Shown one piece after another: positions 1 through 64,000 of a stretch of DNA of 64,000 bases. Position 1 is the stretch's first letter. Each line of letters opens with the position of its first letter. Made by a program: the position numbers and the translations under genes. Source of the DNA: Catellatospora citrea. GTDB taxonomy: Bacteria; Actinomycetota; Actinomycetes; Mycobacteriales; Micromonosporaceae. The stretch covers positions 1,240,001 through 1,304,000 of the forward strand of contig NZ_RAPR01000001.1 of the NCBI RefSeq assembly GCF_003610235.1. Direction: 5' to 3'. The notes under the pieces are model-generated. The model was given only the letters and a program-made list of their open reading frames with translations. It ran no database searches and had not been told where the DNA came from.

Positions 1-279
1 TGCTGTCGCGGCGCGGCCAGCACCTACCGCATCATGGTGGGCCGGTCCGCCGCGCCGACCGGGCCGTTCACCGACCGCAACGGCACCGCCCTGACCTCCG
101 GCGGCGGCACGCAGGTCCTGGCCGGCCACGGTTCTATCCACGGGCCGGGCCATCCGGCCGTGCTCGCCGACAACGGCCAGGACGTGCTGTTCTACCACTA
201 CTACGCGGACAACGGAGCCGCGCGGCTCGGCATCAACCTGCTGGGCTGGGACAGCGCGGGGTGGCCGTTCGTCTACTGA
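1..279 (+). CDS. GH43 endo-arabinanase, C-terminal fragment
   Basis: The window opens inside this gene; only the last 92 codons are present, in frame from base 1. The residues YRIMVGRS, TGPFTDRNG, VLAGHG, FYHYY and LGINLLGW are the characteristic last blades of a family 43 endo-1,5-alpha-L-arabinanase, a secreted five-bladed beta-propeller that cleaves arabinan. It ends right after the propeller, so no C-terminal binding module follows. This fits the arabinose theme of the window (GH127, GH51-like, araBAD). The catalytic acids lie upstream of the window and cannot be checked. Confidence 0.85.
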   Translation, partial: CCRGAASTYRIMVGRSAAPTGPFTDRNGTALTSGGGTQVLAGHGSIHGPGHPAVLADNGQDVLFYHYYADNGAARLGINLLGWDSAGWPFVY

Positions 280-318
280 GGATGTGCGCCCGCGCCCGGT
301 TTGCGGCACGATGTGGTG

Positions 319-1509
319 ATGAGCGATGCACTGTCGGCCTCCGGCCTGCGGCGACTGCACGGCGCCATGACCGCTCGCGTCGCCGCAGCCGAACTGCCTG
401 GCCTGGTCCTGGCCGTCACCCGCGGCGATCAGGTGCACGTCGAGACGATCGGATCCTTCGACTTCGACGGCGCGACGCCGATGCGGCGCGACACCCTGTT
501 CCGCATCGGCTCGATCACCAAGCCGATGCTGGCCGCGGTCACCATGGTGCTGGTCGAGGAGGGCCTGCTCGACCTCGCCGAACCGGTCGACCGGCTGCTG
601 CCCGAACTGGCCGACCGCCGCGTGCTGGCCCGGATCGACGGCCCGCTCGACGACACCGTGCCCGCGCGCCGGCCGATCACCGTCGAGAACCTGCTGACGT
701 TCCGGATGGGCTTCGGCATCCTGACCGAACCGCACTACGATCCGCCGTTCCCGATCGTCGCCGCGGCCCGGGAGCTGCGCCTGGTGCTGGCCGAACCCGA
801 CCCGCGCACGCCGTACCCGCCCGACGAGTGGATCAAGCTGTTCGGCGCCCTGCCGCTGATGTACCAGCCCGGCGAGCGCTGGCAGTACAACGCCGCGGCG
901 CTGGTGCTCGGCGTGCTGGTGTCCCGGGCGGCCGGCGCGCCGCTGGCCGACGTGCTGCGCACGCGGCTGTTCGCCCCGCTCGGCATGGCCGACACCGGCT
1001 TCCACACCGCCGGCGTCGACCGCATCCCGCCGCATTACCTGGCCGACTTCACCACCGGCGAGCCGATCCGGCAGACGGCGACGCCGCTCGCGGACTGGGC
1101 CCGCCCGCCGGTGTTCCCGTCCGGCGCGGGCGGGCTGCTGTCCACCGTGGACGACACGCTGCGCTTCGCCCGGATGCTGGCCGACCGGGGCCGGCACGAG
1201 GGCCGTGCGCTGCTGTCCCCGGAGTCGGTCACCGCGATGACGACCAACCAGCTCACCGCATACCAGCAGGGCACCGCGGGCATGCTGCTGGAGCCGCAGG
1301 GCTGGGGATACGGCATGGCGGTCGCGACCAAGCCCGACGACGTCTCGGCGATTCCCGGCCGGTACGGCTGGGACGGCGGCTACGGCACCGTGTGGTGCAA
1401 CGACCCGTACCGCGACGTCACCGCGCTGGCCTTCACCCAGAGCTCGGACTTCCTGTTCCGCGGCGGCCGCGACGAGTTCCTCGCCCTCGCCCTGCGCGCC
1501 GCCGAATGA
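319..1509 (+). CDS. Serine hydrolase, beta-lactamase/class C family
   Basis: A 396-residue serine hydrolase of the beta-lactamase/esterase EstB type. The nucleophile motif SITK is at about residue 65 (FRIGSITKPM), the YxN-type tyrosine is in QYNAAALVLG, and the C-terminal GYGMAV and GWDGGYGTVW segments complete the fold. No signal peptide is seen, so it is probably a cytoplasmic esterase or peptidase rather than a resistance enzyme. Start chosen at ATG 319; in-frame TTG 301 and GTG 313/316 are alternatives with no better ribosome site. It follows the arabinanase by 39 bases without an obvious terminator. Substrate cannot be told from sequence. Confidence 0.85.
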   Translation: MSDALSASGLRRLHGAMTARVAAAELPGLVLAVTRGDQVHVETIGSFDFDGATPMRRDTLFRIGSITKPMLAAVTMVLVEEGLLDLAEPVDRLLPELADRRVLARIDGPLDDTVPARRPITVENLLTFRMGFGILTEPHYDPPFPIVAAARELRLVLAEPDPRTPYPPDEWIKLFGALPLMYQPGERWQYNAAALVLGVLVSRAAGAPLADVLRTRLFAPLGMADTGFHTAGVDRIPPHYLADFTTGEPIRQTATPLADWARPPVFPSGAGGLLSTVDDTLRFARMLADRGRHEGRALLSPESVTAMTTNQLTAYQQGTAGMLLEPQGWGYGMAVATKPDDVSAIPGRYGWDGGYGTVWCNDPYRDVTALAFTQSSDFLFRGGRDEFLALALRAAE

Positions 1510-1551
1510 ACACACTGGATTAACCACCCTCCGGCGGGGTAGAACACGTGC

Positions 1552-1899
1552 GTGGATCGGGAAACCTGGATCATCATCGGCGTCGCTGTGGCGATCGTCG
1601 GCATCGTCACGCTGATCGGCGCCATCAAACTGGGCCGGCGCCTGTTCGTCACCAAGCGGATGCTCGGTGAGCTGGGCACGGGCGGCAAGGTCGCCTTCTG
1701 GGGCGCCCTGATCTACACCATCCTCCCGGTGGACCTGCTGCCCGATCCGATCTACCTCGACGACATGGGCGTGCTCGCGCTGGCCCTCATGTACCTGACC
1801 AACCTGCTCCGCAAGCGCCACGGCGGCAGACTCCTGCCCGGCCCCCGCACCAAGTCCCCCGCCGAACACGACACCCCCGACAAGGGGCGGCGAGGCTGA
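1552..1899 (+). CDS. DUF1232 (YkvA-like) membrane protein
   Basis: A 115-residue protein starting at GTG 1552. Residues 4-24 form an N-terminal membrane segment, and the centre carries the DUF1232 signature YTILPVDLLPDPIYLDD, a family of small membrane-associated proteins of unknown role. The C-terminal 25 residues are charged and probably cytoplasmic. It stands alone, followed by a strong hairpin and a convergent gene. Family assignment is firm; function is unknown. Confidence 0.8.
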   Translation: MDRETWIIIGVAVAIVGIVTLIGAIKLGRRLFVTKRMLGELGTGGKVAFWGALIYTILPVDLLPDPIYLDDMGVLALALMYLTNLLRKRHGGRLLPGPRTKSPAEHDTPDKGRRG

Positions 1900-1902
1900 C
1901 GA

Positions 1903-1951
1903 CCCCTGGCGGGGACCGTGGGGTGGTGCACCCCGAGTCCCAGGCCAGGGG
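1903..1951. terminator. Bidirectional terminator hairpin
   Basis: A nested inverted repeat: CCCCTGGC (1903-1910) pairs with GCCAGGGG (1944-1951), GGGAC (1912-1916) with GTCCC (1937-1941), and GGGGTG (1920-1925) with CACCCC (1929-1934). It is followed by TTTT on the plus strand. It sits between two convergent genes and should serve both. Confidence 0.7.
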
Positions 1952-1970
1952 CTTTTCCTGCCGGGCGGGT

Positions 1971-2381
1971 TCAGCGCCTGAACACCAGGCGCCACACGGT
2001 CCGGCCGGGTCGGCTGTAGTAGAGGAAGTCGTCGCAGACCTCACCGGTGATGTACAGCCCCCAGCCACCTGCGGCTGCGGGCCGCACGGCGGGCTCGGCG
2101 GTCGGTCTGCGGAACGTGCCGCCGTCGGTCAGCTCGCTGATGACCTCGTCGCCGTCGGCCCACACGCGCACCACGCCGCCGCCGGCGGTGTGCCGGAGCG
2201 CATTGGTGACGAGTTCACTCACCGCCAGTTTGAGCGCAGGGACGCGGCCCGCGGTGAGCCCGGACGCGTGGGCATGCGTGCCGACGAACTCGCGGACCAC
2301 CGCAAGGTCGTCGGCGGTGGTGAACGAGATCGTCGCCGCGCCCGACGGCGGCGGTGCGAACGGCCTGACTACCTGGCGCAA
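1971..2381 (-). CDS. RsbW-like ATP-binding anti-sigma regulatory protein
   Basis: A single-domain HATPase_c_2 protein of the RsbW/SpoIIAB kind that is common in actinomycetes. The N-box ELVTNALRHT and the GWGLYI glycine lid are clear. Such proteins bind an anti-sigma antagonist or phosphorylate an STAS protein. The open frame runs up to 2498, but the first 40 residues are arginine-rich and cross a strong hairpin, so the true start is probably TTG 2381 or close by; I see no ATG or GTG at a good distance. It could partner the STAS protein at 8578-8913. The substrate is inferred only from family and proximity. Confidence 0.65.
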   Translation of the reverse strand: MRQVVRPFAPPPSGAATISFTTADDLAVVREFVGTHAHASGLTAGRVPALKLAVSELVTNALRHTAGGGVVRVWADGDEVISELTDGGTFRRPTAEPAVRPAAAGGWGLYITGEVCDDFLYYSRPGRTVWRLVFRR

Positions 2382-2459
2382 GACTCCTCCGCGGGCCCGA
2401 GGTTGATGTTCGAGGTGAGCTGGCGGACCTCGGTGGCGCGCTGGGCGCCGCCTGCGATG

Positions 2460-2510
2460 CTGACGCGAAGAGTGCCACAGCCTGACCCGGCATGGCACTC
2501 TTCGCGTCAG
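2460..2510. terminator. 18-bp perfect hairpin downstream of csbD-like gene
   Basis: A perfect 18-base inverted repeat, arms 2460-2477 and 2493-2510 (core CGAAGAGTGCCA), with a 15-base loop. It lies 41 bases past the stop of the minus-strand CsbD-like gene and before the RsbW-like gene, so it most likely terminates the former. There is no U-tract on the minus strand, as is usual in actinomycetes. Confidence 0.65.
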
Positions 2511-2550
2511 TGTCAGCGGGCCTGGAGGGTGCGCACCCGCATGGGCGCCG

Positions 2551-2727
2551 TCATCGGCCGGTGGCGTCCTCCGCCGCGTCCTTGACGTTCTCGGCCGCCT
2601 GCTTGGCCTTGGCTGCGGCCTGCTCGGCCAGGCCCTTCGCCGCCAGGCTCTCGTTGCCGGTCAGGTCGCCCACGACCTCCTTGGCCTTGCCCTTGAGCTC
2701 TTCGGCCTTGTTCGAGATGTCGCCCAT
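2551..2727 (-). CDS. CsbD-like stress protein
   Basis: A 58-residue, lysine/alanine/glutamate-rich protein starting MGDISNKAEELKGKAKE. The pattern KAEELKGKAKEVVGDLTGN is the CsbD family core, a small hydrophilic general-stress protein controlled by sigma-B in Bacillus. The ATG is preceded by AGGGAAG at the right distance. It is divergent from the rsbR operon, which fits co-membership of a stress regulon, but no promoter match was convincing. Confidence 0.85.
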   Translation of the reverse strand: MGDISNKAEELKGKAKEVVGDLTGNESLAAKGLAEQAAAKAKQAAENVKDAAEDATGR

Positions 2728-3026
2728 CGGTCTTCCCTTCTCGTCGGCGGCCCCACCGACCACCTGCCACTGACTGCCCCACCCGGCAGCGGCCGAAACC
2801 GTGGCGCCGACATCACGCCAAGACTGCCCGGTGGAGAGCCGGTCGCCCGGAAACCCATTGCCGAACGCGCATGTATTTACCGGGCCGTTCCGGGTACACG
2901 GCCACCCTGCGGGGAGCGCCGTCGCGCGCTTCCCACCCTCCCTCGCAGCACCCGGCCTGCCCGAACAGCGGTGGTACAGTGCGCACCCGGCCGGGCGTCC
3001 AAACATATAAATGGCAAAGGATGACA
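2728..3026. other. Divergent intergenic region, csbD-like / rsbR
   Basis: About 300 bases separate the divergent csbD-like and rsbR starts. It should hold both promoters. An AT-rich ACATATAAAT stretch at 3003-3012 lies just before rsbR and AAAGG (3016-3020) is its ribosome site. A GTTTCGG/GGGTGG pair on the minus strand resembles a sigma-B promoter but the spacer is only 9 bases. No ORF or other repeat is supported. Confidence 0.4.
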
Positions 3027-3872
3027 ATGGCGCTGAAAGCAGAGCAAAGCGAGCGACTCGGCAGGCTGTTGTCGGAGCGATCGGAAAAAGTCTCCAAGCG
3101 CTGGGCAGAGGTCGCGGCCGCGCCGTTGAAAGGCCGACTGACCGTCGCCGAGTCCGGCCGCCAGACGACCGAGTTGCAGGTGCAGCTGCAGAAGTCGTTC
3201 AGCGACGGCGCCACCCATCTCGACGGACCGCAGACCGCCGAGTTGCGCGCGGTGCTCACCGAGTTCTCGCGGGGTCGCGCGCGTCAAGGCTTCACCGCCA
3301 CCGAGACCGCCACGAGCATCTTCGCCCTCAAGACCGCGCTGTACGAGATCGGCGAGGTGGAGAAGGGCGACGAGAAGGCGTTGCGCGACTACGTGGCCTG
3401 GTCGGCGTTCATCGACGAGCTGGGCCTGTTCACCTTCGAGGCCTTCTCCCGCGCCCGCGAGCACATCATCACCGAGCAGAGCGAGCAGCTGCTGGAGTTG
3501 TCCACGCCGGTCGTGAAGCTCTGGGAGGGCGTGGTCGCCGTCCCGCTGGTGGGCACCCTGGACTCCGCACGGGCGCAGGTCGTGATGGAGCGGCTCCTGC
3601 AGGCGCTGGTCGACACCGGTTCGCCGTACGCGATCATCGACATCACCGGTGTGCCGGCGGTCGACACCCAGGTCGCACAGCATGTCCTCAAGACGGTCAT
3701 GGCAGCGCGGCTGATGGGCGCGGAGTGCATCATCTCCGGCATCCGCCCGCAGATCGCGCAGACCATCGTGGCGCTGGGCATCGAGTTCGGCGACATCGCC
3801 ACGAAAGCCACCCTGGCCGACGCGCTGCGGCACGCGATCCGGCGCGGCAACGTCGGCAAGCGGGAGGCGTGA
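3027..3872 (+). CDS. rsbR: RsbR-type stressosome scaffold/sensor
   Basis: A 281-residue stressosome protein. Residues 1-155 form an N-terminal helical RsbR-type (RsbRD-like) sensor domain; residues 160-275 form an STAS domain with the conserved IIDITGVPAVDT and ECIISGIRPQIAQT segments that carry the two threonines phosphorylated by RsbT in Bacillus. With RsbS it should build the cytoplasmic stressosome that holds RsbT. Start at ATG 3027 chosen because AAAGG ends 6 bases upstream; ATG 3021 is possible. The stop TGA overlaps the ATG of rsbS, so the two are translationally coupled. Confidence 0.9.
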   Translation: MALKAEQSERLGRLLSERSEKVSKRWAEVAAAPLKGRLTVAESGRQTTELQVQLQKSFSDGATHLDGPQTAELRAVLTEFSRGRARQGFTATETATSIFALKTALYEIGEVEKGDEKALRDYVAWSAFIDELGLFTFEAFSRAREHIITEQSEQLLELSTPVVKLWEGVVAVPLVGTLDSARAQVVMERLLQALVDTGSPYAIIDITGVPAVDTQVAQHVLKTVMAARLMGAECIISGIRPQIAQTIVALGIEFGDIATKATLADALRHAIRRGNVGKREA

Positions 3873-4282
3873 TGGAACGGGTGCCGATCCTCAAAATCGG
3901 TTCGGTGCTGCTGGTCTCCATCCAGGTCGACATGCAGGATCAGATGGCGCTGCAGCTGCAGGAGGATCTCGGCCAGCGCATCGTCGACACCGGCTGCAAG
4001 GGTGTCATCATCGACATCACCGGCCTGGACATCGTCGACTCCTTCGTCGGGCGCACGCTGTCGACGATCGCATCGATCTCGAAGGTGCTGGACGCCGAGA
4101 CGATCGTCGTCGGGATGCGGCCCGCCGTCGCCATCACCCTGGTGGAACTGGGCCTGTCCCTCGACGGCATCCGCACCGCCCTCAACGTGGAGCGTGGCCT
4201 GGAATTGCTGACCAGGAACACCGAACAGGACACCATCGACGATCTGTACCTCCTCGGCGATCCTGAGACGACCTCGCCGTGA
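3872..4282 (+). CDS. rsbS: RsbS-type stressosome antagonist (STAS)
   Basis: A 136-residue single STAS-domain protein. The motif DITGLDIVDSFVGRTL places the conserved serine (Ser59 in Bacillus RsbS) in the right context; its phosphorylation by RsbT releases RsbT. Compared with Bacillus RsbS (about 121 residues) it has a short acidic C-terminal tail. It starts within the stop codon of rsbR and overlaps the GTG of rsbT by 4 bases, making a tightly coupled RsbRST module. Confidence 0.9.
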   Translation: MERVPILKIGSVLLVSIQVDMQDQMALQLQEDLGQRIVDTGCKGVIIDITGLDIVDSFVGRTLSTIASISKVLDAETIVVGMRPAVAITLVELGLSLDGIRTALNVERGLELLTRNTEQDTIDDLYLLGDPETTSP

Positions 4283-4695
4283 CGGGAAGCGAAGGCCCCG
4301 ATCACCAGGTGCAGGCCATCGGCAACGACGAGGACGTCGTGCGGGTGCGCCAGTTGGTCCGCACCGCCGCGGTCGCGGCCAAGCTGTCGCTGGTCGATCA
4401 GACGAAGGTGGTCACCGCGGCCAGCGAGCTGGCACGCAACACGCTCGTCTACGGCGGGGGCGGCAAGGCCGCCATCTCCACCGTCGAGAACGGGGTGCGG
4501 CGCGGGGTGCGAATCGTCTTCAGCGACTCCGGCCCCGGCATCGCCGACATCGACCTGGCGCTGACCGACGGCTACACCAGCGGCGGCGGCCTCGGCCTCG
4601 GCCTCAGCGGAGCCCGGCGACTCGTGGACGAGTTCGAACTGGACACCGCGGTCGGCGCCGGGACCACCGTGGCGGTGGTCAAGTGGGCGCGCTGA
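4279..4695 (+). CDS. rsbT: RsbT-type switch serine/threonine kinase
   Basis: A 138-residue GHKL kinase. The N-box ASELARNTLVYG, G1 box DSGPGI and G2 box GGGLGLGLSGARRLVDEF are all intact. In the family it phosphorylates RsbR and RsbS, then leaves the stressosome to activate a downstream output protein. GTG start at 4279 overlaps rsbS, and its 3' end overlaps the following fusion gene by 13 bases. No RsbU phosphatase of the Bacillus form lies next to it; the receiver-PP2C protein at 7018 is the best candidate output. Confidence 0.9.
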   Translation: MTGSEGPDHQVQAIGNDEDVVRVRQLVRTAAVAAKLSLVDQTKVVTAASELARNTLVYGGGGKAAISTVENGVRRGVRIVFSDSGPGIADIDLALTDGYTSGGGLGLGLSGARRLVDEFELDTAVGAGTTVAVVKWAR

Positions 4696-5696
4696 GCTCG
4701 CTGACCCCGACCGCATCATGGTTCCGGCTGGACGACGAGAGCGCCGTGGGGACCGTCCGGCGGTTCGCCGTGGAGCTGGCCAACGCCGTCGACCTCGGTG
4801 AGCGCAAGGCCGCCGACATCGCGATCATCGTCACCGAACTCGCTACCAACCTGGTCAAACATGCCGAGGACGGGACGCTGCTGGTGCGCCTGGTCCGGCA
4901 CGACGACAACGTCGGCGTCGAGATCGTCAGCATCGACTCGGCACCCGGCATGGCCGACCTGGACGCCATGCGCGAGGACGGCCGTTCCACGACCGGCACC
5001 CTCGGCATAGGGCTGGGTGCCGTGTCCAGGCTCGCCCACCGGTCGGAGGGGTTCTCCGTGCCCGGACGAGGCTCGATCCTCACCGCGCAGCTCTGGCGCG
5101 AGGCGCAGCCACCGCCGCCCTGGGCCGACGGGCTGACCCGCCCGCTGACAGGTGAGACCGTCAGCGGTGACTGCTACGCCGTGCGGACCGCCGGCGGCCG
5201 GCGGCAGGTCATGGTCTGCGACGGGCTCGGCCACGGTCCGCTCGCCGCGGCCGCCGCCCAGACCGCTTTCGGCATCTTCCACACGGCACCCGACGAGCCG
5301 CCCATGATGCTCGTGGAACGCCTGCATCGCGGCATGTCCCACACCCGCGGTGCCGCCCTGACCGTCGCGGAGATCGACCCCGACGCCGGCGTCGTCCGCA
5401 CGTGCGGCATGGGCAACGTCGCGGCCACCGTCATCACCGGCGACGAGCGGCGCAGCACGGTGTCCATGCCCGGCATCGCCGGCCACGGACGGGGCGTCAT
5501 CAAGGAGTTCGAGTACCCGTTCGGCGCGGAGTCGCTGCTGGTCATGCACTCCGACGGGGTCAGCGACAAGTGGAGCCTGAACCACAGTCCGGGCTTGAGC
5601 ACGCGGTCACCGCTGCTCATCGCCGCCGCGGTGCTGCGTGACGCGGGCGTGCGCCGCGACGACGCCTGCGTACTGGCGGCCAGGATCCGGCCATGA
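4683..5696 (+). CDS. RsbT-like ATPase fused to RsbX-like PP2C phosphatase
   Basis: A 337-residue fusion. Residues 10-140 are a second GHKL ATPase domain (N-box VTELATNLVKHA, glycine lid GTLGIGLGAVSRL); residues 150-335 are an SpoIIE/RsbX-type PP2C phosphatase with SGDCY, DGLGHG and MHSDGVSDKW as the metal-binding motifs. In Bacillus, RsbX resets the stressosome by removing phosphate from RsbS and RsbR. Having the kinase-like and phosphatase domains in one chain suggests opposing activities on the same STAS proteins. GTG 4683 chosen, inside the end of rsbT; the next gene starts 4 bases before its stop. Confidence 0.85.
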   Translation: MGALSSLTPTASWFRLDDESAVGTVRRFAVELANAVDLGERKAADIAIIVTELATNLVKHAEDGTLLVRLVRHDDNVGVEIVSIDSAPGMADLDAMREDGRSTTGTLGIGLGAVSRLAHRSEGFSVPGRGSILTAQLWREAQPPPPWADGLTRPLTGETVSGDCYAVRTAGGRRQVMVCDGLGHGPLAAAAAQTAFGIFHTAPDEPPMMLVERLHRGMSHTRGAALTVAEIDPDAGVVRTCGMGNVAATVITGDERRSTVSMPGIAGHGRGVIKEFEYPFGAESLLVMHSDGVSDKWSLNHSPGLSTRSPLLIAAAVLRDAGVRRDDACVLAARIRP

Positions 5697-7021
5697 CCGA
5701 CGCCATCCTGCTGCACCTGGTGCTACGCCGCGAGCAGGACGTCTTCGCCGTCAGGCAGCGTGGCCGTGAAGCCGCCGCGGCGCTGGGCCTGGAACACCAG
5801 GACCAGATCCGGGTCGCCACCGCCCTCAGCGACGTCGGCCGCCAGCTGCTGGCCAAGGCGGCCGGCGTGGAGGTCACCTTCCGGGTCCACGGGCGGCCGG
5901 AGAGCCTGCGCATCGACCTCGCCGTGCCCGGCCCGGTGGACCCGCAGGCGCTGCGACCTGCGGGTCGCCTGGTCGATGTTTTGGAAGTCGCCGATGACGG
6001 GCATGAGACAGTGGTCATGCTGTCACGTCGTCTTCCCGCCCCGGATCTGCTCACCGCAGACCAGGTCGAACGTGCTCGGCGCACGCTCGCCACGTCCACG
6101 GTGGCCAGTCCGCTCGACGAGCTCTCCTCCCAGAACGAGCACCTGCTGTCGGCGTTGGAGGAAGCCCGTGAGCAACGGGACCGCCTCAAGGCGCTCAACG
6201 ACGAGCTGGAGGAGACCAACCGCGGTGTGATGGCCCTCTACCTTCAGCTCAGCTCCGAACTCGAGGAGACCAACCGCGGCGTGGTGGCCCTGTACGCCGA
6301 ACTGGACGAGAAGTCCGGGCAGCTGCGCGCCGCCAGCGAGGCCAAGACGCGCTTCCTGGCCAACGTCAGCCACGAGCTGCGCGCTCCGGTGACCGCGGTC
6401 ATCGGACTGATCAGGCTGCTGTCCGATCCGGCCTCCGACCCGCTCACCGCCGCCCAGGCCGAGCAGATCGCACTGATGCGCGGCTCGGCTTCCGATCTGC
6501 TGTCGCTGGTCAACGATCTGCTCGACCTGGCCAAGGCGGAGTCGGGCCACCTCGAGCCCGGCTGGGCGCCGGTCGATCTCAGCCAGCTGTTCAAACAGTT
6601 GCGCGGCACCCTCCGGGCGGTGCTGACCAATCCCGACGTCGAACTGATCGTCGACACCCCCGACGACGGCGCATGGATCGAGTCGGACGAGGCACTGCTG
6701 ACGCAGGTGCTGCGCAACCTGCTGCACAACGCGGTCAAGTTCACCGAGCAGGGTCAGGTGACCATGCACGCCCGCTGCGACGGTCGCCGTTGGACGATCA
6801 CCGTCGCCGACACCGGCATCGGCATCCCCGCCGCCCAGCACGAGCGCATCTTCGAGGAGTTCGTCCAGCTCCCCGGCCGCCAGAAGATCCACGGCACGGG
6901 GCTCGGGCTGCCGTACGCCCGCCGCCTCGTCGGCATCCTGGGCGGCGACATGGCCATGGTCAGCGAGCCGGGCAAGGGGAGCACGTTCACCGTCACCCTG
7001 CCGGTCGCGAGAATCTCATGA
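5693..7021 (+). CDS. Stressosome-associated sensor histidine kinase
   Basis: A 442-residue cytoplasmic histidine kinase without membrane segments. Residues 1-110 resemble a degenerate GHKL domain; residues 130-215 are a coiled coil containing two tandem copies of an 18-residue unit built on ELEETNRGV; the H-box NVSHELRAP is near residue 226; the HATPase domain follows with HNAVKFTE, DTGIGI and GTGLGLPYARRLV. Such kinases commonly follow RsbRST modules and may read stressosome state and pass phosphate to the receiver protein encoded next. It overlaps both neighbours by 4 bases (ATGA). Confidence 0.85.
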   Translation: MTDAILLHLVLRREQDVFAVRQRGREAAAALGLEHQDQIRVATALSDVGRQLLAKAAGVEVTFRVHGRPESLRIDLAVPGPVDPQALRPAGRLVDVLEVADDGHETVVMLSRRLPAPDLLTADQVERARRTLATSTVASPLDELSSQNEHLLSALEEAREQRDRLKALNDELEETNRGVMALYLQLSSELEETNRGVVALYAELDEKSGQLRAASEAKTRFLANVSHELRAPVTAVIGLIRLLSDPASDPLTAAQAEQIALMRGSASDLLSLVNDLLDLAKAESGHLEPGWAPVDLSQLFKQLRGTLRAVLTNPDVELIVDTPDDGAWIESDEALLTQVLRNLLHNAVKFTEQGQVTMHARCDGRRWTITVADTGIGIPAAQHERIFEEFVQLPGRQKIHGTGLGLPYARRLVGILGGDMAMVSEPGKGSTFTVTLPVARIS

Positions 7022-8565
7022 CCGCCCCCGCCGAAACGACCATCCTGGTGGTCGACGACCGCGCGCCCAAGCGCTACCTGCTCAAGAACTGGCTCACCCG
7101 CGCCGGATTCGTGGTCACCGAAGCCGAGGACGGCCACGAGGCCCTCGAGAAGATCCAGCAGCGCCCCTTCGACATGGTCGTGCTCGACGTCAAACTGCCC
7201 GACATGAGCGGGCTGGACGTGTGCCGCCGGATCAAGGCCGACCCCGGCACCGCCAGCACACCCGTCGTCCACGTCTCGGCGCACGCGGTGGACGCCGCCG
7301 ACCGGACCCTGGGGCTGGTCGGCGGCGCCGACGCGTACCTCGTCGAACCGATCGACCCGCATGAGCTGGTCGCCACGGTGCAGGCCGTCCTGCGCTACTA
7401 CCAGGCGCGCCGCAAGGCCGAACAGCTCGCCGACGGCCTGGCCCGGCTCGCCGAGACGACGCTCGCGGTCACCATGGCACGCGACTTCACCGAACTGCTC
7501 GGCCAAGCCGCCGTGGGCGCGGTCCGCCTCTTCGGCGCAGCCGCCGCCGTCGCCACCGAGACCCTCGACACGGGCTGGTCCATGGCCCTGGCAACCGCCT
7601 CCGCCGACGTCACGGTCACCGGCTGGGAGCCGCCCGACGACGACGTGCCGATCGGATCCCGCATGCTCGGCGCTCAAGCAGCGCGCTGGCGGCTGCCCGC
7701 GGGCTGGCCCGATTCCGCCGACATCACCGTCACCACCGCCCGACTGCGCGCTGACCGGCCGCCGCTCTACCTGTTCACCTCCACTCCCGCCGACGAGGAC
7801 CAGGCCCGGCTGCTGACGCAGCTGACCCAGGCGCTCGGCGCGGCGGCCGAGGCCCAGCGGGCACAGGACCAGGACCACCGGATCGCGGTGACGTTGCAGC
7901 GCAGCCTGCTGCCGCGGCACCTGCCCACCGTGCCCGGGATCGACCTCGCCGTGCGCTACGAGCCCGCCAGCCCGCAGGCCGAGATCGGCGGCGACTTCTA
8001 CGAGCTGTCCGTACTCGACGACCGACTGCTCATCGCCATCGGCGACGTCGTCGGGCACTCGCTGCACGCCGCGACCGTGATGGCCGAGATCCGCCATGCG
8101 CTGCGCGCGTACGCCATCGAGGGCCACTGCCCCGGCCGCATCGTCACCCTCATCGACGAGCTGATGGTCCGGCTGCTGCCCGGCGAGATGGCGACCCTCT
8201 GCCTGCTGCTGCTCGATCCCCGGACCGGCCGGGCCCGCCTGGCCAACGCGGGCCACCTGCCGCCGCTGCTCGTCGTCGACGGCCAGGTCAGCGAGATCTG
8301 GCACCGCGCGCCGCTGCTGGGGATCAACCACCCGCGGTCGGACGACCTGGAGTTCGACATTCCGGAGGGCGGCACCCTGCTGCTCTACACCGACGGGCTC
8401 ATCGAACGCCGCGACATCACGATCCGGGACGGCATAGCCGACCTCAGCCGGGTCGCCGGGACCGTGGAGGCCGACCTCGACCTCTACTGCGACCGGCTGC
8501 TCCGGCAGTTGACCAACCCGCCCCACGCCGACGACGTCGCCGTTGTGGCCGTCAGGCGTCTGTGA
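7018..8565 (+). CDS. Response regulator with SpoIIE/RsbU-type PP2C output
   Basis: A 515-residue protein. Residues 8-125 are a receiver domain with the acidic pair DD at 13-14 and phospho-acceptor Asp57 (VVLDVKLPD); residues 140-290 a GAF-like linker; residues 300-515 a SpoIIE phosphatase with GGDFY, IGDVVGHS, LLYTDGLIERRD and HADDVAVV. The usual KP of the receiver is EP (AYLVEPIDP), so the conserved lysine that contacts the phosphate is missing. Expected substrate is a phosphorylated STAS protein, probably the one encoded immediately downstream. ATG 7018 overlaps the kinase stop. Confidence 0.9.
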   Translation: MTAPAETTILVVDDRAPKRYLLKNWLTRAGFVVTEAEDGHEALEKIQQRPFDMVVLDVKLPDMSGLDVCRRIKADPGTASTPVVHVSAHAVDAADRTLGLVGGADAYLVEPIDPHELVATVQAVLRYYQARRKAEQLADGLARLAETTLAVTMARDFTELLGQAAVGAVRLFGAAAAVATETLDTGWSMALATASADVTVTGWEPPDDDVPIGSRMLGAQAARWRLPAGWPDSADITVTTARLRADRPPLYLFTSTPADEDQARLLTQLTQALGAAAEAQRAQDQDHRIAVTLQRSLLPRHLPTVPGIDLAVRYEPASPQAEIGGDFYELSVLDDRLLIAIGDVVGHSLHAATVMAEIRHALRAYAIEGHCPGRIVTLIDELMVRLLPGEMATLCLLLLDPRTGRARLANAGHLPPLLVVDGQVSEIWHRAPLLGINHPRSDDLEFDIPEGGTLLLYTDGLIERRDITIRDGIADLSRVAGTVEADLDLYCDRLLRQLTNPPHADDVAVVAVRRL

Positions 8566-8577
8566 TTGGCTTCCTCC

Positions 8578-8913
8578 ATGGATCGAGCTAGCAATCCGCC
8601 GCAGGCCACACATGACGTGGAGGTCCTGGCGGACCGTGTCCGGATCACCCTGGCCGGCGAGTTCGATCTGGCGAACGAGCAGGAGCTGACCGACTGGCTC
8701 CTCGACGCGATCCAGGCAGGTCCAGGACATGCCGTGGAGGTCGACATGCACGACGTCGGCTTCATCGACTCCAGCGGCATCCGGGTCCTGCTCCAGGCAC
8801 ACGCCGCGGCCGTGAAGCACGGCGGGTCCTTCCGGCTCGCCAGGGCGTCCGGCACGGTTCGCGAGGTGCTCGAGATCGTCGCCGTCTACGACTACCTGAC
8901 CACCGGCGGTTAG
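8578..8913 (+). CDS. Anti-sigma factor antagonist, RsbV/SpoIIAA type (STAS)
   Basis: A 111-residue STAS protein with the signature VGFIDSSGIRVLL, where the second serine is the usual phosphorylation site. When dephosphorylated by a PP2C such as the upstream protein, it would bind an RsbW-like kinase and free a sigma factor. ATG 8578 is preferred to TTG 8566 directly after the upstream stop. It is the last gene of the block; the next gene is convergent only 15 bases away. No sigma-B type gene is in the window. Confidence 0.85.
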   Translation: MDRASNPPQATHDVEVLADRVRITLAGEFDLANEQELTDWLLDAIQAGPGHAVEVDMHDVGFIDSSGIRVLLQAHAAAVKHGGSFRLARASGTVREVLEIVAVYDYLTTGG

Positions 8914-8928
8914 CGCACAGCGGCCAGT

Positions 8929-10092
8929 TCAGGCCGCGTACGCGGTCAGCGCCGGATGGCTGTCGGGCAGCCCGTACCAGCGCAGCAGCTCGGTCACCTC
9001 GGCAGGCTCGGCGATCAGCGCGTCCGGGTGGCGGACCAGGTGGTCGACGAGCCAGCGCTGGGCGGGCGTGAGGTCGGCGTACCGCAGCGGGCTGGTCCGC
9101 GCGTCGTCGCCGAAGGCCAGATAGAAGGCCTCGCCCAGGCGCTCGGCCCACGGGCCGTGGAGCCGTTTCGTCGCCTCCGACCGGACCAGCGCCGCGCGCG
9201 CCTCGGCGGCCCCCGGATCGCCGAGGTGCTCCAGCAGCCGCACCGACCACTCGGCCCGGGTCAGCCCCCATGGCGCGAGCACGGGCTCGTCCGGGCCGAT
9301 GCCGCCGCCCGCCCGCGCGCGCAGGACGACACGCGGCTCCTCGGGCACGGTCGCGCCCGCGGTCAGCGCCCACGCCACCGCGGCCGCCCAGCGCACCTCC
9401 TCGTCGGCGTCGTGCACCATGCCCGCGATCACCGCCGACTCGGGCACCGGCCCGCGGGCGGCCAGGCCGGCCGCGAGCAGCGCGGTCACCCGCACGTCGC
9501 GCCGCCAGCCGTGGCGGCCGGCCACGGCGAGCAGCGGCCCGACGGTGTCCCGCGCCGCCTCCGGGAACCAGGCCAGCAGGTATGCCGCCGCCTGGATGAG
9601 ATCGCCGTCGGTGTCGTCGAGCAGGGTCACGATCCGCGGCAGCTCGGCGCGGACCGCGTCGTACGCCCGCAGTTCGTCGGCCTCGCCCGGGACCGGCGGC
9701 TCGTCGGCCCCACGGCCGCTCCACTCGCTGTAGAGCAGGTGCCAGGACTCGTCCACCGCGTCCGGCGAGGGCCGCAGCCGCTCGATCGGGAAGCCCGTCA
9801 CCAGGTAGGGGTGGTCCGAGCCGATCGCCTGCGCGGTCAGCAGGTCGACGATCGCGGCCCGGTCGAACGTGGCCGGGTCGACGGCCAGGTCGGCGAGGAA
9901 CGGCACCGTGTAGACGTCCGCCTCGTAGCGCCTGCCCTCGTGCAGCAGGCTGCTCCAGAGTTCGTCGCGGGCGTCGCCGCGCACCTGCGGATCGTCGGCG
10001 CGCAGCGCGGCGATGAAGGCGGGGATCTCCTCGGCCGTGCCGAAGGCGTGTGTCAGCCCGCCCCAGCCGACGGTGTCGAGCTTTTCCAGCAT
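8929..10092 (-). CDS. HEAT-repeat-like hypothetical protein
   Basis: A 387-residue protein beginning MLEKLDTVGWGGLTHAFG. It is rich in leucine, alanine and tryptophan helices with repeated patterns such as LIQAAAYLLAWFPEAA and VRWAAAVAWALTAG that look like HEAT/PBS-lyase repeats. No signal peptide and no catalytic motif. Similar stand-alone proteins are frequent in actinomycetes and their role is unknown. The frame stays open far upstream, but the start at 10092 is where the protein-like sequence begins and a divergent gene lies beyond. Confidence 0.7.
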   Translation of the reverse strand: MLEKLDTVGWGGLTHAFGTAEEIPAFIAALRADDPQVRGDARDELWSSLLHEGRRYEADVYTVPFLADLAVDPATFDRAAIVDLLTAQAIGSDHPYLVTGFPIERLRPSPDAVDESWHLLYSEWSGRGADEPPVPGEADELRAYDAVRAELPRIVTLLDDTDGDLIQAAAYLLAWFPEAARDTVGPLLAVAGRHGWRRDVRVTALLAAGLAARGPVPESAVIAGMVHDADEEVRWAAAVAWALTAGATVPEEPRVVLRARAGGGIGPDEPVLAPWGLTRAEWSVRLLEHLGDPGAAEARAALVRSEATKRLHGPWAERLGEAFYLAFGDDARTSPLRYADLTPAQRWLVDHLVRHPDALIAEPAEVTELLRWYGLPDSHPALTAYAA

Positions 10093-10221
10093 CCTTCGAT
10101 GATGCCCACTTTCCCCGACATCAATCGGCCAGTTTGTGCGACCGAAGGCACCGAGGTCAGCGGCGATCATCCCACCGATACCGCACGGGCACACCGCGGG
10201 GCTATTTGCGATCATGGACGG

Positions 10222-10746
10222 ATGACCGTCAGCACCAGGCTCGTGACCCTCGACGACGTACCCGCTGTCAGCGCCCTCTACCTGGCGAACCTCGAGTTCC
10301 TGCGCCCGTTCGAGCCGGTGCGGGCGCAGGGATACTTCGAGCCCTCGGGCCAGCGCGAGGTGATCGGCACCGCGCTGGAGCGGCACGCGCGCGGCGAGTG
10401 CGTGCCGCACGTGATCCTGCTCGACGACCGCATCGTGGGCCGGATCAACCTCAACGACATCGTGCGCGGCCCGTTCCTGAACAGCCACCTCGGCTACTGG
10501 GTGAGCCAGGACGTCAACGGCCGCGGGGTCGCCTCCGCGGCGGTGACCCGCATGATCGAAGTGGCGTTCGAGGAGCAGGGCCTGCACCGCATCCAGGCGG
10601 GCACGCTGCGGCACAACATCGCCTCGCAGAAGGTGCTGGCCCGCCACGGCTTCGTCCAGTTCGGCCTGGCGGAGAAGTACCTGCAGATCGCCGGGGTCTG
10701 GCAGGACCACATCCTGTTCCAGCTGCTCGCCCACGACAGGCCGTGA
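10222..10746 (+). CDS. GNAT acetyltransferase, RimJ/RimL type
   Basis: A 174-residue acetyltransferase. The acetyl-CoA binding region is VSQDVNGRGVASAAVTRM, and GLHRIQAGTLRHNIASQKVL is the typical beta-bulge and N-acetyl helix of RimJ-like enzymes that modify protein N-termini or small amines. ATG 10222 chosen; GGACGG lies just upstream. Monocistronic. Substrate unknown. Confidence 0.85.
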   Translation: MTVSTRLVTLDDVPAVSALYLANLEFLRPFEPVRAQGYFEPSGQREVIGTALERHARGECVPHVILLDDRIVGRINLNDIVRGPFLNSHLGYWVSQDVNGRGVASAAVTRMIEVAFEEQGLHRIQAGTLRHNIASQKVLARHGFVQFGLAEKYLQIAGVWQDHILFQLLAHDRP

Positions 10747-10758
10747 GACGGCGTCGAG

Positions 10759-10768
10759 GTTTCGAAAC
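10759..10768. promoter_or_regulatory. Palindrome GTTTCGAAAC before GH12 gene
   Basis: A perfect 10-base palindrome 87 bases before the GH12 start. CGAAA/TTTCG palindromes serve as operators of xylan or arabinan regulators in Streptomyces (for example BxlR-type sites), so this may be a second control site next to the CebR-like box. Inference only. Confidence 0.35.
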
Positions 10769-10813
10769 TGATTGATGTATCGCGGTTCCTGGATGGAGGC
10801 TGACCGGAGCCCG

Positions 10814-10827
10814 TGGGAGCCCTCCCA
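10814..10827. promoter_or_regulatory. CebR-like operator before GH12 gene
   Basis: TGGGAGCCCTCCCA differs by one base from the Streptomyces CebR box TGGGAGCGCTCCCA, which is repressed by the LacI-family regulator CebR and released by cellobiose. It lies 28 bases before the GH12 start codon. A related box precedes the GH51-like gene at 17141. Confidence 0.65.
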
Positions 10828-10854
10828 CGGCGATCCGCTCCAAGGAGAACGCGT

Positions 10855-12045
10855 ATGAAGTGGCGACTCCGCCCGATCGCCGTCACCGCCGCGCTCGGCA
10901 CCGTCGTGGCAGCCGCCGTGCTGTCCGCCGGGGCCGCGCCGGCCGCCGCCGCGCCGGTCATCTGCGAGCAGTACGGCACCGCTGGAGTCCAGGGCGGCAA
11001 GTACATCGTGCAGAACAACCGCTGGGGTGCGAGCACGGCCCAGTGCATCGACGTGTCCAACGCCGGGTTCACCGTCACCCGGGCCGACCACGACAACGCC
11101 ACCAACGGCCCGCCGGCGTCGTACCCGTCCATCTACGCGGGCTGCCACTACGGCGCCTGCACCGCCGGCAGCGGCCTGCCGGCCCGGGTCAGCTCGCTGA
11201 ACAACCCCCGTGCCACGTTCAACATCAGCACGCCGAACTCCGGCGAGTGGGACGCGGCGTTCGACCTGTGGTTCGACGCCGCCGCGAACCCGCCGGGGCA
11301 GAACTACGGCGCCGAGGTCATGATCTGGACCAACCACCGCGGCCGCCCGCAGCCCATCGGCGGCCGCATCGCCACCGTCAACCTCGAAGGCGGCACCTGG
11401 GACGTCTGGTTCGGCAACATCGGCTGGAACGTCATCTCGTACGTGCGCACGGTGCCCGCCAACACGTTCGCGAACTTCAGCCTCAAGGCGTTCGTCAATG
11501 ACTCGGTCGGCCGCGGGAAGATCGATCCGAACTGGTACATGACCAGCGTGCAGGCCGGTTTCGAGCCGTGGATCGGCGCGGCGGGCCTGGCCGTGAACCT
11601 GTTCGACTTCAACGTCAACGGCAACGCCGCGGGTGGCGACGGGGGCGGCGACGTCTCCGTGATCCGCGGCGTCGCGTCCAGCCGGTGCGTCGACGTGGCG
11701 GGCTGGGGCAAGAACGACGGCACCCCGGTGCAGCTCTACGACTGCTTCCCGAACAACAACAACCAGCGCTGGCGGCGGGTCGGCAACACCTTCGTCAGCC
11801 TCGACTCGGGCAAGTGCCTGGACGTGTCGGGCGGGCGCACCAACAACGGCGCGGCCGTGCAGTTGTGGACCTGCCTGAACAACGGCGCGCAGCAGTGGGT
11901 GGTCAACGGCAACGGCTCGATCGTCAACCCGAACTCCGGCAAGTGCCTGGACGCGATCGAGTTCGGCACGGCCAACGGGACGCGGTTGCAGATCTGGGAC
12001 TGCGGCAACCCCCTGGGCGGCAACCAGCAGTGGCGCTGGGGCTGA
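10855..12045 (+). CDS. Secreted GH12 endoglucanase/xyloglucanase with CBM13
   Basis: A 396-residue secreted enzyme. Residues 1-33 are a Sec signal peptide ending AAAAPV. Residues 35-258 are a family 12 beta-jelly-roll hydrolase: CEQYG, NNRWG, the nucleophile in AEVMIW and the acid/base in GFEPWIG are present. After a short Gly/Asp linker, residues 270-396 are a ricin-type beta-trefoil (CBM13) with three repeats ending in QRW/QQW. It should cut cellulose or xyloglucan outside the cell. AAGGAGA at 10842-10848 supports ATG 10855. The CebR-like box upstream predicts induction by cello-oligosaccharides. Confidence 0.9.
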   Translation: MKWRLRPIAVTAALGTVVAAAVLSAGAAPAAAAPVICEQYGTAGVQGGKYIVQNNRWGASTAQCIDVSNAGFTVTRADHDNATNGPPASYPSIYAGCHYGACTAGSGLPARVSSLNNPRATFNISTPNSGEWDAAFDLWFDAAANPPGQNYGAEVMIWTNHRGRPQPIGGRIATVNLEGGTWDVWFGNIGWNVISYVRTVPANTFANFSLKAFVNDSVGRGKIDPNWYMTSVQAGFEPWIGAAGLAVNLFDFNVNGNAAGGDGGGDVSVIRGVASSRCVDVAGWGKNDGTPVQLYDCFPNNNNQRWRRVGNTFVSLDSGKCLDVSGGRTNNGAAVQLWTCLNNGAQQWVVNGNGSIVNPNSGKCLDAIEFGTANGTRLQIWDCGNPLGGNQQWRWG

Positions 12046-12064
12046 CGGCCCGACGTCTGTGACA

Positions 12065-12100
12065 CCCGCCCTCCCGGGCTGCCGAACCCGGGAGGGCGGG
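12065..12100. terminator. Terminator after GH12 gene
   Basis: A perfect 14-base inverted repeat, CCCGCCCTCCCGGG (12065-12078) and its complement (12087-12100), with an 8-base loop, 19 bases after the GH12 stop. Confidence 0.8.
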
Positions 12101-12203
12101 CACCCGTGCCAGGCAGGGAATCGTGGTCAAGGTCGGCGGTTGCCGATACAGTCCCTTCGCCGCCCGACGAGGACCCACCGTCGCGCGGTGAAAGGAGCCG
12201 ACG

Positions 12204-12731
12204 ATGTCCGACCCGACGACCGAGGGATACACGGTCAGCCCCGCCGAGATCGAGGGCATGGTCCGCAACCTCTGCGCGTACGCGTTGAGCGAGCCCGACC
12301 CGCTGCAGCGCTACGCCGACCTCACCCACCAGCAGGTCCTGTTCGACGGCATCGTCGCGGCGATCCAGCGGGCGCGCGGCCGGGCCTTGGCCGACCTCGT
12401 GGTCGCCGGCATGCCGGTGGAGCAGGTGGCCGCGAAGACCAACCTCGCGACCGTGCCGCGGGTGCGCAAGCTGATCAGCGTGGCCGGGGAGACCGAGCGG
12501 GTGAAGGCCGCCGCGGCGGCCGCCAAGCCCAAGAAGGCGAAGGGCGCCCCCGCGGCCGAGCCGGCGCCCGCCCCCGCACCGGAAGTGGTGCCGGTGCCGG
12601 TCGCGGTGACCGGCAAACGCATGCTGACGCCCGCCGAACGTGAAGCGCTGGGACTGCCGCCGGCGGAACCGCAGCCCCGCAGCCGCCCGCCGAAGCGCCG
12701 CCGCTGGGTTCAGTCGGCCGCGGGCAGGTAG
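12204..12731 (+). CDS. Hypothetical protein with helical N-terminus and Ala/Pro/Lys tail
   Basis: A 175-residue protein of unknown function. Residues 10-95 are helical, and MPVEQVAAKTNLATVPRV reads like a helix-turn-helix. From residue 98 the chain becomes low-complexity (AAAAAAKPKKAKG, then PAPAPEV) and ends with a basic PPKRRRW segment. AAAGGAG at 12190-12196 gives a strong ribosome site for ATG 12204. Its last 22 bases overlap the convergent TetR gene. Possibly a small nucleoid- or DNA-associated protein; this is a guess. Confidence 0.6.
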   Translation: MSDPTTEGYTVSPAEIEGMVRNLCAYALSEPDPLQRYADLTHQQVLFDGIVAAIQRARGRALADLVVAGMPVEQVAAKTNLATVPRVRKLISVAGETERVKAAAAAAKPKKAKGAPAAEPAPAPAPEVVPVPVAVTGKRMLTPAEREALGLPPAEPQPRSRPPKRRRWVQSAAGR

Positions 12732-13432
12732 CGGGCGAGCCCGTTGATGATCAGTTCGAGCCCGAACTCGAACCGCACCTCCCCGTCGCCCTGCACCAGC
12801 ACGTCGGCGTACTGGTTCAGGTGGGGAAAACGGTCCGGCGGCAACGTGCGGTAGTAGTCGTGGACCTGGCCGAAGAAGTCGGCGATGAACTCGTCGACCG
12901 GCTTGCCGCTGGCCCGCTGCCGGGCCTGGTAGAGCGAGCCCTCGTAGGCGTCGGCGCTGATGTACAGCGCGATCCGGTCCACCGCCCAGGCCGCCTGCTG
13001 GGGCGGCACGCCGCCGCTGATCAGCACGCCGAACATGGCCTCGGCCACCTTCACCGAGTTCGGGCCGGTCGGCACGTTGGCGAGGCTGACCCGGGCGATG
13101 TCGCTGTGCGCGCCGAGCACCCGGTAGGACTCCCGGGCGATCTCCAGGAGCTGCTCGCGCCAGCGGGCCGGGTCCGGCGCGGGCAGCCGGATCTCCCCGA
13201 GCACCCGGTCGTACGCCAGCTCCAGCAGCTCGTCCTTGTTCGCCACGTGCGCGTACAGCGAAGCGGCTCCGGTGCTCAGCTCCTCGGCGACCCGCCGCAT
13301 GCTCACCGCGTCCAGGCCCTCACGATCGAGCAGGGTCAGCGCGGCGTCCACGATCGCGTCCCGGCTGAGCGGCTTGCGGGCCGGGGTGCTGCGGCGCTGG
13401 GCACGCCAGGGCGGGGCCGGGATCTCGGACAT
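12710..13432 (-). CDS. TetR-family repressor of adjacent MFS exporter
   Basis: A 240-residue TetR protein. The HTH lies at residues 22-68 (LSRDAIVDAALTLLDREG, ASLYAHVANKDELLELAYD) and the remainder is a TetR_C-type ligand domain. It is divergent from the MFS transporter at 13524, and the 91-base gap contains two inverted repeats, so it is the likely local repressor and autoregulator. ATG 13432 chosen; its 3' end overlaps the convergent upstream gene. Confidence 0.9.
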   Translation of the reverse strand: MSEIPAPPWRAQRRSTPARKPLSRDAIVDAALTLLDREGLDAVSMRRVAEELSTGAASLYAHVANKDELLELAYDRVLGEIRLPAPDPARWREQLLEIARESYRVLGAHSDIARVSLANVPTGPNSVKVAEAMFGVLISGGVPPQQAAWAVDRIALYISADAYEGSLYQARQRASGKPVDEFIADFFGQVHDYYRTLPPDRFPHLNQYADVLVQGDGEVRFEFGLELIINGLARYLPAAD

Positions 13433-13452
13433 GGCGACCATCGTACTTGACG

Positions 13453-13501
13453 CGAACGCCGTTCGGTCTGTAGAACAGTGTTCGCTGAACGAACACTGTT
13501 C
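13453..13501. promoter_or_regulatory. Twin TetR operators between tetR and MFS genes
   Basis: Two inverted repeats in the divergent gap: CGAAC-GCC-GTTCG at 13453-13465, and a perfect 12-base repeat GAACAGTGTTCG (13473-13484) / CGAACACTGTTC (13490-13501) with a 5-base spacer. The second ends 22 bases before the MFS start codon. Binding by the adjacent TetR protein is inferred from position and symmetry. Confidence 0.7.
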
Positions 13502-13523
13502 GCCCGATCCTGGAGGCACCCTC

Positions 13524-14999
13524 GTGACCACCGTCCTGCCCGACACCGCCCCACCCGATACCCAGCCCGCGGCGTACCGCTGGCGCTGGGCAGCCCTGTT
13601 CGTCATCCTCGCCGCCGAGGTGATGGACCTGCTCGACGCGCTGGTCACCACCATCGCGGGCCCCTCCATCCAGGCCGAACTGGGCGGCTCCGAGAGCCTG
13701 ATCCAGTGGCTCGGCGCCGGCTACACCCTGGCCATGGCGGTCGGCCTGATCACCGGCGGCCGCCTCGGCGACCTCTACGGCCGCAAACGCATGTTCATGA
13801 TCGGCGCGGCGGGCTTCGTCGCCGCGTCGGCGCTGTGCGCCGCGGCCACCACACCCGAAATGCTCATCGGCGCTCGCGTGCTGCAGGGCCTGCTCGGCGC
13901 CGTGCTGCTGCCACAGGGCCTCGGCATGATCAAGGAGATGTTCCCACCCAAGGAGGCGGGCGCCGCCTTCGGCGCGTTCGGTCCGGTCATGGGCCTGTCC
14001 GCGGTCGGCGGCCCGATCCTGGCGGGTTGGCTGGTCGACGCCGACCTGCTCGGCACCGGCTGGCGCATGATCTTCCTGATCAACCTGCCGCTGGGCCTGC
14101 TCGCCCTGCTCGGCGCGGCCAAGTTCCTGCCGGAGTCGCGCTCCGCGCACGCGTCCCGGCTCGACCTGGGCGGGGTCGCGCTGGTCAGCGCGGGCGCGCT
14201 GCTGCTGCTGTACCCCCTGGTCCAGGGTCGTGAGCTGGGCTGGCCCGCCTGGACCTTCGTCATGATGGCCGCCAGCCTGCCGGTCTTCCTCCTGTTCGGC
14301 CGCCAGCAGGCCGCCCGCCGTCGCAGCGGTGGCGACCCGCTGGTCGAGCCGTCGCTGTTCCGCCGCCGCGCCTTCACCGGCGGCCTGGTCGCCGGGCTCG
14401 CCTTCTTCGCCGGGATGATCGGCTTCGGCCTGGCCTTCAGCCTGTACGTCCAGCTGGGCCTGGGTTACAGCCCGCTCAAGGCCGGTCTGGCCAGCGTGCC
14501 GCAGTCGCTGGGCATCGTCGTCGGGTTCGGCATCGCCGGCGGCGCGGGCCTGACCCGCAAGCTCGGCCGCCGACTGCTGCATCTGGGCCTGGCCGTGATG
14601 GCGGCCGCCACGATCGGCTTCGTGATCACCCTCGACCAGGCCGGGATCGGCGTCACCCCGTGGCAGCTGGCTCCCGCGCTCGGCGTGTTCGGCATCGGTA
14701 TGGGCCTGGTCATGGCACCCTTCTTCGACATCATCCTGGCCGGGGTCCAGCCGCACGAGACCGGCTCGGCCTCGGGCAGCTTGACCGCGGTGCAGCAGCT
14801 CGGCGGCGCGGTCGGCATCGCCCTGCTCGGCACGCTGTTCTTCAACACGCTCAGCTTCGGCCCACTCGGCCCCGACCCCGCCTCCTTCGGCGACGCGATG
14901 CGCCTGGTGCTCTGGGTCGAGGTGGCACTGCTGGCGGTCACCTTCCTGGCCGCTTTCCTGCTCCCCCGGCAGGCCCGCGAGGAGGAGCACGCCCACTGA
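13524..14999 (+). CDS. MFS drug-efflux transporter, DHA2 (14-TM) type
   Basis: A 491-residue major facilitator with about 14 membrane segments. Motif A is present after the second helix (GGRLGDLYGRKRMF), and LQGLLGAVLLPQGLGMI and FGAFGPVMGLSAVGGPILAG are typical of the EmrB/QacA proton-driven exporters. GTG 13524 is preceded by GGAGG at 13512-13516. Control by the divergent TetR through the repeats in between is likely. The exported compound is unknown. Confidence 0.9.
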   Translation: MTTVLPDTAPPDTQPAAYRWRWAALFVILAAEVMDLLDALVTTIAGPSIQAELGGSESLIQWLGAGYTLAMAVGLITGGRLGDLYGRKRMFMIGAAGFVAASALCAAATTPEMLIGARVLQGLLGAVLLPQGLGMIKEMFPPKEAGAAFGAFGPVMGLSAVGGPILAGWLVDADLLGTGWRMIFLINLPLGLLALLGAAKFLPESRSAHASRLDLGGVALVSAGALLLLYPLVQGRELGWPAWTFVMMAASLPVFLLFGRQQAARRRSGGDPLVEPSLFRRRAFTGGLVAGLAFFAGMIGFGLAFSLYVQLGLGYSPLKAGLASVPQSLGIVVGFGIAGGAGLTRKLGRRLLHLGLAVMAAATIGFVITLDQAGIGVTPWQLAPALGVFGIGMGLVMAPFFDIILAGVQPHETGSASGSLTAVQQLGGAVGIALLGTLFFNTLSFGPLGPDPASFGDAMRLVLWVEVALLAVTFLAAFLLPRQAREEEHAH

Positions 15000-15006
15000 C
15001 GGCCCG

Positions 15007-15042
15007 GGCCGGTGGGTCGGGCAACGGCCCGCCGGACCGGCC
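15007..15042. terminator. Imperfect terminator after MFS gene
   Basis: A 16-base inverted repeat with three mismatches (15007-15022 and 15027-15042, 4-base loop) starting 8 bases after the MFS stop. The rest of the gap to 15224 is GC-rich and holds nothing else I can support. Confidence 0.5.
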
Positions 15043-15224
15043 GTCGCCGCCCGCCGCGCCGCCGGACGACACCCGGCGGCGCGGCGGCGCGTTCGCCCCC
15101 GCGAGCGGCCGCAGCGGCGCGCAGCGCCGTCACGCTGGTCGCATCACGCCACACCAGCCGCTAAATCCCGGGCCATCTGACGACGGAGCCTGACCCGGCG
15201 ACCGATCTGCCCCACGATGGAGGC

Positions 15225-15617
15225 ATGACCGATGAGCCCGGCACGACCGCCGACGAGCCTGTCGCGGCACGCCCTGCGAGAAGTGCCGACGAACCCGTCG
15301 TGGCACGCCCTGCCCGGCGCGAACCGTCCGGCAAGTTCGCTCTCGCACTGGTCGGGGCCTTCCTGGCCGGTTCCTGCCTGACCGGATGCGTCGGCGCGGC
15401 CCTCGTCGCGGCGGCCCACTCCGTGCGTCACGAGCGCATGGAGGACGGCTGGCACCGTGACCGCGACCGGTGGCACGAGCGTCCCGAGTGGTACGACCGC
15501 GACCGCCACTTCCCGCCGGCGCCACCGGCCCCGGTGCCGCCCGTGGTGCCGCCCAGGCCACCCGCGGTGCCGCCCGCGCCGCCGGCCGTGCCGGCCCCGT
15601 CGCCGTCCAGGACCTGA
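15225..15617 (+). CDS. Small membrane protein with proline-rich tail
   Basis: A 130-residue protein of unknown function. Residues 1-35 are acidic then basic and contain two copies of a DEPV.ARPAR unit; residues 38-62 form one membrane helix (FALALVGAFLAGSCLTGC and on); residues 70-95 are rich in Asp, Arg, His and Trp (HRDRDRWHERPEWYDRDR); the last 35 residues are proline-alanine-valine. Likely anchored in the membrane with its tail reaching into the wall. ATG 15225 has only GGAGG at modest distance. Confidence 0.55.
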   Translation: MTDEPGTTADEPVAARPARSADEPVVARPARREPSGKFALALVGAFLAGSCLTGCVGAALVAAAHSVRHERMEDGWHRDRDRWHERPEWYDRDRHFPPAPPAPVPPVVPPRPPAVPPAPPAVPAPSPSRT

Positions 15618-15680
15618 GTCCGCGCAGCCGGCGCGGATTCGGGGGTGCGCGGCTTGCCTCCTTATGAGACAGTGCCGGGC

Positions 15681-15860
15681 ATGCAGACCTTCACCTCCCG
15701 GGCGCTCGTCGCACTGTCGATCGTCTACGGCGCCACCATCGCCATCCTGGCGATCACGGGCTCCGACCACGTGGGCAAGTTCGCCGCCATCGGCGGTATC
15801 ACCATCGGCGTGCTCTGGGCGCTGCGAGCAGTGCTGGGAAACCGGTCGAATCAGGAGTAG
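15681..15860 (+). CDS. Small two-helix membrane protein
   Basis: A 59-residue hydrophobic protein with two predicted membrane helices (residues 7-27 and 34-53) and a short charged end RSNQE. No family recognised. ATG 15681 is chosen from the coding-like sequence; no strong ribosome site. It ends just before a strong bidirectional hairpin. Confidence 0.5.
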   Translation: MQTFTSRALVALSIVYGATIAILAITGSDHVGKFAAIGGITIGVLWALRAVLGNRSNQE

Positions 15861-15866
15861 GGCGTC

Positions 15867-15903
15867 CGTCCGGTGGCGGGGCCGGGCGGCCCGCCACCGG
15901 ACG
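15867..15903. terminator. Bidirectional terminator
   Basis: A perfect 14-base inverted repeat, CGTCCGGTGGCGGG (15867-15880) and its complement (15890-15903), 9-base loop, between two convergent genes. Confidence 0.8.
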
Positions 15904-15914
15904 ACGCGCGCAGG

Positions 15915-17003
15915 TCAGACCCGCGAGCTGTAGCTGATGAAGAACTCGGGGGTCACCGGCGCGCCCGTGGCGCTCCAGCAGATCACGTTGCGGACGATCA
16001 CGACGCCACCGGAGAGCATCCAGACGTTCTGCAGGTTGCAGTAGCTCGCGCCGCTGCGGTGTCCGCTGACCTGCACGTGCCCCTCGCGGAACCCGACCTT
16101 GTGGAACTCGACGTACTGCAGACCCGGACCGACGGGGGTCGAGGTGTTGACCGAGCCGACCGAGTTGTAGCTGGACGGGCCGGGGAAGCCGGGGGTCCAC
16201 AGGTAACCGAAGTACTTGGGCGGGTTGAACGCTCCGTACACCGAGCGCGCGCGGTGGTAGGTCAGGTCGAACCAGCTGTCGGCGGGCGCTCCGGTATGGT
16301 CGTAGCAGCGCACGACGATGTCCAGCCCGGCCCCGCCGGGGATCCAGTTGTCAATCTTGCAGCGGCGCGGGCTGTTCGGGTGCTGGGCGGTCACCTGCAG
16401 GTTGCCGTCGTAGAGGCCGGTGCTGACGCCGGGCAGGTAGACCTTGTAGACACCGGTGCCGATCCCGCCGTGGGTGACCGTGTTGACTCCCCCGACCGGG
16501 TTGTACGACGTGTTGGTGCCGCCGGTGGACTTGCCCTGCACGTAGGCGTACGTGCCGGGCCCGGCGAGCAGGCCGGAGCTGGTCGAGTACATGACCGTGA
16601 ACGCCGACCAGTCCGGGGTGATCACCGCGCCGGTGTACTTGTAGCACTGCACCTCGACGATCTGGTCGGCCCCGGAGGCGTAGTAGTTCCAGACCTGGCA
16701 CCAGCGCGGATCGCCCGCGACGGCGGTGACGTGGGCGACGCCGTTGGCCGAGGCGATGCTGGGGAACTTCACCCGGTAGCGGCCCGCCACGAGTGGGCTG
16801 ACCGTGCTGTTGGGGATGTTGTCGCTCTTCCACTGCCGGGTCGGGTCCATCAGGTAGGCGGCCGGCGGGATCGGGTTGTCCATGAAGGCGAACGCCCAGC
16901 GGTCGGGTGTGGCGGCGTGCGCGGCCGGGGCCTGCACGACGCCTGCGGCACCGGCCGCGGTGACGGCGGCCAGCAGCGCCACGAGGGCGCGACGGAGTTT
17001 CAC
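15915..17003 (-). CDS. Secreted protein with three ~100-residue repeats
   Basis: A 362-residue secreted protein. Residues 1-31 are a signal peptide ending AHAA. The mature part reads as three similar units of about 100 residues, each with one cysteine near WCQVWNYY, RRCKIDNW or YCNLQNVW and a second in VEVQCYKYTG, VVRCYDHTG or VICWSATGAP; the two probably pair, and units end in F.V/LTY/ISY strands. Units 2 and 3 both begin SYN.VG.VNT. No catalytic motif was seen, so a carbohydrate- or surface-binding beta-sandwich is possible. It is divergent from the GH51-like gene. Function unknown. Confidence 0.65.
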   Translation of the reverse strand: MKLRRALVALLAAVTAAGAAGVVQAPAAHAATPDRWAFAFMDNPIPPAAYLMDPTRQWKSDNIPNSTVSPLVAGRYRVKFPSIASANGVAHVTAVAGDPRWCQVWNYYASGADQIVEVQCYKYTGAVITPDWSAFTVMYSTSSGLLAGPGTYAYVQGKSTGGTNTSYNPVGGVNTVTHGGIGTGVYKVYLPGVSTGLYDGNLQVTAQHPNSPRRCKIDNWIPGGAGLDIVVRCYDHTGAPADSWFDLTYHRARSVYGAFNPPKYFGYLWTPGFPGPSSYNSVGSVNTSTPVGPGLQYVEFHKVGFREGHVQVSGHRSGASYCNLQNVWMLSGGVVIVRNVICWSATGAPVTPEFFISYSSRV

Positions 17004-17111
17004 GGGGTACCTCCGACTAGGTGGGATAGGGTCCCGTCAATCTAGGGCACATATCGCTGCCTTTCGATGAAGCGACGTTGATCTGCCAGCAGATCTGTCC
17101 GCCCCGCACGG

Positions 17112-17154
17112 TTGACATCGATCGATGGGCGTACGACTCTTGGGAGCGCTTCCA
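17112..17154 (+). promoter_or_regulatory. Promoter and CebR-like operator of GH51-like gene
   Basis: TTGACA (17112-17117) is followed 14 to 17 bases later by weak -10 candidates (around TACGACT, 17132-17138), then by TGGGAGCGCTTCCA (17141-17154), which has one mismatch from the CebR box and extends symmetrically to TTGGGAGCGCTTCCAA. The box would sit over the transcription start, a good place for repression. AAAGGAGG follows at 17168-17175. Confidence 0.65.
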
Positions 17155-17182
17155 ATCACCACTCCCGAAAGGAGGTCCGACG

Positions 17183-19198
17183 ATGAGAAAGAGCCGCATC
17201 GCCCTGCTGGCGTTCACGCTGGCAGCGGCAACCCTCACCGTCCCGACCCCGGCCACCGCCGACCCCGCCGTCTCCGTGACCGTCAACGCCCGAGCCGGGC
17301 TGGAGACTGTCGGCGACGCCGCGATCGGCGTCAACCACGCCGTCTGGGATTCGCAACTGGGCACCAACGCGGTCGCCGACCTGCTCAAGAACGCCGGTGT
17401 GCAGACCATGCGCTACCCCGGCGGGTCCTACTCGGACATCTACCACTGGAAGACCAACACGGCACCCGGCGGCTACGTCGCCCCCGACACCGACTTCGAC
17501 CACTTCATGGCCGGTGTGCAGCGGGCCGGCGCGCAGGCCATGGTGATCGCCAACTACGGCACCGGCACGCCGCAGGAGGCGGCCGACTGGGTGCGCTACG
17601 CCAACGTCGAGAAGAACTACGGCGTGAAGTACTGGGAGATCGGCAACGAGCTCTACGGCAACGGCCACTACGGCGCCAACTGGGAGGCCGACGACCACGC
17701 CGACAAGAGCCCGGCCGGCTACGCCACCGTCGCCAAGCAGTACGCCGAGGCGATGAAGGCCGTCGACCCCACCATCAAGATCGGCATCGTGCTCACCACG
17801 CCCGGCAACTGGCCCGACGGCATCGTCGGCGGCGGCGACGCCGGCACCTGGAACCAGGTCGTGCTGTCCATCGCGGGCCCGTCCGTCGACTTCGCGATCC
17901 TGCACTGGTATCCGGGCGGTTCCTCCTCGGCGGAGGCGCTGTCCAAGACCGCGCAGGTGACCGACGCGGTCTGGCTGGCCCGCCGGCAGATCGACAAGTA
18001 CGCGGGAAAGAATCTCGGCATCGCCCTCACCGAGATCAACACCGGGTACGGCCAGAACACCCAGCCCGGCGCGCTGTTCGCCGCCGACGCCTACGCGAGC
18101 CTGCTGGCCGCGGGCGTGTTCAACATCGACTGGTGGAACGTGCACAACGGCATCGGCACCGTGTCCACGGTGGGCGGGCACACCGACTACGGCGACTTCG
18201 GCCTGCTCTCCAGCGCCTCCTGCAACGCCGACGGCAGCGTCTGCGAACCCCCGTTGAACACCCCGTTCGCGCCGTACTTCGGGCTGGCCATGACCTCGCG
18301 CTTCGTCAAGGCCGGCGACCAGCTGATCAGGGCGGGCACGACCGACCCGGCGATCCGGGCGCACGCCGCCCGGCGCGCCAACGGCGACCTCGCGGTGCTG
18401 CTCGTCAACACCGACGAGGCCGCGAGCAAGCAGGTCAGCCTCAGCTACGCCGGATACTCCCCCGCCGCGACCGCCCAGGTGCACACCTTCGGCAACGGCG
18501 ACACCGCCATCACGACCGGCGCCGGCAGCGCCACCTCGGTGACGCTGGCGCCGAACTCCCTCACCACCATGGTCCTGCGTCCCTCCGGCTCGACCGCCCG
18601 CCCGGCGACGCCCGGCCGACCGGTCGCCTCCGCGGTCACCGCCGGCGACGTCACGCTCACCTGGCCCGCCGGGACCGCCGGGCTCAAGTACGAGATCCAC
18701 CGCCAGCTCGGCACGATCAGCGAGCAGTGGGGCGAGACCACGGGGACCACGTTCACCGTGCACAACCTCACGCCCGGCACGCGATACACGGCCAACGTCA
18801 TCGCGCGGGACGGCTCCGGCCGGGTCTCCTGGGCCTCACCGCCGGTGACCTTCCAGACCGGCACGCCCACCACCGCGCCATGCGCGATCACCCTGACCGA
18901 CGCCAGCGACTGGGGCAACGGGTACGTCGGCAGCATCGACATCACGAACACCGGCGCCAACCCGGTGGACACGTGGACCCTGGCGTTCAGCTGGCCGACC
19001 GCCTGGCAGCAGCTCGGCAGCGGCTGGAACGGCACCTGGACGCAGACCGGTTCGGCGGTCACCGTGTCCAACGCCGACTTCAACAAGGTCATCGCACCGG
19101 GCGCCACCGTGAACGTCGGCTACGTCGGGAACTACCAGGGACCGAACGTCCTCCCGCCGCTGTTCAAGCTCAACGGCAACCTCTGCACCACGCGCTGA
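17183..19198 (+). CDS. Secreted GH51-like alpha-L-arabinofuranosidase with Fn3 and CBM2
   Basis: A 671-residue secreted glycosidase. Signal peptide at residues 1-27 (ATAD). Residues 30-470 are a clan GH-A TIM barrel with acid/base glutamate in WEIGNELYG and probable nucleophile in ALTEINTGYG, followed by a small beta domain; this pattern matches GH51-like arabinofuranosidases, though GH39/GH30 relatives are not excluded. Residues 480-570 are an Fn3 domain, and residues 575-671 a CBM2 cellulose-binding module (CAITLTDASDWGNGY, NADFNKVIAPG). Excellent ribosome site AAAGGAGG. It would trim arabinose side chains on wall-bound hemicellulose. Confidence 0.8.
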   Translation: MRKSRIALLAFTLAAATLTVPTPATADPAVSVTVNARAGLETVGDAAIGVNHAVWDSQLGTNAVADLLKNAGVQTMRYPGGSYSDIYHWKTNTAPGGYVAPDTDFDHFMAGVQRAGAQAMVIANYGTGTPQEAADWVRYANVEKNYGVKYWEIGNELYGNGHYGANWEADDHADKSPAGYATVAKQYAEAMKAVDPTIKIGIVLTTPGNWPDGIVGGGDAGTWNQVVLSIAGPSVDFAILHWYPGGSSSAEALSKTAQVTDAVWLARRQIDKYAGKNLGIALTEINTGYGQNTQPGALFAADAYASLLAAGVFNIDWWNVHNGIGTVSTVGGHTDYGDFGLLSSASCNADGSVCEPPLNTPFAPYFGLAMTSRFVKAGDQLIRAGTTDPAIRAHAARRANGDLAVLLVNTDEAASKQVSLSYAGYSPAATAQVHTFGNGDTAITTGAGSATSVTLAPNSLTTMVLRPSGSTARPATPGRPVASAVTAGDVTLTWPAGTAGLKYEIHRQLGTISEQWGETTGTTFTVHNLTPGTRYTANVIARDGSGRVSWASPPVTFQTGTPTTAPCAITLTDASDWGNGYVGSIDITNTGANPVDTWTLAFSWPTAWQQLGSGWNGTWTQTGSAVTVSNADFNKVIAPGATVNVGYVGNYQGPNVLPPLFKLNGNLCTTR

Positions 19199-19202
19199 TC
19201 CG

Positions 19203-19239
19203 GGCCTCCGGCCGGTCCGACCAGGACCGGCCGGAGGCC
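19203..19239. terminator. Terminator after GH51-like gene
   Basis: A perfect 16-base inverted repeat (19203-19218 and 19224-19239, core GGCCTCCGGCCGGTCC) with a 5-base loop, 5 bases after the stop. Confidence 0.85.
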
Positions 19240-19274
19240 GCCGTCTGTCGGCGGCAGCGCCTAGAGTCGCCCGT

Positions 19275-19838
19275 GTGGAGATCCTGAGTTTCGAGCATCC
19301 GGACCAGTGGGAGGCCTGGCTGGCCGAGCACCACACCAGCCCCGACGGCGCGTGGCTGAAGGTCCGCAAGAAGAACTCGCGGCAGCCCGCGATCAGCGTG
19401 ACCGAGGCCGCCGACGTGGCCCACTGCTACGGCTGGATCGACAGCGTCCGCAAGTCCCTCGACGCCGACCACTTCCTGCAGCGGTACTCGCGGCGCAGGC
19501 CCAAGGGCTCGTGGTCGAAGGTCAACGTGGAGCGCGTGGAGGCGCTCATGGCGGCGGGGCGGATGCGCGCGCCGGGGCTGGCCGAGGTCGAGGCGGCCAA
19601 GGCCGACGGGCGCTGGGACGCCGCATACGTCAAGCAGAGCGACGCGACCGTGCCCGACGACCTGGCCGCGGCGCTGGCGGCGGAACCCGCGGCCGGGGAC
19701 TTCTTCGCGCAACTCGGCAAAACCGACCAGTACCTGGTGATGCTCCCGCTGCTGAAGGCCACGAACCCCGAGACCCGCGCAGCCCGCCTCGCCAAAGCGA
19801 TCACCAACCTCACCGCCCGCAAATCCCCCCGCCCCTGA
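19275..19838 (+). CDS. YdeI/OmpD-associated family protein
   Basis: A 187-residue protein of the YdeI family. Typical blocks are AWLAEHHTSPDGAWLKV, CYGWIDS, RRRPKGSWSKVN and the C-terminal FFAQLGKTDQYLVML with lysine-rich tail. Members are small cytoplasmic proteins of unclear role; some are linked to peptide or bacteriocin resistance. GTG 19275 follows the terminator of the preceding gene. Confidence 0.8.
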   Translation: MEILSFEHPDQWEAWLAEHHTSPDGAWLKVRKKNSRQPAISVTEAADVAHCYGWIDSVRKSLDADHFLQRYSRRRPKGSWSKVNVERVEALMAAGRMRAPGLAEVEAAKADGRWDAAYVKQSDATVPDDLAAALAAEPAAGDFFAQLGKTDQYLVMLPLLKATNPETRAARLAKAITNLTARKSPRP

Positions 19839-19871
19839 GCGCCGCCGCGCTCTGCGGGCGGCGGGGGCCGT

Positions 19872-19933
19872 TGCAGTTTCGGGGAAACTGCGCGAATGCA
19901 GGTGGTCGATGCTGCACTTTCCCCGAAACTGCA
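19872..19933. repeat. Palindromic repeat PR, copy 1 (intergenic)
   Basis: Arms TGCAGTTTCGGGGAAA (19872-19887) and its exact complement (19918-19933) enclose a 30-base spacer. The same arms recur at 42294 and 53198. On the minus strand, the spacers share AAAGTGCAG at one end and CATTC followed by GC(A/G)GTTT at the other, so these are related copies of one element and not just similar hairpins. It lies between two convergent genes, where it could also terminate transcription. Confidence 0.8.
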
Positions 19934-19974
19934 GCGGCACGGCCCCGCGGGATGACGCTCGGGGATGGTCGTGG

Positions 19975-21042
19975 TTAGAGGGCGATGATGTGGCCGATGC
20001 GGGGTGGGGTGGTGCCGGCGAGCATGCTGAGCCAGGCGTCGCGCAGGCCGTCCGGGCCGTGGCTGACGGTGATGTCGACCCAGCGTTCGGCCACGGCGGC
20101 GAAGCGGTGCCAGGACTCGGCGAGCCGCCGGTCCAGCTCCGGGCGGCCCCAGTCGACGGTGCGCTTGCGGATCTGGTCCGGGGCGAAGAACACCGCGGGC
20201 GCGTCGGTCGCCCGTTCCTGGTGGGTCAGTCCCACGGCCACGTCGTGCACCAGGCGGTCGCCGAGGTGGGCGCGCAGCGCGGACCGGGTGGCCGGGTTCG
20301 CCGACAGGTCGAGGTATGCCGTCGGGGCGGTCGGGTCGAGTTCGCCGATCCCGTCGTACGGCAGCACGGCGTCGTAGCAGCCCAGCCCGCGGGTGAACGC
20401 CACGTTGCCCGGCGAGGTGAGGCCGACCAGGCGCGGGCCCTTGCCCTGCAGCTCGAACGCGGCGGCGTACGCCGTCTTGCTCGACGCCGACGACAGCACC
20501 AGCGTGCCGGCCCCGTGGAAGCCGTTGTCCTGCAACCGGTCGGCGAGCATCGCCGAGGTCACGAACAGCGGCCGGAACAGGATCAGCAGATCCTCCTGGT
20601 CCGCGTCGTACGCCGGGTCGCCGGTGGTCGCCGCGTACGCGTTGTACGGCGAGGGCAGCTGGGCCCGGTGCGGGCTGGTGTCGCGGAAGCCGCGCTCGTC
20701 GACTCGGCCCGGCCGCACGACCAGGTGACCGGCGGGCGGCAGGTAGCCGTAGACCCGCTGCCCGACGGGGACCCCGTCCGCGCGCGACGCCACGACCTCG
20801 CCGAACCCCCACAGCGGCCCCAGGCCCCACCGCTCGTCGAGACCCGCGCCGGCGGCCGGGAAGAAGTCCCAGTAGCGGTAGGCGTCGCCGAGCACGGCGT
20901 AGGTCACGTTGTTCGCGGTCATGCCGACCCGGCCCACCCGCAGCAGGGCTTCGCCGTCGGCGGGCTCCGGCGCCGGGTGCCGCACCAGGTTCGTGCGGGC
21001 CAGGTCGTCGCGGGCGAGAGCGAGGGTCCACGATTCCGTCAC
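19975..21042 (-). CDS. DUF2855 family protein
   Basis: A 355-residue protein of the DUF2855 family, distantly like medium-chain zinc-free quinone oxidoreductases. Recognisable blocks are GMTANNVTYAVLGDAYRYW, GFGEVVAS, GQRVYGYLPP and LVLSSASSKTAYAAAF, the last resembling a nucleotide-binding region. Start taken as GTG 21042 (VTESWTLAL); an upstream in-frame extension to 21120 adds an arginine-rich stretch unlike protein. Probably an NAD(P)-dependent enzyme; reaction unknown. Confidence 0.75.
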   Translation of the reverse strand: MTESWTLALARDDLARTNLVRHPAPEPADGEALLRVGRVGMTANNVTYAVLGDAYRYWDFFPAAGAGLDERWGLGPLWGFGEVVASRADGVPVGQRVYGYLPPAGHLVVRPGRVDERGFRDTSPHRAQLPSPYNAYAATTGDPAYDADQEDLLILFRPLFVTSAMLADRLQDNGFHGAGTLVLSSASSKTAYAAAFELQGKGPRLVGLTSPGNVAFTRGLGCYDAVLPYDGIGELDPTAPTAYLDLSANPATRSALRAHLGDRLVHDVAVGLTHQERATDAPAVFFAPDQIRKRTVDWGRPELDRRLAESWHRFAAVAERWVDITVSHGPDGLRDAWLSMLAGTTPPRIGHIIAL

Positions 21043-21137
21043 GGCGTCACGGTAACCGATCCGCCGATATTTCTGCACCCCCGGTGCATGAATATGGCGA
21101 AAGCAACTCGACCGCCGCACCGGGTCTTCCGTAACCT

Positions 21138-21647
21138 GTGCCGGTGATCCGTTCTGCCAGTGTCGAGGATGCCGCCCCCATCGGCCGGATCAAGGTCCGG
21201 TCCTGGAACTCGGCGTACGCGGAGTTCATGCCCGCGTCGCTGCTCGGCGCACTCGACCCGGACCAGGAAGCCGCAGACTGGGCCGCCTACGTGGCCGCCA
21301 TGCCGGACGGGCACCGGTTGTGGGTGGCCGACGCGGACGGTGCCGTCGTCGGCTTCTGCCGCACGGGCCCGGCCGTCGACGATCCGGACCTCGGCCCGCA
21401 CGCCGGCGAGGTGTACGGGCTGTACGTCGACCCCGACCACGTGGGCGCGGGGTTCGGCAGGCAGCTGTTCAGTCACGCCGTGGCCGAGCTGCGAGCCCGG
21501 GGCCACCGGCCCGTCTGCGTGTACGCGTATGAGCCGAACCTCGGCGCGATCCGCTTCTACCAGCGCGCCGGCTTCGCCGTCGACGGCACGACCCGCCTGG
21601 ACGACGAGATCGGAGTGGTCGAGCTGCGACTGGTCGACGGACGCTGA
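21138..21647 (+). CDS. GNAT family acetyltransferase
   Basis: A 169-residue acetyltransferase. IKVRSWNSAYAEFMPASLL is the N-terminal substrate helix, VYGLYVDPDHVGAGFGRQL the acetyl-CoA loop, and YEPNLGAIRFYQRAGF the C-terminal motif. GTG 21138 or GTG 21144 can start it. It converges on the LacI gene 6 bases away. Substrate unknown. Confidence 0.85.
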   Translation: MPVIRSASVEDAAPIGRIKVRSWNSAYAEFMPASLLGALDPDQEAADWAAYVAAMPDGHRLWVADADGAVVGFCRTGPAVDDPDLGPHAGEVYGLYVDPDHVGAGFGRQLFSHAVAELRARGHRPVCVYAYEPNLGAIRFYQRAGFAVDGTTRLDDEIGVVELRLVDGR

Positions 21648-21653
21648 GCGCCG

Positions 21654-22682
21654 TCAGCGCGCGGGCGGCGGACCGCTGCTGGCCCGCACGACCAGCGAGG
21701 GCGGCACCCGCGGGTGGCGCGGCACGCCCAGCGGCCGGTCGACGCCGAGCAGTTCCAGCAGCGCCGCCAGGCAGCGCCGGCCGACCTCGTCGAAGTCCTG
21801 CCGGACGGTGGTCAGCGGCGGCGACAGGTAGGCGGCCTCGGGGATGTCGTCGAAGCCGACGACGCTCACGTCCTCCGGCACCCGGATGCCGCGCTCGTGC
21901 AGCGCCCGCAGCATGCCCAGCGCCTGCTGGTCGTTGGCGCAGAACACCGCGGTCACGTCGCCGCGTTCGGCCAGCTCACGGCCTGCCTCGTAACCCGAGC
22001 GCGGGCTCCAGTCACCGGCGAGCACCGGCGGAACGCGCCGGCCGGCCTCCTCCAGGGCCGCCCGCCAGCCGTCGACCCGGTCCCGGGCCTCCAGCCAGTC
22101 CTTGGGACCGGACAGGTGCCACACCGTCTCGTGGCCCAGCTCCAGCAGGTGCTCGACGGCCAGTCGCGCGCCTGCGACCTGGTCGACGGAGATGGTCGGC
22201 AGGTCGCCCGCCATGTCCGACTCGACCACGACCGCCGGCACGCCGGCCGGCAGGCTGCCCGCCGCCGCGGCCGCCGTCAGCAGCGGCGCGATGATCACGA
22301 CGCCGGCCACGGACTGCTCGGCCAGCCGGTTCACCGCCTCGACCACGCCGCTGCGGTCGAGCCGCTCCAGGGCCACGATGCTGATGCCGTATCCGGCATG
22401 CCGGGCCGCCCGCTCGATGCCGAGCAGGGTGGCGGCGGGGCCGTGCAGGATGGTGTCGAAGCTGACCACGCCGATGACCCGCGAGCGCCGCCCGGCCAGC
22501 CCACGGGCCAGCGCGTTCGGGCGGTAGTTGAGCTGCTTCACCGCGCGCAGCACCCGTTCGCGGGTCTCGTCGCGCACGCTCGGGTGTTCGTTCAGCACCC
22601 GGGACACGGTCTGGTGGGACACGCCGGCGAGGCGCGCGACATCCTTGATCACCGCTGCCCGGGCGGCCGGCTGCTGACTCAT
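21654..22682 (-). CDS. LacI-family regulator, paralogue 1
   Basis: A 342-residue LacI/GalR repressor. Residues 12-60 are the HTH and hinge (IKDVARLAGVSHQTVSRVLN); the remainder is a type I periplasmic-binding-protein fold. Effector-domain blocks PAVVVESDMAGDLPTISV and FCANDQQALGMLRALHERG are almost identical in the second LacI at 25799; overall identity by eye exceeds 80 percent. It is divergent from the GH127 gene and most likely controls it, with arabinose or an arabino-oligosaccharide as ligand. ATG 22682 chosen; an upstream ATG in frame is less protein-like. Confidence 0.9.
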   Translation of the reverse strand: MSQQPAARAAVIKDVARLAGVSHQTVSRVLNEHPSVRDETRERVLRAVKQLNYRPNALARGLAGRRSRVIGVVSFDTILHGPAATLLGIERAARHAGYGISIVALERLDRSGVVEAVNRLAEQSVAGVVIIAPLLTAAAAAGSLPAGVPAVVVESDMAGDLPTISVDQVAGARLAVEHLLELGHETVWHLSGPKDWLEARDRVDGWRAALEEAGRRVPPVLAGDWSPRSGYEAGRELAERGDVTAVFCANDQQALGMLRALHERGIRVPEDVSVVGFDDIPEAAYLSPPLTTVRQDFDEVGRRCLAALLELLGVDRPLGVPRHPRVPPSLVVRASSGPPPAR

Positions 22683-22784
22683 CGTGACCCCCTGTCGGCG
22701 CATCGTACCCCACCCACGATCTTCGACTGTCAGCCTCGAACCCATCGCCCACCAGCAACCCGACGGAAACATTTTCGGAACGTC

Positions 22785-22813
22785 TTGACGCCCCGATTGT
22801 TATCGGTCACATT
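22785..22813 (+). promoter_or_regulatory. GH127 promoter with LacI-type operator
   Basis: TTGACG (22785-22790), 17-base spacer, then CACATT (22808-22813) as a weak -10. The imperfect palindrome TGTTATCGGTCACA (22798-22811) lies over spacer and -10. It matches 12 of 14 bases with the operator before araB (35977), and both begin 7-8 bases after a TTGACG element. Confidence 0.65.
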
Positions 22814-22959
22814 CATGGGGCGGGATCGAGGGCGCACGATGTAACCGCATCAACCTGCACTGTATGAGGAAGTCCTGTTGCCCTGCCCACGTATCGACAG
22901 GGCCTCCATGTGATCGGTAACGAAGTCCTCGTCTCACCCCTCCACGTCAAGGAGTTCCT

Positions 22960-25704
22960 ATGTGGTCACCGTCCCTCAGCCGCCGTCGCCTGTTGCAGGC
23001 CGCCGGCGTCGCCACCGCGGCCACGGCCGCACCCGTCCTCGCCGCCACCGAAGCCGCCGCGGCGGCGATCCCCCCGGCCCGCGCCGACGTCGGGGTGTCG
23101 GCGTACGCCTTCGACCTCTCGGAGGTGCGCCTCACCACCGGCCGCTGGCTGGACAACCAGAACCGCACCCTGAGTTACCTGCGTGACGTCAACGTCGACC
23201 GGCTGCTCTACGTGTTCCGAGCCAACCACCGCCTGTCCACCAACGGGGTCGCGGCCACCGGCGGCTGGGAGGCTCCCACGTTCCCGTTCCGCAGCCACAG
23301 CCAGGGCCACTTCCTCACCGCGTGGGCGCAGGCCTGGGCCGTGCTCGGCGACACCACGTGCCGCGACAAGGCCAACCAGATGGTCGCCGCCCTGGCCGCC
23401 TGCCAGGCCAACAACGCCACCGCCGGGTTCACCGCCGGCTACCTGTCCGGCTTCCCCGAGTCCGACTTCACCGCCCTGGAAGCCCGCACGCTGAGCAACG
23501 GCAACGTGCCCTACTACGCCCTGCACAAGACCCTGGCCGGGCTGCTGGACGCGTGGCGGCTGATCGGCAGCACCCAGGCCCGCGACGTGCTGCTGAGCCT
23601 GGCCGGCTGGGTCGACTGGCGCACCGGCCGGCTCAGCAGCGCACAGATGCAGGCCATGCTGGGCACCGAGTTCGGCGGCATGAACGCCGTGCTGACCGAC
23701 CTCTACCAGCAGACCGGCGACACCCGCTGGCTGACCGCCGCACAGCGCTTCGACCACGCCACGGTCTTCAACCCTCTGGCTTCGAACCAGGACCAGCTCA
23801 GCGGCCTGCACGCCAACACCCAGGTGCCCAAGTGGATCGGCGCGGCCCGGGAGTTCAAGGCGACCGGCACCACCCGCTACCGCGACATCGCGGGCAACGC
23901 GTGGAACATCTGCGTCAACGCGCACAGCTACGTGATCGGCGGCAACAGCCAGGCCGAGCACTTCCGCGCCCCGAATGCCATCGCCGCGTACCTCAACACC
24001 GACACGGCCGAGGCCTGCAACACGTACAACATGCTCAAACTGACCCGCGAGCTGTGGCTGCTCAACCCCGACAACGCCGCGTACTTCGACTTCTACGAGC
24101 GCGCGCTGCTCAACCACCTCATCGGCCAGCAGAACCCGGCGGACAGCCACGGGCATTTCACGTACTTCACCCCGCTCAACCCCGGCGGTCGCCGCGGCGT
24201 CGGCCCGGCCTGGGGCGGGGGCACCTGGAGCACCGACTACACCACCTTCTGGTGCTGCCAGGGGACCGGCATCGAGACCAACACGAAGCTGGCCGACTCG
24301 ATCTACTTCTACAACGGCACCACGCTCACCGTGAACCTGTACACGCCGTCGGTGCTGACCTGGACCTCCCGCGGGATCACGGTCACCCAGGCCACCACGT
24401 ACCCGGTCAGTGACACCACCACCCTCACGGTGACCGGCAGTGCCGGCGGATCGTGGTCGATGCGGCTGCGCATCCCCTCCTGGACCACCGGGGCCACCGT
24501 CAGCGTCAACGGAACCGTCCAGAGCATCACCACGACGCCGGGCACGTACGCCACCCTGACCCGGTCCTGGACCTCGGGCGACGTGGTGACCGTCAAGCTG
24601 CCCATGCGGGTGGTCATGAAGGCGGCCAACGACAACGCCAACGTCTCCGCGGTCACCTACGGCCCGGTCGTGCTCGCCGGCAACTACGGCAACACGTCGC
24701 TGTCCGCGCTGCCCAGCCTCACTCCGAGTACGGTGACCCGCAGCAGCACCAGCTCGCTGGCGTTCACCGCCACCGCCAACGGCGCGACGGTCAACCTCGC
24801 CCCCTTCCACGACGCGCACGGCTACAACTACACGGTCTACTGGAACGCCTCCGGGCAGGGCGGCACCACCGCTGGCGCGGTGTTCCGGCTGGCCAACGCG
24901 GCCAGCGGGCTGGTCCTCGGGGTGCAGAACATGTCGACCGCCGACGGCGGGCTCGCCGTGCAGTGGACCGACAACGGCACCGCCGACCACAACTGGGAGC
25001 TGATCGTCGACGGCTCGGCGCTGCGGCTGCGCAACGCCAACAGCGGCAAGGTGCTCGGCGTGGAGAACATGTCCACCGCCGACAACGCCCGGGTGATGCA
25101 GTGGGCCGACAACGGCACCGCCGACCACCGCTGGACGGTCGTCGACAACGGCGACGGCTCCCACAAGCTGCGCAACGTGCACACCGGCAAGCTGCTGGCG
25201 ATCCTCAGCGGCTCCACCGCCAACGGCGCGCAGGCCGTGCAGGACCCCGACAACGGCAGCGCCGACAACCTCTGGCGCTTCGTGCCCGAGGGCGCGCGCC
25301 GCATCCAGAACCTCGCCTCCGGGCTGGTCCTGGGCGTGCAGAACATGTCGACCGCGGACGGCGGCCTGGTCCTGCAGTGGGGCGACACCGGCACCGCCGA
25401 CCACCTCTGGACCGCCGTCGTCGACACCGGCGGCTACCTGCGGCTGCGCAACGGCAACAGCGCCAAGGTGCTCGGCGTCGAGAACATGTCCACCGCGACC
25501 GGAGCCCGGATCATGCAGTGGGCCGACAACGGCACCGCCGACCACCGCTGGCGCCTGCGCCACGCGTCCAACGGCAGCTTCCGCATCCAGTGCGCCAACG
25601 GCGGCAAGGTCCTCGCCGTCAGCGGCGCCTCCACCGCCCAGGGCGCCCAGATCGTGACCGCCGACGACTCCACCGCCACCGACCGCCTCTGGCGCTTCGT
25701 CTGA
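22960..25704 (+). CDS. Secreted GH127 beta-L-arabinofuranosidase with two beta-trefoil lectin domains
   Basis: A 914-residue exported enzyme. The N-terminus SRRRLLQAAGVATAA is a Tat-type signal. Residues 45-640 are the GH127 (DUF1680) alpha/alpha-barrel plus beta domains: FPFRSHSQGHFLTAW, NVPYYALHKTLAGLLDAW, FGGMNAVLTDLY, EACNTYNMLKLTREL and FWCCQGTGIE; the last holds the paired cysteines that in the family bind zinc and serve as nucleophile. Residues 650-914 are two ricin-like beta-trefoils with repeats ending DNGTADH.W. It would release L-arabinofuranose from beta-arabinosides such as hydroxyproline-linked glycans. Ribosome site AAGGAG at 22949-22954. Confidence 0.9.
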   Translation: MWSPSLSRRRLLQAAGVATAATAAPVLAATEAAAAAIPPARADVGVSAYAFDLSEVRLTTGRWLDNQNRTLSYLRDVNVDRLLYVFRANHRLSTNGVAATGGWEAPTFPFRSHSQGHFLTAWAQAWAVLGDTTCRDKANQMVAALAACQANNATAGFTAGYLSGFPESDFTALEARTLSNGNVPYYALHKTLAGLLDAWRLIGSTQARDVLLSLAGWVDWRTGRLSSAQMQAMLGTEFGGMNAVLTDLYQQTGDTRWLTAAQRFDHATVFNPLASNQDQLSGLHANTQVPKWIGAAREFKATGTTRYRDIAGNAWNICVNAHSYVIGGNSQAEHFRAPNAIAAYLNTDTAEACNTYNMLKLTRELWLLNPDNAAYFDFYERALLNHLIGQQNPADSHGHFTYFTPLNPGGRRGVGPAWGGGTWSTDYTTFWCCQGTGIETNTKLADSIYFYNGTTLTVNLYTPSVLTWTSRGITVTQATTYPVSDTTTLTVTGSAGGSWSMRLRIPSWTTGATVSVNGTVQSITTTPGTYATLTRSWTSGDVVTVKLPMRVVMKAANDNANVSAVTYGPVVLAGNYGNTSLSALPSLTPSTVTRSSTSSLAFTATANGATVNLAPFHDAHGYNYTVYWNASGQGGTTAGAVFRLANAASGLVLGVQNMSTADGGLAVQWTDNGTADHNWELIVDGSALRLRNANSGKVLGVENMSTADNARVMQWADNGTADHRWTVVDNGDGSHKLRNVHTGKLLAILSGSTANGAQAVQDPDNGSADNLWRFVPEGARRIQNLASGLVLGVQNMSTADGGLVLQWGDTGTADHLWTAVVDTGGYLRLRNGNSAKVLGVENMSTATGARIMQWADNGTADHRWRLRHASNGSFRIQCANGGKVLAVSGASTAQGAQIVTADDSTATDRLWRFV

Positions 25705-25718
25705 CGACCGTCCCCCTT

Positions 25719-25781
25719 CGCAACTCTTAAAGAGTCGCGGCCTCAGAGAGTTCCTGAGGCCGCGACTCTTTAAGAGTTGCG
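25719..25781. terminator. 28-bp perfect hairpin, GH127/lacI convergent
   Basis: Two exactly complementary 28-base arms (25719-25746 and 25754-25781; outer end CGCAACTCTTAAAGAG) enclose a 7-base loop. It lies between the convergent GH127 and LacI genes, ending 17 bases from the LacI stop. Terminator is the simplest reading, but the stem is about twice the length of most others here. Confidence 0.75.
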
Positions 25782-25798
25782 GCAGGTGGGGCGTGGGG

Positions 25799-26812
25799 TC
25801 AGGCGGGTGGGCCGCTGCTGGCGCGGACCATCAGGGTCGGTGCGACGCGTGGGTGGGGCGGGGCGTCGGGCATGTCCGCGTCGAGGAGGTCCAGGAGGGC
25901 GGCCAGGCAGCGACGGCCGACCTCGTCGAAGTCCTGGCGGACGGTGGTCAGCGGCGGGGACAGGTACTCCGCCTCGGGGATGTCGTCGAAGCCGACGATG
26001 CTGACGTCCTCGGGCACCCGGATGCCGCGTTCGTGCAGCGCCCGCAGCATGCCCAGGGCCTGCTGGTCGTTGGCGCAGAACACCGCGGTGACGTCGGAGC
26101 CGATCCGGTGGCCCGCCTCGTAGCCCGAGCGTGGGCTCCAGTCGCCGACGATCACCGCCGGCACGCGGCGGCCCGCGGCTTCGAGGGCCTGCCGCCAGCC
26201 GTCGACCCGGTCGCGGGCCTCCAGCCAGTCCTTCGGCCCGGTCAGGTGCCACACGGTCTCGTGGCCGAGTTCGAGCAGGTGCTCCACCGCCAGGCGGGCC
26301 CCGGCGACCTGGTCCACGGAGATGGTCGGCAGGTCCCCGGCGATGTCGGACTCGACCACCACGGCGGGCACGCCGGTCGGCAGGCTGTGCGCCGCGGCGG
26401 CCGCGGTCAGCAGCGGCGCGATGATGACGACACCGGCCACGGACTGCTCGGTGAGCCGGTTGACGGCCTCGGTGACACCGGCGCGGTCGAGCTTCTCCAG
26501 GGCGACGATGCTGATGCCGTAGCCCGCGTGGCGGGCGGCCCGTTCGACGCCGAGCAGGGTGGCGGCGGGGCCGTAGAGGATGGTGTCGAAGCTGACCACG
26601 CCGATGACCCGCGAGCGCCGCCCGGCCAGGCCGCGGGCCAGCGCGTTGGGCCGGTAGTTGAGCTGCTTGACGGCCACCAGCACCCGCTCACGGGTCTCGT
26701 CGCGCACGCTCGGGTGGTTGTTGAGCACCCGGGACACGGTCTGGTGCGATACCCCGGCGAGGCGGGCTACGTCGTTCATCACCGCCGCGCGGGCGACCGG
26801 CTGCTGACTCAT
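25799..26812 (-). CDS. LacI-family regulator, paralogue 2
   Basis: A 337-residue LacI/GalR repressor that closely matches the one at 21654, differing mainly in the C-terminal 40 residues and a few effector-domain positions (for example SDIAGD for SDMAGD). The recognition helix SHQTVSRVLN is identical, so both should read the same operator. It lies downstream of araA in the same direction but behind a terminator, so it probably has its own promoter. A likely job is control of the araB operon, GH127, or both. ATG 26812 chosen. Confidence 0.9.
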   Translation of the reverse strand: MSQQPVARAAVMNDVARLAGVSHQTVSRVLNNHPSVRDETRERVLVAVKQLNYRPNALARGLAGRRSRVIGVVSFDTILYGPAATLLGVERAARHAGYGISIVALEKLDRAGVTEAVNRLTEQSVAGVVIIAPLLTAAAAAHSLPTGVPAVVVESDIAGDLPTISVDQVAGARLAVEHLLELGHETVWHLTGPKDWLEARDRVDGWRQALEAAGRRVPAVIVGDWSPRSGYEAGHRIGSDVTAVFCANDQQALGMLRALHERGIRVPEDVSIVGFDDIPEAEYLSPPLTTVRQDFDEVGRRCLAALLDLLDADMPDAPPHPRVAPTLMVRASSGPPA

Positions 26813-26878
26813 GGCAACTCCCCTGACGGCACATCGTATCGCATGTTGATCATCTTTCGTCGCGGACGGCCGACAGCT

Positions 26879-26924
26879 CGACGGATGCGTGCGCCCCGGC
26901 CCGCTCGGGCGCACGCATCCGTCG
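26879..26924. terminator. Terminator of the arabinose operon
   Basis: A perfect 18-base inverted repeat (26879-26896 and 26907-26924, core ACGGATGCGTGCGCCC), 10-base loop, 19 bases past the minus-strand araA stop. Confidence 0.85.
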
Positions 26925-26942
26925 TCATCGGTGGTGCAGGGG

Positions 26943-28445
26943 TCAGAATCCGCGGGCCAGCCGGTAGTAGGCCTGGTTCCAGCGGATCTCGTCGGCGAAC
27001 CGGCGGGTGGTGGTGTCCGCGTCGATCACGACCAGTTCGGTGCGCGCCATCTCGGCCAGGTCGTGCAGCTCCTCGACACCCACGGCCTGCGACAGCACGG
27101 TGTGGTGCGGAGCCCCGGCGGTGATCCACGCCTCGGCGGAGCCGGCCAGCGACGGCCGGGGACGCCACACCGCGCGGGCGACCGGCAGCTTCGGCAGCGG
27201 CTGCGGCGGGGCGACGACGTCGACCTCGTTGGCCACCAGCCGGAACCGCTCGCCCATGTCGGCCAGACCCATCACCACGGCGGGGCCGGGCTGGGCGTCG
27301 AACACCAGGCGGACCGGGTCCTCCCGGCCGCCGATGCTCAGCGGGTGGATCTCCACGTTCGGGGTGTCCGCGGCGATGGTCGGGCAGACCTCCAGCATGT
27401 GCGCGCCGAGCACCAGCTCCTGGCCCGGGGTGAGGTCGTAGGTGTAGTCCTCCATGAACGAGGTGCCGCCGGTGGTGCCGACCGACATCGCCTTCAACGT
27501 GCGCACCAGCACCGAGGTCTTCCAGTCGCCCTCGCCGCCGAAGCCGTAGCCGTCGGCCATCAGGCGCTGCACCGCGATGCCGGGCAGCTGCCGCAGGCCG
27601 CCCAGGTCCTCGAAGTTGGTCGTGAAGGCGCGGAAGCCGCCCGCTTCGAGGAAGTTGCGCAGGCCGGCCTCGATGCGGGCGGCGTAGCGCAGCGACTCGT
27701 GGCGCTCGCCGCCGGCGCGCAGCTCGGCGGTGACGCGGTAGCTGTCCTCGTACACCTTGACCAGCTCGTCGATCTGCGTGGCGGGCACCGCCTCCACGGC
27801 GGCGACCAGGTCGTTGACGCCGTACGTGTTCACCGAGACGCCGAAGCGCAGCTCGGCCTCGACCTTGTCGCCCTCGGTCACCGCGACGTCGCGCATGTTG
27901 TCGCCGAAGCGAGCCAGCCGCAGCGAGCGCATCGCCGCCCAGCCGATCGACGCCCGGGTCCACGCGCCGACCCGGGCGACCACCCGCGGGTCGGACACGT
28001 GGCCGGCGACGGTCTTGCGGGCGACGCCGAGCCGGGTCTGGATGTACCCGAACTCGCGGTCGCCGTGCGCGGCCTGGTTGAGATTCATGAAGTCCATGTC
28101 GATCTCGTCCCAGGGCAGCAGCACGTTCGCCTGGGTGTGCAGGTGCAGCAGCGGCGTCGTCAACGCATCCAGCCCGGAGATCCACATCTTCGCCGGGGAG
28201 AAGGTGTGCATCCAGGCGATCACCCCGACGGCGCCCTGCGCGGCGGCCTCGCGGCACACCTGCAGGATCTCGCTGCTGGAGGTGAGGACGGGCTTCCAGA
28301 CCACCCGCGCCGGGATGTCCGGCGACTCGTCGAGGATCCGGGCGATCTCCCGGGACTGGCCGGCGACCTGACGCAGGGTCTCTTCGCCGTACATGCCCTG
28401 GCTGCCGGTGAGGAACCAGACCTCGGGCTGGGGATGCGTTGTCAT
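26943..28445 (-). CDS. araA: L-arabinose isomerase
   Basis: A 500-residue AraA, the expected length, converting L-arabinose to L-ribulose in the cytoplasm. Metal/catalytic residues lie in [12 protein letters not shown] (Glu), TSFMEDYTY (Glu), LGAHMLEV (His) and GAPHHTVLS (His), matching Glu306, Glu333, His350 and the His450 region of the E. coli enzyme. The N-terminus [17 protein letters not shown] is highly conserved. It is the last gene of the operon, 29 bases after yjfF, and is followed by a terminator. Confidence 0.97.
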
Positions 28446-28474
28446 GTGCTTGCCTTCCGCGAAACGGGTCGGGG

Positions 28475-29464
28475 TTACTTCTTGCGGATGCCGATGAGGC
28501 GTTGGAGCAGGATGAACGCGAACAGCAACCCGCCGATCACGATCTTGGTCCACCACGAGTTGAGGCTGCCGTCGAAGGTGATGAGGGTCCGGATTACGCC
28601 GAGCACGAGCACCCCGAGCACCGTGCCGAACACGTACCCGGAGCCGCCGGTGAGCACCGTGCCGCCGATGACGACCGCGGCGATGACGTCGAGTTCCATG
28701 CCGACCGCGATCAGCGGGGCGCCGGACAGGGTGTAGAACGACAGCAGGATGCCGCCGATCGCCGAGCACAGGCCGCTGATGACGTACACCGCGATCTTCG
28801 TCTGGCCCACGGGCAGGCCCATGAGCAGCGCCGACTGCTGGTTGCCGCCGAGGGCGTAGACGTTGCGGCCCAGCCGGGTGTACGCGAGCACGAACGCGCC
28901 GACGAGCACGACCGCGAACGCGACCAGCACGCTGATCGACACAAAGTTGCCGCTCGGGTTGCCGATGCGTTCCTGGGCCATGCTGGTCCAGAACGGATCG
29001 GTGATCGGGATCGACGACTTGCTGATGAACGTGCACATGCCGCGGGCGAAGAACATGCCGGCCAGCGTCACGATGAACGGCTGGATCTCGAAGAAGTGGA
29101 TCACGCAGCCCATCAGGAAGCCCAGCGTCGGGCCGACGAGCAGCGCGATCACCAGCACCGCAGCGGGCGGCATGCCGCCCTGCAGCAGCGATGCCGACAT
29201 CATCGCGGTCATCGCCACGACCGAGCCCACGGACAGGTCGATGCCGCCGGTGAGGATGACGAAGGTCATGCCGACCGCGACGACGAGCAGGAATCCGTTG
29301 TCGATGAAGACGTTGAACACGACCTGCACGTTGGAGAAGGCGCGGTACTGCGAGACGCCTACGCCGTACATGACCAGCAGCAGGGTGAGCGTGGCCAGCA
29401 CCGGCACGTACCGCTGCGGGATGCGCCACCAGTCGCGGGTGGGGGTGAGTGGGGTCGTGGTCAT
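28475..29464 (-). CDS. yjfF: ABC sugar permease, YjfF type
   Basis: A 329-residue permease of the RbsC/YjfF family with about 9-10 membrane helices. [14 protein letters not shown] is the family signature, and [17 protein letters not shown] is the cytoplasmic loop that contacts the ATPase. With YtfT it forms the heterodimeric channel of a galactofuranose/arabinofuranose-type importer. Its ATG overlaps the ytfT stop (ATGA, 29461-29464). Confidence 0.92.
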
Positions 29465-30531
29465 GCCGGCACCTGCTCCTTGCTCTGGTCGACCGCCGTC
29501 GGCGCGACGGGCGCGGCGGGTCGCCGGCGCGCGAACTTGGCCCGGAACGCGGGGGCCTGGACGAGGCAGACGATGATCACGACCACTGCCTTGAACAGCA
29601 GCGAGGTCTGCGGCGAGATGTTCATCGCGTACACGGTGGTGGTCAGGGTCTGGATGAGCAGCGCGCCGAGGATGGTGCCGCTGAGCGAGAACCGCCCGCC
29701 GGCCAGCGACGTGCCGCCGATCACGACGGCGAGGATCGCGTCGAGCTCGATCCACAGGCCGGCCGCGTTGCCGTCGGCGCTGGACACGTTCGCCGTGATC
29801 ATGAATCCGGCGATGCCGGCGCACACCGCGCTGATGACGTACACCAGGAAGGTGATGCGGGCCGAGCGGATGCCGGCCAGGCGGCTGGCCTCGGCGTTGC
29901 CGCCCACCGACTCGATGATCATGCCGAGCGCGGTGCGCCGGGTGACCGCGGCGACCAGCAGGGCCACCCCGGCCGCGATGAAGATGGCCAGCGGCAGGGT
30001 GAGCAGGTAACCGACCCCGACCGACTTGTACGGCTCGGAGTTGATGGTGATGATCTGGCCCTCGGTGATCAGCTGGGCGAGGCCGCGGCCGGCCACCATC
30101 AGGATCAGCGTGGCGATGATCGGCTGGATGCCGATGATCGAGACCAGCGCCCCGTTCCACATGCCGAGCACCAGCGACAGCCCGATGCCCAGGGCCAGCG
30201 CCACCAGCACGCCGCCCAGGGCGTTCTGATCCGGCTGCTGGCTGATGTGCAGGCAGGCGATCGCGCCGCTGATCGCGCACATCGAGCCGACCGACAGGTC
30301 GATGCCGCCGGTGGCGATGACCAGCGTCATGCCGAGCCCGACCAGGATCAGCGGGGCGGCCAGCCGCAGGATGTCGACGAGGCTGCCGTAGAGGTGGCCG
30401 TCCTTCATCTCGACCGTCAGGAACCCGGGCCGGTAGATCGTGTTGGCGACCAGCAGCGCCACCAGCGCGACGACGGGCCAGAACAGCGAGTGGCCGGAGA
30501 CGGCGGCCCACCGTGCCTTGGCGGTGCTCAT
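29461..30531 (-). CDS. ytfT: ABC sugar permease, YtfT type
   Basis: A 356-residue permease. [19 protein letters not shown] and [19 protein letters not shown] are the same two family loops seen in YjfF, and [19 protein letters not shown] lies between. C-terminal basic tail. The start codon at 30531 overlaps the stop of a 24-codon micro-ORF (ATGA), which supplies its Shine-Dalgarno (GAGGAG). Otherwise an ordinary partner of YjfF. Confidence 0.92.
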
Positions 30532-30602
30532 GCCTTCTCCTCGCTTCGCTCGTCGACGACATGTGGCATGAGCCTGCTGATTCGCTCGCTGCGCTCACTC
30601 AT
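30528..30602 (-). CDS. Micro-ORF cassette, copy 2 (24 codons)
   Basis: An ORF of 24 residues starting MSERSERI and ending DERSEEKA, with SRLMPHVV between. It starts inside the ATGA of copy 1's stop and ends in the ATGA that starts ytfT. Its last codons (GCGAGGAGAAGGC) form a Shine-Dalgarno 5-8 bases before the ytfT start. It differs from copy 1 at 6 of 75 bases. Product may be irrelevant and translation the point. Too short for family search by eye; no known domain. Confidence 0.7.
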   Translation of the reverse strand: MSERSERISRLMPHVVDERSEEKA

Positions 30603-30673
30603 GCCCTCTCCTCGCTTCGCTCGTCAACGGCATGTGGCATGTGGCTGCTGATTCGCTCGCTGCGCTCGCTCAT
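30599..30673 (-). CDS. Micro-ORF cassette, copy 1 (24 codons)
   Basis: An ORF of 24 residues starting MSERSERI and ending DERSEERA, with SSHMPHAV between. Its ATG overlaps the ytfR stop (ATGA at 30670-30673) and its TGA overlaps the ATG of copy 2. Period of the tandem pair is 71 bases. The purine-rich GAGCG/AGCGAG composition is unlike the flanking genes. A related copy lies between araB and araD at 34208. Confidence 0.7.
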   Translation of the reverse strand: MSERSERISSHMPHAVDERSEERA

Positions 30674-32211
30674 GCTCGGGCCCCTTCGTGGTGCGTGCCG
30701 CTGGCGATGGTCTGCATGACGAGGTCGGCGTCCACCGTGTGGTCGTTGGCCAGTTCGGTGACCAGCTGCCGGTCGCGCATGACCGCGATCTTGTGGCTGA
30801 GCCGCAGCACCTCCTCCAGCTCGGCGGAGATGAACAGCACCGCCATGCCGCCGTCGGACAGCTGCACGACCAGCTTCTGGATCTCGGCCTTGGCGCCGAC
30901 GTCGATGCCGCGGGTGGGCTCGTCGAGGATCAGCAGCCGCGGCTCGGTGATCAGCCAGCGGGCCAGCAGGACCTTCTGCTGGTTGCCGCCGGACAGGTTG
31001 CGCACCGGGATCTCGGGATCGGCCGGGCGGATGCTCAGCGCCTTGACGTACTTGTCGACCAGCTCGTCCTGCCGGCGGCGCGGGATGGGCCGCAGCCAGC
31101 CCCGGGCGGCCTGCATGGCCAGGATGATGTTCTCGCGCACGCTCAGCTCGCCGACCAGGCCCTCGGTGCGCCGGTTCTCGGAGCAGAACGCGATGTCGTG
31201 GCCGATCGCGGCGATCGGGCTGCGCAGCGGCGCGGACTTGCCGTCGATGGCGACCTTGCCGTGGTCGGCGCGGTCCGCGCCGAACAGCAGGCGGGCCACC
31301 TCGGTGCGGCCGGAGCCGAGCAGCCCGGCCAGGCCGACGACCTCCCCGGCGTGGATGGTGAGGCTGAACGGCGTCACCGAGCCCTTGCGGCCCAGTTCTT
31401 CTGCCTGCAGGAACGGCGTGCCCGCCTCGATCGCGCGCACGTCCCGCTTGGACTGCTCGTCCAGGCTCTCCAGCACGTCGAGTTCCTTGCCGATCATCTT
31501 CTCGACCAGGGCGAGCTGGGGCAGCTCCGCGATCGGGTACTCCCCCACCAGGCGGCCGTTGCGCAGCACGGTGATCCGGTCGGCGATGCCGTACACCTGG
31601 TCGAGGAAGTGGGTCACGAAGATGATCGCGATGCCCTCGTCGCGCAGCTGGCGCATGATGCGGAACAGCTGCTCCACCTCGGTCGCGTCGAGGCTGGAGG
31701 TGGGCTCGTCGAGGATGAGCACCCGGGCCTGGATGTCGATGGCGCGGGCGATGGCGACCATCTGCTGCACGGCGAGGGAGTACGTGCCCAGCAGCTGCGT
31801 CACGTCGATGTGCAGGTCCAGACGGGCCAGCAGGTCACGGGCGCGGCGGCGCATCTCGCCCCAGCGGATCGCGCCCAGGGTGCGCGGCTCGCGTCCGATG
31901 AAGATGTTCTCCGCCACCGACAGGTTGGCGCAGAGGTTGACCTCCTGGTAGACGGTGCTCACCCCGGAGGCGGCGGCCTGCATGGGGCCGCTGAACGACA
32001 CCTGCTGCCCGGCCAGCTCGACGGTCCCCGCGTCGTGGGAGTACACGCCGGTCAGCACCTTGATCAGGGTGGACTTGCCGGCGCCGTTCTCGCCCATGAG
32101 GGCGTGCACCTCGCCGGGGAACAGCCGGAAGTCGACGCCGTCGAGCGCGCGCACCCCCGGGAAGGACTTGCTGATGGCGGTCATCGTCAGGACCGGTTGC
32201 CTACCCGACAT
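30670..32211 (-). CDS. ytfR: ABC sugar importer ATPase, YtfR type (two ATP-binding domains)
   Basis: A 513-residue double ATPase. The first half has Walker A GENGAGKST, a divergent signature at LGTYSLAVQQ, and Walker B VLILDEPT; the second half has the degenerate Walker A GLLGSGRTE and signature LSGGNQQK with LLILDEPTRGIDVGAKAEI. This is the standard form for RbsA/YtfR-type importers. It follows ytfQ after a 184-base gap with a hairpin. Start taken at 32211 (MSGRQPVLTM). Confidence 0.93.
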   Translation of the reverse strand: MSGRQPVLTMTAISKSFPGVRALDGVDFRLFPGEVHALMGENGAGKSTLIKVLTGVYSHDAGTVELAGQQVSFSGPMQAAASGVSTVYQEVNLCANLSVAENIFIGREPRTLGAIRWGEMRRRARDLLARLDLHIDVTQLLGTYSLAVQQMVAIARAIDIQARVLILDEPTSSLDATEVEQLFRIMRQLRDEGIAIIFVTHFLDQVYGIADRITVLRNGRLVGEYPIAELPQLALVEKMIGKELDVLESLDEQSKRDVRAIEAGTPFLQAEELGRKGSVTPFSLTIHAGEVVGLAGLLGSGRTEVARLLFGADRADHGKVAIDGKSAPLRSPIAAIGHDIAFCSENRRTEGLVGELSVRENIILAMQAARGWLRPIPRRRQDELVDKYVKALSIRPADPEIPVRNLSGGNQQKVLLARWLITEPRLLILDEPTRGIDVGAKAEIQKLVVQLSDGGMAVLFISAELEEVLRLSHKIAVMRDRQLVTELANDHTVDADLVMQTIASGTHHEGARA

Positions 32212-32356
32212 CCCATCCGACCTTTCGCTGAGTACGTGGGTAAGGGGTCGCCGCGGCCGCCCGGCAGCGGACCCGGATCGGCACGGCGGCGAGGACGTCG
32301 GCCGGTCGCGGTGTGCCCCGCGGATCCGGCTCCGTCTGCGGTGAGTGAGGCGAGGA

Positions 32357-32387
32357 CGGGGCCGCCGCACGGCGTGCGGCGGCCCCG
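32357..32387 (-). terminator. Intra-operon hairpin between ytfQ and ytfR
   Basis: A perfect 14-base inverted repeat, CGGGGCCGCCGCAC (32357-32370) and its complement (32374-32387), 3-base loop, 8 bases after the ytfQ stop. Position inside the operon suggests partial termination or 3'-end protection that leaves more ytfQ mRNA than ytfR mRNA. Confidence 0.7.
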
Positions 32388-32395
32388 GGGTGCGA

Positions 32396-33397
32396 TCAGT
32401 ACTTGCGGGTCGGCAGCGCGGCCTTGGCCTGCTCCGGCGTGAAGGTGGTCTCCTGGGTCTCGATGCGCTGGGGGATGGTCTCCCCGGCCTTGACCTTCTT
32501 GACCAGGTCCATCAGCTGGGGCCCGAGCAGCGGGCTGCACTCCGCGATGAAGTTGAACTTGCCGTCGGCCAGGGCCTGCATGCCGTCCTTGACCGCGTCG
32601 ATCGTGATGATCTTGATGTCCTTGCCCGGCACCTTGCCCGCGGCGGTGATCGCCTCGAGCGCGCCCAGACCCATGTCGTCGTTGTGCGCGAACAGCACGT
32701 CGATCTTCGGGTTGGCCTTCAGGAACTGCTCCATGACGGCCTTGCCGCCGGCGCGGGTGAACTCACCGGTCTGCGACGCGATGATCTTCAGGTTCGGGTT
32801 CGCCTTGATGGCCTCGCCGAAGCCCTTCTTGCGGTCGTTGGCGGGCGCGGAACCCGTGGTGCCCTGCAGCTCCACGATGTTCACCGGGCCGGTGGCCGTC
32901 TTGGTCTCGTTGACCAGCCACTCACCGGAGAGCTTGCCCTCCTTGACGAAGTCCGAGCCGATGAACGTCTTGTACAGCGACTTGTCCGCCGAGTCCACCG
33001 AGCGGTCGGTCAGGATCACCGGGATGCCGGCGTCCTTGGCCTCCTTGAGCACGGTGTCCCAACCCGACTCCACCACCGGCGAGAAGGCGATGACGTCGAC
33101 CTTCTGCTGGATGTAGTTGCGGATCGCGGTGATCTGGTTCTCCTGCTTGCCCTGCGCGTCGTCGAACTTCAGCTCGATGTTGGCCTCCTTGGCGGATTCC
33201 TTGATCGAGTTGGTGTTCGCCGTGCGCCAGCCGCTCTCGGCGCCGACCTGCGAGAAGCCGAGCGTCAGCTTGCCGTCGTCGGCCGGCTGCTCGCCGGTGT
33301 CGCTGTTGCCGCACGCGGCCATACCGGTCGCGAGCAGAGTTGCGGTCAACACCGCGACGGCGCGGCGTCGCGTGATGGCCTTGCCCATGGTGAGCAT
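32396..33397 (-). CDS. ytfQ: Sugar-binding lipoprotein, YtfQ type
   Basis: A 333-residue substrate-binding lipoprotein. The N-terminus has a basic region and a lipobox-like GMAAC at about residue 29. The mature chain aligns along its length with E. coli YtfQ (LTLGFSQVGAESGWR, PVVESGWDTVLKEAKDAGIP, FAHNDDMGLGA, IITIDAVKDGMQA), the galactofuranose receptor; Shewanella AraU-type relatives bind arabinose. Given araA, araB and araD in the same operon, arabinose, probably as the furanose, is the likely ligand. AAGGAG precedes ATG 33397 by 6 bases. Confidence 0.93.
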   Translation of the reverse strand: MLTMGKAITRRRAVAVLTATLLATGMAACGNSDTGEQPADDGKLTLGFSQVGAESGWRTANTNSIKESAKEANIELKFDDAQGKQENQITAIRNYIQQKVDVIAFSPVVESGWDTVLKEAKDAGIPVILTDRSVDSADKSLYKTFIGSDFVKEGKLSGEWLVNETKTATGPVNIVELQGTTGSAPANDRKKGFGEAIKANPNLKIIASQTGEFTRAGGKAVMEQFLKANPKIDVLFAHNDDMGLGALEAITAAGKVPGKDIKIITIDAVKDGMQALADGKFNFIAECSPLLGPQLMDLVKKVKAGETIPQRIETQETTFTPEQAKAALPTRKY

Positions 33398-33545
33398 GCG
33401 ATCTCCTTGGATGAGGATGGGCCTACCCCCGCACGCCGTGTGGGAGCCCGGCGTGCGGCCTGCGCTGTGGTGCTGGTGGAGCGGTGATGATGCGGTGAGA
33501 GGTTCGGGGTGGTGCCACCGCCGGGTGCCGAAGCCCGGCGGACAT

Positions 33546-34211
33546 CTAGCGGCCGGCCTGGCCGTAAACGTTCTGGTAGCGGTCGTAGAGGGAGTCCACG
33601 TCGGCCTGCGCCATCGGCAGCGGCTGCCCGAGCGCCCTGGCCAGGTGCGCGGTGCGGGCGACGTCCTCGCACATCACCGCGGCCTTGACCGCGGCCCGGG
33701 CGTCCTTGCCGATGGTGAACACGCCGTGGTTGCGCATCAGCACCGCCGGCGAGCGGTGCCCGGACAGGGTGGCCACGATGCCCTTGCCGATGTCGTCGCC
33801 GCCGATCAGCGCGAAGGGCCCGACCGGGATCTCCCCGCCGAACTCGTCGGCCTGCGCCGTCAGGTGGCACGGGATGGCCTCGCCCCGCGCCGCCCACGCC
33901 GTGGCGTACGTGCTGTGCGTGTGCACGACCCCGCCCACCTCGGGCATGGCCCGGTAGACGTAGGCGTGCGCGGCGGTGTCGCTCGACGGCGACAGGTCGC
34001 CCTCGACGACCACGCCGTCCAGATCGCAGACGATCATGTTTTCGGGGGCGAGGTCGTCGTAGGACACCCCGCTGGGCTTGATGACCAGCAGCTCCTGGCC
34101 CGGCACCCGGGCCGACACGTTGCCTGCGGTCCAGGCCACCAGCCCGTATCGCGTCAGCTCCCCGTGCAGCGACGCCACGGTCTGCCGCAGCGCGGCAACA
34201 ACCTCGCTCAT
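33546..34211 (-). CDS. araD: L-ribulose-5-phosphate 4-epimerase
   Basis: A 221-residue class II aldolase-fold epimerase converting L-ribulose 5-phosphate to D-xylulose 5-phosphate. Zinc ligands are HTHST (two His) and the His in MRNHGVFTIG; GNVSARV, IKPSGVSYDDL and SSDTAAHAYVYR bind the phosphate and substrate. The ATG at 34211 overlaps the stop of a micro-ORF. Followed by a 148-base gap to ytfQ. Confidence 0.95.
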   Translation of the reverse strand: MSEVVAALRQTVASLHGELTRYGLVAWTAGNVSARVPGQELLVIKPSGVSYDDLAPENMIVCDLDGVVVEGDLSPSSDTAAHAYVYRAMPEVGGVVHTHSTYATAWAARGEAIPCHLTAQADEFGGEIPVGPFALIGGDDIGKGIVATLSGHRSPAVLMRNHGVFTIGKDARAAVKAAVMCEDVARTAHLARALGQPLPMAQADVDSLYDRYQNVYGQAGR

Positions 34212-34282
34212 GCCCGCTCCTCGCTGCGCTCGTCGCGGGCACGAGTGGTCGGCCCCATGATTCGCTCGCGTTGCTCGCTCAT
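34208..34282 (-). CDS. Micro-ORF cassette, copy 3 (24 codons), between araB and araD
   Basis: An ORF of exactly 24 residues starting MSEQRERI and ending DERSEERA, with MGPTTRAR in the centre. Its ATG overlaps the araB stop (ATGA, 34279-34282) and its TGA overlaps the araD start (ATGA, 34208-34211). The end GCGAGGAGCGGGC acts as Shine-Dalgarno for araD. Same length, ends and junctions as the pair at 30528-30673, with a different centre. Confidence 0.7.
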   Translation of the reverse strand: MSEQRERIMGPTTRARDERSEERA

Positions 34283-35946
34283 GCCGCCACCCCCAGCGCC
34301 ACCGTCGGTTCGTCGGCCGAGCCCAGCTGGGCGGCGTTGCGGATGGCGCGCAGGCGCGACATCACGTCGTTCGCGCCGCGTCCGAAGTGGTCGTGCAGGG
34401 TGCGGTACTCGGCGTAGAGCGCGTCGTAGGCGCGGGCCCGGTCCGGGTCGGGCTGGTAGACGCCCCGCTGGACGCGCCCCATCGCCTCCGACGCCTCGTG
34501 CACGTCGGTGTAGGCCCCGGCGGCGACCGCGGCGTGGATCGCCGAGCCGAGCGCCGGGCCCTGCGCTGAGCCGATGATGCTCAGCGGCCGGTCGGTCACG
34601 TCGGCGTAGATCTGCATCAGCAGCCGGTTCGTGGTCAGGCCACCCGCCACGACCAGCTCGGTGACCGGCACGCCCGCCGCCGCGAACGCCTCGATGATCA
34701 TGCGGGTGCCGTACGCGGTCGACTCCAGCAGTGCCCGGTAGACGTCGGCCGGCCGGGTGGCCAGGGTCAGCCCGACGATCAGGCCGGACAGGTCGTGGTT
34801 GACCAGCAGCGAGCGGTTGCCGTTCCACCAGTCCAGCGCGATCAGGCCGTGGCCGCCGACCGGCTGCGCGGCGGCCAGCTCCGACAGCCGCTCGTGCGAA
34901 TCGAAGCCCGCCGGTGCGGCGTGGTCGACATACCAGCCGAAGATGTCGCCGACGCCGCTCTGCCCGGCCTCGTATCCCCAGGCGCCCGGGCTGATGCCGC
35001 CATCGACGACGCCGCACATGCCGGCCACCTCGGCCGGAACCGTGCCGTTGACGACGTGGCAGGTCGAGGTGCCCATGATGGCGACCAGCCGGCCCGGGTC
35101 GAGGGCCTGCGCGGCGGCGGCGGTGACGTGCGCGTCGACGTTGCCGACCGCGACCGCGATGCCCTCAGGCAGCCCCGTCCACGCGGCGGCCTCGGCGGTC
35201 AGCGAGCCCGCCCGGCCGCCCAGCGGCAGCAGCGGGCCGTCCAACTTGGCCACGAAGCCCGCGAAGCCGGGGTTCAGCGCGGCCAGGTAGTCCTTCGACG
35301 GGTAGCTGCCGTCCTGGAAGATGCCCTTGTAGCCGGCGGTGCAGACGTTGCGGGTCTCGACCCCGCACAGCTGCCAGATGATCCAGTCGGCGGCTTCGAT
35401 CCAGCGCTCGGCCCGGTCGTAGACCTCCGGGTCCTCCTCCAGCAGCTGCAGCCCCTTGGCGTACTGCCACTCCGCGGAGATCTTGCCGCCGTAGCGGCCG
35501 ATCCACGGCTCGCCGCGCTCGTGGGCCAGGGCGTTGATGCGGTCGGCGTGCGGCTGCGCGGCGTGGTGCTTCCACAGCTTCACCCACGCGTGCGGGCGGT
35601 GGCGCAGCTCCGGCAGCTCGCACAGCGGCGTGCCGTCGGCCAGCGCCGGCAGCACCGTGCACGCGGTGAAGTCGGTGCCGATGCCGATCACGTCGGCCGG
35701 GTCGACGCCCGCCGCGGCCAGCGCCGCCGGGACCGCGTAACGCAGCACGTCGCGGTAGTCGTCGGGGTCCTGCAGCGCCCAGTCCGGCGGCAGCGGCGTG
35801 CCGGAGGCGGCGAGCACGCCGTCCATGACGCCGTGGCGGTACTCGTGCACCGCCGTGCCGACCTCGGCGCCGTCGCTGACACGGACCACCAGGGCCCGGC
35901 CGGACAGCGTGCCGTAGTCGACGCCGACGACGTACCGGTCGCTCAT
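34279..35946 (-). CDS. araB: L-ribulokinase
   Basis: A 555-residue FGGY kinase phosphorylating L-ribulose. The N-terminus VVGVDYGTLSGRALVV is the ATP phosphate-binding motif; WIEAADWIIWQLCG, GTSTCHVVNG (AraB-type) and ELVVAGGLTTNRLLMQIY are diagnostic of AraB over other FGGY kinases. First gene of the arabinose operon, with GAGGAAG before ATG 35946. The order araB-araD-ABC-araA differs from the classical araBAD. Confidence 0.96.
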   Translation of the reverse strand: MSDRYVVGVDYGTLSGRALVVRVSDGAEVGTAVHEYRHGVMDGVLAASGTPLPPDWALQDPDDYRDVLRYAVPAALAAAGVDPADVIGIGTDFTACTVLPALADGTPLCELPELRHRPHAWVKLWKHHAAQPHADRINALAHERGEPWIGRYGGKISAEWQYAKGLQLLEEDPEVYDRAERWIEAADWIIWQLCGVETRNVCTAGYKGIFQDGSYPSKDYLAALNPGFAGFVAKLDGPLLPLGGRAGSLTAEAAAWTGLPEGIAVAVGNVDAHVTAAAAQALDPGRLVAIMGTSTCHVVNGTVPAEVAGMCGVVDGGISPGAWGYEAGQSGVGDIFGWYVDHAAPAGFDSHERLSELAAAQPVGGHGLIALDWWNGNRSLLVNHDLSGLIVGLTLATRPADVYRALLESTAYGTRMIIEAFAAAGVPVTELVVAGGLTTNRLLMQIYADVTDRPLSIIGSAQGPALGSAIHAAVAAGAYTDVHEASEAMGRVQRGVYQPDPDRARAYDALYAEYRTLHDHFGRGANDVMSRLRAIRNAAQLGSADEPTVALGVAA

Positions 35947-35975
35947 GTCTTCCTCCGCTCGGTTGCTGGCACACA

Positions 35976-36004
35976 GTGTTAGCGCTCACATCAAGGTGCG
36001 TCAA
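35976..36004 (-). promoter_or_regulatory. araB promoter with LacI-type operator
   Basis: On the minus strand TTGACG (36004-35999), 17-base spacer, TAACAC (35981-35976). The near-palindrome TGTGAGCGCTAACA (35990-35977 on this strand) covers the spacer end and the -10. A repressor there would block polymerase. The two LacI paralogues in this window are the obvious candidates. Confidence 0.75.
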
Positions 36005-36131
36005 GACACGCCAACGCAACAGATGCGTAACGGCGGCTTGTGCAGAACGACCCAAGAATTTGCGCAACACTTCACGCAGGCGGCATGTGGGATGCGCGGC
36101 CCGTCATCGAGCATCCCTTGACGTGAACCGA

Positions 36132-36145
36132 TGTGTGCGTTAACA
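36132..36145. promoter_or_regulatory. Second LacI-type operator upstream of araB
   Basis: TGTGTGCGTTAACA, whose reverse strand TGTTAACGCACACA matches the proximal araB site TGTTAGCGCTCACA at 12 of 14 bases. It lies 155 bases farther upstream, a distance compatible with repression by looping. Confidence 0.5.
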
Positions 36146-36228
36146 CTATCGCTGCAACCGAGTCCGGCGTTCGACCGGATCGAGTCCGCGGACATGCCGT
36201 GCGCCCGGCCGGCGTCGGCAGCTCGACG

Positions 36229-36276
36229 GCGGGCGGGGGTGGCACTTCATGCGGTGAGAGCGGCACCCCCGCCCGC
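36229..36276. terminator. Hairpin downstream of L,D-transpeptidase, distal
   Basis: A perfect 13-base repeat GCGGGCGGGGGTG (36229-36241) and complement (36264-36276) with a 22-base loop. Confidence 0.45.
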
Positions 36277-36323
36277 TCCAACGGGTCCGTCCTGATCGGA
36301 CGATTCAGGTCGGGCACGCTGAC

Positions 36324-36353
36324 GCCCGCAGACCGTCAGGCGGATCTGCGGGC
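36324..36353 (-). terminator. Terminator of L,D-transpeptidase gene
   Basis: GCCCGCAGA (36324-36332) pairs with TCTGCGGGC (36345-36353), 12-base loop, 31 bases past the minus-strand stop. Confidence 0.6.
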
Positions 36354-36384
36354 GGAGGGGCAGAGAGGAGGGATGGCGGGCCGG

Positions 36385-37659
36385 TCAGGCCACCGGCGAG
36401 GCAGTCGGTTCGGGCGACGGGTCGGCCGACGGCGTGTACGGGATCGCGCTGCCCTTGACGTACTCGTCCCAGGGCTTGTCCCAGTCGGTCCAGCCGTTGC
36501 CGTACTGCAGCCTGCGCGGCGTGCCCTTGGTGACGACCGGGTCGCCGATCATCGTCTGCTCGAACAGCCACTTGGCGTCCGCCAGGGACATGTTGACGCA
36601 GCCGTGCGAGACGTTGCGCACGCCCTGGTCCTTCACCGACCACGGGGCCGCGTGGATGAACTCCCCGCCCCAGGTCAGCCGCTGGGCGTACTCGATGTTG
36701 GTCCGGTACCGGTTTGCCGGATTCGGGTCGTTCGTCGTGTCGAACACCGTCTTGGCCAGGCGCTCGATGATGACGGTGGTGCCACTGGACGAGGGCATGC
36801 TCGCCCGGCCGAGGCTGACCCGGATGGTGCGCACGGTGGCGCCGTCCTTGACGACCTTCATCACCTTCGGCTTGGCCTTGTCGTCGATCGTCATGACCAG
36901 CGACCGACCGATGGCACAGGTCAGCGTCGAGTTGCGCTTGCCGAAGTAACCGTCGCCCAGGGGCAGTCCACCCGCGCGCACGTCGACGAAGACCTTGGTG
37001 CCCGCCTGCCAGAACTCCCGCGGCCGCCAGTGCAGCTCGTCGGGGGTGTACCAGGTCCAGATGCCCTCCTGCGCCGGAGTCGTCTGGACCAGCAGCCGCC
37101 GCTGCAGCGCCGCCCGCTGCGCCTCGGGGATCTTGCGGCTGAGCCGGAAGATCAGCGGCATGCCGACACCCACCACGGCGTCGTCGGGCAGGAAGCTGAC
37201 GATGCTGACGACCTTGTCCGGCTGGGCCATGGTCGTGAACGTCGACGTCGCCGTGGCGGGCTTGCCGTCGTCACCGGTCGCGGTGACCGTGACCGTGTAG
37301 GCCGTCCCGTACGCCAGGGACTTGGCCGGCAGCCAGCCCTTGCCGTCGGGGTGCAGCTCCCCTGCCACCTCGACGCCCGCCGCGTCCTTGAGCACGACCT
37401 GCGTGGAGACCGCATCCGTCGCGGCGAACACGATCTCGGCCGAGGCGGGGACCTCCGTCGCGGCCGCCGCCGGCTCGGTGATCGTGACGTGGGCCTTGGG
37501 TGGCGGACCCTCCGGACTCTGGCCGGGCGAGGCCGTCCCGGACGGCGACTTGCTGCCCGTGCAGGCGGCCAGGCCGATCGCGGCGCCCGTCAGGCCCAGG
37601 GCGGCGAGGGCAGACCGGCGCGTCAGCGGGCCGAGGTCGGGGCGGGGGAAGGAGGGCAT
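36385..37659 (-). CDS. L,D-transpeptidase lipoprotein with Ig-like domains
   Basis: A 424-residue lipoprotein. Tat/lipoprotein-like N-terminus with RRSALAALGL and lipobox GLAAC near residue 33; a Ser/Pro-rich linker; two Ig-like domains (residues 55-265); a YkuD catalytic domain (270-400) with FIHAAPWS and the nucleophile in SHGCVNMS (Cys near residue 354); and a C-terminal extension. The layout matches mycobacterial LdtMt2-type enzymes that make 3-3 cross-links in peptidoglycan and work outside the membrane. Single-gene unit. Confidence 0.92.
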   Translation of the reverse strand: MPSFPRPDLGPLTRRSALAALGLTGAAIGLAACTGSKSPSGTASPGQSPEGPPPKAHVTITEPAAAATEVPASAEIVFAATDAVSTQVVLKDAAGVEVAGELHPDGKGWLPAKSLAYGTAYTVTVTATGDDGKPATATSTFTTMAQPDKVVSIVSFLPDDAVVGVGMPLIFRLSRKIPEAQRAALQRRLLVQTTPAQEGIWTWYTPDELHWRPREFWQAGTKVFVDVRAGGLPLGDGYFGKRNSTLTCAIGRSLVMTIDDKAKPKVMKVVKDGATVRTIRVSLGRASMPSSSGTTVIIERLAKTVFDTTNDPNPANRYRTNIEYAQRLTWGGEFIHAAPWSVKDQGVRNVSHGCVNMSLADAKWLFEQTMIGDPVVTKGTPRRLQYGNGWTDWDKPWDEYVKGSAIPYTPSADPSPEPTASPVA

Positions 37660-37813
37660 GCATTCCTCACCAGGTCACGAGGGGTGTATGCCGGTCCATC
37701 GGGGGAGGGAGCCGACAACGGCGATCCCGGACAACTCTACGCCGCGTTCCGTGAAGATCCCTCACACTCCCGACCTGCCCGGAGCCCGCCCGGCCCGCCG
37801 CCGGAGCCGGGTG

Positions 37814-38185
37814 TCAGCGGAAGCCGTCGCGCAGCCGCCGGAAGAAGCCGCCCTCCATGGGCAGGGGGTCGGCGGGCGGCGGAGCCACGGCGCGCTGGCG
37901 GGCGATCGGCTGGTCGTAGTCGGTGCGCGCGATCGCGTCGATGACCTGCTCCTCGGTGAAGTCCTCGGAGCCGGGGATGTGCGGGACGAACCCCACCAGC
38001 ATGCCGTCGCGCAGCACCTGCGCCTCCAGGCCCGCGGTGCCGTCGGTGTCCCAGAGCGCCTCGCGGCCGTCGGGCAGGGCGATCCGGACACCGACCTTGC
38101 GGTGCCCTCCGCCGAGGGACAGGTGCGCGGGGACTCCGCGGTCACGCAGGCGGTCCACCACTCGCCGAGCACGGTTCTCGTCCAT
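37814..38185 (-). CDS. Hypothetical protein, small helical
   Basis: A 123-residue cytoplasmic protein beginning MDENRARRVVDRLRDRG, with ALPDGREALWDTDGTAGLEA in the centre and FTEEQVIDAIARTDY near the C-terminus. Similar short proteins are widespread in Streptomyces and Micromonospora, without assigned function. The open frame extends to 38455, but that part is shadow of the gene on the other strand; ATG 38185 gives a sensible start. Confidence 0.65.
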   Translation of the reverse strand: MDENRARRVVDRLRDRGVPAHLSLGGGHRKVGVRIALPDGREALWDTDGTAGLEAQVLRDGMLVGFVPHIPGSEDFTEEQVIDAIARTDYDQPIARQRAVAPPPADPLPMEGGFFRRLRDGFR

Positions 38186-38257
38186 GCGCCCACGGTAGCC
38201 AGCCACGCTGGGCAGATGCTGAAAACCACGCCGACCGCGCACGCCTAGGCTGAGGCG

Positions 38258-38611
38258 GTGAGCCTGGAGTGGGAGCAGACCGTCGTCGACGCGCACGACC
38301 CGGCGGCGCTGGGCCGCTGGTGGCGGGAGGCGCTCGACTGGGTGGTCGTCGACGACGACCCGCGCTGGTATGAGATCCGCCCCGCCCTCGACCGGCGGCC
38401 CGGCCTCATCTTCGTGCCGGTGTCCGACGCCAAGACCGGCAAGAACCGGGTTCACCTCGACTTGCGCCCCGACGACCGGGACGCCGAGGTCGACCGGCTG
38501 ATCGCGCTCGGCGCGACGCGCGTCGACATCGGGCAGGGCGAGCCGTACTGGGTGGTGCTGGCCGACCCGGAGGGCAACGAGTTCTGCGTGCTGTCCTCGC
38601 CCCGCGCCTGA
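38258..38611 (+). CDS. VOC-family (glyoxalase-like) protein
   Basis: A 117-residue single VOC domain starting at GTG 38258. AALGRWWREALDW is the typical first helix, NRVHLDLR carries one potential metal ligand, and VVLADPEGNEFCVL the other. Dioxygenase, glyoxalase or binding function cannot be told. It is divergent from the hypothetical gene at 37814-38185. Confidence 0.85.
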   Translation: MSLEWEQTVVDAHDPAALGRWWREALDWVVVDDDPRWYEIRPALDRRPGLIFVPVSDAKTGKNRVHLDLRPDDRDAEVDRLIALGATRVDIGQGEPYWVVLADPEGNEFCVLSSPRA

Positions 38612-38660
38612 TCGCAGCCGCGAGCCGCCCGCCGGAATGTGTCCGGGCGATGTCCAGACC

Positions 38661-38690
38661 TTGACAGTCGTATATCTATACGAGTATCAA
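38661..38690 (+). promoter_or_regulatory. GH2 promoter with operator in the spacer
   Basis: TTGACA (38661-38666) and TATCAA (38685-38690) are 18 bases apart, and the spacer contains the palindrome TCGTATA-TC-TATACGA (38668-38683). The region is strikingly AT-rich for this genome, and ATAACGTTAT, another palindrome, lies at 38701-38710. The site differs from the araB/GH127 operator, so a different repressor is implied. Confidence 0.6.
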
Positions 38691-38830
38691 TTAGCTGAAA
38701 ATAACGTTATAGAGCCGCTGTGCTCAGCGACGGCGACGATCCACTACGGAGCGTCGACGTCTGCCTTCCCGACCGCGACGAGGCTTTCGGCGACGCCTCG
38801 TCTGGCCCGGTAACGACCCTGGGAGACCCC

Positions 38831-41488
38831 ATGCACCCAGCACGTCATCGACGCCGCCTGCGGACCGCCGTCCTCCACGGCGCCCTCGGCATCCTCACCG
38901 TCCTCGGCGGCCTCACCGCCGCCGCCGCTCCGGCCACGGCCGCCCCCGCCCAGCCGTCCCCGCTGACCACCCCGTGGACCGGCCAGGCGCTCAACGGCAC
39001 CCCGCTGCCGGAGTATCCGCGCCCGCAGATGACCCGCCCCGACTGGCTGAACCTCAACGGCGAGTGGCAGCTGGGCCAGTCCACGACCAACGGCGCGCCC
39101 GTGTTCGGCCAGACCCTGCCCGAGCGCGTCAACGTCCCGTTCCCGGTCGAGTCGGCGCTTTCGGGCATCAAGCGCGCCGCCAACGACAACCGCTACTACC
39201 TGACCTACCGCCGCACCTTCACCATCCCGGCCGGCTGGGCCGGCCGCCGCGTGCAGCTGCACTTCGGCGCGGTCGACTGGCGCACCACGGTATGGGTCAA
39301 CGGCGTGCAGGTCGGCACCCACACCGGCGGTTACGACCGGTTCGAGTTCGACGTCACGGCGCAGCTCAACGGGGGCACCAACGAGCTGGTCGTGCGGGTC
39401 TTCGACCCGACCGACTCCGGCGCCGAGAGCAGCAACCCGGCCCGTGGCAAGCAGGTCCGCAACCCCGGCGGCATCTTCTACATCCCGACCTCGGGCATCT
39501 GGCAGACGGTCTGGATGGAGCCGACGCCCACCTCGTCCATCTACAGCGCCGACCTCTACGCCAACCTGGCCGACAACACCCTGCGGATCCGGGTGTTCAC
39601 CCGCGGCGACGTCACCGGGCACTCGGTGTACGCCGAGGCGCTCAACGGCAGCACCGTGGTCGGCACCGCCACCGGCGGCTTCACCGAGTTCACCGTGCCG
39701 GTGCCCAGCGCCCGCCGCTGGTCGCCCGACGACCCGTTCCTCTACAACCTGCGGCTGTCGCTGCGCAACAGCGCCGGCACGACGGTCGACCAGACCATGC
39801 ACTACTTCGGCATGCGCGAGGTCGGCAAGGCCGTGCTCAACGGCAAGCTGATGCCGACCCTCAACGGCCAGTTCGTCATGCACAACGGCACCCTCGACCA
39901 GGGCTTCTGGCCCGACGGCCTGTACACCGCGCCGACCGACGCGGCCCTGGCCGGCGACCTGCAGAAGATCAAGGACCTCGGCTTCAACATGGTCCGCAAG
40001 CACATCAAGGTCGAGCCGCAGCGCTGGTTCTACCACGCCGACCGCCTCGGCCTGCTGGTCTGGCAGGACATGCCGAGCAAGGGCGACCCCGGCACCGCGG
40101 CGCAGCAGGCGCAGTGGGAGACCGAGCTGCGCGAGGTCGTCGACGAGCACCGCTCCTCCCCCGCCGTCGTGGTGTACGTGCCGTTCAACGAGGGCTGGGG
40201 CGAGTGGAACCTCGCCGACACGTCCCGGATCGCGCAGAACGTCAAGAACCAGGACCCGACCCGGCTGGTCAACCCGCACAGCGGCTACAACTGCTGCGCG
40301 TCCAAGGGCGACCCCGGCAACGGCGACATCATGGACTGGCACATGTACGTCGGCCCCGACTCGCCCACCCCGACGTCGACCCGCGTGGCGATGCTCGGCG
40401 AGTACGGCGGCATGGGCCTGCGCTCGCCAGGCCACGAGTACAGCCCCAACGGCAGCTTCGGGGCGTACGAGATGCACACCAGCACCCAGTCCATCACCGA
40501 CCGGTTCGTGGGCCTGATCAACTCGTCCACCAACCTGATGTACACCCGGGGCCTGTCCGGCCTGGTCTACACGCAGCCGTTCGACGTCGAGGGCGAGGTC
40601 AACGGCTTCTGGACGTACGACCGGCAGGTGCTCAAGTTCGACGCGGCCCGGGTGCGGGCCGCCAACCAGGGCATCATCGCCGCGTCCAAGGCGCTCAACA
40701 CCAGCCCGCCGCCCGGCCAGCGCATCATCGGCCCCGGCGGCAAGTGTGTCGACGTCGCGGCCGACGACACCGGCGGCAACGGCGCGGCCGTCCAGCTGTG
40801 GGACTGCCAGGCGGCCTCCGGCGACCAACGCTGGACCTGGGACGGCAGCTCCCTGCGCACCCTGGGTCGCTGCATGGACGCCACCGGCAACGGCACCACC
40901 AACGGCACCCTGATCCAGCTGTGGGACTGCAACGGCGGCGGCGCGCAGCAGTGGGTGCAGCAGGCCAACGGCTCGCTGCGCAACCCGCAGTCCGGCCGCT
41001 GCCTCGACTCGCCCAGCGGCTCCACCGCCAACGGGGCGCGGCTGCAGCTGTACGACTGCAACAGCAGCGTGGCGCAGGTGTTCCGGGTCGGCGGCGGGTC
41101 CACCGCAGCCAGCAACATCATCGGCCCCGGCGGCAAGTGCGTCGACGTCGCCGCCGACGACACCGGCGGCAACGGGGCGGCCGTGCAGCTGTGGGACTGC
41201 CAGTCCTTCGCCGTGGACCAGAAGTGGGCCTGGGACACCACCACCCTGCGCACCCTGGGCCGCTGCATGGACGCCACCGGCAACGGCACCGCCAACGGCA
41301 CCCTCATCCAGCTGTGGGACTGCAACGGCGGCGGCGCGCAGCAGTGGATACCGCAGGCCAACGGCTCGCTGCGCAACCCGCAGTCCGGCCGCTGCCTCGA
41401 CTCGCCCAACGGCTCCACCGCCAACGGCGCGCGACTGCGGCTGTGGGACTGCAACGGCAGCCCCGCCCAGCAGTTCCTGAAGCAGTAG
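38831..41488 (+). CDS. Secreted GH2 glycosidase with two tandem ricin-type lectin domains
   Basis: An 885-residue secreted enzyme. Signal peptide at residues 1-38. Residues 60-210 are the GH2 sugar-binding jelly roll, 215-310 the Ig-like domain, and 315-620 the TIM barrel with acid/base glutamate in PFNEGWGEWN and nucleophile in MLGEYGGMG. Beta-galactosidase, glucuronidase or arabinosidase activity cannot be told apart. The C-terminal 250 residues are two ricin B lectin domains (CBM13) of about 120 residues that are nearly identical to one another, also at DNA level. GGGAG precedes ATG 38831. Extracellular and probably polysaccharide-bound. Confidence 0.88.
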   Translation: MHPARHRRRLRTAVLHGALGILTVLGGLTAAAAPATAAPAQPSPLTTPWTGQALNGTPLPEYPRPQMTRPDWLNLNGEWQLGQSTTNGAPVFGQTLPERVNVPFPVESALSGIKRAANDNRYYLTYRRTFTIPAGWAGRRVQLHFGAVDWRTTVWVNGVQVGTHTGGYDRFEFDVTAQLNGGTNELVVRVFDPTDSGAESSNPARGKQVRNPGGIFYIPTSGIWQTVWMEPTPTSSIYSADLYANLADNTLRIRVFTRGDVTGHSVYAEALNGSTVVGTATGGFTEFTVPVPSARRWSPDDPFLYNLRLSLRNSAGTTVDQTMHYFGMREVGKAVLNGKLMPTLNGQFVMHNGTLDQGFWPDGLYTAPTDAALAGDLQKIKDLGFNMVRKHIKVEPQRWFYHADRLGLLVWQDMPSKGDPGTAAQQAQWETELREVVDEHRSSPAVVVYVPFNEGWGEWNLADTSRIAQNVKNQDPTRLVNPHSGYNCCASKGDPGNGDIMDWHMYVGPDSPTPTSTRVAMLGEYGGMGLRSPGHEYSPNGSFGAYEMHTSTQSITDRFVGLINSSTNLMYTRGLSGLVYTQPFDVEGEVNGFWTYDRQVLKFDAARVRAANQGIIAASKALNTSPPPGQRIIGPGGKCVDVAADDTGGNGAAVQLWDCQAASGDQRWTWDGSSLRTLGRCMDATGNGTTNGTLIQLWDCNGGGAQQWVQQANGSLRNPQSGRCLDSPSGSTANGARLQLYDCNSSVAQVFRVGGGSTAASNIIGPGGKCVDVAADDTGGNGAAVQLWDCQSFAVDQKWAWDTTTLRTLGRCMDATGNGTANGTLIQLWDCNGGGAQQWIPQANGSLRNPQSGRCLDSPNGSTANGARLRLWDCNGSPAQQFLKQ
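40729..41485 (+). repeat. Tandem duplication of lectin-domain coding sequence
   Basis: The stretch starting at about 40729 (ATCATCGGCCCCGGCGGCAA) and the one at about 41118 encode the two CBM13 domains and differ at only scattered third positions plus a few replacements. This indicates a recent internal duplication or gene conversion. Confidence 0.75.
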
Positions 41489-41551
41489 CGGACCTCGGTG
41501 GTGGCGGCGCTTCCCGCGCCGTCACGACCGGCCGCATCCGGCTCTCCCGGC

Positions 41552-42271
41552 TCAGGCCGCCGGGGCGACCGTGGCGTCCAGGCGGCCCGAACGCCGCAGC
41601 GACTCGGCCACGAACCCGGCGGCCTTCAGCTCCTCGACGAGATCGCACAGGAACCGGACCGTCTCCGGCCGCCGCTGCCGGGAGGTGCCCACGGCCTGCT
41701 CGATCTGCATGAAGGCCTCGTCGACCACCCGGACGCCCGGGTGGGCGGCCGCGTACGCGGTCGTCGGCTGCCGGATGCCCGCCCCCACCTCCAGTCCGTC
41801 GGCGCCGAACACCTCGACACCCTCGTCGCCACGGACGATCTCGGCGTGCTGCAGGGTGCGCGACAGGAACAGGTCGTACGCCGACCCCCGCTTCACGCCG
41901 ACGCGCACACCGGACCGGTCCACGTCGCCGGGTGAGCCGATCGGCGAGTCCACCGGCACGACGTAAACCGCTTCGATGACGGCGTACGGGGCGGTGAACG
42001 CGACCTCGGTCGCGCGGGCCGGTTCGACGGCCAGGAAGCAGATGTCGGCCGCACCGGACGTCAGCGCCTCGAAGGACTTGCGGGCGGCGTCGAAGCACGT
42101 GAACTCGACGGGCACACCCAGCCGCGCCCCGACCTCGCGCGCGATGTCCACGGTCACCCCGCTCGGCGCGTCCGGCGTGCCCTGCGCCAGCACCGGGTTG
42201 CCCAGATTGATGGACGCCCGCAACACCCCGGCCGCAGCCAGATCCCGCACGACCTCACCACCAACGATCAT
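41552..42271 (-). CDS. Family 3 solute-binding protein without signal peptide
   Basis: A 239-residue protein of the SBP_bac_3 (amino-acid-binding) type: LRASINLGNPVLAQG, PSGVTVDIAREVGARLG, ADICFLAVEPARATEVAFTAPY. Length is right for the mature form, but no signal peptide or lipobox precedes it and no transporter genes are near, so it may act in the cytoplasm as a sensor or enzyme. ATG 42271 sits 20 bases from the palindromic repeat, which could carry its promoter region or interfere with it. Confidence 0.75.
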   Translation of the reverse strand: MIVGGEVVRDLAAAGVLRASINLGNPVLAQGTPDAPSGVTVDIAREVGARLGVPVEFTCFDAARKSFEALTSGAADICFLAVEPARATEVAFTAPYAVIEAVYVVPVDSPIGSPGDVDRSGVRVGVKRGSAYDLFLSRTLQHAEIVRGDEGVEVFGADGLEVGAGIRQPTTAYAAAHPGVRVVDEAFMQIEQAVGTSRQRRPETVRFLCDLVEELKAAGFVAESLRRSGRLDATVAPAA

Positions 42272-42293
42272 GACCGCAGCCTAGGCCACGACC

Positions 42294-42351
42294 CTGTTTC
42301 GGGGAAACTGCAGCATTCGGATGGTTCTTTCGCCCAGTTTCCCCGAAACAG
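42294..42351. repeat. Palindromic repeat PR, copy 2 (intergenic)
   Basis: Perfect 17-base arms CTGTTTCGGGGAAACTG (42294-42310) and complement (42335-42351), with a 24-base spacer. The orientation of the inner sequence is opposite to copies 1 and 3: TGCAGCAT follows the left arm and TTTCGCCCAG precedes the right. It lies between two minus-strand genes, 10 bases past the stop of the dioxygenase gene. Confidence 0.8.
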
Positions 42352-42360
42352 CAGGAGCCG

Positions 42361-43188
42361 TCAGAGGCGGCGCCAGAGGGCGGGGGTGTTCGGCGGTTCC
42401 CAGCCGGGCAGGGAGGTGTGGGCGATCTGGCAGGTGTAGGCCAGGCCGCCGTGGGTGACCTGCGCGCCGAGGGCATACGGCTGGTAGGGCTGCCAGGTGC
42501 CGCCACCGCCGGGCGGGGTCGGGCTCGGCGACGCCGTCGCCGTCGGGGAGGGCGAGGGCGGGGTGCCGGGCACGTTCAGCACGAAGTCGAACGTGGCCTG
42601 CCGGGTCGAGCCGACCTGTTGCACGGCCATCAGCAGGGCCGGGTCGAACAGGGAGTCGGTGCTGTTGCGGGGCTCGTTCGGGAAGTACAGCTGGGTGGTC
42701 AGCACCGGGCGGCCCGGGGCCTGCACCTTGACGTGGATGTGGCGGGTGCGGCCCGGGTACAGGCCCGGCACGATGGTGGACAGGGTGAACCGTCCCGCCG
42801 GGTCGGTGAACTGGTGGCCGCGGAAGCGGTTGCCGACGTTGTCGTACGCGCCGGCGCTGTCGGCCTGCCAGAAGTCCAGCAGCGCACCCGCGATGGGCTG
42901 GCAGGCCAGGCCGACGACGTAGCCGGTCAGGGTCAGCCGGGTGCCCGCGCCGTCGACCATGGTGGTGCGCAGCGGCGAGCCCGGCTTGAAGTACGGCCCC
43001 TCCATCTGCGGCGGGGTGAGATCGTCGTCGTCGCAGGACTCGGGCGTGACCGCGAGCGGCTGTCCGGAGGGCGTGCTCGCCGGCGCGGGCACGCCGGCGA
43101 GCAGAAGCGGTGCGGCCGGCACGACCAGCGCCGCGCGCAGCAGGGTCTTGCGGGAGATGCCCGGGGTGCGGGCTTCGTCGTCGTTCAT
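42361..43188 (-). CDS. Secreted intradiol ring-cleavage dioxygenase with CBM5/12-like tail
   Basis: A 275-residue exported protein. ISRKTLLRAALVVPAAP is a Tat-like signal region. Residues 50-205 are an intradiol dioxygenase: MEGPYF, LLDFWQADSAGAYD, FRGHQFTDPAGRF and RHIHVKV supply the iron-ligand histidines and tyrosines. Then a Ser/Thr/Pro linker, and a small domain with WQPYQPYALGAQVTHGGLAYTC like a chitin-binding CBM5/12. Secreted dioxygenases of this kind in Streptomyces act on lignin-derived catechols; here the binding tail would hold it to a polymer. AAGGAG 9 bases before ATG 43188. Confidence 0.85.
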   Translation of the reverse strand: MNDDEARTPGISRKTLLRAALVVPAAPLLLAGVPAPASTPSGQPLAVTPESCDDDDLTPPQMEGPYFKPGSPLRTTMVDGAGTRLTLTGYVVGLACQPIAGALLDFWQADSAGAYDNVGNRFRGHQFTDPAGRFTLSTIVPGLYPGRTRHIHVKVQAPGRPVLTTQLYFPNEPRNSTDSLFDPALLMAVQQVGSTRQATFDFVLNVPGTPPSPSPTATASPSPTPPGGGGTWQPYQPYALGAQVTHGGLAYTCQIAHTSLPGWEPPNTPALWRRL

Positions 43189-43223
43189 CAGCGGGTCTCC
43201 TTCGTGGGGCGTCGCCGGAAACC

Positions 43224-44135
43224 CTAGAGCGGGGCATAGCCGCCATTCGATGGACGTGATCGGGTGTTCGTGGTGTTTTCGGCGGCGCCCCACGTCCACG
43301 AGGCCGCCCGCCGGAACTCCCCCGCGCTGGACCCGGTCTCCCTGCGGAAGAAGCGGCAGAAGTACGCCTGGTCGGCGAAGCCCAGTTCGCGGGCTATCTG
43401 CGCGATGCTCAGCCGGGTGCCCGCCAGCAGCCGCATGGCCTCCACGGTGCGCGCGTGGCGGATCAGCTCGCCAGGCGAACGCCCGGTGACGTCGCGGACC
43501 GCCTCGCCCAGGTAGCCCTGGGAGACGCCCAGCGCCGCCGCGCACTCACGGACCGAGTGCCGGCCGCCGCCGGGCCCGGTCAGCAGGTCGAGGAACCGTC
43601 CGGCCAGCTCGGCCCGCTGCCCGGTCGCGGCCGGCGGGGTGGCCGCGCCGGTGGCGCGGGCCGCCTTGGTCAGCAGGATGCGCAGGTAGGCCTGCACCAC
43701 CCCGAGCGAGTCCGCGGCGGGTTCGTCGTACTCCCTGCGCATCCGGGCGACCAGGGTGAACGCCTCCGCGGCAAGGTCGGGGGCGAGGGTGCGGCAGGGC
43801 TGGTGGCCGAGCAGGTGCAGCAGTTCGCGTACACGGGGACAGCCCGCGAGGAACTCCTCGCCGAACAGGATCAGCGACCCGTCCAGGTCGGCGAGGTCCT
43901 GCCAGTGGTGCGCGCGGCCGGGCAGCACCACGGCGAGCTGCGGCGGCTCCAGCGGGTACGCCGCGAGGTCGACGACGTGCGCGCCGGTGCCGCTGCGCAC
44001 GAGCACGACCTCGTAGAAGGCGTGCCGGTGCGGGAACGGGGCGTGCGACAGGGGGCCGAGCGCGTCGAACGTGTCGATCGCGAACGGCACCGCCAGCGGC
44101 TGCGGCACCGTGAGCCGGTGCAGTGGCAGGGACAT
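43224..44135 (-). CDS. AraC-family regulator
   Basis: A 303-residue AraC-type activator. Residues 5-160 are a cupin-like arm domain (PHRHAFYEVVLVRSGTG); residues 190-285 hold the double HTH (VRECAAALGVSQGYLGEAVRD and SIAQIARELGFADQAYFCRFF). It is upstream of the dioxygenase in the same direction and divergent from the S1 protease, so either may be its target. The 140-base divergent gap at 44136-44276 is AT-rich. Confidence 0.88.
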   Translation of the reverse strand: MSLPLHRLTVPQPLAVPFAIDTFDALGPLSHAPFPHRHAFYEVVLVRSGTGAHVVDLAAYPLEPPQLAVVLPGRAHHWQDLADLDGSLILFGEEFLAGCPRVRELLHLLGHQPCRTLAPDLAAEAFTLVARMRREYDEPAADSLGVVQAYLRILLTKAARATGAATPPAATGQRAELAGRFLDLLTGPGGGRHSVRECAAALGVSQGYLGEAVRDVTGRSPGELIRHARTVEAMRLLAGTRLSIAQIARELGFADQAYFCRFFRRETGSSAGEFRRAASWTWGAAENTTNTRSRPSNGGYAPL

Positions 44136-44276
44136 CCCCCGAGCCTGCTGTCTCGGACTCGATCACGGCAGATGTCAGCCCGGTCCTATCACGCCCTGAT
44201 GGCGGGTTTACCTATCGTAAAGAATATGACCTGTTTGGAACTACAAGGTTTCCAGTGGTCTTCCTAGATTCGCCGT

Positions 44277-45635
44277 GTGGTCACCAAATCCAAGATCCTC
44301 ACTGCATTGATCGCCGTGGCGGCGCTCTCCTCCGCCATGGTGGTCACGTCGGCCGCCACCGCCGGCTCGGCTTCCCCCCTCCCCGCTCCGCTGCCCGTCG
44401 CCGCGGACCGCGGCATGGTCCACGAGCTCGCTCGCACCCTGCGCATCAGCCCTGATCAGGCACTGGCCCGGCTGGGCCGGGAGGCGGCGTTCGCTCGCGC
44501 CGAGCAGAACCTGCGCCGTGCCCTCGGCGACGGTTTCGGCGGGGCCTACCTCGACGGTGACGCCGCCACCCTGACCGTGGCGGTGACCAGCGCCGCCGAC
44601 AGCTCACGGGTCCGCGCCGCCGGGGCCGTCCCGGTCACCGTCGCACACAGCGAGGCCCGGCTCGTCGACGGCGCGGCCCGCCTCGACCGCCGCGCCGCCA
44701 CCGCACCGAAGCAGGTGCCCGGCTGGTATCCGGACGTGCGCACCAACCGCATCGTCGTGCTGTACCGCGACGGCGCGCTGGACAGCGCCCGATCGTGGGC
44801 CGCGAGCAGCGGCCTCGACGCCGCCGTGGTCCGGTTCGAGGCCAGCGCGGAGCAGCCGCGCCCGCTGATCGACATCGTCGGCGGCAACGCGTACTACATC
44901 GGCAGCGGCACCCGCTGCTCGGTCGGGTTCGCGGTGACCGGCGGGTTCGTCACCGCCGGGCACTGCGGCAGCACCGGCGCGTCCACCACGCAGCCCAGCG
45001 GCACGTTCGCCGGGTCGAGCTTCCCCGGCAACGACTACGCCTGGGTGCGGGCCGCCGCCGGGAACACCCCGCGAGCGCAGGTCAACCGCTACCCGGGCAC
45101 CGTCGCGGTCGCCGGTTCGCAGGCCGCCGGGGTCGGCGCGTCGGTGTGCCGGTCGGGTTCCACGACCGGCTGGCACTGCGGCACCATCAACGCCCTCAAC
45201 AGCTCGGTGACGTACCCGCAGGGCACCGTCACCGGCCTGATCCGCACCAACGTGTGCGCCGAGCCCGGCGACTCGGGCGGTTCGCTGATCGCCGGTGACC
45301 AGGCGCAGGGCGTGACCTCCGGCGGCTCGGGCAACTGCAGCTCCGGCGGCACCACGTACTTCCAGCCGGTCAACGAGATCCTGCAGACCTACGGCCTGAC
45401 CCTGACCGTCAGCGGCGGCACCCCGCCGACGACCCCGCCGAGCCCGACCGCGGGGCCGACCGGTCCGCCGCCGGGCTGCGGCGGGCTGCCGGGCTGGAGT
45501 GCCACGACGGCGTACGCCCCCGGCGCGACCGTCGCCTACAACGGCCGCCGTTACGAGTCGACCTGGTGGTCCACCGGTGCGGTGCCCGACGCGCCCGGCT
45601 CCTGGGCCGTCTGGGCCGACCGCGGCGCCTGCTGA
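44277..45635 (+). CDS. Secreted S1E (streptogrisin-like) protease with CBM5/12
   Basis: A 452-residue preproenzyme. GTG start; signal peptide to about residue 32; propeptide to about residue 195; mature chymotrypsin-like domain from IDIVGGNAYYIG with catalytic His in TAGHCGS, Asp in GNDYAWV and Ser in EPGDSGGSLIAG. After a Thr/Pro linker, the last 50 residues (CGGLPGWSATTAYAPG, ending AVWADRGAC) are a CBM5/12 chitin-binding module. Similar to alpha-lytic/streptogrisin C proteases that work on polymer surfaces. The next gene ends with the same module. Confidence 0.92.
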   Translation: MVTKSKILTALIAVAALSSAMVVTSAATAGSASPLPAPLPVAADRGMVHELARTLRISPDQALARLGREAAFARAEQNLRRALGDGFGGAYLDGDAATLTVAVTSAADSSRVRAAGAVPVTVAHSEARLVDGAARLDRRAATAPKQVPGWYPDVRTNRIVVLYRDGALDSARSWAASSGLDAAVVRFEASAEQPRPLIDIVGGNAYYIGSGTRCSVGFAVTGGFVTAGHCGSTGASTTQPSGTFAGSSFPGNDYAWVRAAAGNTPRAQVNRYPGTVAVAGSQAAGVGASVCRSGSTTGWHCGTINALNSSVTYPQGTVTGLIRTNVCAEPGDSGGSLIAGDQAQGVTSGGSGNCSSGGTTYFQPVNEILQTYGLTLTVSGGTPPTTPPSPTAGPTGPPPGCGGLPGWSATTAYAPGATVAYNGRRYESTWWSTGAVPDAPGSWAVWADRGAC

Positions 45636-45652
45636 CGCACGACCCTCCCCTC

Positions 45653-45689
45653 GGTGGCCTGGGCGTTCCGGAGAAACGCCCAGGCCACC
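45653..45689. terminator. Terminator after S1 protease
   Basis: A perfect 15-base inverted repeat GGTGGCCTGGGCGTT (45653-45667) and complement (45675-45689), 7-base loop, 17 bases past the stop. Confidence 0.85.
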
Positions 45690-45720
45690 ACCCCTCCACC
45701 CCGCAGAAGGAGTACATCCC

Positions 45721-48078
45721 GTGAAGTCCACAGGCATCCGGATCACGCTCGCGGCCACCGCCGCGGCCGTGGGCCTCGCCCTGGTGATCCCAGGAGTGTC
45801 CGGCGCAGGAGCCAGACCCGACGCCGCCCCCGCGCGCGCCGCCGACCCGGCCGTGCTCGCCGCCACCGCCGCCGACCGGGCCGCCGACAGCGGCTACGAC
45901 GCGCTGGCCAAGGGCCCTGACGAATCCTTCGTACGCCGCGACGTCGTCGCCGGGTCCGGCGGGTTCCAGTACGTCTCCTACGAGCGCAGCCACCGCGGGC
46001 TGCCCGTCCTCGGCGGCGACGCCGTCGTCGTGACCGACGCCGCCGGAAACGTGCGCGGCACCGCGTCCGCCCTCGGCCGGGGCGTGCGCCTGGCCTCGAT
46101 CACGCCGAAGGTGGCCCCCGCGCAGGCGGCGGCCGTCGCCCGGAGGCAGCTCGACCAGGTCGGCCAGGCGACGCCGCCGCGGCTGGCCGTGTTCGCCACC
46201 CCGGCCCGCGACCGGCTCGCGTACGAGATCGTGCTCGAAGGCGTGCGCGCGAACGCGCCGAGCCGTCTGCACGTCGTCGTCGACGCGGTCACCGCCGCGG
46301 TCCTCGACGTGCGTGACGACGTGCGCACGGGCACCGGCAGCGGCTACTACAACGGCCAGGTCGCCATCACCACCAGCGGCTCCGGCAGCTCCTGGTCCAT
46401 GACCGACAACACCCGTCCCGGCATCCGCTGCGGCGGCCAGGGCGGCACCGCGTACACCGGGACGGACGACGCCTGGGGCAACGGCTCCGGCACCAATTTG
46501 GAGACCGCCTGCGTCGACGCCCTCTACGCGGTGCAGCGCGAGTGGGACATGCTCAGCGCGTGGCTGGGCCGCAACGGCATCAACGGCACCGGCGGCGGCT
46601 TCCCGGCGCGGGTCGGCCTGGCCGAGGTCAACGCCTACTGGAACGGCAGCTACACCAACTTCGGCCGCAACCAGGCCGGCACCGGCCAGGCCACGCCGAT
46701 CGACGTGGTGGCGCACGAGTACGGCCACGCCATCTTCCAGACGACGCCGGGCGGGGCCGGGTCCGGCAACGAGAACGGCGGGCTCAACGAGTCCACCGGC
46801 GACATCTTCGGGGCGCTCACCGAGGCGTACGCGAACAACCCCAACGACCCGCCGGACTACCTCGTCGGCGAGGAGGTCAACCTCACCGGGTCGGGCCCGA
46901 TCCGCAACATGTACAACCCCTCGGCGCTCGGCGACCCGAACTGCTACTCCTCGGCGATCCCGAGCACCGAGGTGCACGCCGCGGCCGGGCCGAACAACCA
47001 CTGGTTCTACCTGACCGCCGTCGGCTCGGCCGGAGGCGGCGGCAACCCGGCCAGCCCGACCTGCAACGGCTCCACGGTCACCGGCATCGGCCTGCAGAAG
47101 GCGGGCCAGATCTATATGGCCGCGCTGAACCTGAAGACCTCCGCCTGGCGCTACGTCAACGTGCGTACGGCGACGCTGCGCGCGGCGGTCAACCTGTTCG
47201 GCGCGTCGTCGGCCGAGTGCCGCACCGTCAAGGCGGCCTGGGACGCGGTCAGCGTGCCCGCGCAGTCCGGCGAGGCGCAGTGCACGACCGTGCCCGGCAA
47301 CGACTTCTCGCTGTCGCTGTCCCCGGGCAGCGGCACCGTGCAGCGCGGCTCGTCGGTGACCACGACCGTCGTCACGGCCACCACCTCGGGCAGCGCGCAG
47401 ACGGTGAACCTCACCGCGAGCGGCCTGCCCGCGGGCGTGACGGCGAGCTTCAGCCCGGCGTCGGTCACCTCCGGCGGCTCCAGCACCCTGACCCTGACCG
47501 CGAGCGCGAGCGCGGCGACCGGGGCGGCGTCGGTCACCGTGACGGGCGCCGGCGGCGTGACCCACAGCGCGACGTACACGGTGACGGTCACGAGCGTGCC
47601 GAGCGGGAACGACTTCAGCGTCTCGCTGTCGCCCGCCTCCGCGACGGTCGCGGCCGGTGGCAGTACCAGCGCCACCGTGTCCACCGCGACGACGTCCGGC
47701 AGCGCGCAGCCGGTGAGCCTGTCGGTGTCAGGTGCGCCGACCGGGGTCACGGCGTCGGTCAGCCCGGCGTCGGTGACCTCGGGCGGCGGCGCGACGCTGT
47801 CGATCGCGGTCGCGGCGGGCACCCCGGCGGGCACGTACCCGCTGACAGTGACCGGCGCGGGCACGTCGGCGACGCACACGGCCGGGTTCACGCTGACGGT
47901 GACCGGTGGCGGTGGCGGCTGCGGCGGACTTCCGGCCTGGAGCGCGGCGAGCCCGTATGTGCCGGATGACGTGGTCGCGCACAACGGACGCCGGTGGAAG
48001 GCGACCTGGTGGTCGACCGGCGCGGAGCCCGGCGCACCGGGTTCCTGGGCGGTCTGGTCCGACCAGGGCGCCTGCTGA
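45721..48078 (+). CDS. Secreted M4 metalloprotease with two Ig-like repeats and CBM5/12
   Basis: A 785-residue preproenzyme starting at GTG 45721 after AGAAGGAG. Signal peptide, then an FTP/PepSY propeptide (YERSHRGLPVLGGDAVVV), then a thermolysin-type domain with zinc motif HEYGH (near residue 331), third ligand in GGLNESTGDIFG and the catalytic His region HAAAGPNNHWFYL. Two ~90-residue beta-sandwich repeats follow, each beginning NDFS(L/V)SLSP, then a CBM5/12 (CGGLPAWSAASPY to WSDQGAC). The binding module closely resembles that of the preceding protease. Role: extracellular degradation of protein held on insoluble material. Confidence 0.92.
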   Translation: MKSTGIRITLAATAAAVGLALVIPGVSGAGARPDAAPARAADPAVLAATAADRAADSGYDALAKGPDESFVRRDVVAGSGGFQYVSYERSHRGLPVLGGDAVVVTDAAGNVRGTASALGRGVRLASITPKVAPAQAAAVARRQLDQVGQATPPRLAVFATPARDRLAYEIVLEGVRANAPSRLHVVVDAVTAAVLDVRDDVRTGTGSGYYNGQVAITTSGSGSSWSMTDNTRPGIRCGGQGGTAYTGTDDAWGNGSGTNLETACVDALYAVQREWDMLSAWLGRNGINGTGGGFPARVGLAEVNAYWNGSYTNFGRNQAGTGQATPIDVVAHEYGHAIFQTTPGGAGSGNENGGLNESTGDIFGALTEAYANNPNDPPDYLVGEEVNLTGSGPIRNMYNPSALGDPNCYSSAIPSTEVHAAAGPNNHWFYLTAVGSAGGGGNPASPTCNGSTVTGIGLQKAGQIYMAALNLKTSAWRYVNVRTATLRAAVNLFGASSAECRTVKAAWDAVSVPAQSGEAQCTTVPGNDFSLSLSPGSGTVQRGSSVTTTVVTATTSGSAQTVNLTASGLPAGVTASFSPASVTSGGSSTLTLTASASAATGAASVTVTGAGGVTHSATYTVTVTSVPSGNDFSVSLSPASATVAAGGSTSATVSTATTSGSAQPVSLSVSGAPTGVTASVSPASVTSGGGATLSIAVAAGTPAGTYPLTVTGAGTSATHTAGFTLTVTGGGGGCGGLPAWSAASPYVPDDVVAHNGRRWKATWWSTGAEPGAPGSWAVWSDQGAC

Positions 48079-48090
48079 CGGCAGCCCGGA

Positions 48091-48132
48091 CGGAACGGGG
48101 CCGAACGCCATGGCGCGTTCGGCCCCGTTCCG
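48091..48132. terminator. Terminator after M4 protease
   Basis: A perfect 18-base inverted repeat CGGAACGGGGCCGAACGC (48091-48108) and complement (48115-48132), 6-base loop, 12 bases past the stop. Confidence 0.85.
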
Positions 48133-48202
48133 TGGCGCCGGCCTGTTCGCCGGGCAGGTTCCACGCCGCGCCCGGCCGTGGACGGTGTCTAAGCTGTTCG
48201 GC

Positions 48203-48583
48203 GTGACCACCGCCGAGCAGTTCACCCGCGCCAAGTACGTCAGCCTGACGACCTTCCGCAAGGACGGCACGCCCGTCGCCACGCCGGTGTGGCTGGCGGT
48301 CGACGGCGGCGAGCTGTTCATCGTCTCCGACGCCGACGCGTGGAAGGTCAAGCGCATCCGGAAGACGAGCCGGGTGTCGTTGGCCGTGTGCGACGTCCGG
48401 GGCCGGGTCGCGCCCGACGCCGTACGCGTGGACGCCACCGCCCGCGTCCTCGACGACGCCGGTACGCAGCACGTCCGCCGCCTGATCGCGCGCAAGTACC
48501 TGATGTCGCGGGTGGGCAACTGGGCGGCGCGGGTCCTGCACCTGCCGAAGAAGCCGGTCATCGGCATCGCCGTGACCTTCTGA
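48203..48583 (+). CDS. PPOX-class F420-dependent flavin/deazaflavin oxidoreductase
   Basis: A 126-residue split-barrel protein. YVSLTTFRKDGTPVATPVW is the typical beta-hairpin of the FDOR-B (PPOX F420) class, and WKVKRIRKTSRVSLAVCD the cofactor-facing strand with basic residues. These enzymes use F420 or related flavins and are abundant in actinomycetes. GTG 48203; no near partner gene to hint at substrate. Confidence 0.88.
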   Translation: MTTAEQFTRAKYVSLTTFRKDGTPVATPVWLAVDGGELFIVSDADAWKVKRIRKTSRVSLAVCDVRGRVAPDAVRVDATARVLDDAGTQHVRRLIARKYLMSRVGNWAARVLHLPKKPVIGIAVTF

Positions 48584-48691
48584 CCGGACGGCAAACAGAG
48601 TTTCCCCCACCGAAACGATTGCGCACGAGGCTCCGGGGTAAGACGCTGTTCGGAGCCCAGACGATGGGCTCGGGCACGGAGGGCGTCGGCG

Positions 48692-49744
48692 ATGAAGGTT
48701 ACCGAACTGCGGGCGAGCCGGGCGCTGCTCGGCGCGATCAGCACCGGGCTGCTCATGACGGCGCTCATCGCGGTGAGCACCACCTGGCTGGCCCGGCCGG
48801 ACCTGCTGCCCGACGCCGGCCCCTCGTGGTACGTCTGGCAGCGCCCCGAACGCTCCACACTGATCATGGCCGGGGTCTGGGCGCTGTACGCCCTGCACCA
48901 GATCGGTTTCTGGGCCCTGATCTGGTACGGCCAACAGCGCGTCGGCAGGTACACCGGCCGCCTGCACCTGGTCAACGTGGCCGCACTGGCGTTCAACGCC
49001 GCCTTCGTGCTGCTCCACTTCGCACAGACCCAGCTCTGGTACGACGGCCTCGCCCAGGACGTGTCGATCTGGTCGTCGCAGTTCTCCGTCATCATCCTGC
49101 TGGTCTGGGTGCTGCTGATGGAGAACGACCGGCGCGGCCTGCTCTTCGGAAAGACGGTCCCCACCCCCGGGGGCGGCGGGGTGCGGGCCTGGGCCCGCAA
49201 GTACCACGGCTACTACTTCGCCTGGGCCGCGGTCTACACGTTCTGGTACCACCCGATGGAGACCACGACCGGGCACCTGATCGGGTTCCTCTACATGTTC
49301 CTGATCCTGGTGCAGGGCAGCCTGTTCCTGACCCGCGCGCACGTGAACCGCTGGTGGACGGTCACGCTGGAGGTCATGGTGCTGTTCCACGGCGCGATCG
49401 TCGCCCTGAACAGCCCGAAGCAGCTGTGGTTCCAGTTCGGCTGGGGCTTCGCCACGATCTTCGTCATCACCCAGATGCACGGGCTGGGCCTGTCCCGTCG
49501 GGTCAGGTGGCTGATCGGCCTGGCCTACGTGGGCTCGGTCGGCCTGGTGGTCTCCCAGCTCGGCACGGCGAAGCTGGCCACGCTGCCCCGGGTGCCCGCG
49601 GCGGAGTACGCCGGGGTGTTCATCCTCGCCGCGATCTTCGCGGCCGGGCTGTGGATCGCCCGCCGCGTCGGGTCCCGCCGCACGCCGGTCGCCGACCCGA
49701 CGACCGAGGTGGAGTCGCCGACCAGCGCACAGGTCGGCGTCTGA
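48692..49744 (+). CDS. Polytopic membrane protein, unknown function
   Basis: A 350-residue protein with about ten predicted membrane helices, several rich in Trp, Tyr and His (QIGFWALIWYG, GYYFAWAAVYTFWYHPME, VMVLFHGAIVAL). The conserved-looking His residues in helices 2, 3, 5 and 7 might bind a metal or haem. A C-terminal 25-residue acidic tail is cytoplasmic. No family recognised with confidence. The following membrane-protein gene starts 124 bases later on the same strand, so they may be linked. Confidence 0.65.
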   Translation: MKVTELRASRALLGAISTGLLMTALIAVSTTWLARPDLLPDAGPSWYVWQRPERSTLIMAGVWALYALHQIGFWALIWYGQQRVGRYTGRLHLVNVAALAFNAAFVLLHFAQTQLWYDGLAQDVSIWSSQFSVIILLVWVLLMENDRRGLLFGKTVPTPGGGGVRAWARKYHGYYFAWAAVYTFWYHPMETTTGHLIGFLYMFLILVQGSLFLTRAHVNRWWTVTLEVMVLFHGAIVALNSPKQLWFQFGWGFATIFVITQMHGLGLSRRVRWLIGLAYVGSVGLVVSQLGTAKLATLPRVPAAEYAGVFILAAIFAAGLWIARRVGSRRTPVADPTTEVESPTSAQVGV

Positions 49745-49867
49745 CCGCCGGGCCCGATGATCTGGCAGTTCCGGCGCTGGCCGCCGACGCCAGGCGGGAT
49801 ACTCGACGGAAGGGGAGGTCGGGCGCACGCTGCCCGGGGTCGCCGTCCAGGTCGACAGGAGCCGGGT

Positions 49868-50431
49868 ATGCGGATCCGAGAACGCTCACTCACCCCCGTC
49901 GCCGCGGTGGTGGCGGGGCTGCTCGCCGGGGTCGTGGGCACTGTCTGCATGGACACGTTCCGATACCTTGCCTACCGCCGCACCGGGGGCAAGGACAGCC
50001 CCTTGGCCTGGGAGTTCGCGCCGGTCGAGAGCTGGGCGCAGGCGCCCGATCCAGGTCAGATCGCCAAACGCGTCGTCGAAGGCTTCACCCAGCATGAACT
50101 GCCCGACCGCTGGGCGTTCCCGGCCAGCACTGCCGCGCACTGGGGCTACGGCTCCGGCTGGGGCGCGCTCTACGGCATCGTGGCCGGTTCCCTGCACGAC
50201 CCCCGTCCGCTGTACGGGCTGCCGTTCGGCGCTGCCGTCTGGAGCGGCGACTACGCCGTGCTGCCACTCGCCGGGCTGTACAAGCCCATCTGGCAATACG
50301 ACGCGAAGACGCTGACCCCGGACCTCGTCGGCCACCTGATCTACGGCCTGGGCACAGGCACCGCGTTCTGGCTGATCACCAGATGGTGGTCGGGTGTGGC
50401 CCGGTCGCCGCGCTGCGCTCCAGGTGCGTGA
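49868..50431 (+). CDS. Conserved membrane protein, DUF1440-like
   Basis: A 187-residue protein with an N-terminal membrane helix (VAAVVAGLLAGVVGTVCMDTF) and further short hydrophobic segments. The pattern AAHWGYGSGWGALYGI and HLIYGLGTGTAFWLI resembles DUF1440/YagU-type membrane proteins of unknown role. Start at ATG 49868 with AGGAG upstream; the upstream extension to 49757 is not supported. Confidence 0.65.
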   Translation: MRIRERSLTPVAAVVAGLLAGVVGTVCMDTFRYLAYRRTGGKDSPLAWEFAPVESWAQAPDPGQIAKRVVEGFTQHELPDRWAFPASTAAHWGYGSGWGALYGIVAGSLHDPRPLYGLPFGAAVWSGDYAVLPLAGLYKPIWQYDAKTLTPDLVGHLIYGLGTGTAFWLITRWWSGVARSPRCAPGA

Positions 50432-50491
50432 TCCGTTCTTGTGGACGCTGGATGTCGTCATGACAACTGCCGGCGTCCACAAAAACAGATC
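50430..50491. terminator. Long hairpin between convergent genes
   Basis: 19-base arms with two mismatches (50430-50448 and 50473-50491), inner core TTGTGGACGC / GCGTCCACAA perfect, and a near-palindromic loop GTCGTCATGACAAC. It sits between the plus-strand membrane protein and the minus-strand tetR gene. Confidence 0.7.
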
Positions 50492-50509
50492 TTGGGGTGA
50501 TCAGTCTGC

Positions 50510-51130
50510 TCAGGATGACGGCGGCAACACGGTGTCGAGGGTGGCGGCCCACTGGCGCAGCACCCGGGCCCGGCGGGCCGTGTCGTCGTGCAGCAGCTCG
50601 CCCAGGCCGAGGCCGCGCGCCAGGTCGAGGGTCGCCTGCACGGTCTCCCGAGCGCCCGGGGTCTGCTCGTCGACGCGCAACAGCTCCACCGCCATGCCGT
50701 GCGCGGTGCGCCCGAGCGCCGCCTCCAGCGGGCGCACCTGGGCGCGCAGCGACTCGTCGACTGCCGCCGCGGTCCACACGTGCAGGGCGGCCCGGAACAG
50801 CGGCCCGCGATACAGCCCCACCAGCACGACCAGCACCTGCTCGGTGCGCCGGGGACCGCTGCGCAGCCCGGCGGCAGCCGTTTCGATCTCGGCGGCACGC
50901 ACCTCGGTCATGTACTCGATCAGGCCCGTGACCAGGTCCTCCCGGGTCGGGAAGTGGTGCTGGGCCGCGCCGCGGGATACCCCGGCGCGCTCGGCGACGA
51001 CGGCGACCGTCGTGCCGGACCACCCCAGTTCGGCCATGGCCTGCACCGAGGCCTCCAGCAGCCGCTGCCGGGTCGCCCGGCTGCGGTCCTGCTGCGGTTC
51101 ACGTACGGGGGTGGTCGGCACGGCGATCAC
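50510..51130 (-). CDS. TetR-family regulator, likely of the acyl-CoA carboxylase operon
   Basis: A 206-residue TetR protein. The HTH is at residues 15-65 (RATRQRLLEASVQAMAELGW, GVSRGAAQHHFPTREDLVTG). It is the last gene of the operon that begins at 58540, starting only 11 bases after the acyl-CoA dehydrogenase stop. The palindrome at 58592-58605 before the operon is the likely site of autoregulation; an acyl-CoA ester would be a sensible ligand. Confidence 0.88.
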   Translation of the reverse strand: MIAVPTTPVREPQQDRSRATRQRLLEASVQAMAELGWSGTTVAVVAERAGVSRGAAQHHFPTREDLVTGLIEYMTEVRAAEIETAAAGLRSGPRRTEQVLVVLVGLYRGPLFRAALHVWTAAAVDESLRAQVRPLEAALGRTAHGMAVELLRVDEQTPGARETVQATLDLARGLGLGELLHDDTARRARVLRQWAATLDTVLPPSS

Positions 51131-51141
51131 GCTACCTGGGC

Positions 51142-52296
51142 TCAGTAGGACCGGGGCAGGCCCAGGCTGTGCTGGGCGACGAAGTTGAGGATCATCTCCC
51201 GGCTGACCGGGGCGATCCGCCCGAGCCGGGACGCGACCAGCAGCGTGGCCAGGCCGTACTCGGTGGCCAGCCCGTTGCCGCCGTGGGTCTGGATGGCCTG
51301 GTCGACCGTCTTCACGGTGGCCTCCCCGGCCGCGTACTTGGCCATGTTCGCCGCCTCGCCCGCGGCCTGGTCGTCGCCGCTGTCGTAGAGGTACGCCGCC
51401 TCACGGGTCATCAGCCGGGCCAGCTCGACCTCGATGTGGCAGGCGGCCAGCGGGTGGCTGATGGCCTGGTGCGCGCCGATCGGCGGCCCCCACACGGCGC
51501 GGGTCTTGGCGTACTCGACGGCCCGCGACAGCGCGTAGCGGGCCATGCCGAGCGCGAACGCCGAGGCCATGATGCGCTCCGGGTTCAGCCCGGCGAACAG
51601 CTGCAGCAGCCCCGCGTCGGCGCTGCCGACCAGGGCGTCGTCGGGCAGCCGCACCTCGTCGAGGAACAGGTTGTACTGCTTCTCCGGCGCGACCAGCTCC
51701 GTCGGGATCTGCTGGGCGGTGAACCCGGGCGCGTCGGTCGGCACCACGAACAGCACGGGCTTGAGCCGCCCGGTCCGCTCGTCGGCGGTGCGGCCCACCA
51801 CCAGCACCGCCTCGGCCTCGTCGATGCCGGAGATGTACGTCTTGCGACCGGACAGCAGCCAGCCGTCACCGTCGCGGGTCGCGGTGGTGGTCAGCTTGTG
51901 CGAGTTGGATCCGGCGTCGGGCTCGGTGATCGCGAACGCGAAGATCTTCGTCCCGTCGGCCAGGCCCGGCAGCCAGCGCCCCTTCTGCTCGGGCGTGCCG
52001 AAGCGGGAGATCACCGTGGCGCAGATCGCCGGGGAGACGACCATCATCAGCAGCGGGCAGCCGGCCGCGCCCAGCTCCTCGCAGACCGCGGCCAGGTCGC
52101 CGATGCCGCCGCCGCCCCCGCCGTACTCCTCGGGCACGTGCACGCCCAGGTAGCCGAGCCGGCCGGCCTCCTGCCACAGCTCGGTGGTCTTCTCCCCGGC
52201 GCGGGTGCAGCGCAGGTAGTAGTCGTGGCCGTACTTGCCGGCCAGGTCGGACACCGCGCGGCGCAGGGCCTGGCGCTCGTCGCTCTCAAGGATCAC
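51142..52296 (-). CDS. Acyl-CoA dehydrogenase
   Basis: A 384-residue acyl-CoA dehydrogenase. Blocks FAFAITEPDAGSNSHKL (FAD/substrate), TYISGIDEA and the C-terminal QTHGGNGLATEYGLATLL are typical; the usual catalytic glutamate region near the C-terminus reads as in the AtuD/citronellyl-CoA-like or LiuA groups, but I cannot separate them. GTG 52296 overlaps the stop of the carboxylase alpha gene (GTGA), so the two are co-translated. It would make the alpha,beta-unsaturated acyl-CoA that the carboxylase then uses. Confidence 0.9.
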   Translation of the reverse strand: MILESDERQALRRAVSDLAGKYGHDYYLRCTRAGEKTTELWQEAGRLGYLGVHVPEEYGGGGGGIGDLAAVCEELGAAGCPLLMMVVSPAICATVISRFGTPEQKGRWLPGLADGTKIFAFAITEPDAGSNSHKLTTTATRDGDGWLLSGRKTYISGIDEAEAVLVVGRTADERTGRLKPVLFVVPTDAPGFTAQQIPTELVAPEKQYNLFLDEVRLPDDALVGSADAGLLQLFAGLNPERIMASAFALGMARYALSRAVEYAKTRAVWGPPIGAHQAISHPLAACHIEVELARLMTREAAYLYDSGDDQAAGEAANMAKYAAGEATVKTVDQAIQTHGGNGLATEYGLATLLVASRLGRIAPVSREMILNFVAQHSLGLPRSY

Positions 52297-54347
52297 GGTT
52301 GGGCCTCCGGGTCGGCGGGGGTGACGACCGCGAGCACCGCGCCGACCTCTACCTGGTGGCCGACGGCCACGGGCAGGTGGGTCACGGTGCCGTCGGTCGG
52401 GGCGGTGATCTCGTGCTGCATCTTCATGGCCTCCAGCCACAGCAGCGGCTGGCCGGCGCTGACCTGGTCGCCTTCGGCGACGGCGACGCGGATGACGGCC
52501 CCGGGCAGCGGCGCGAGCAGCGACCCGCTGGCGACCTGGACCTCCGCCTCCGGGAACCGCTCGACCGGCCGCAGGCTCACCGGCCCGAGCACCGAGTCGA
52601 CACAGACCACATCGGGGTACGCCGCGACGGTGAACGCGTGCCGCACGTTGCCGCGGCCCAGCTCCACCCGGGTCGCCGTGACCTCACCGACGACGAGCTC
52701 GGGCTCCCCCTCGATCAGGAAACCGTCGCGGGTGCGCCGGTAGCCGACGTCGATCCGCCCGGCCGGGACCTGGTAGGCGCGGGTCTGCGGCGCGGAGGAG
52801 ACGTTGCGCCAGCCACCCGGCAGTCCGGTCACGACGGTCACGTTCGCGCGCTCGGCGGCCGACGCGGCCAGCGCGGCGGCGTACGCCGACAGCCGCTGCG
52901 CGTCGTCGTCGGCCAGCGGCCGGGCGAGCATGTCGAGCCCGTGCTGCTCGAAGAACGCCGTGTTGATCCGCCCGGCCAGGAACGCCGGATGCCGCAGCAC
53001 GTTGACAAGCAGATCCCGGTTGGTCACCAGCCCGTGGATGCGCGCCTGCGCCAGCGCCGCCGCCAGCGCCCGCGCCGCCTGCACCCGCGTCGGCGCCCAC
53101 ACGATCACCTTCGCCAGCATCGGGTCGTAATGCGCCGTGACGGTGTCACCCCCCGCAAACCCGCTGTCCACGCGCACCACAACCGCGCCGTGGCCCTGCA
53201 GTTTCGGGGAAACCGCATGAATGTCACCCGCGATTCCTGCACTTTCCCCGAAACTGCCGACCGGTGTCGGCGCGGGTGCGCCGAACTCGGTGGTGGTGGG
53301 GAGGGTGAAGGTGTGGAGGGGGCCGGTTTGGGGGCGCCAGGTGTGGGCGGGGTCTTCGGCGTAGAGGCGGACCTCGATGGCGTGACCGTGGGTGGCGGGC
53401 GGGGTCGGTGGGAGTGGTGCGCCTTCGGCGATGTCGAGTTGGAGGGCTACCAGGTCGAGGCCGGTGACGAGTTCGGTGACGGGGTGTTCGACCTGGAGGC
53501 GGGTGTTCATCTCCAGGAAGTGGAAGGAGCCGTCGTCGGCGGCCAGGAACTCGACGGTGCCCGCGCCGCGGTAGGCGATCGCCGCCGCTGCCGCGGTGGC
53601 CGCGGCGTGCAGGCGGTCGCGCATCGCCGGGTCGACCATCGGCGACGGGGCCTCCTCGACGACCTTCTGGTGCCGGCGCTGGATCGAGCACTCGCGCTCG
53701 CCCAGCGCCCAGATGGTGCCGTGGGTGTCGGCCATGACCTGGACCTCGATGTGCCGTCCGGTGGCCAGGTACGGCTCGCAGAAGACGGTCGGGTCGCCGA
53801 ACGCGGCGGCGGCCTCGGCGCGGGCGGCCTCGACCTGATCGGGCAGGTCGGCCAGGGTGTGCACGACGCGCATGCCCCGTCCGCCGCCACCGGCGGACGC
53901 CTTGATCAGCACGGGCAGGTCGGCCTCGGTGACCGTGGCCGGGTCGAGTTCGGGCAGCACAGGTACGGACGCGGCAGCCATCAGCTTCTTCGACGCGATC
54001 TTCGAGCCCATCGCGTCGATGGCGTCCGGTGACGGCCCGACCCAGGTCAGCCCGGCGTCGATGACCGCCTGGGCGAACGCGGCGTTCTCGGACAGGAAGC
54101 CGTAGCCGGGGTGCACCGCGTCCGCGCCGGCCGCGAGCGCGGCCGCGACGATGAGGTCGGCGCGCAGGTAGGTGTCGGCGGCGGTGACGCCGGGCAGGCG
54201 TACCGCGATGTCGGCTTCTCGGGTGTGCAGGGCGCGGGCGTCGGCGTCGGAGAACACGGCGACGGTGGTGATGCCGCGTTCGCGGCAGGTGCGGAACACC
54301 CGGCGGGCGATCTCGCCCCGGTTGGCGACCAGCAGTCGGGAGATCAT
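52293..54347 (-). CDS. Acyl-CoA carboxylase alpha subunit (biotin carboxylase + BCCP) with inserted repeat
   Basis: A 684-residue alpha subunit. Residues 1-450 are biotin carboxylase (LLVANRGEIARRVFRTCRE, KASAGGGGRGMRV, MNTRLQVEHPVTEL, YDPMLAKV); a BT-like linker follows; the C-terminal biotin domain has WLEAMKMQHEI with the biotinylated lysine. In the family it supplies carboxybiotin for propionyl-, methylcrotonyl- or geranyl-CoA carboxylases. Odd: residues about 364-384 (FGESAGIAGDIHAVSPKL) are encoded by a copy of the dispersed palindromic repeat, lying between strands where relatives run straight into VRVDSG. The reading frame is intact. Confidence 0.93.
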   Translation of the reverse strand: MISRLLVANRGEIARRVFRTCRERGITTVAVFSDADARALHTREADIAVRLPGVTAADTYLRADLIVAAALAAGADAVHPGYGFLSENAAFAQAVIDAGLTWVGPSPDAIDAMGSKIASKKLMAAASVPVLPELDPATVTEADLPVLIKASAGGGGRGMRVVHTLADLPDQVEAARAEAAAAFGDPTVFCEPYLATGRHIEVQVMADTHGTIWALGERECSIQRRHQKVVEEAPSPMVDPAMRDRLHAAATAAAAAIAYRGAGTVEFLAADDGSFHFLEMNTRLQVEHPVTELVTGLDLVALQLDIAEGAPLPPTPPATHGHAIEVRLYAEDPAHTWRPQTGPLHTFTLPTTTEFGAPAPTPVGSFGESAGIAGDIHAVSPKLQGHGAVVVRVDSGFAGGDTVTAHYDPMLAKVIVWAPTRVQAARALAAALAQARIHGLVTNRDLLVNVLRHPAFLAGRINTAFFEQHGLDMLARPLADDDAQRLSAYAAALAASAAERANVTVVTGLPGGWRNVSSAPQTRAYQVPAGRIDVGYRRTRDGFLIEGEPELVVGEVTATRVELGRGNVRHAFTVAAYPDVVCVDSVLGPVSLRPVERFPEAEVQVASGSLLAPLPGAVIRVAVAEGDQVSAGQPLLWLEAMKMQHEITAPTDGTVTHLPVAVGHQVEVGAVLAVVTPADPEAQP
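53198..53257. repeat. Palindromic repeat PR, copy 3 (in-frame inside carboxylase gene)
   Basis: Arms GCAGTTTCGGGGAAA (53198-53212) and exact complement (53243-53257) around a 30-base spacer. The same arms are intergenic at 19872 and 42294. Here the element is read through on the minus strand without a stop, giving SFGES near one end and AVSPKLQ near the other. Confidence 0.85.
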
Positions 54348-54351
54348 CTTG

Positions 54352-55947
54352 TCACATCCGGAAGACGCCGTAGGGACCCGGACCGGGGTCGGGTGCCGAC
54401 TGGACCGCGCTCAGGCACATGCCGAGCACGGTGCGGGTGTCGCGGGGGTCGATGACGCCGTCGTCGTAGCCGAGCCCGGACAGGACCATCGGCAGCGACT
54501 CGGCTTCGATCTGGTTCTCGACCATGGTGCGTACGACCTGGTCGGCGTCCTCGTCGTAGGGCCGGCCCGCGGCGGCCGCGGACTGCCGCGCGACGATCGA
54601 CAGCACGCCCGCGAGCTGCGCGCCGCCCATGACCGCGGACTTCGCCGACGGCCAGGCGAACAGGAAGCGCGGGTCGTACGCCCGCCCGCACATGCCGTAG
54701 TGCCCCGCGCCGTAGGACGCGCCGATCAGCACGGAGATGTGCGGGACGGTGCTGTTCGACACCGCGTTGATCATCATCGCGCCGTGCTTGATGATGCCGC
54801 CCTGCTCGTAGTCCTTGCCGACCATGTAGCCGGTGGTGTTGTGCAGGAACAGCAGCGGGGTCCGGGTCTGGTTGGCGAGCTGGATGAACTGCGCCGCCTT
54901 CTGCGACTCCGCGCTGAACAGCACCCCGCGCGCGTTGGCCAGGATGCCCACGGGAAAGCCGTGCACGCTGGCCCACCCGGTGGCCAGGCTCGCGCCGTAC
55001 TCGGGCTTGAACTCCTCGAAGCGGGAGCCGTCCACGACCCGGGCGATCACCTCCCGCGGGTCGAACGGGGTGCGCAGGTCCGGCGGCACGATGCCGAGCA
55101 GCTCCTCGGCGTCGAACACCGGCTCGTCGGCGGGCACGGTCGGGGCCGCGCCGAGCTTGCGCCAGCGCAGCGACGCGACGATGCGCCGGCCCATGCCGAT
55201 GGCCTGCACCTCGTCGTCGGCCAGGTAATCGGCCAGGCCGGAGACACGGGCGTGCATGGCCGCGCCGCCCAGCGACTCCTCGTCGGCGTCCTCCCCGGTG
55301 GCCATCTTGACCAGCGGTGGCCCGGCCAGGAACACCTGTGACCGCTCTTTGATCATCACGACGTGGTCGCTCATCCCCGGCACGTACGCCCCGCCCGCGG
55401 TGGAGTTGCCGAAGACCAGCGTCACCGTCGGGACGCCCGCCGCGGACAGCCGGGTCAGGTCGCGGAACAGCCGCCCGCCGGGGATGAAGATGTCCTTCTG
55501 GCTCTGCAGGTCCGCGCCGCCGGACTCGACCAGGTTCACCAGCGGCAGCCGGTTCTCCCGCGCGATGTCCATCGCGCGCAGGGTCTTGCGCAGGGTGTAC
55601 GGATTGGACGCGCCCCCGCGCACCGTCGGATCATTAGCGATGATCATGCACTCGGTGTTCTCGACGACGCCGATCGCGGTGACCACGCTCGCCCCGACCG
55701 GGTAGTCGGTGCCGTAGGCGGCCAGCGCCGACAGCTCCAGCAGCGGCGAGTCCCGGTCCACCAGCAGCTCGATGCGCTCGCGCGGCAGCAGCTTGCCCCG
55801 GTCGTGATGCCGCTTGACGTACTTCGGCCCGCCCCCGCCCAGCGCCTTGGCGTGCTCGGCGTCGAGCGCGGTCAGCTTCTCCAGCAGCGCGCCACGGTTG
55901 CCCGCGTACGCGGCGGCACCGGTGTCCAGGGTGGATCGCAGGATCAC
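54352..55947 (-). CDS. Acyl-CoA carboxylase beta subunit (carboxyltransferase)
   Basis: A 531-residue carboxyltransferase with both crotonase-like halves: GGGGPKYVKRHHDRGKL, VVENTECMIIANDPTVRGG, VFGNSTAGGAYVPGMS, LFLHNTTGYMVGKDYE and GASYGAGHYGMCGRAYDP. The sequence is closer to methylcrotonyl/geranyl-CoA carboxylase beta (LiuB/AtuC) than to AccD of fatty acid synthesis. GTG 55947 overlaps the stop of the AtuA-like gene; 4 bases separate it from the alpha subunit. Together they form the biotin-dependent carboxylase of this operon. Confidence 0.92.
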   Translation of the reverse strand: MILRSTLDTGAAAYAGNRGALLEKLTALDAEHAKALGGGGPKYVKRHHDRGKLLPRERIELLVDRDSPLLELSALAAYGTDYPVGASVVTAIGVVENTECMIIANDPTVRGGASNPYTLRKTLRAMDIARENRLPLVNLVESGGADLQSQKDIFIPGGRLFRDLTRLSAAGVPTVTLVFGNSTAGGAYVPGMSDHVVMIKERSQVFLAGPPLVKMATGEDADEESLGGAAMHARVSGLADYLADDEVQAIGMGRRIVASLRWRKLGAAPTVPADEPVFDAEELLGIVPPDLRTPFDPREVIARVVDGSRFEEFKPEYGASLATGWASVHGFPVGILANARGVLFSAESQKAAQFIQLANQTRTPLLFLHNTTGYMVGKDYEQGGIIKHGAMMINAVSNSTVPHISVLIGASYGAGHYGMCGRAYDPRFLFAWPSAKSAVMGGAQLAGVLSIVARQSAAAAGRPYDEDADQVVRTMVENQIEAESLPMVLSGLGYDDGVIDPRDTRTVLGMCLSAVQSAPDPGPGPYGVFRM

Positions 55948-57731
55948 AGCAGTTCCTCCGGGATGTCGACGTACCGCGAGCGCAGCCACTCGCCCAGTCC
56001 CTTGCCCTGCGGGTCGAACCGGGTGCCCGCCGAGACGCCGTCGCCGAGCAGCCCGTCCACGACGAAGTTCAGCGCCCGCAGGTGGGGCAGCGCATACCGG
56101 GCGACGGGCAGCCCGGCCGCCTCGGGCAGCAGCTTCACCAGCGCATCGACGGTGAGCGTCGCCGCCAGCCACGCGTACGCCGCGTCGCCGCGCGCCCAGA
56201 CCCCGATGTTGGCGTTGCCGCCCTTGTCCCCGCTGCGCGCCCCGGCGACCAGCCCGAGCGGAGCGCGCCGCGTCGGCCCGCGCCCGGTCCACGACGGGAC
56301 CCCCGCGTCGCTCGCCGCACCACGGGGATCGTTCGAGCCGAGCGACCCGCCGGTGGTGCCGCGCGCGGCATCCGCCAGGTCCGCGTTCAGCGGCTCGATC
56401 GGGTACTCGGTGCCGTCGGGCAGCACGACCAGGTGCGGGACCAGTCCGGCCGGCACGGCCGCCGAGGTGAACACACCGAACGGGGTCGCGTCGCCGGGTG
56501 GGGCCAGCAGCGTGAAGCCGGGATAGCTGGACAGCGCCAGCTCGACGGCCGCCCCGCTGAAGGCGCGACCGGCCACGGCCGGGTCGGCGTCCTTGACGGT
56601 GGCATGCAGCAGCGCGCTGGCCTCCTCCTGCCCGTCCGCGTCGGGGTGGTCCGTGCGGGCGAGCCGCCACACCAGCTCCGCGGGCGGGCGGCGCCTGAGC
56701 GACGCTTCGAGCTGCGTACGGGCCAGCGCGGCTTTCGCCTCGACGTCGAGCCCGGTGATCAGGAACGTCACGTCGTTGCGGAATCCGCCGAGCGAGTTCA
56801 GGCCTACTTTCAGCGTCGGCGGCGGCGCCTCGCCGCGCACACCGGTGATCCGCACCCGGTCGGGCCCGTCGTCGGTCAACACGACCGTGTCGAGGCGGGT
56901 GGTGACGTCGGGGCCGAGGTAGCGCGGGCCGTCCACTTCGTACAGCAGCTGCGCGGTGACCGTGCCGATGGTCACGACGCCGCCGCTGCCGGGGTGTTTG
57001 GTGATGACGCTGCTGCCGTCGGCGTGCACCTCGGCGATCGGGAATCCGGGCAGGCCGATGTCGTGCTCGGCGAAGAACGCGTAGTTGCCGCCGGTGGCCT
57101 GCGCCCCGCACTCGATCACGTGCCCGGCGGCGACGGCCCCGGCCAGCGCGTCGAAGTCGTCGCGCGCCCACCCGAAGTGGGCCGCGGCCGGGCCGACGAC
57201 CAGCGACGCGTCGGTGACCCGGCCGGTGACCACGATGTCGGCCCCCTGCCGCAGGGCGTGCGCGATGCCCCACGCGCCGAGGTAGGCGTTCGCGGCCAGC
57301 GGCGCGCCGAGCCCGAGCTCGTCGGCCCGGCCGAGCAGGTCGTCGCCGGTGACCTGGGCGATGCGCGGGCTCAACCCGAGCCGCCCCGCGAGCGCGCCGA
57401 GCGCCTGGGCGAGCCCGGCCGGGTTGAGCCCGCCCGCGTTCGTGACGACGGTGACGCCCCGGTCGAGGACGGTGCCCAGGCACTGTTCCAGCTGCCGCAG
57501 GAAGGTCTTGGCGTATCCGGTGGCCGGGTCCTTCATCCGGTCGCGGGCCAGGATGAGCATGGTCAGCTCGGCGAGGTAGTCGCCGGTGAGCACGTCGACC
57601 GGGCCGCCTTCGAGCATCTCCCGCATCGCCGACGCCCGGTCGCCGTAGAACCCGGAGACGTTCGCGATCCGCAGTGGCGTGCTCGCGCGCTCCCCGGTGG
57701 CGGCCTGCGACGGCGTGGTCCGCTCGCTCAC
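55944..57731 (-). CDS. AtuA-family (DUF1446) acyclic terpene utilization protein
   Basis: A 595-residue DUF1446/AtuA-type protein. Residues 20-470: [71 protein letters not shown]; residues 490-595: [21 protein letters not shown] and [14 protein letters not shown], the second DUF1446-associated domain. In Pseudomonas AtuA is needed for citronellol/geraniol growth; its reaction is unclear. GTG 57731 overlaps the upstream stop and its stop overlaps the carboxyltransferase start. Confidence 0.9.
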
Positions 57732-58540
57732 GCAACACCCTCCGCGGCGAACTGGCCGGGGGCGCGGCCGGCGCCGGGCGGGCCGGCGAAGGCCTGGGCC
57801 ACGTCGAGCCAGCGGTCGGCGTCCGGCCCCTCGGCGTGCAGGGCGAGGTCGGCGCGGTGCCGCCGCTGGGTGACCAGGAGGCAGAAGTCGAGCGCCGGGC
57901 CGGTGACGCGTTGCGCCGCGTCGTCGGGTCCCCAGGTCCACACGTCCGCGTCGGGGCCGGTGAGCCGGACGTGGAACGGCTCCGGCGGCGCGTCGAGGCC
58001 GTGCGCGGCGTAGGCGAAGTCGCGGGCGCGCACGCCGAGGTGGGCGACATGGCGCAGCCGCCCGGTCGGCGGCCGGGTGACACCGAAGGTGTCGGCCAGG
58101 TCCTGGCCGTGGGCCCAGGTCTCCATGATGCGGGCGGTGGCCATGGACGCGGCGCTCATCGGCGGGCCGTACCAGGGCAGCCGGGTGCCGGGCGGCACGG
58201 CCGCGAGCGCGACCCGCAGCCTGGCCCGGGTCTCGCGCCAGCGGTCGAGCAGTTGATCGGGCGGCAGCACGGCGAGTTGTGCGGCTCCGGCGTCGACGAA
58301 GCGCAGCGGGTCGGGTGAGGTCGCGATCTCCTGCAGCGCCTCGCCGAAGCCGTCGGGATCGGTGGCCGCCAGCAGCGAGCGCTCGTCGGTCCACAGCAGA
58401 TGGGCGATCTGGTGCGCCACCGTCCAGCCGTCGGCCGGAGTGAGTGTCGTCCACCGGCCCGGAGGCAGGTCGGCGACGAGCCGGTCGGCGTCGGCGCTCT
58501 CGGCGTCGAGATCAGCCAGCAGCGCCTCGAGTTCGGCCAT
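57728..58540 (-). CDS. TIGR03084-type DinB-like metal-binding protein
   Basis: A 270-residue protein of the mycothiol maleylpyruvate isomerase/DinB superfamily (TIGR03084 type). Metal-ligand candidates are in [15 protein letters not shown] (His) and [12 protein letters not shown] (His); the C-terminal half is a wHTH/SCP2-like alpha-beta domain. In actinomycetes this protein routinely precedes AtuA-like genes, and a thiol-dependent step or toxic by-product removal is plausible. GGAGG lies 12 bases before ATG 58540. First gene of the operon. Confidence 0.82.
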
Positions 58541-58591
58541 CAGGGGTGCTCCCTCCAGTCGGCTCCACCCTTCCTCCGGGCCACAAAAAAG

Positions 58592-58605
58592 TCAAGCGCG
58601 CTTGA
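58592..58605. promoter_or_regulatory. Operator palindrome TCAAGCGCGCTTGA
   Basis: A perfect 14-base palindrome in an unusually AT-rich stretch (58584-58612), 51 bases before the start of the carboxylase operon. On the minus strand TTGACT within it could serve as -35. TetR-type regulators of acyl-CoA operons use such AAGCG-CGCTT palindromes, and the last gene of this operon is a TetR. Confidence 0.75.
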
Positions 58606-58653
58606 TTTTATTACGGACCGGCCGAACAGGCTGCGGATCGCAGGAACTATCGC

Positions 58654-59055
58654 TCAGAGGGGGTTCACGTACCGCCAGTGACCGCCCTCGCGCAGGAATC
58701 GGCTGTTCTCCTCCAGCGCGCCCGGCCGGCCGCCGTCGCGGTAGTGGGCCCGGAACAGCACGGTCCCCTCGGTGTCGAACATGCTCCCCCGGTCGGTGGC
58801 GAGCACCTCCAGCCCGGTGTACCGCGGGCCGCCGGTCAGCTCCAGGTCCCGCGGCCGGGTGCTGGAGTGCCAGGTGCGCAGCAGGTATGCCGTGTCGCCC
58901 AGCGCGAACGCGCTGTACCGCGACCGCATCAGCTGCTCGGCGGTCGGCGCCTCGCCGCCGCGGTGCCAGCGCCCGCAGCACTCGGCATAGGGCTGCCCGG
59001 TCCCGCAGGGGCAGGTGGCGGGCTGCGGGTCAGGCTTCCTGCGTACACGTGCCAT
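58654..59055 (-). CDS. YchJ-like SEC-C motif protein
   Basis: A 133-residue protein. CPCGTGQPYAECCGRWH is the N-terminal SEC-C zinc motif; residues 35-133 are an NTF2-like/YchJ domain (AEQLMRSRYSAFALGDTAYLLRTWH, FRAHYRDGG). Zinc-binding adaptor or chaperone-related role is suspected for the family. ATG 59055 chosen; ATG 59064 would add three residues. It is downstream of DUF1772 in the same direction with 138 bases between. Confidence 0.85.
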   Translation of the reverse strand: MARVRRKPDPQPATCPCGTGQPYAECCGRWHRGGEAPTAEQLMRSRYSAFALGDTAYLLRTWHSSTRPRDLELTGGPRYTGLEVLATDRGSMFDTEGTVLFRAHYRDGGRPGALEENSRFLREGGHWRYVNPL

Positions 59056-59193
59056 GGTCACCATGGTGGCCCATCGGCCGGTCCCGGCTTCCGCGGGACA
59101 CCCGGGACCGCCTGTTTGATCTTCCGGGGCCGCAGGAGCCCGCCGACCGGACCCTGGCCTCACCCGAGGCGGCCCCGGAACTGCTCGACCGAC

Positions 59194-59688
59194 TCAGCGG
59201 CCGTAGTGCAGGAGCGCAACGGCGAGGCAGATCAGCGCGGCGGTGGTCGCCACGGTGCGAACGTGGTTCCAGCGCGACCACTTGGCCTCGTCGAACCGGG
59301 CCCGCACGCCGGCCAGGTCCGCGATCTCGTCCGGATCTCCGGCGGCCTTGAGCGCATTGTTCATCGGCACGTTGACGGCGATCGTGATGACGAAGACCAC
59401 CAGGTACAGCACGAGCGCCGCGATGGTCCAGGACAGTGCCGGGCTGCCCGGTCCGAACAGCAGCGCCACGGACGCCGCGGTGAACCCGAGTGCGCCCAGG
59501 AAACCGCCGAGCATGAACCACGGGTTGATGATCGCCCGGTCGAGCGACTGGAAGGCGGCGACGAAGGTCCGGTCGTCGGTGCGGCGCAGGCCGGGCATCA
59601 CGGTGTGGGAGTACAGGCCGAACACGCCTGCCATGATCCCCATCGTCACCGTCGCCGCGACCAGCACGACCATCCGTACGGTGTCCAC
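59194..59688 (-). CDS. DUF1772 (anthrone oxygenase-like) membrane protein
   Basis: A 164-residue protein with four membrane helices. GVFGLYSHTVMPGLRRTDD, AFQSLDRAIINPWFM and the cytoplasmic VPMNNALKAAGDP are family marks; the C-terminal W.RWNHVRT precedes the last helix. DUF1772 includes anthrone oxygenases of polyketide pathways, but this stands alone and no biosynthetic genes are near. Confidence 0.85.
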   Translation of the reverse strand: MDTVRMVVLVAATVTMGIMAGVFGLYSHTVMPGLRRTDDRTFVAAFQSLDRAIINPWFMLGGFLGALGFTAASVALLFGPGSPALSWTIAALVLYLVVFVITIAVNVPMNNALKAAGDPDEIADLAGVRARFDEAKWSRWNHVRTVATTAALICLAVALLHYGR

Positions 59689-59759
59689 ATCGTCCCCCTC
59701 GGTGCCCGTGCTGCCGCGACGATCCTATGCCGGTGCCCGCCCTGCCTGAGCCGACCGGT

Positions 59760-61436
59760 CTACGCGAGGACGACGGCGAACGGGACCGTCGGCTGTTCCG
59801 ACTGCTCGAACGTGTTCGGCAGCCACTGCGCGGCCTCGACCGAGTACGGCACGTCCCACGCGGGGTCCGGCGTCGGATTGAGGTCCGACGGCAGCGTGTC
59901 CGCCACGAAGTCGAACTCGAAGACCTCCTTCGCGCCCGCCGGCACGCCGGGGCCGAGGCACCGCACGTGCACGGACGTCGGGGCGGCGAGGTCCTCACGG
60001 GTGCACGTCGCCCAGCCCGGACCGGCGGGTTCGAGCCAGTCGCCGCGCAGGTGCAGGTGCAGTTGCAGGTCACGTACGTCCGCGTCGCCGCGGTTGGCCA
60101 CCGTCACGGTCAGGTGACCGGTGTGGCGGCCGTCCGCCGTACGGCGCAGTGTCAGGTCGGTGGCGTCGACCCGCAGGTTGGCGTAGCGCGGCTGCGCCTC
60201 GAACCGCGTCGGCCCCGCGACCTGGCGCACCTTCGTCCCGTCGAGCCGGTAGGTGCGGGTCTGGAACGGCACGGCCTGCTTGCCGCCGTCGGAGTAGTGC
60301 TCGCTCAGCTCCACCTCGACGCCGACGTCGGTCGAGGCGACCTGGTGGATGCCGCCGAACCCGTCGCGGGTGCCGACGATCCGGCCCATGGTGACCGGTC
60401 GCCCGTTCACCCGCCGGAAGGCGATCACTTCGCTGCCCGGCGACTCCGGCCCCTCGCCGCAGCGCAGGATCGCGACGAGATCGCCGTCCCCGTCGCCGTC
60501 CACATCGGTTTCGGTGTAACTGTCGACCCACACCGGCAGGCTGTCCCCTGCTGCGGTGCCGGCGGCGTCGAGCCGCACCTGCCCCGACGGGCACAGGGCT
60601 CCCCTGGCGCCTGCCCAGGCCGGCACGCCGATGGTGACGTCGCGGAAGGGCCCCAGGTCAGGTGGGCCGTCCTCCAGGTACCTGCGCACCGGCGTCGGCG
60701 ACGGTCCCGGCACGGCAAACGGGCTCGCTGAAGGAGTCGGCTCGGCCGGCGGGACGGGCCGGCCACGCCAGGGGCCGAACAGCGTCAGGACCACCGTCAC
60801 CGCGACCGCCACGGCAGCGGCCGCGGACACCGCGGCAGACCGGCGTCTGGCCAGTTGCCGCGACGAGGCGAGCGCCCGGTCGCGCAGGTCGACCGGCCTG
60901 ACCTCGCCGACCGCGCCGCCGTAGAACTCCTTCAACTCCGGGGCGAGCACCCGCAGTTTGGCGAGCGCCTTGGCGGTCTGGCTCTTCACGGTGCCGATGT
61001 TGACGCCCAGGACCTCGGCGGTCTGCGCCTCGGTGAGGTCGTCGAAGAACCGCAACACCAGCACGGCGCGCTGCCGGGGCGGCAGCCGCAGCAGCACCGC
61101 CCGGAGGGTGACCTGCAGCGCGGTGGCTTCCGCCAGGTCGGTCCCGGTGGCGGCGCGCGTCGGGAAGTCCTCGGTGAGGGTCTCCGCCACCCGCCGCCTG
61201 CGCCACCAGGACACCTGCAGGTGATACATGGTCTTGCGGGTGTACGCGTCGGCCGCGCCCGTCGCATGCAGGTTCGACCAGGCCCGGTGGGTCCGGGCCA
61301 GCGCGGACTGGACCAGGTCCTCGGCGAGATGCTGGTCACCGGTGAGGAAGTACGCGGCACGCAGCAGCGCAGCCGTACGGGCCCGGACGAAGGAGTCGAA
61401 CTCTCCGGCCAGGTGAGTCACGGTGGAGGCTGCCAT
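59760..61436 (-). CDS. SigE-type ECF sigma factor fused to membrane and extracytoplasmic domain
   Basis: A 558-residue fusion. Residues 1-170 are a SigE-family ECF sigma factor: region 2 LLRAAYFLTGDQHLAEDLVQ and region 4 LPPRQRAVLVLRFFDDLTEAQTAEVLG. Residues 195-222 form one membrane helix (VSAAAAVAVAVTVVLTLFG), followed by a Pro/Ser linker and a ~320-residue extracytoplasmic part containing an acidic DVDGDGDGDL calcium-site-like loop and a beta-rich end. Usually a separate anti-sigma factor provides the membrane part. Release by proteolysis would be needed for activity. ATG 61436 chosen; ATG 61442 also possible. Confidence 0.85.
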   Translation of the reverse strand: MAASTVTHLAGEFDSFVRARTAALLRAAYFLTGDQHLAEDLVQSALARTHRAWSNLHATGAADAYTRKTMYHLQVSWWRRRRVAETLTEDFPTRAATGTDLAEATALQVTLRAVLLRLPPRQRAVLVLRFFDDLTEAQTAEVLGVNIGTVKSQTAKALAKLRVLAPELKEFYGGAVGEVRPVDLRDRALASSRQLARRRSAAVSAAAAVAVAVTVVLTLFGPWRGRPVPPAEPTPSASPFAVPGPSPTPVRRYLEDGPPDLGPFRDVTIGVPAWAGARGALCPSGQVRLDAAGTAAGDSLPVWVDSYTETDVDGDGDGDLVAILRCGEGPESPGSEVIAFRRVNGRPVTMGRIVGTRDGFGGIHQVASTDVGVEVELSEHYSDGGKQAVPFQTRTYRLDGTKVRQVAGPTRFEAQPRYANLRVDATDLTLRRTADGRHTGHLTVTVANRGDADVRDLQLHLHLRGDWLEPAGPGWATCTREDLAAPTSVHVRCLGPGVPAGAKEVFEFDFVADTLPSDLNPTPDPAWDVPYSVEAAQWLPNTFEQSEQPTVPFAVVLA

Positions 61437-61649
61437 GCACATCAGGACGCGACCTGCCGCACCGATGGTTGCCCGGGTCCGGAGCACACCGGGTCCACAT
61501 TGCACGAACGGGCGGTAGCTGCCCGACCGGCTCGGCCAGGATGAGCACGCGATCGTGTCGAGGGTGAGGGGTCGGCTGGAACCGGCCTGTGTCTGGTTTC
61601 ATCCCGCGTCGCGCTGACAAAGCACGCGGTGGGACGTGAGGATGTGGGC

Positions 61650-62465
61650 ATGAGTTCATCGCAGCCCGCCGTCGACCCCGGACACGGCTACCTGCTCGAC
61701 AACGCCCGGGTGCAGGCGGGCGAGCGGTTCACCTGGCTGGCCGAGCTGTACGACGGTGTCACGCGCGGGCACTTCGACCGGCTCGGTGTGCAGGCGGGCT
61801 GGCGCTGCTGGGAGGTCGGCGCCGGGGGCCCCAGCATTCCCCAGGCACTCGCCGCGGCCGTCGGACCGACCGGTCACGTGCTGGCCACGGACATCAATCC
61901 GGCCTGGCTGGATCCGCACGCCGGGTATGAGGTGCGCCGGCACGACGTCGTCGCGGACCCGCCGCCGCAGCCGGGAACGTTCGACCTCGTACACGCACGG
62001 CTCGTGCTCGTTCACGTGCCCGACCGCGCCCGGGCGCTGGCGACGATGGTGGCGGCGCTGCGGCCCGGCGGTTGGCTGCTGGTGGAGGATGCCGACACCG
62101 AGCTGCAGCCCCTGGCCTGCCTCGACGAGGTCGGCCCGGCCCAGCGGCGCGCCAACCGGATGCGGCGCGCGGTCCGGGAGCTGATGACCCGCCGCGGCGC
62201 CGATCTGCGCTTCGGCCGCACGCTGCCGCGGACGTTGCGTGCGGCGGGCCTGGTCGACGTCGGGGCGTCCGGCTGCTTCCCGGTCGGCGGGGTGGCCTGC
62301 GACCGGCTGGAGACCGCGACCGTGCGTATGGTCCGCGCCGAGTTGCTGGCCGCAGGGCTGACCGACGACGTCGAGATCGGCTTGCACCTGGCCGCCGTCG
62401 ATGCCGGCGAGCTCGACCTCACCCTCGCGCCGCTGATCTCGGCATGGGGACGCCGCCCGAGCTGA
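61650..62465 (+). CDS. SAM-dependent methyltransferase
   Basis: A 271-residue class I methyltransferase. Motif I is CWEVGAGGPSIPQALA, motif II VLATDINPAWLD, and DLVHARLVLVHVPDRARAL the post-II/III region; the C-terminal cap has GRTLPRTLRAAGLVDV. Substrate unknown. GTGAGG precedes ATG 61650. The 213-base gap to the divergent sigma gene holds both promoters; nothing else was recognised there. Confidence 0.85.
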   Translation: MSSSQPAVDPGHGYLLDNARVQAGERFTWLAELYDGVTRGHFDRLGVQAGWRCWEVGAGGPSIPQALAAAVGPTGHVLATDINPAWLDPHAGYEVRRHDVVADPPPQPGTFDLVHARLVLVHVPDRARALATMVAALRPGGWLLVEDADTELQPLACLDEVGPAQRRANRMRRAVRELMTRRGADLRFGRTLPRTLRAAGLVDVGASGCFPVGGVACDRLETATVRMVRAELLAAGLTDDVEIGLHLAAVDAGELDLTLAPLISAWGRRPS

Positions 62466-62547
62466 CACGTCTGCCCGAGGTTCCGCAGGTGACCGGGTGG
62501 CAGCCCGGCCGGCCCCACACCACCGTGCTCACCACTCCAGCCGGGGC

Positions 62548-63210
62548 CTAGTCGGCGAGCAGGCCGCCGAGCAGCGCGCGGATGGTGCGTTCGAACAGGT
62601 CGGCGGTGGGCGAGCCGGGGGCGCTGCCCGTCAGCACCGCAGCCAGCAGCGGGTGGCGAGCCGGGTCGACGGCGCCGAAGTCGACGGCCGTGGGTGCGGC
62701 GGCGCTACGGGCGAACAGCATGATCACGCCGTTGAGCACGCCGACGGCTTCCATCTTCCGCAGCGTCGTCCGGTCGAGCGCGGCCATCGCCTGCAGGCAG
62801 TGCTCGAACCAGAGCAACGTGTGCGGACCCGGCACGGAGCTGGTGGGCACCGCGTCGAGCAGCCACGGCTGCGCCACGTAGAGCGAGCGGGTGGCCTCGG
62901 CGATCCGGACCAGCTCGCCGAGCCAGTCCTCATCGGACCCACGGGTGTGGGCGAAGCCGGCCATGGCCGTGTCGACCATGAGGTCGAGCAGCTCGTCGCG
63001 GGAGGTGACGTAGCGGTACAGCGTGCTGGCGGTGGTGTTCAGCTCACCCGCGACGGCGCGCATGGAGACGGCTGTGAGCCCGCCCGCCGCCGCCAGCCGG
63101 ATCGCCGCCGCCGCGATGTCGGCCAGGCGGTACTCCGGCGAGGGACCGCGCGCGCCCCGTTGCGGCCTGGCCCAGATCGCCGGGCCGCGCCCCTGTTGAC
63201 CAACCGTCAC
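62548..63210 (-). CDS. TetR-family regulator with TetR_C (GntR-like) domain
   Basis: A 220-residue TetR repressor starting at GTG 63210. The HTH spans residues 27-75 (YRLADIAAAAIRLAAAGG, NTTASTLYRYVTSRDELLDL), and the C-terminal helices match the tetracycline-repressor-like C-domain. It is divergent from the PfkB kinase at 63380, and the palindrome in between suggests that it represses itself, the kinase, or both. Confidence 0.88.
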   Translation of the reverse strand: MTVGQQGRGPAIWARPQRGARGPSPEYRLADIAAAAIRLAAAGGLTAVSMRAVAGELNTTASTLYRYVTSRDELLDLMVDTAMAGFAHTRGSDEDWLGELVRIAEATRSLYVAQPWLLDAVPTSSVPGPHTLLWFEHCLQAMAALDRTTLRKMEAVGVLNGVIMLFARSAAAPTAVDFGAVDPARHPLLAAVLTGSAPGSPTADLFERTIRALLGGLLAD

Positions 63211-63225
63211 CGCACCACTCTAACC

Positions 63226-63240
63226 GCGAACGACGTTCGC
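63226..63240. promoter_or_regulatory. TetR operator candidate
   Basis: GCGAAC-GAC-GTTCGC, a perfect 6-base inverted repeat with 3-base spacer, 16 bases before the TetR start. It matches the CGAACGCCGTTCG site before the other TetR gene at 13453 in 12 of 13 bases. Confidence 0.65.
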
Positions 63241-63379
63241 AAAAGCGTCACCGCGCCACCGACGGCGGCGATACCCGCACTCGTGCTCAGGGACTGCGGG
63301 AAGATCCAGGTGCGGTTAGGGTGGGCGGGCCCGCCGCTCCGGGTGCACACGGCCACACACATCGGGGAGGCGGTCTGTC

Positions 63380-64000
63380 ATGTCCGAGTACGACGTCCTG
63401 GTGCTCGGCGGTGTCGGTGTCGACACCATCGTGCAGGTGCCGGAGCTGGCGGTGCCGCCGGGCGACTTCTTCCCGGTGCCACCGATCCGCGACTACGTCG
63501 CGCACTCCGGCAACGGCGTCGCGCTGGGCTTCCACGCGCTGGGCCTGCGCACCAAACTGGTCGACTTCCTCGGCGACGACATGCTCGGCGCGCTGGTGCT
63601 CGCCCGGTACGCCGAGCTGGGCCTGGACTTCAGCCACGTCCCCGCCCCGAACGGCACCCCGCGAGCCGTGAACCTGGTCGACAAGGCAGGCCGCCGGTTC
63701 TCGTTCTTCGACGGCCGCCACCCCCACGACCTGGTGCTGCCGCCCGACTTCTACCTGCCGTACCTGCAACGCGCCCGGCACGCCCACATCGCCGCCCCCC
63801 GGGCCGCGGGCGCGTTCGCCGACGCCCGCCGGCTCGGCGTCACCACCTCCACCGACCTGCACGCGTGGGACGGCGAACTCGACTGGGTGTGGCCGCTGGC
63901 CCGCGCCGCCGACCTGGTGTTCCTCAGCGCCGAGGCGGCGCCGGAGCGCATCGACGACATCCTGCTCGCCGTGCTCGGCAGCGGCCGGGCGCAGGTGGTC
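63380..64000 (+). CDS. PfkB-family carbohydrate/nucleoside kinase, N-terminal part
   Basis: The first 207 codons of a ribokinase/PfkB protein; the window ends inside it. VLVLGGVGVDTIVQVPEL is the N-terminal strand, HSGNGVALGFHALGL with the GN-containing substrate loop, and LVDFLGDDMLGALV the helix after it. The C-terminal GAGD anion hole is outside the window. GGGGAGG lies 9 bases before ATG 63380. Substrate cannot be decided. Confidence 0.85.
   Translation, partial: MSEYDVLVLGGVGVDTIVQVPELAVPPGDFFPVPPIRDYVAHSGNGVALGFHALGLRTKLVDFLGDDMLGALVLARYAELGLDFSHVPAPNGTPRAVNLVDKAGRRFSFFDGRHPHDLVLPPDFYLPYLQRARHAHIAAPRAAGAFADARRLGVTTSTDLHAWDGELDWVWPLARAADLVFLSAEAAPERIDDILLAVLGSGRAQVV

Follow-up and report, generated by a model that had tools for sequence, protein, structure and literature searches.

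The window analyzed here, a 64-kb stretch of the Catellatospora citrea genome, contains three micro-ORFs on the minus strand (30599-30673, 30528-30602, and 34208-34282), each with 24 codons and with ATGA at both ends. Two of them form a tandem pair between ABC transporter ATPase and permease genes, for which TRF gives a period of 71 and 2.1 copies, and the third lies at the junction of a carbohydrate kinase gene and an aldolase gene (araB-araD). GAGGAG precedes the start of the next gene in all three cases. An earlier, sequence-only reading of the window had reported three 24-codon ORFs with these ends and this motif, and all were found at the coordinates it gave. It had also described conserved ends around a center of eight residues; the fixed center did not hold up, as units of 68, 71, 74, 77, and 80 bases occur. 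The features of the two junctions are as follows.

34279..35946, minus strand: FGGY carbohydrate kinase (araB-like; PF02782, PF00370), upstream of the araB-araD unit
34208..34282, minus strand: kinase-aldolase (araB-araD) junction unit, MSEQRERIMGPTTRARDERSEERA, absent from 8/10 congeners
34259..34282, minus strand: head palindrome of the araB-araD unit, RTGANN - GAGCNNNGCGA - arm; covariation over the family
34208..34244, minus strand: tail palindrome, araB-araD unit; pairs -34/-4 to -31/-7 covary over the family
33546..34211, minus strand: class II aldolase (araD-like; PF00596), downstream of the araB-araD unit
30670..32370, minus strand: ABC transporter ATPase (PF00005), upstream of the tandem pair
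30599..30673, minus strand: tandem pair unit 1, MSERSERISSHMPHAVDERSEERA, between the ABC ATPase and permease genes
30528..30602, minus strand: tandem pair unit 2, 24-residue ORF whose stop overlaps the permease start
30650-30673 and 30579-30602, minus strand: head palindromes of the tandem-pair units, in the same place; covariation over the family
30599-30635 and 30528-30564, minus strand: tail palindromes of the tandem-pair units, in the same place; covariation over the family
29461..30531, minus strand: ABC transporter permease (PF02653), downstream of the tandem pair

The units belong to a dispersed family

Searches of the same genome with a head pattern (at most 2 mismatches) and a tail pattern (at most 3 mismatches) matched 51 and 102 places, respectively, and the reversed patterns used as controls matched none. 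The window's three units are thus members of a dispersed family and not chance occurrences. Copy number ranges from 1 to 114 among 11 congeners. For unit-level analysis we kept the 76 tails with a head matching at least 14 of 20 positions, which excluded 26 of the 102; 62 of these 76 units are 68 to 74 bases long. Seven double and two triple arrangements occur among 65 arrays, a count in which one locus (L051) was entered twice, and the junction that holds the tandem pair in the window has two, one, or no units, depending on the congener. A larger element sharing the unit ends was sought at ten loci (two of which, L006 and L022, overlap, and one of which, L070, has no match) and was rejected: apparent head-only copies have variant tails instead.

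Units sit at RTGA start codons and keep an open frame

In 57 of the 65 arrays, the end of the unit coincides with an in-frame start of the downstream gene; in the other 8 it does not. In-frame overlap of an upstream stop codon with the head is seen in only 44/65, so the target is better called an RTGA start codon. The junction rule proposed from the window, with a gene joined at each end, is therefore partly borne out, more often downstream than upstream, and one copy (L015) lies off RTGA. A ribosome-site word stands ahead of the unit's own start in 34/56 cases, compared with 4/56 and 7/56 in two controls. The same word precedes the next gene's start in 55/56, a figure that gives no independent support because the tail search pattern contains the word. 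These arrangements suggest that translation can probably pass through the unit to the next gene, which may reset translation there as the earlier reading proposed.

Unit length is 2 mod 3 in 69 of the 76 own-genome units and in 91 of 93 distinct units. The ORF is intact in 66/76 (10 units are without one), and 2 stop codons were observed inside units where 13.6 were expected. Because units of 68 and 71 bases make up 57/76, the frame count overstates the independence of the observations, and the same figure is what would be seen if this were an ordinary DNA repeat whose frame was inherited, without meaning, from two master copies of those lengths. We regard that explanation as highly unlikely: with both lengths removed, 12 of the other 19 units are still 2 mod 3 (p 0.007), units in other genera measure 74, 77, and 80 bases, stops are depleted, and decay in place stays in frame, as a 15-base deletion and a 26-base remnant in G111 show. 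We looked for a preponderance of copies off junctions or out of frame and found none. These results demonstrate that the frame is guarded from the left RTGA to the right RTGA.

The peptide itself gives no sign of such constraint. Among 58 units with better heads (lengths 68, 71, and 74), amino acid changes are about as frequent as expected, a substitution pattern that lends no support to a peptide function. Nor is the conservation of the last residues evidence of one, since they overlap the ribosome site and a hairpin arm. The suggestion that the peptide may be a by-product agrees with the guarded frame and with this substitution pattern.

Orthologous junctions with and without units

Alignment of orthologous junctions revealed that the araB-araD unit is missing in 8/10 congeners. 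The empty site aligns seamlessly in G083, G094, and G103, and the left flank differs in length in the other five. At the ABC ATPase-permease junction, the two units of the window genome correspond to one in G103, to none in 8/10 congeners, and, in G111, to the 26-base in-frame remnant. Relatives have an empty RTGA site at 13 of 17 further aligned junctions; these 17, of 24 probed, were picked among the listed matches with near-contiguous ones favored, and the proportion of empty sites is therefore not a random-sample estimate. The 13 include L039, in which a few flank bases are changed. The remaining junctions were uninformative (L052 and L077), ambiguous (L018), or hold the copy off RTGA (L015). 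Both states thus exist at each window junction and in 13/17 others, in line with the earlier proposal of a portable element able to expand RTGA junctions while leaving both genes whole. This pattern of presence and absence suggests mobility, with insertion at start codons.

The two ends of a unit agree beyond chance at bases 0, -1, -2, and -4, and not at -3, relative to RTGA (54 arrays), and the start codons at the two ends agree as well (p 6e-5). A fixed target duplication was considered and rejected: both ends of L030 and L039 read ATGA, and relatives have GTGA there.

Imperfect hairpins at both unit ends

Both ends of the unit are imperfect hairpins whose outer arm bears the RTGA end. The ends share GAGCGNAGCGA as a direct repeat, and each forms its own palindrome. 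Head pairs 1-23, 5-19, and 6-18 covary over the family, and the arms covary with p values of 5e-5 to 0.04 over 71 junctions; the shuffles ignore relatedness, and the result stands after collapsing to these 71. Covariation of tail pairs -30/-8 and -29/-9 was not significant. Outside G000 (30 junctions), there is hardly any variation at pairs 1-23, 6-18, -34/-4, -33/-5, and -28/-10 (p 1.0), and pair -32/-6 gives p 0.05. Only differences among subfamilies reveal the hairpin structure.

In the tail palindrome of the araB-araD unit, the 3' arm (GGCATGA) includes the start codon of the following gene. The hairpins might be preserved for regulation rather than movement, with the tail hairpin masking the next start codon in mRNA until ribosomes on the micro-ORF open it, so that downstream expression would depend strictly on upstream translation. 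Covariation of the arm pairs fits such a latch, as do the variant tails of L025, L026, and L074, in which a perfect stem of 11 to 13 pairs spans the start codon, and coupling by RNA unfolding is a known model (PMC12548453). Against it, the folding energy of 30 units equals that of shuffles (mean z 0.03), Watson-Crick pairing holds at the outer tail positions -37/-1 and -36/-2 in just 61/93 and 69/93 units, and units are gained and lost at the same junction among close relatives, which would be odd for a required switch. We consider this regulatory role unlikely.

Discussion

The explanation we favor, and think likely to be correct, is that each unit is one copy of a short MIRU-type mobile element, probably non-autonomous, that enters RTGA starts in gene orientation and whose proposed translational relay would make insertion nearly harmless. 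Insertion would often occur where the preceding stop overlaps the RTGA start. The gene's former ribosome site would then start the micro-ORF, and the unit's own ribosome site and new overlap would hand ribosomes on to the gene, a hand-over that would leave the insertion nearly silent. The peptide encoded on the way would have no function of its own. An enzyme supplied in trans, perhaps with single-stranded DNA as its substrate, may recognize the hairpins.

We raise more tentatively the possibility that base pairing guides the unit to start codons, which would make the start codon the element's address and MIRUs one branch of the same actinobacterial class. The inner arm at each end could be complementary to RTGA and its neighbors, and a single-stranded intermediate could pair with a start-codon target and insert there. 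Arm variants (T/C at base 23; tail TCATGCC, TCACGC, and TCATCG) might select ATGA, GTGA, and CGATGA targets. Comparison of arm bases with target bases over 16 insertions with known empty sites gave a p value of 0.027.

If the family is mobile as proposed, it illustrates entry into operons at their most sensitive points without breakage. A large, recently variable family outside mycobacteria makes non-pathogenic hosts available for tests of target choice, of the enzyme, and of the effect on translation. Empty sites that are clean, and hairpins that covary at both ends, make it suitable for such tests.

Relation to known mobile elements and MIRUs

Elements of the IS200/IS605 group carry single-strand hairpins at both ends and insert at a fixed tetranucleotide. 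The units resemble these and REP/RAYT systems in their palindromic ends, the fixed tetranucleotide, and possible arm-target base pairing, and could accordingly be IS200/IS605- or REP-like units moved by a Y1 transposase. At the left end of the units, however, target and arm are separated by the core, and hairpin and guide positions differ from those of the IS200/IS605 group. Moreover, Y1, the only transposase family searched in the 11 congeners, does not track copy number: matches occur in 6/11, G094 has none despite 64 copies, and the window genome's one match holds a stop. Movement by Y1 is thus very unlikely.

As small, dispersed units probably moved in trans, the units also resemble MITEs and pneumococcal BOX, RUP, and SPRITE elements, as characterized in the available part of PMC3049150, where large BOX elements can contain ORFs. 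Start-codon targeting and a guarded frame are not among the features described there for BOX, RUP, and SPRITE. The ends of the units, unlike those of MITEs, are not inverted repeats of each other.

MIRUs are widely used in typing and are regarded as mycobacterial, and we know of no account of how they move. In PMC12548453, which cites Supply 1997, a MIRU is a short, dispersed, partly tandem unit that inserts at start codons and contains an ORF coupled at -4; its length is about 40 to 100 bases and it occurs at dozens of places (PMC2734929). The sequence-only reading knew of no description of such an element; that none exists is not supported, since MIRUs match the same description (PMC12548453). 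The stem-loop link to MIRU is not wholly new either, because a stem-loop family that includes MIRU repeats is already catalogued in PMC2267715. For such units outside mycobacteria, a literature search that covered few subscription papers returned no description.

The likeness extends to size and dispersal (68 to 74 bases in 62/76; 102 tails), to an internal ORF with a 4-base overlap with the downstream start (66/76 intact; 57/65 in-frame starts), to tandem copies of variable number, and to start-codon insertion, as the filled and empty sites indicate. To look for sequence homology, a profile built from 53 units was run against mycobacterial loci totalling 568 kb (75 of the 80 listed, the 5 not labelled mycobacterial being dropped and L269-L303 left out). 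It picked out MIRU tails, with 106 matches, 89 of them on MIRU sites, and 3 for the reversed control; the best single E value was 0.11, and part of the core also occurs in the fetch pattern. RTGA flanks both sides in 63 of 87 MIRU-type sites examined, and of these 63, 41 are 2 mod 3 and 40 have an ORF; the commonest form fetched is 53 bases long (33/63). Common to MIRU and the Catellatospora units are the core GAGCGCAGCGA with GAGGAG and covarying arms around that core. The host of the units, in contrast, belongs to another family than the mycobacteria. The units also have an additional head module, MSERSERI, that comes with a palindrome of its own, the common mycobacterial form fetched having the tail-like module only, and the 3' arm includes the start codon, whereas in the MIRU copies examined it stops just before it. 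On these sequence comparisons, the unit family is probably of MIRU type, located outside mycobacteria, with a predicted hairpin at each end.

Units in the window and in the genome

The three minus-strand micro-ORFs described by the sequence-only reading are present in the window:

30528-30602, minus strand, micro-ORF unit 2 of a tandem pair, between a sugar ABC ATPase gene and a permease gene
30599-30673, minus strand, micro-ORF unit 1 of the same pair, at the same junction
34208-34282, minus strand, single micro-ORF unit, between an FGGY kinase gene and a class II aldolase gene

That observation as a whole was confirmed and is stronger than first stated. In the C. citrea genome (9,327,955 bases, 4 contigs), the 5' module of the repeat (head) matched 51 places and the 3' module (tail) 102; neither pattern read backwards matched any. 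A recognizable head accompanied 76 of the 102 tails. The window also contains long tandem repeats within coding-like sequence (24906-25700 and 40716-41461; periods 417 and 393).

Evidence for insertion

Copy number of the tail (at most two mismatches) varied within the genus (1, 2, 7, 8, 16, 24, 64, 87, 93, 112, and 114 per genome). In a family sample, the same search found a match in 58 of 150 genomes, which represent 17 of the 42 genera. In an order sample of 298 genomes (at most one mismatch), 47 matched, including 5 outside the family with one match each.

Orthologous junctions were found both with and without the unit, the comparison proposed by the sequence-only reading. The araB-araD unit is present in congener G122, carries a 15-base deletion in G111, and is missing in the remaining 8 of 10 congeners. 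The empty site of G094 runs straight through GGTGGCGGCATGAGCGA. The ABC junction holds two units in C. citrea, one in G103, and none in 8 of 10 congeners. In G111 it retains a 26-base remnant that still keeps the frame, as a deletion between two cores would leave. Among 17 further aligned junctions, 13 had an empty RTGA (ATGA or GTGA) site in at least one relative, which was GTGA at four (L030, L039, L096, and L097).

Two C. citrea loci stood apart. At L015 (C1:6446231-6449254), one of these 17 junctions, the unit at 1501-1568 lies away from RTGA, lacks the right ATGA, and follows a terminator-like palindrome; it is shared with G083 and missing in G094 and G122. At L045 (C1:3226000-3229000), the unit (matched strand, 1468-1539) is absent in G083, and the downstream gene's own start, MSERSELT, recurs in the same letters in the unit's head, as though these two had recombined.

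The reading frame, rather than the peptide, appears to be maintained

Head-to-tail length was 71 bases in 32 of 76 units, 68 in 25, 74 in 5, and other values in 14; it was 2 mod 3 in 69, and 66 had an intact ORF from the head through the stop in the tail. With the two commonest lengths removed from these 76, 12 of the 19 units left were 2 mod 3 (p = 0.007). A separate rule, applied to distinct units of 50-85 bases with those of relatives and other genera included, gave 2 mod 3 in 91 of 93.

We counted changes from the consensus in 58 units. Heads had 48 synonymous, 148 nonsynonymous, and 2 stop changes (expected, 39.4, 148.3, and 10.3), and tails had 99, 213, and 0 (expected, 84.7, 224.0, and 3.3). 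Stops were depleted (2 versus 13.6 expected; p = 1.3e-4), and amino acid changes hardly were. This is a sign that the frame is kept and not the peptide, and it supports the earlier suggestion that the peptide may be a by-product.

The units form 65 arrays (56 single, 7 double, and 2 triple). Each unit had been proposed to join the stop codon of one gene to the start codon of the next. Judged by GC content by codon position, the downstream half of this rule held, the next gene starting where the unit ends in 57 of 65 arrays. Only 44 have an upstream stop that lies in frame at the head, and 39 of these also passed an open-frame check. The unit therefore marks start codons first and stop/start overlaps second. 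In 34 of 56 cases, a Shine-Dalgarno-like word stood before the unit's own start, and two upstream controls gave 4 and 7 of 56. The word ahead of the next start (55 of 56) is built into the tail pattern that defines copies.

Covarying hairpins and possible target choice

Copies from other genera revealed the head as an imperfect palindrome made up of RTGANN, the loop GAGCGNAGCGA, and a complementary arm. Counts of Watson-Crick pairs at 71 distinct junctions exceeded expectation at both ends.

Watson-Crick pairing at unit ends
Head 1-23: 61 of 71, expected 49.4, p = 5e-5
Head 5-19: 67 of 71, expected 52.4, p = 5e-5
Head 6-18: 63 of 71, expected 59.9, p = 0.04
Tail -34/-4: 64 of 71, expected 55.7, p ≤ 1.5e-4
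Tail -33/-5: 70 of 71, expected 64.3, p ≤ 1.5e-4
Tail -32/-6: 56 of 71, expected 46.9, p ≤ 1.5e-4
Tail -31/-7: 62 of 71, expected 51.0, p ≤ 1.5e-4

Head pairs 3-21 and 4-20, mostly G-A and A-G, change to G-C and A-T in 8 of 93 units. Slid-pairing controls were null in 26 of 27 cases, the sole exception being -31/-6 (p = 0.007), and whole-arm permutation gave a mean tail stem of 5.69 versus 5.05 (p = 0.002; 83 junctions). Variant tails were found at loci first taken to be head-only; their stems have 13 pairs at L026 and L074 and 11 at L025. Because Watson-Crick pairing at the outer tail positions -37/-1 and -36/-2 is limited to 61 and 69 of 93 units, several pairs hardly varied outside C. citrea, and RNA folding energies of 30 units matched those of shuffles, we do not claim that these stems form in mRNA.

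Left and right ends of 54 arrays agreed beyond chance at the first RTGA base and at -1, -2, and -4, and not at -3. At 16 target junctions from the ortholog comparisons above, read by eye and nonblind, 11 of 12 A targets had T as the arm base and 3 of 4 G targets had C (p = 0.027; L023, where one relative has A and a second has G, was scored A). At L030 the target is GTGA in five of five relatives and the arm is GTG-type, yet the unit now starts with ATGA. From this small, nonblind set, arm-target agreement would suit guide-like pairing.

Other genera

Subfamilies in other genera (G130, G142, G035, G046, and G056; L304-L333) have tails that include GCCGAGCGNAGCGAGGTGGCGGCATGA, and their tandem copies repeat every 74, 77, or 80 bases, all of them 2 mod 3; the spacing is 76 in one G056 pair. 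Genus g4 (e.g., L304 and L305) has one tail-like site that lacks a head. The two copies read are nearly identical, and many g4 genomes have similar matches; the site is perhaps an old fixed copy. Y1 transposase-like genes with an in-frame stop occur in C. citrea (C3:79497-79859) and G111 (C10:62235-62555).

Comparison with MIRUs

The unit had been taken for an undescribed kind of element, a claim that does not stand: a 2025 review describes mycobacterial interspersed repetitive units (MIRUs) likewise as apparently mobile, inserted at start codons, and containing an ORF coupled at -4, with a probably small effect on the gene (PMC12548453). MIRUs are given as 40-100 bases long, at 41 places in H37Rv, in an older paper (PMC2734929). 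A scan with a MIRU tail pattern matched at least 80 loci; of the 80 listed, 75 are mycobacterial. Among the matches listed, these 75 loci held 87 MIRU-type sites, 63 with RTGA on both sides; 41 of the 63 were 2 mod 3 and 40 had an ORF. The sites (L189-L268) span many mycobacterial species, wider than a remark in one paper that senX3-regX3 MIRUs are confined to M. leprae and the tuberculosis complex, which may mean that locus only (PMC4213456).

MIRU arms also covary (GCGCCG/CGGCGC, GCACCG/CGGTGC, GCGCTG/CAGCGC, and GTCCGG/CCGGAC), with a mean stem of 5.40 versus 5.08 (p = 0.002; 85 distinct arm pairs among the matches listed). A profile of 53 C. citrea units gave 106 matches in the 75 mycobacterial loci listed, 89 of them on MIRU sites (reversed control, 3), with a weak best single E-value of 0.11 and a fetch pattern that overlaps part of the core. 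The unit works like a MIRU, and homology is likely. As far as the literature was searched, the family outside mycobacteria, the evidence for insertion, the sign that frame and not peptide is kept, and the covarying hairpins at the two ends are new, these hairpins being partly common to MIRUs.
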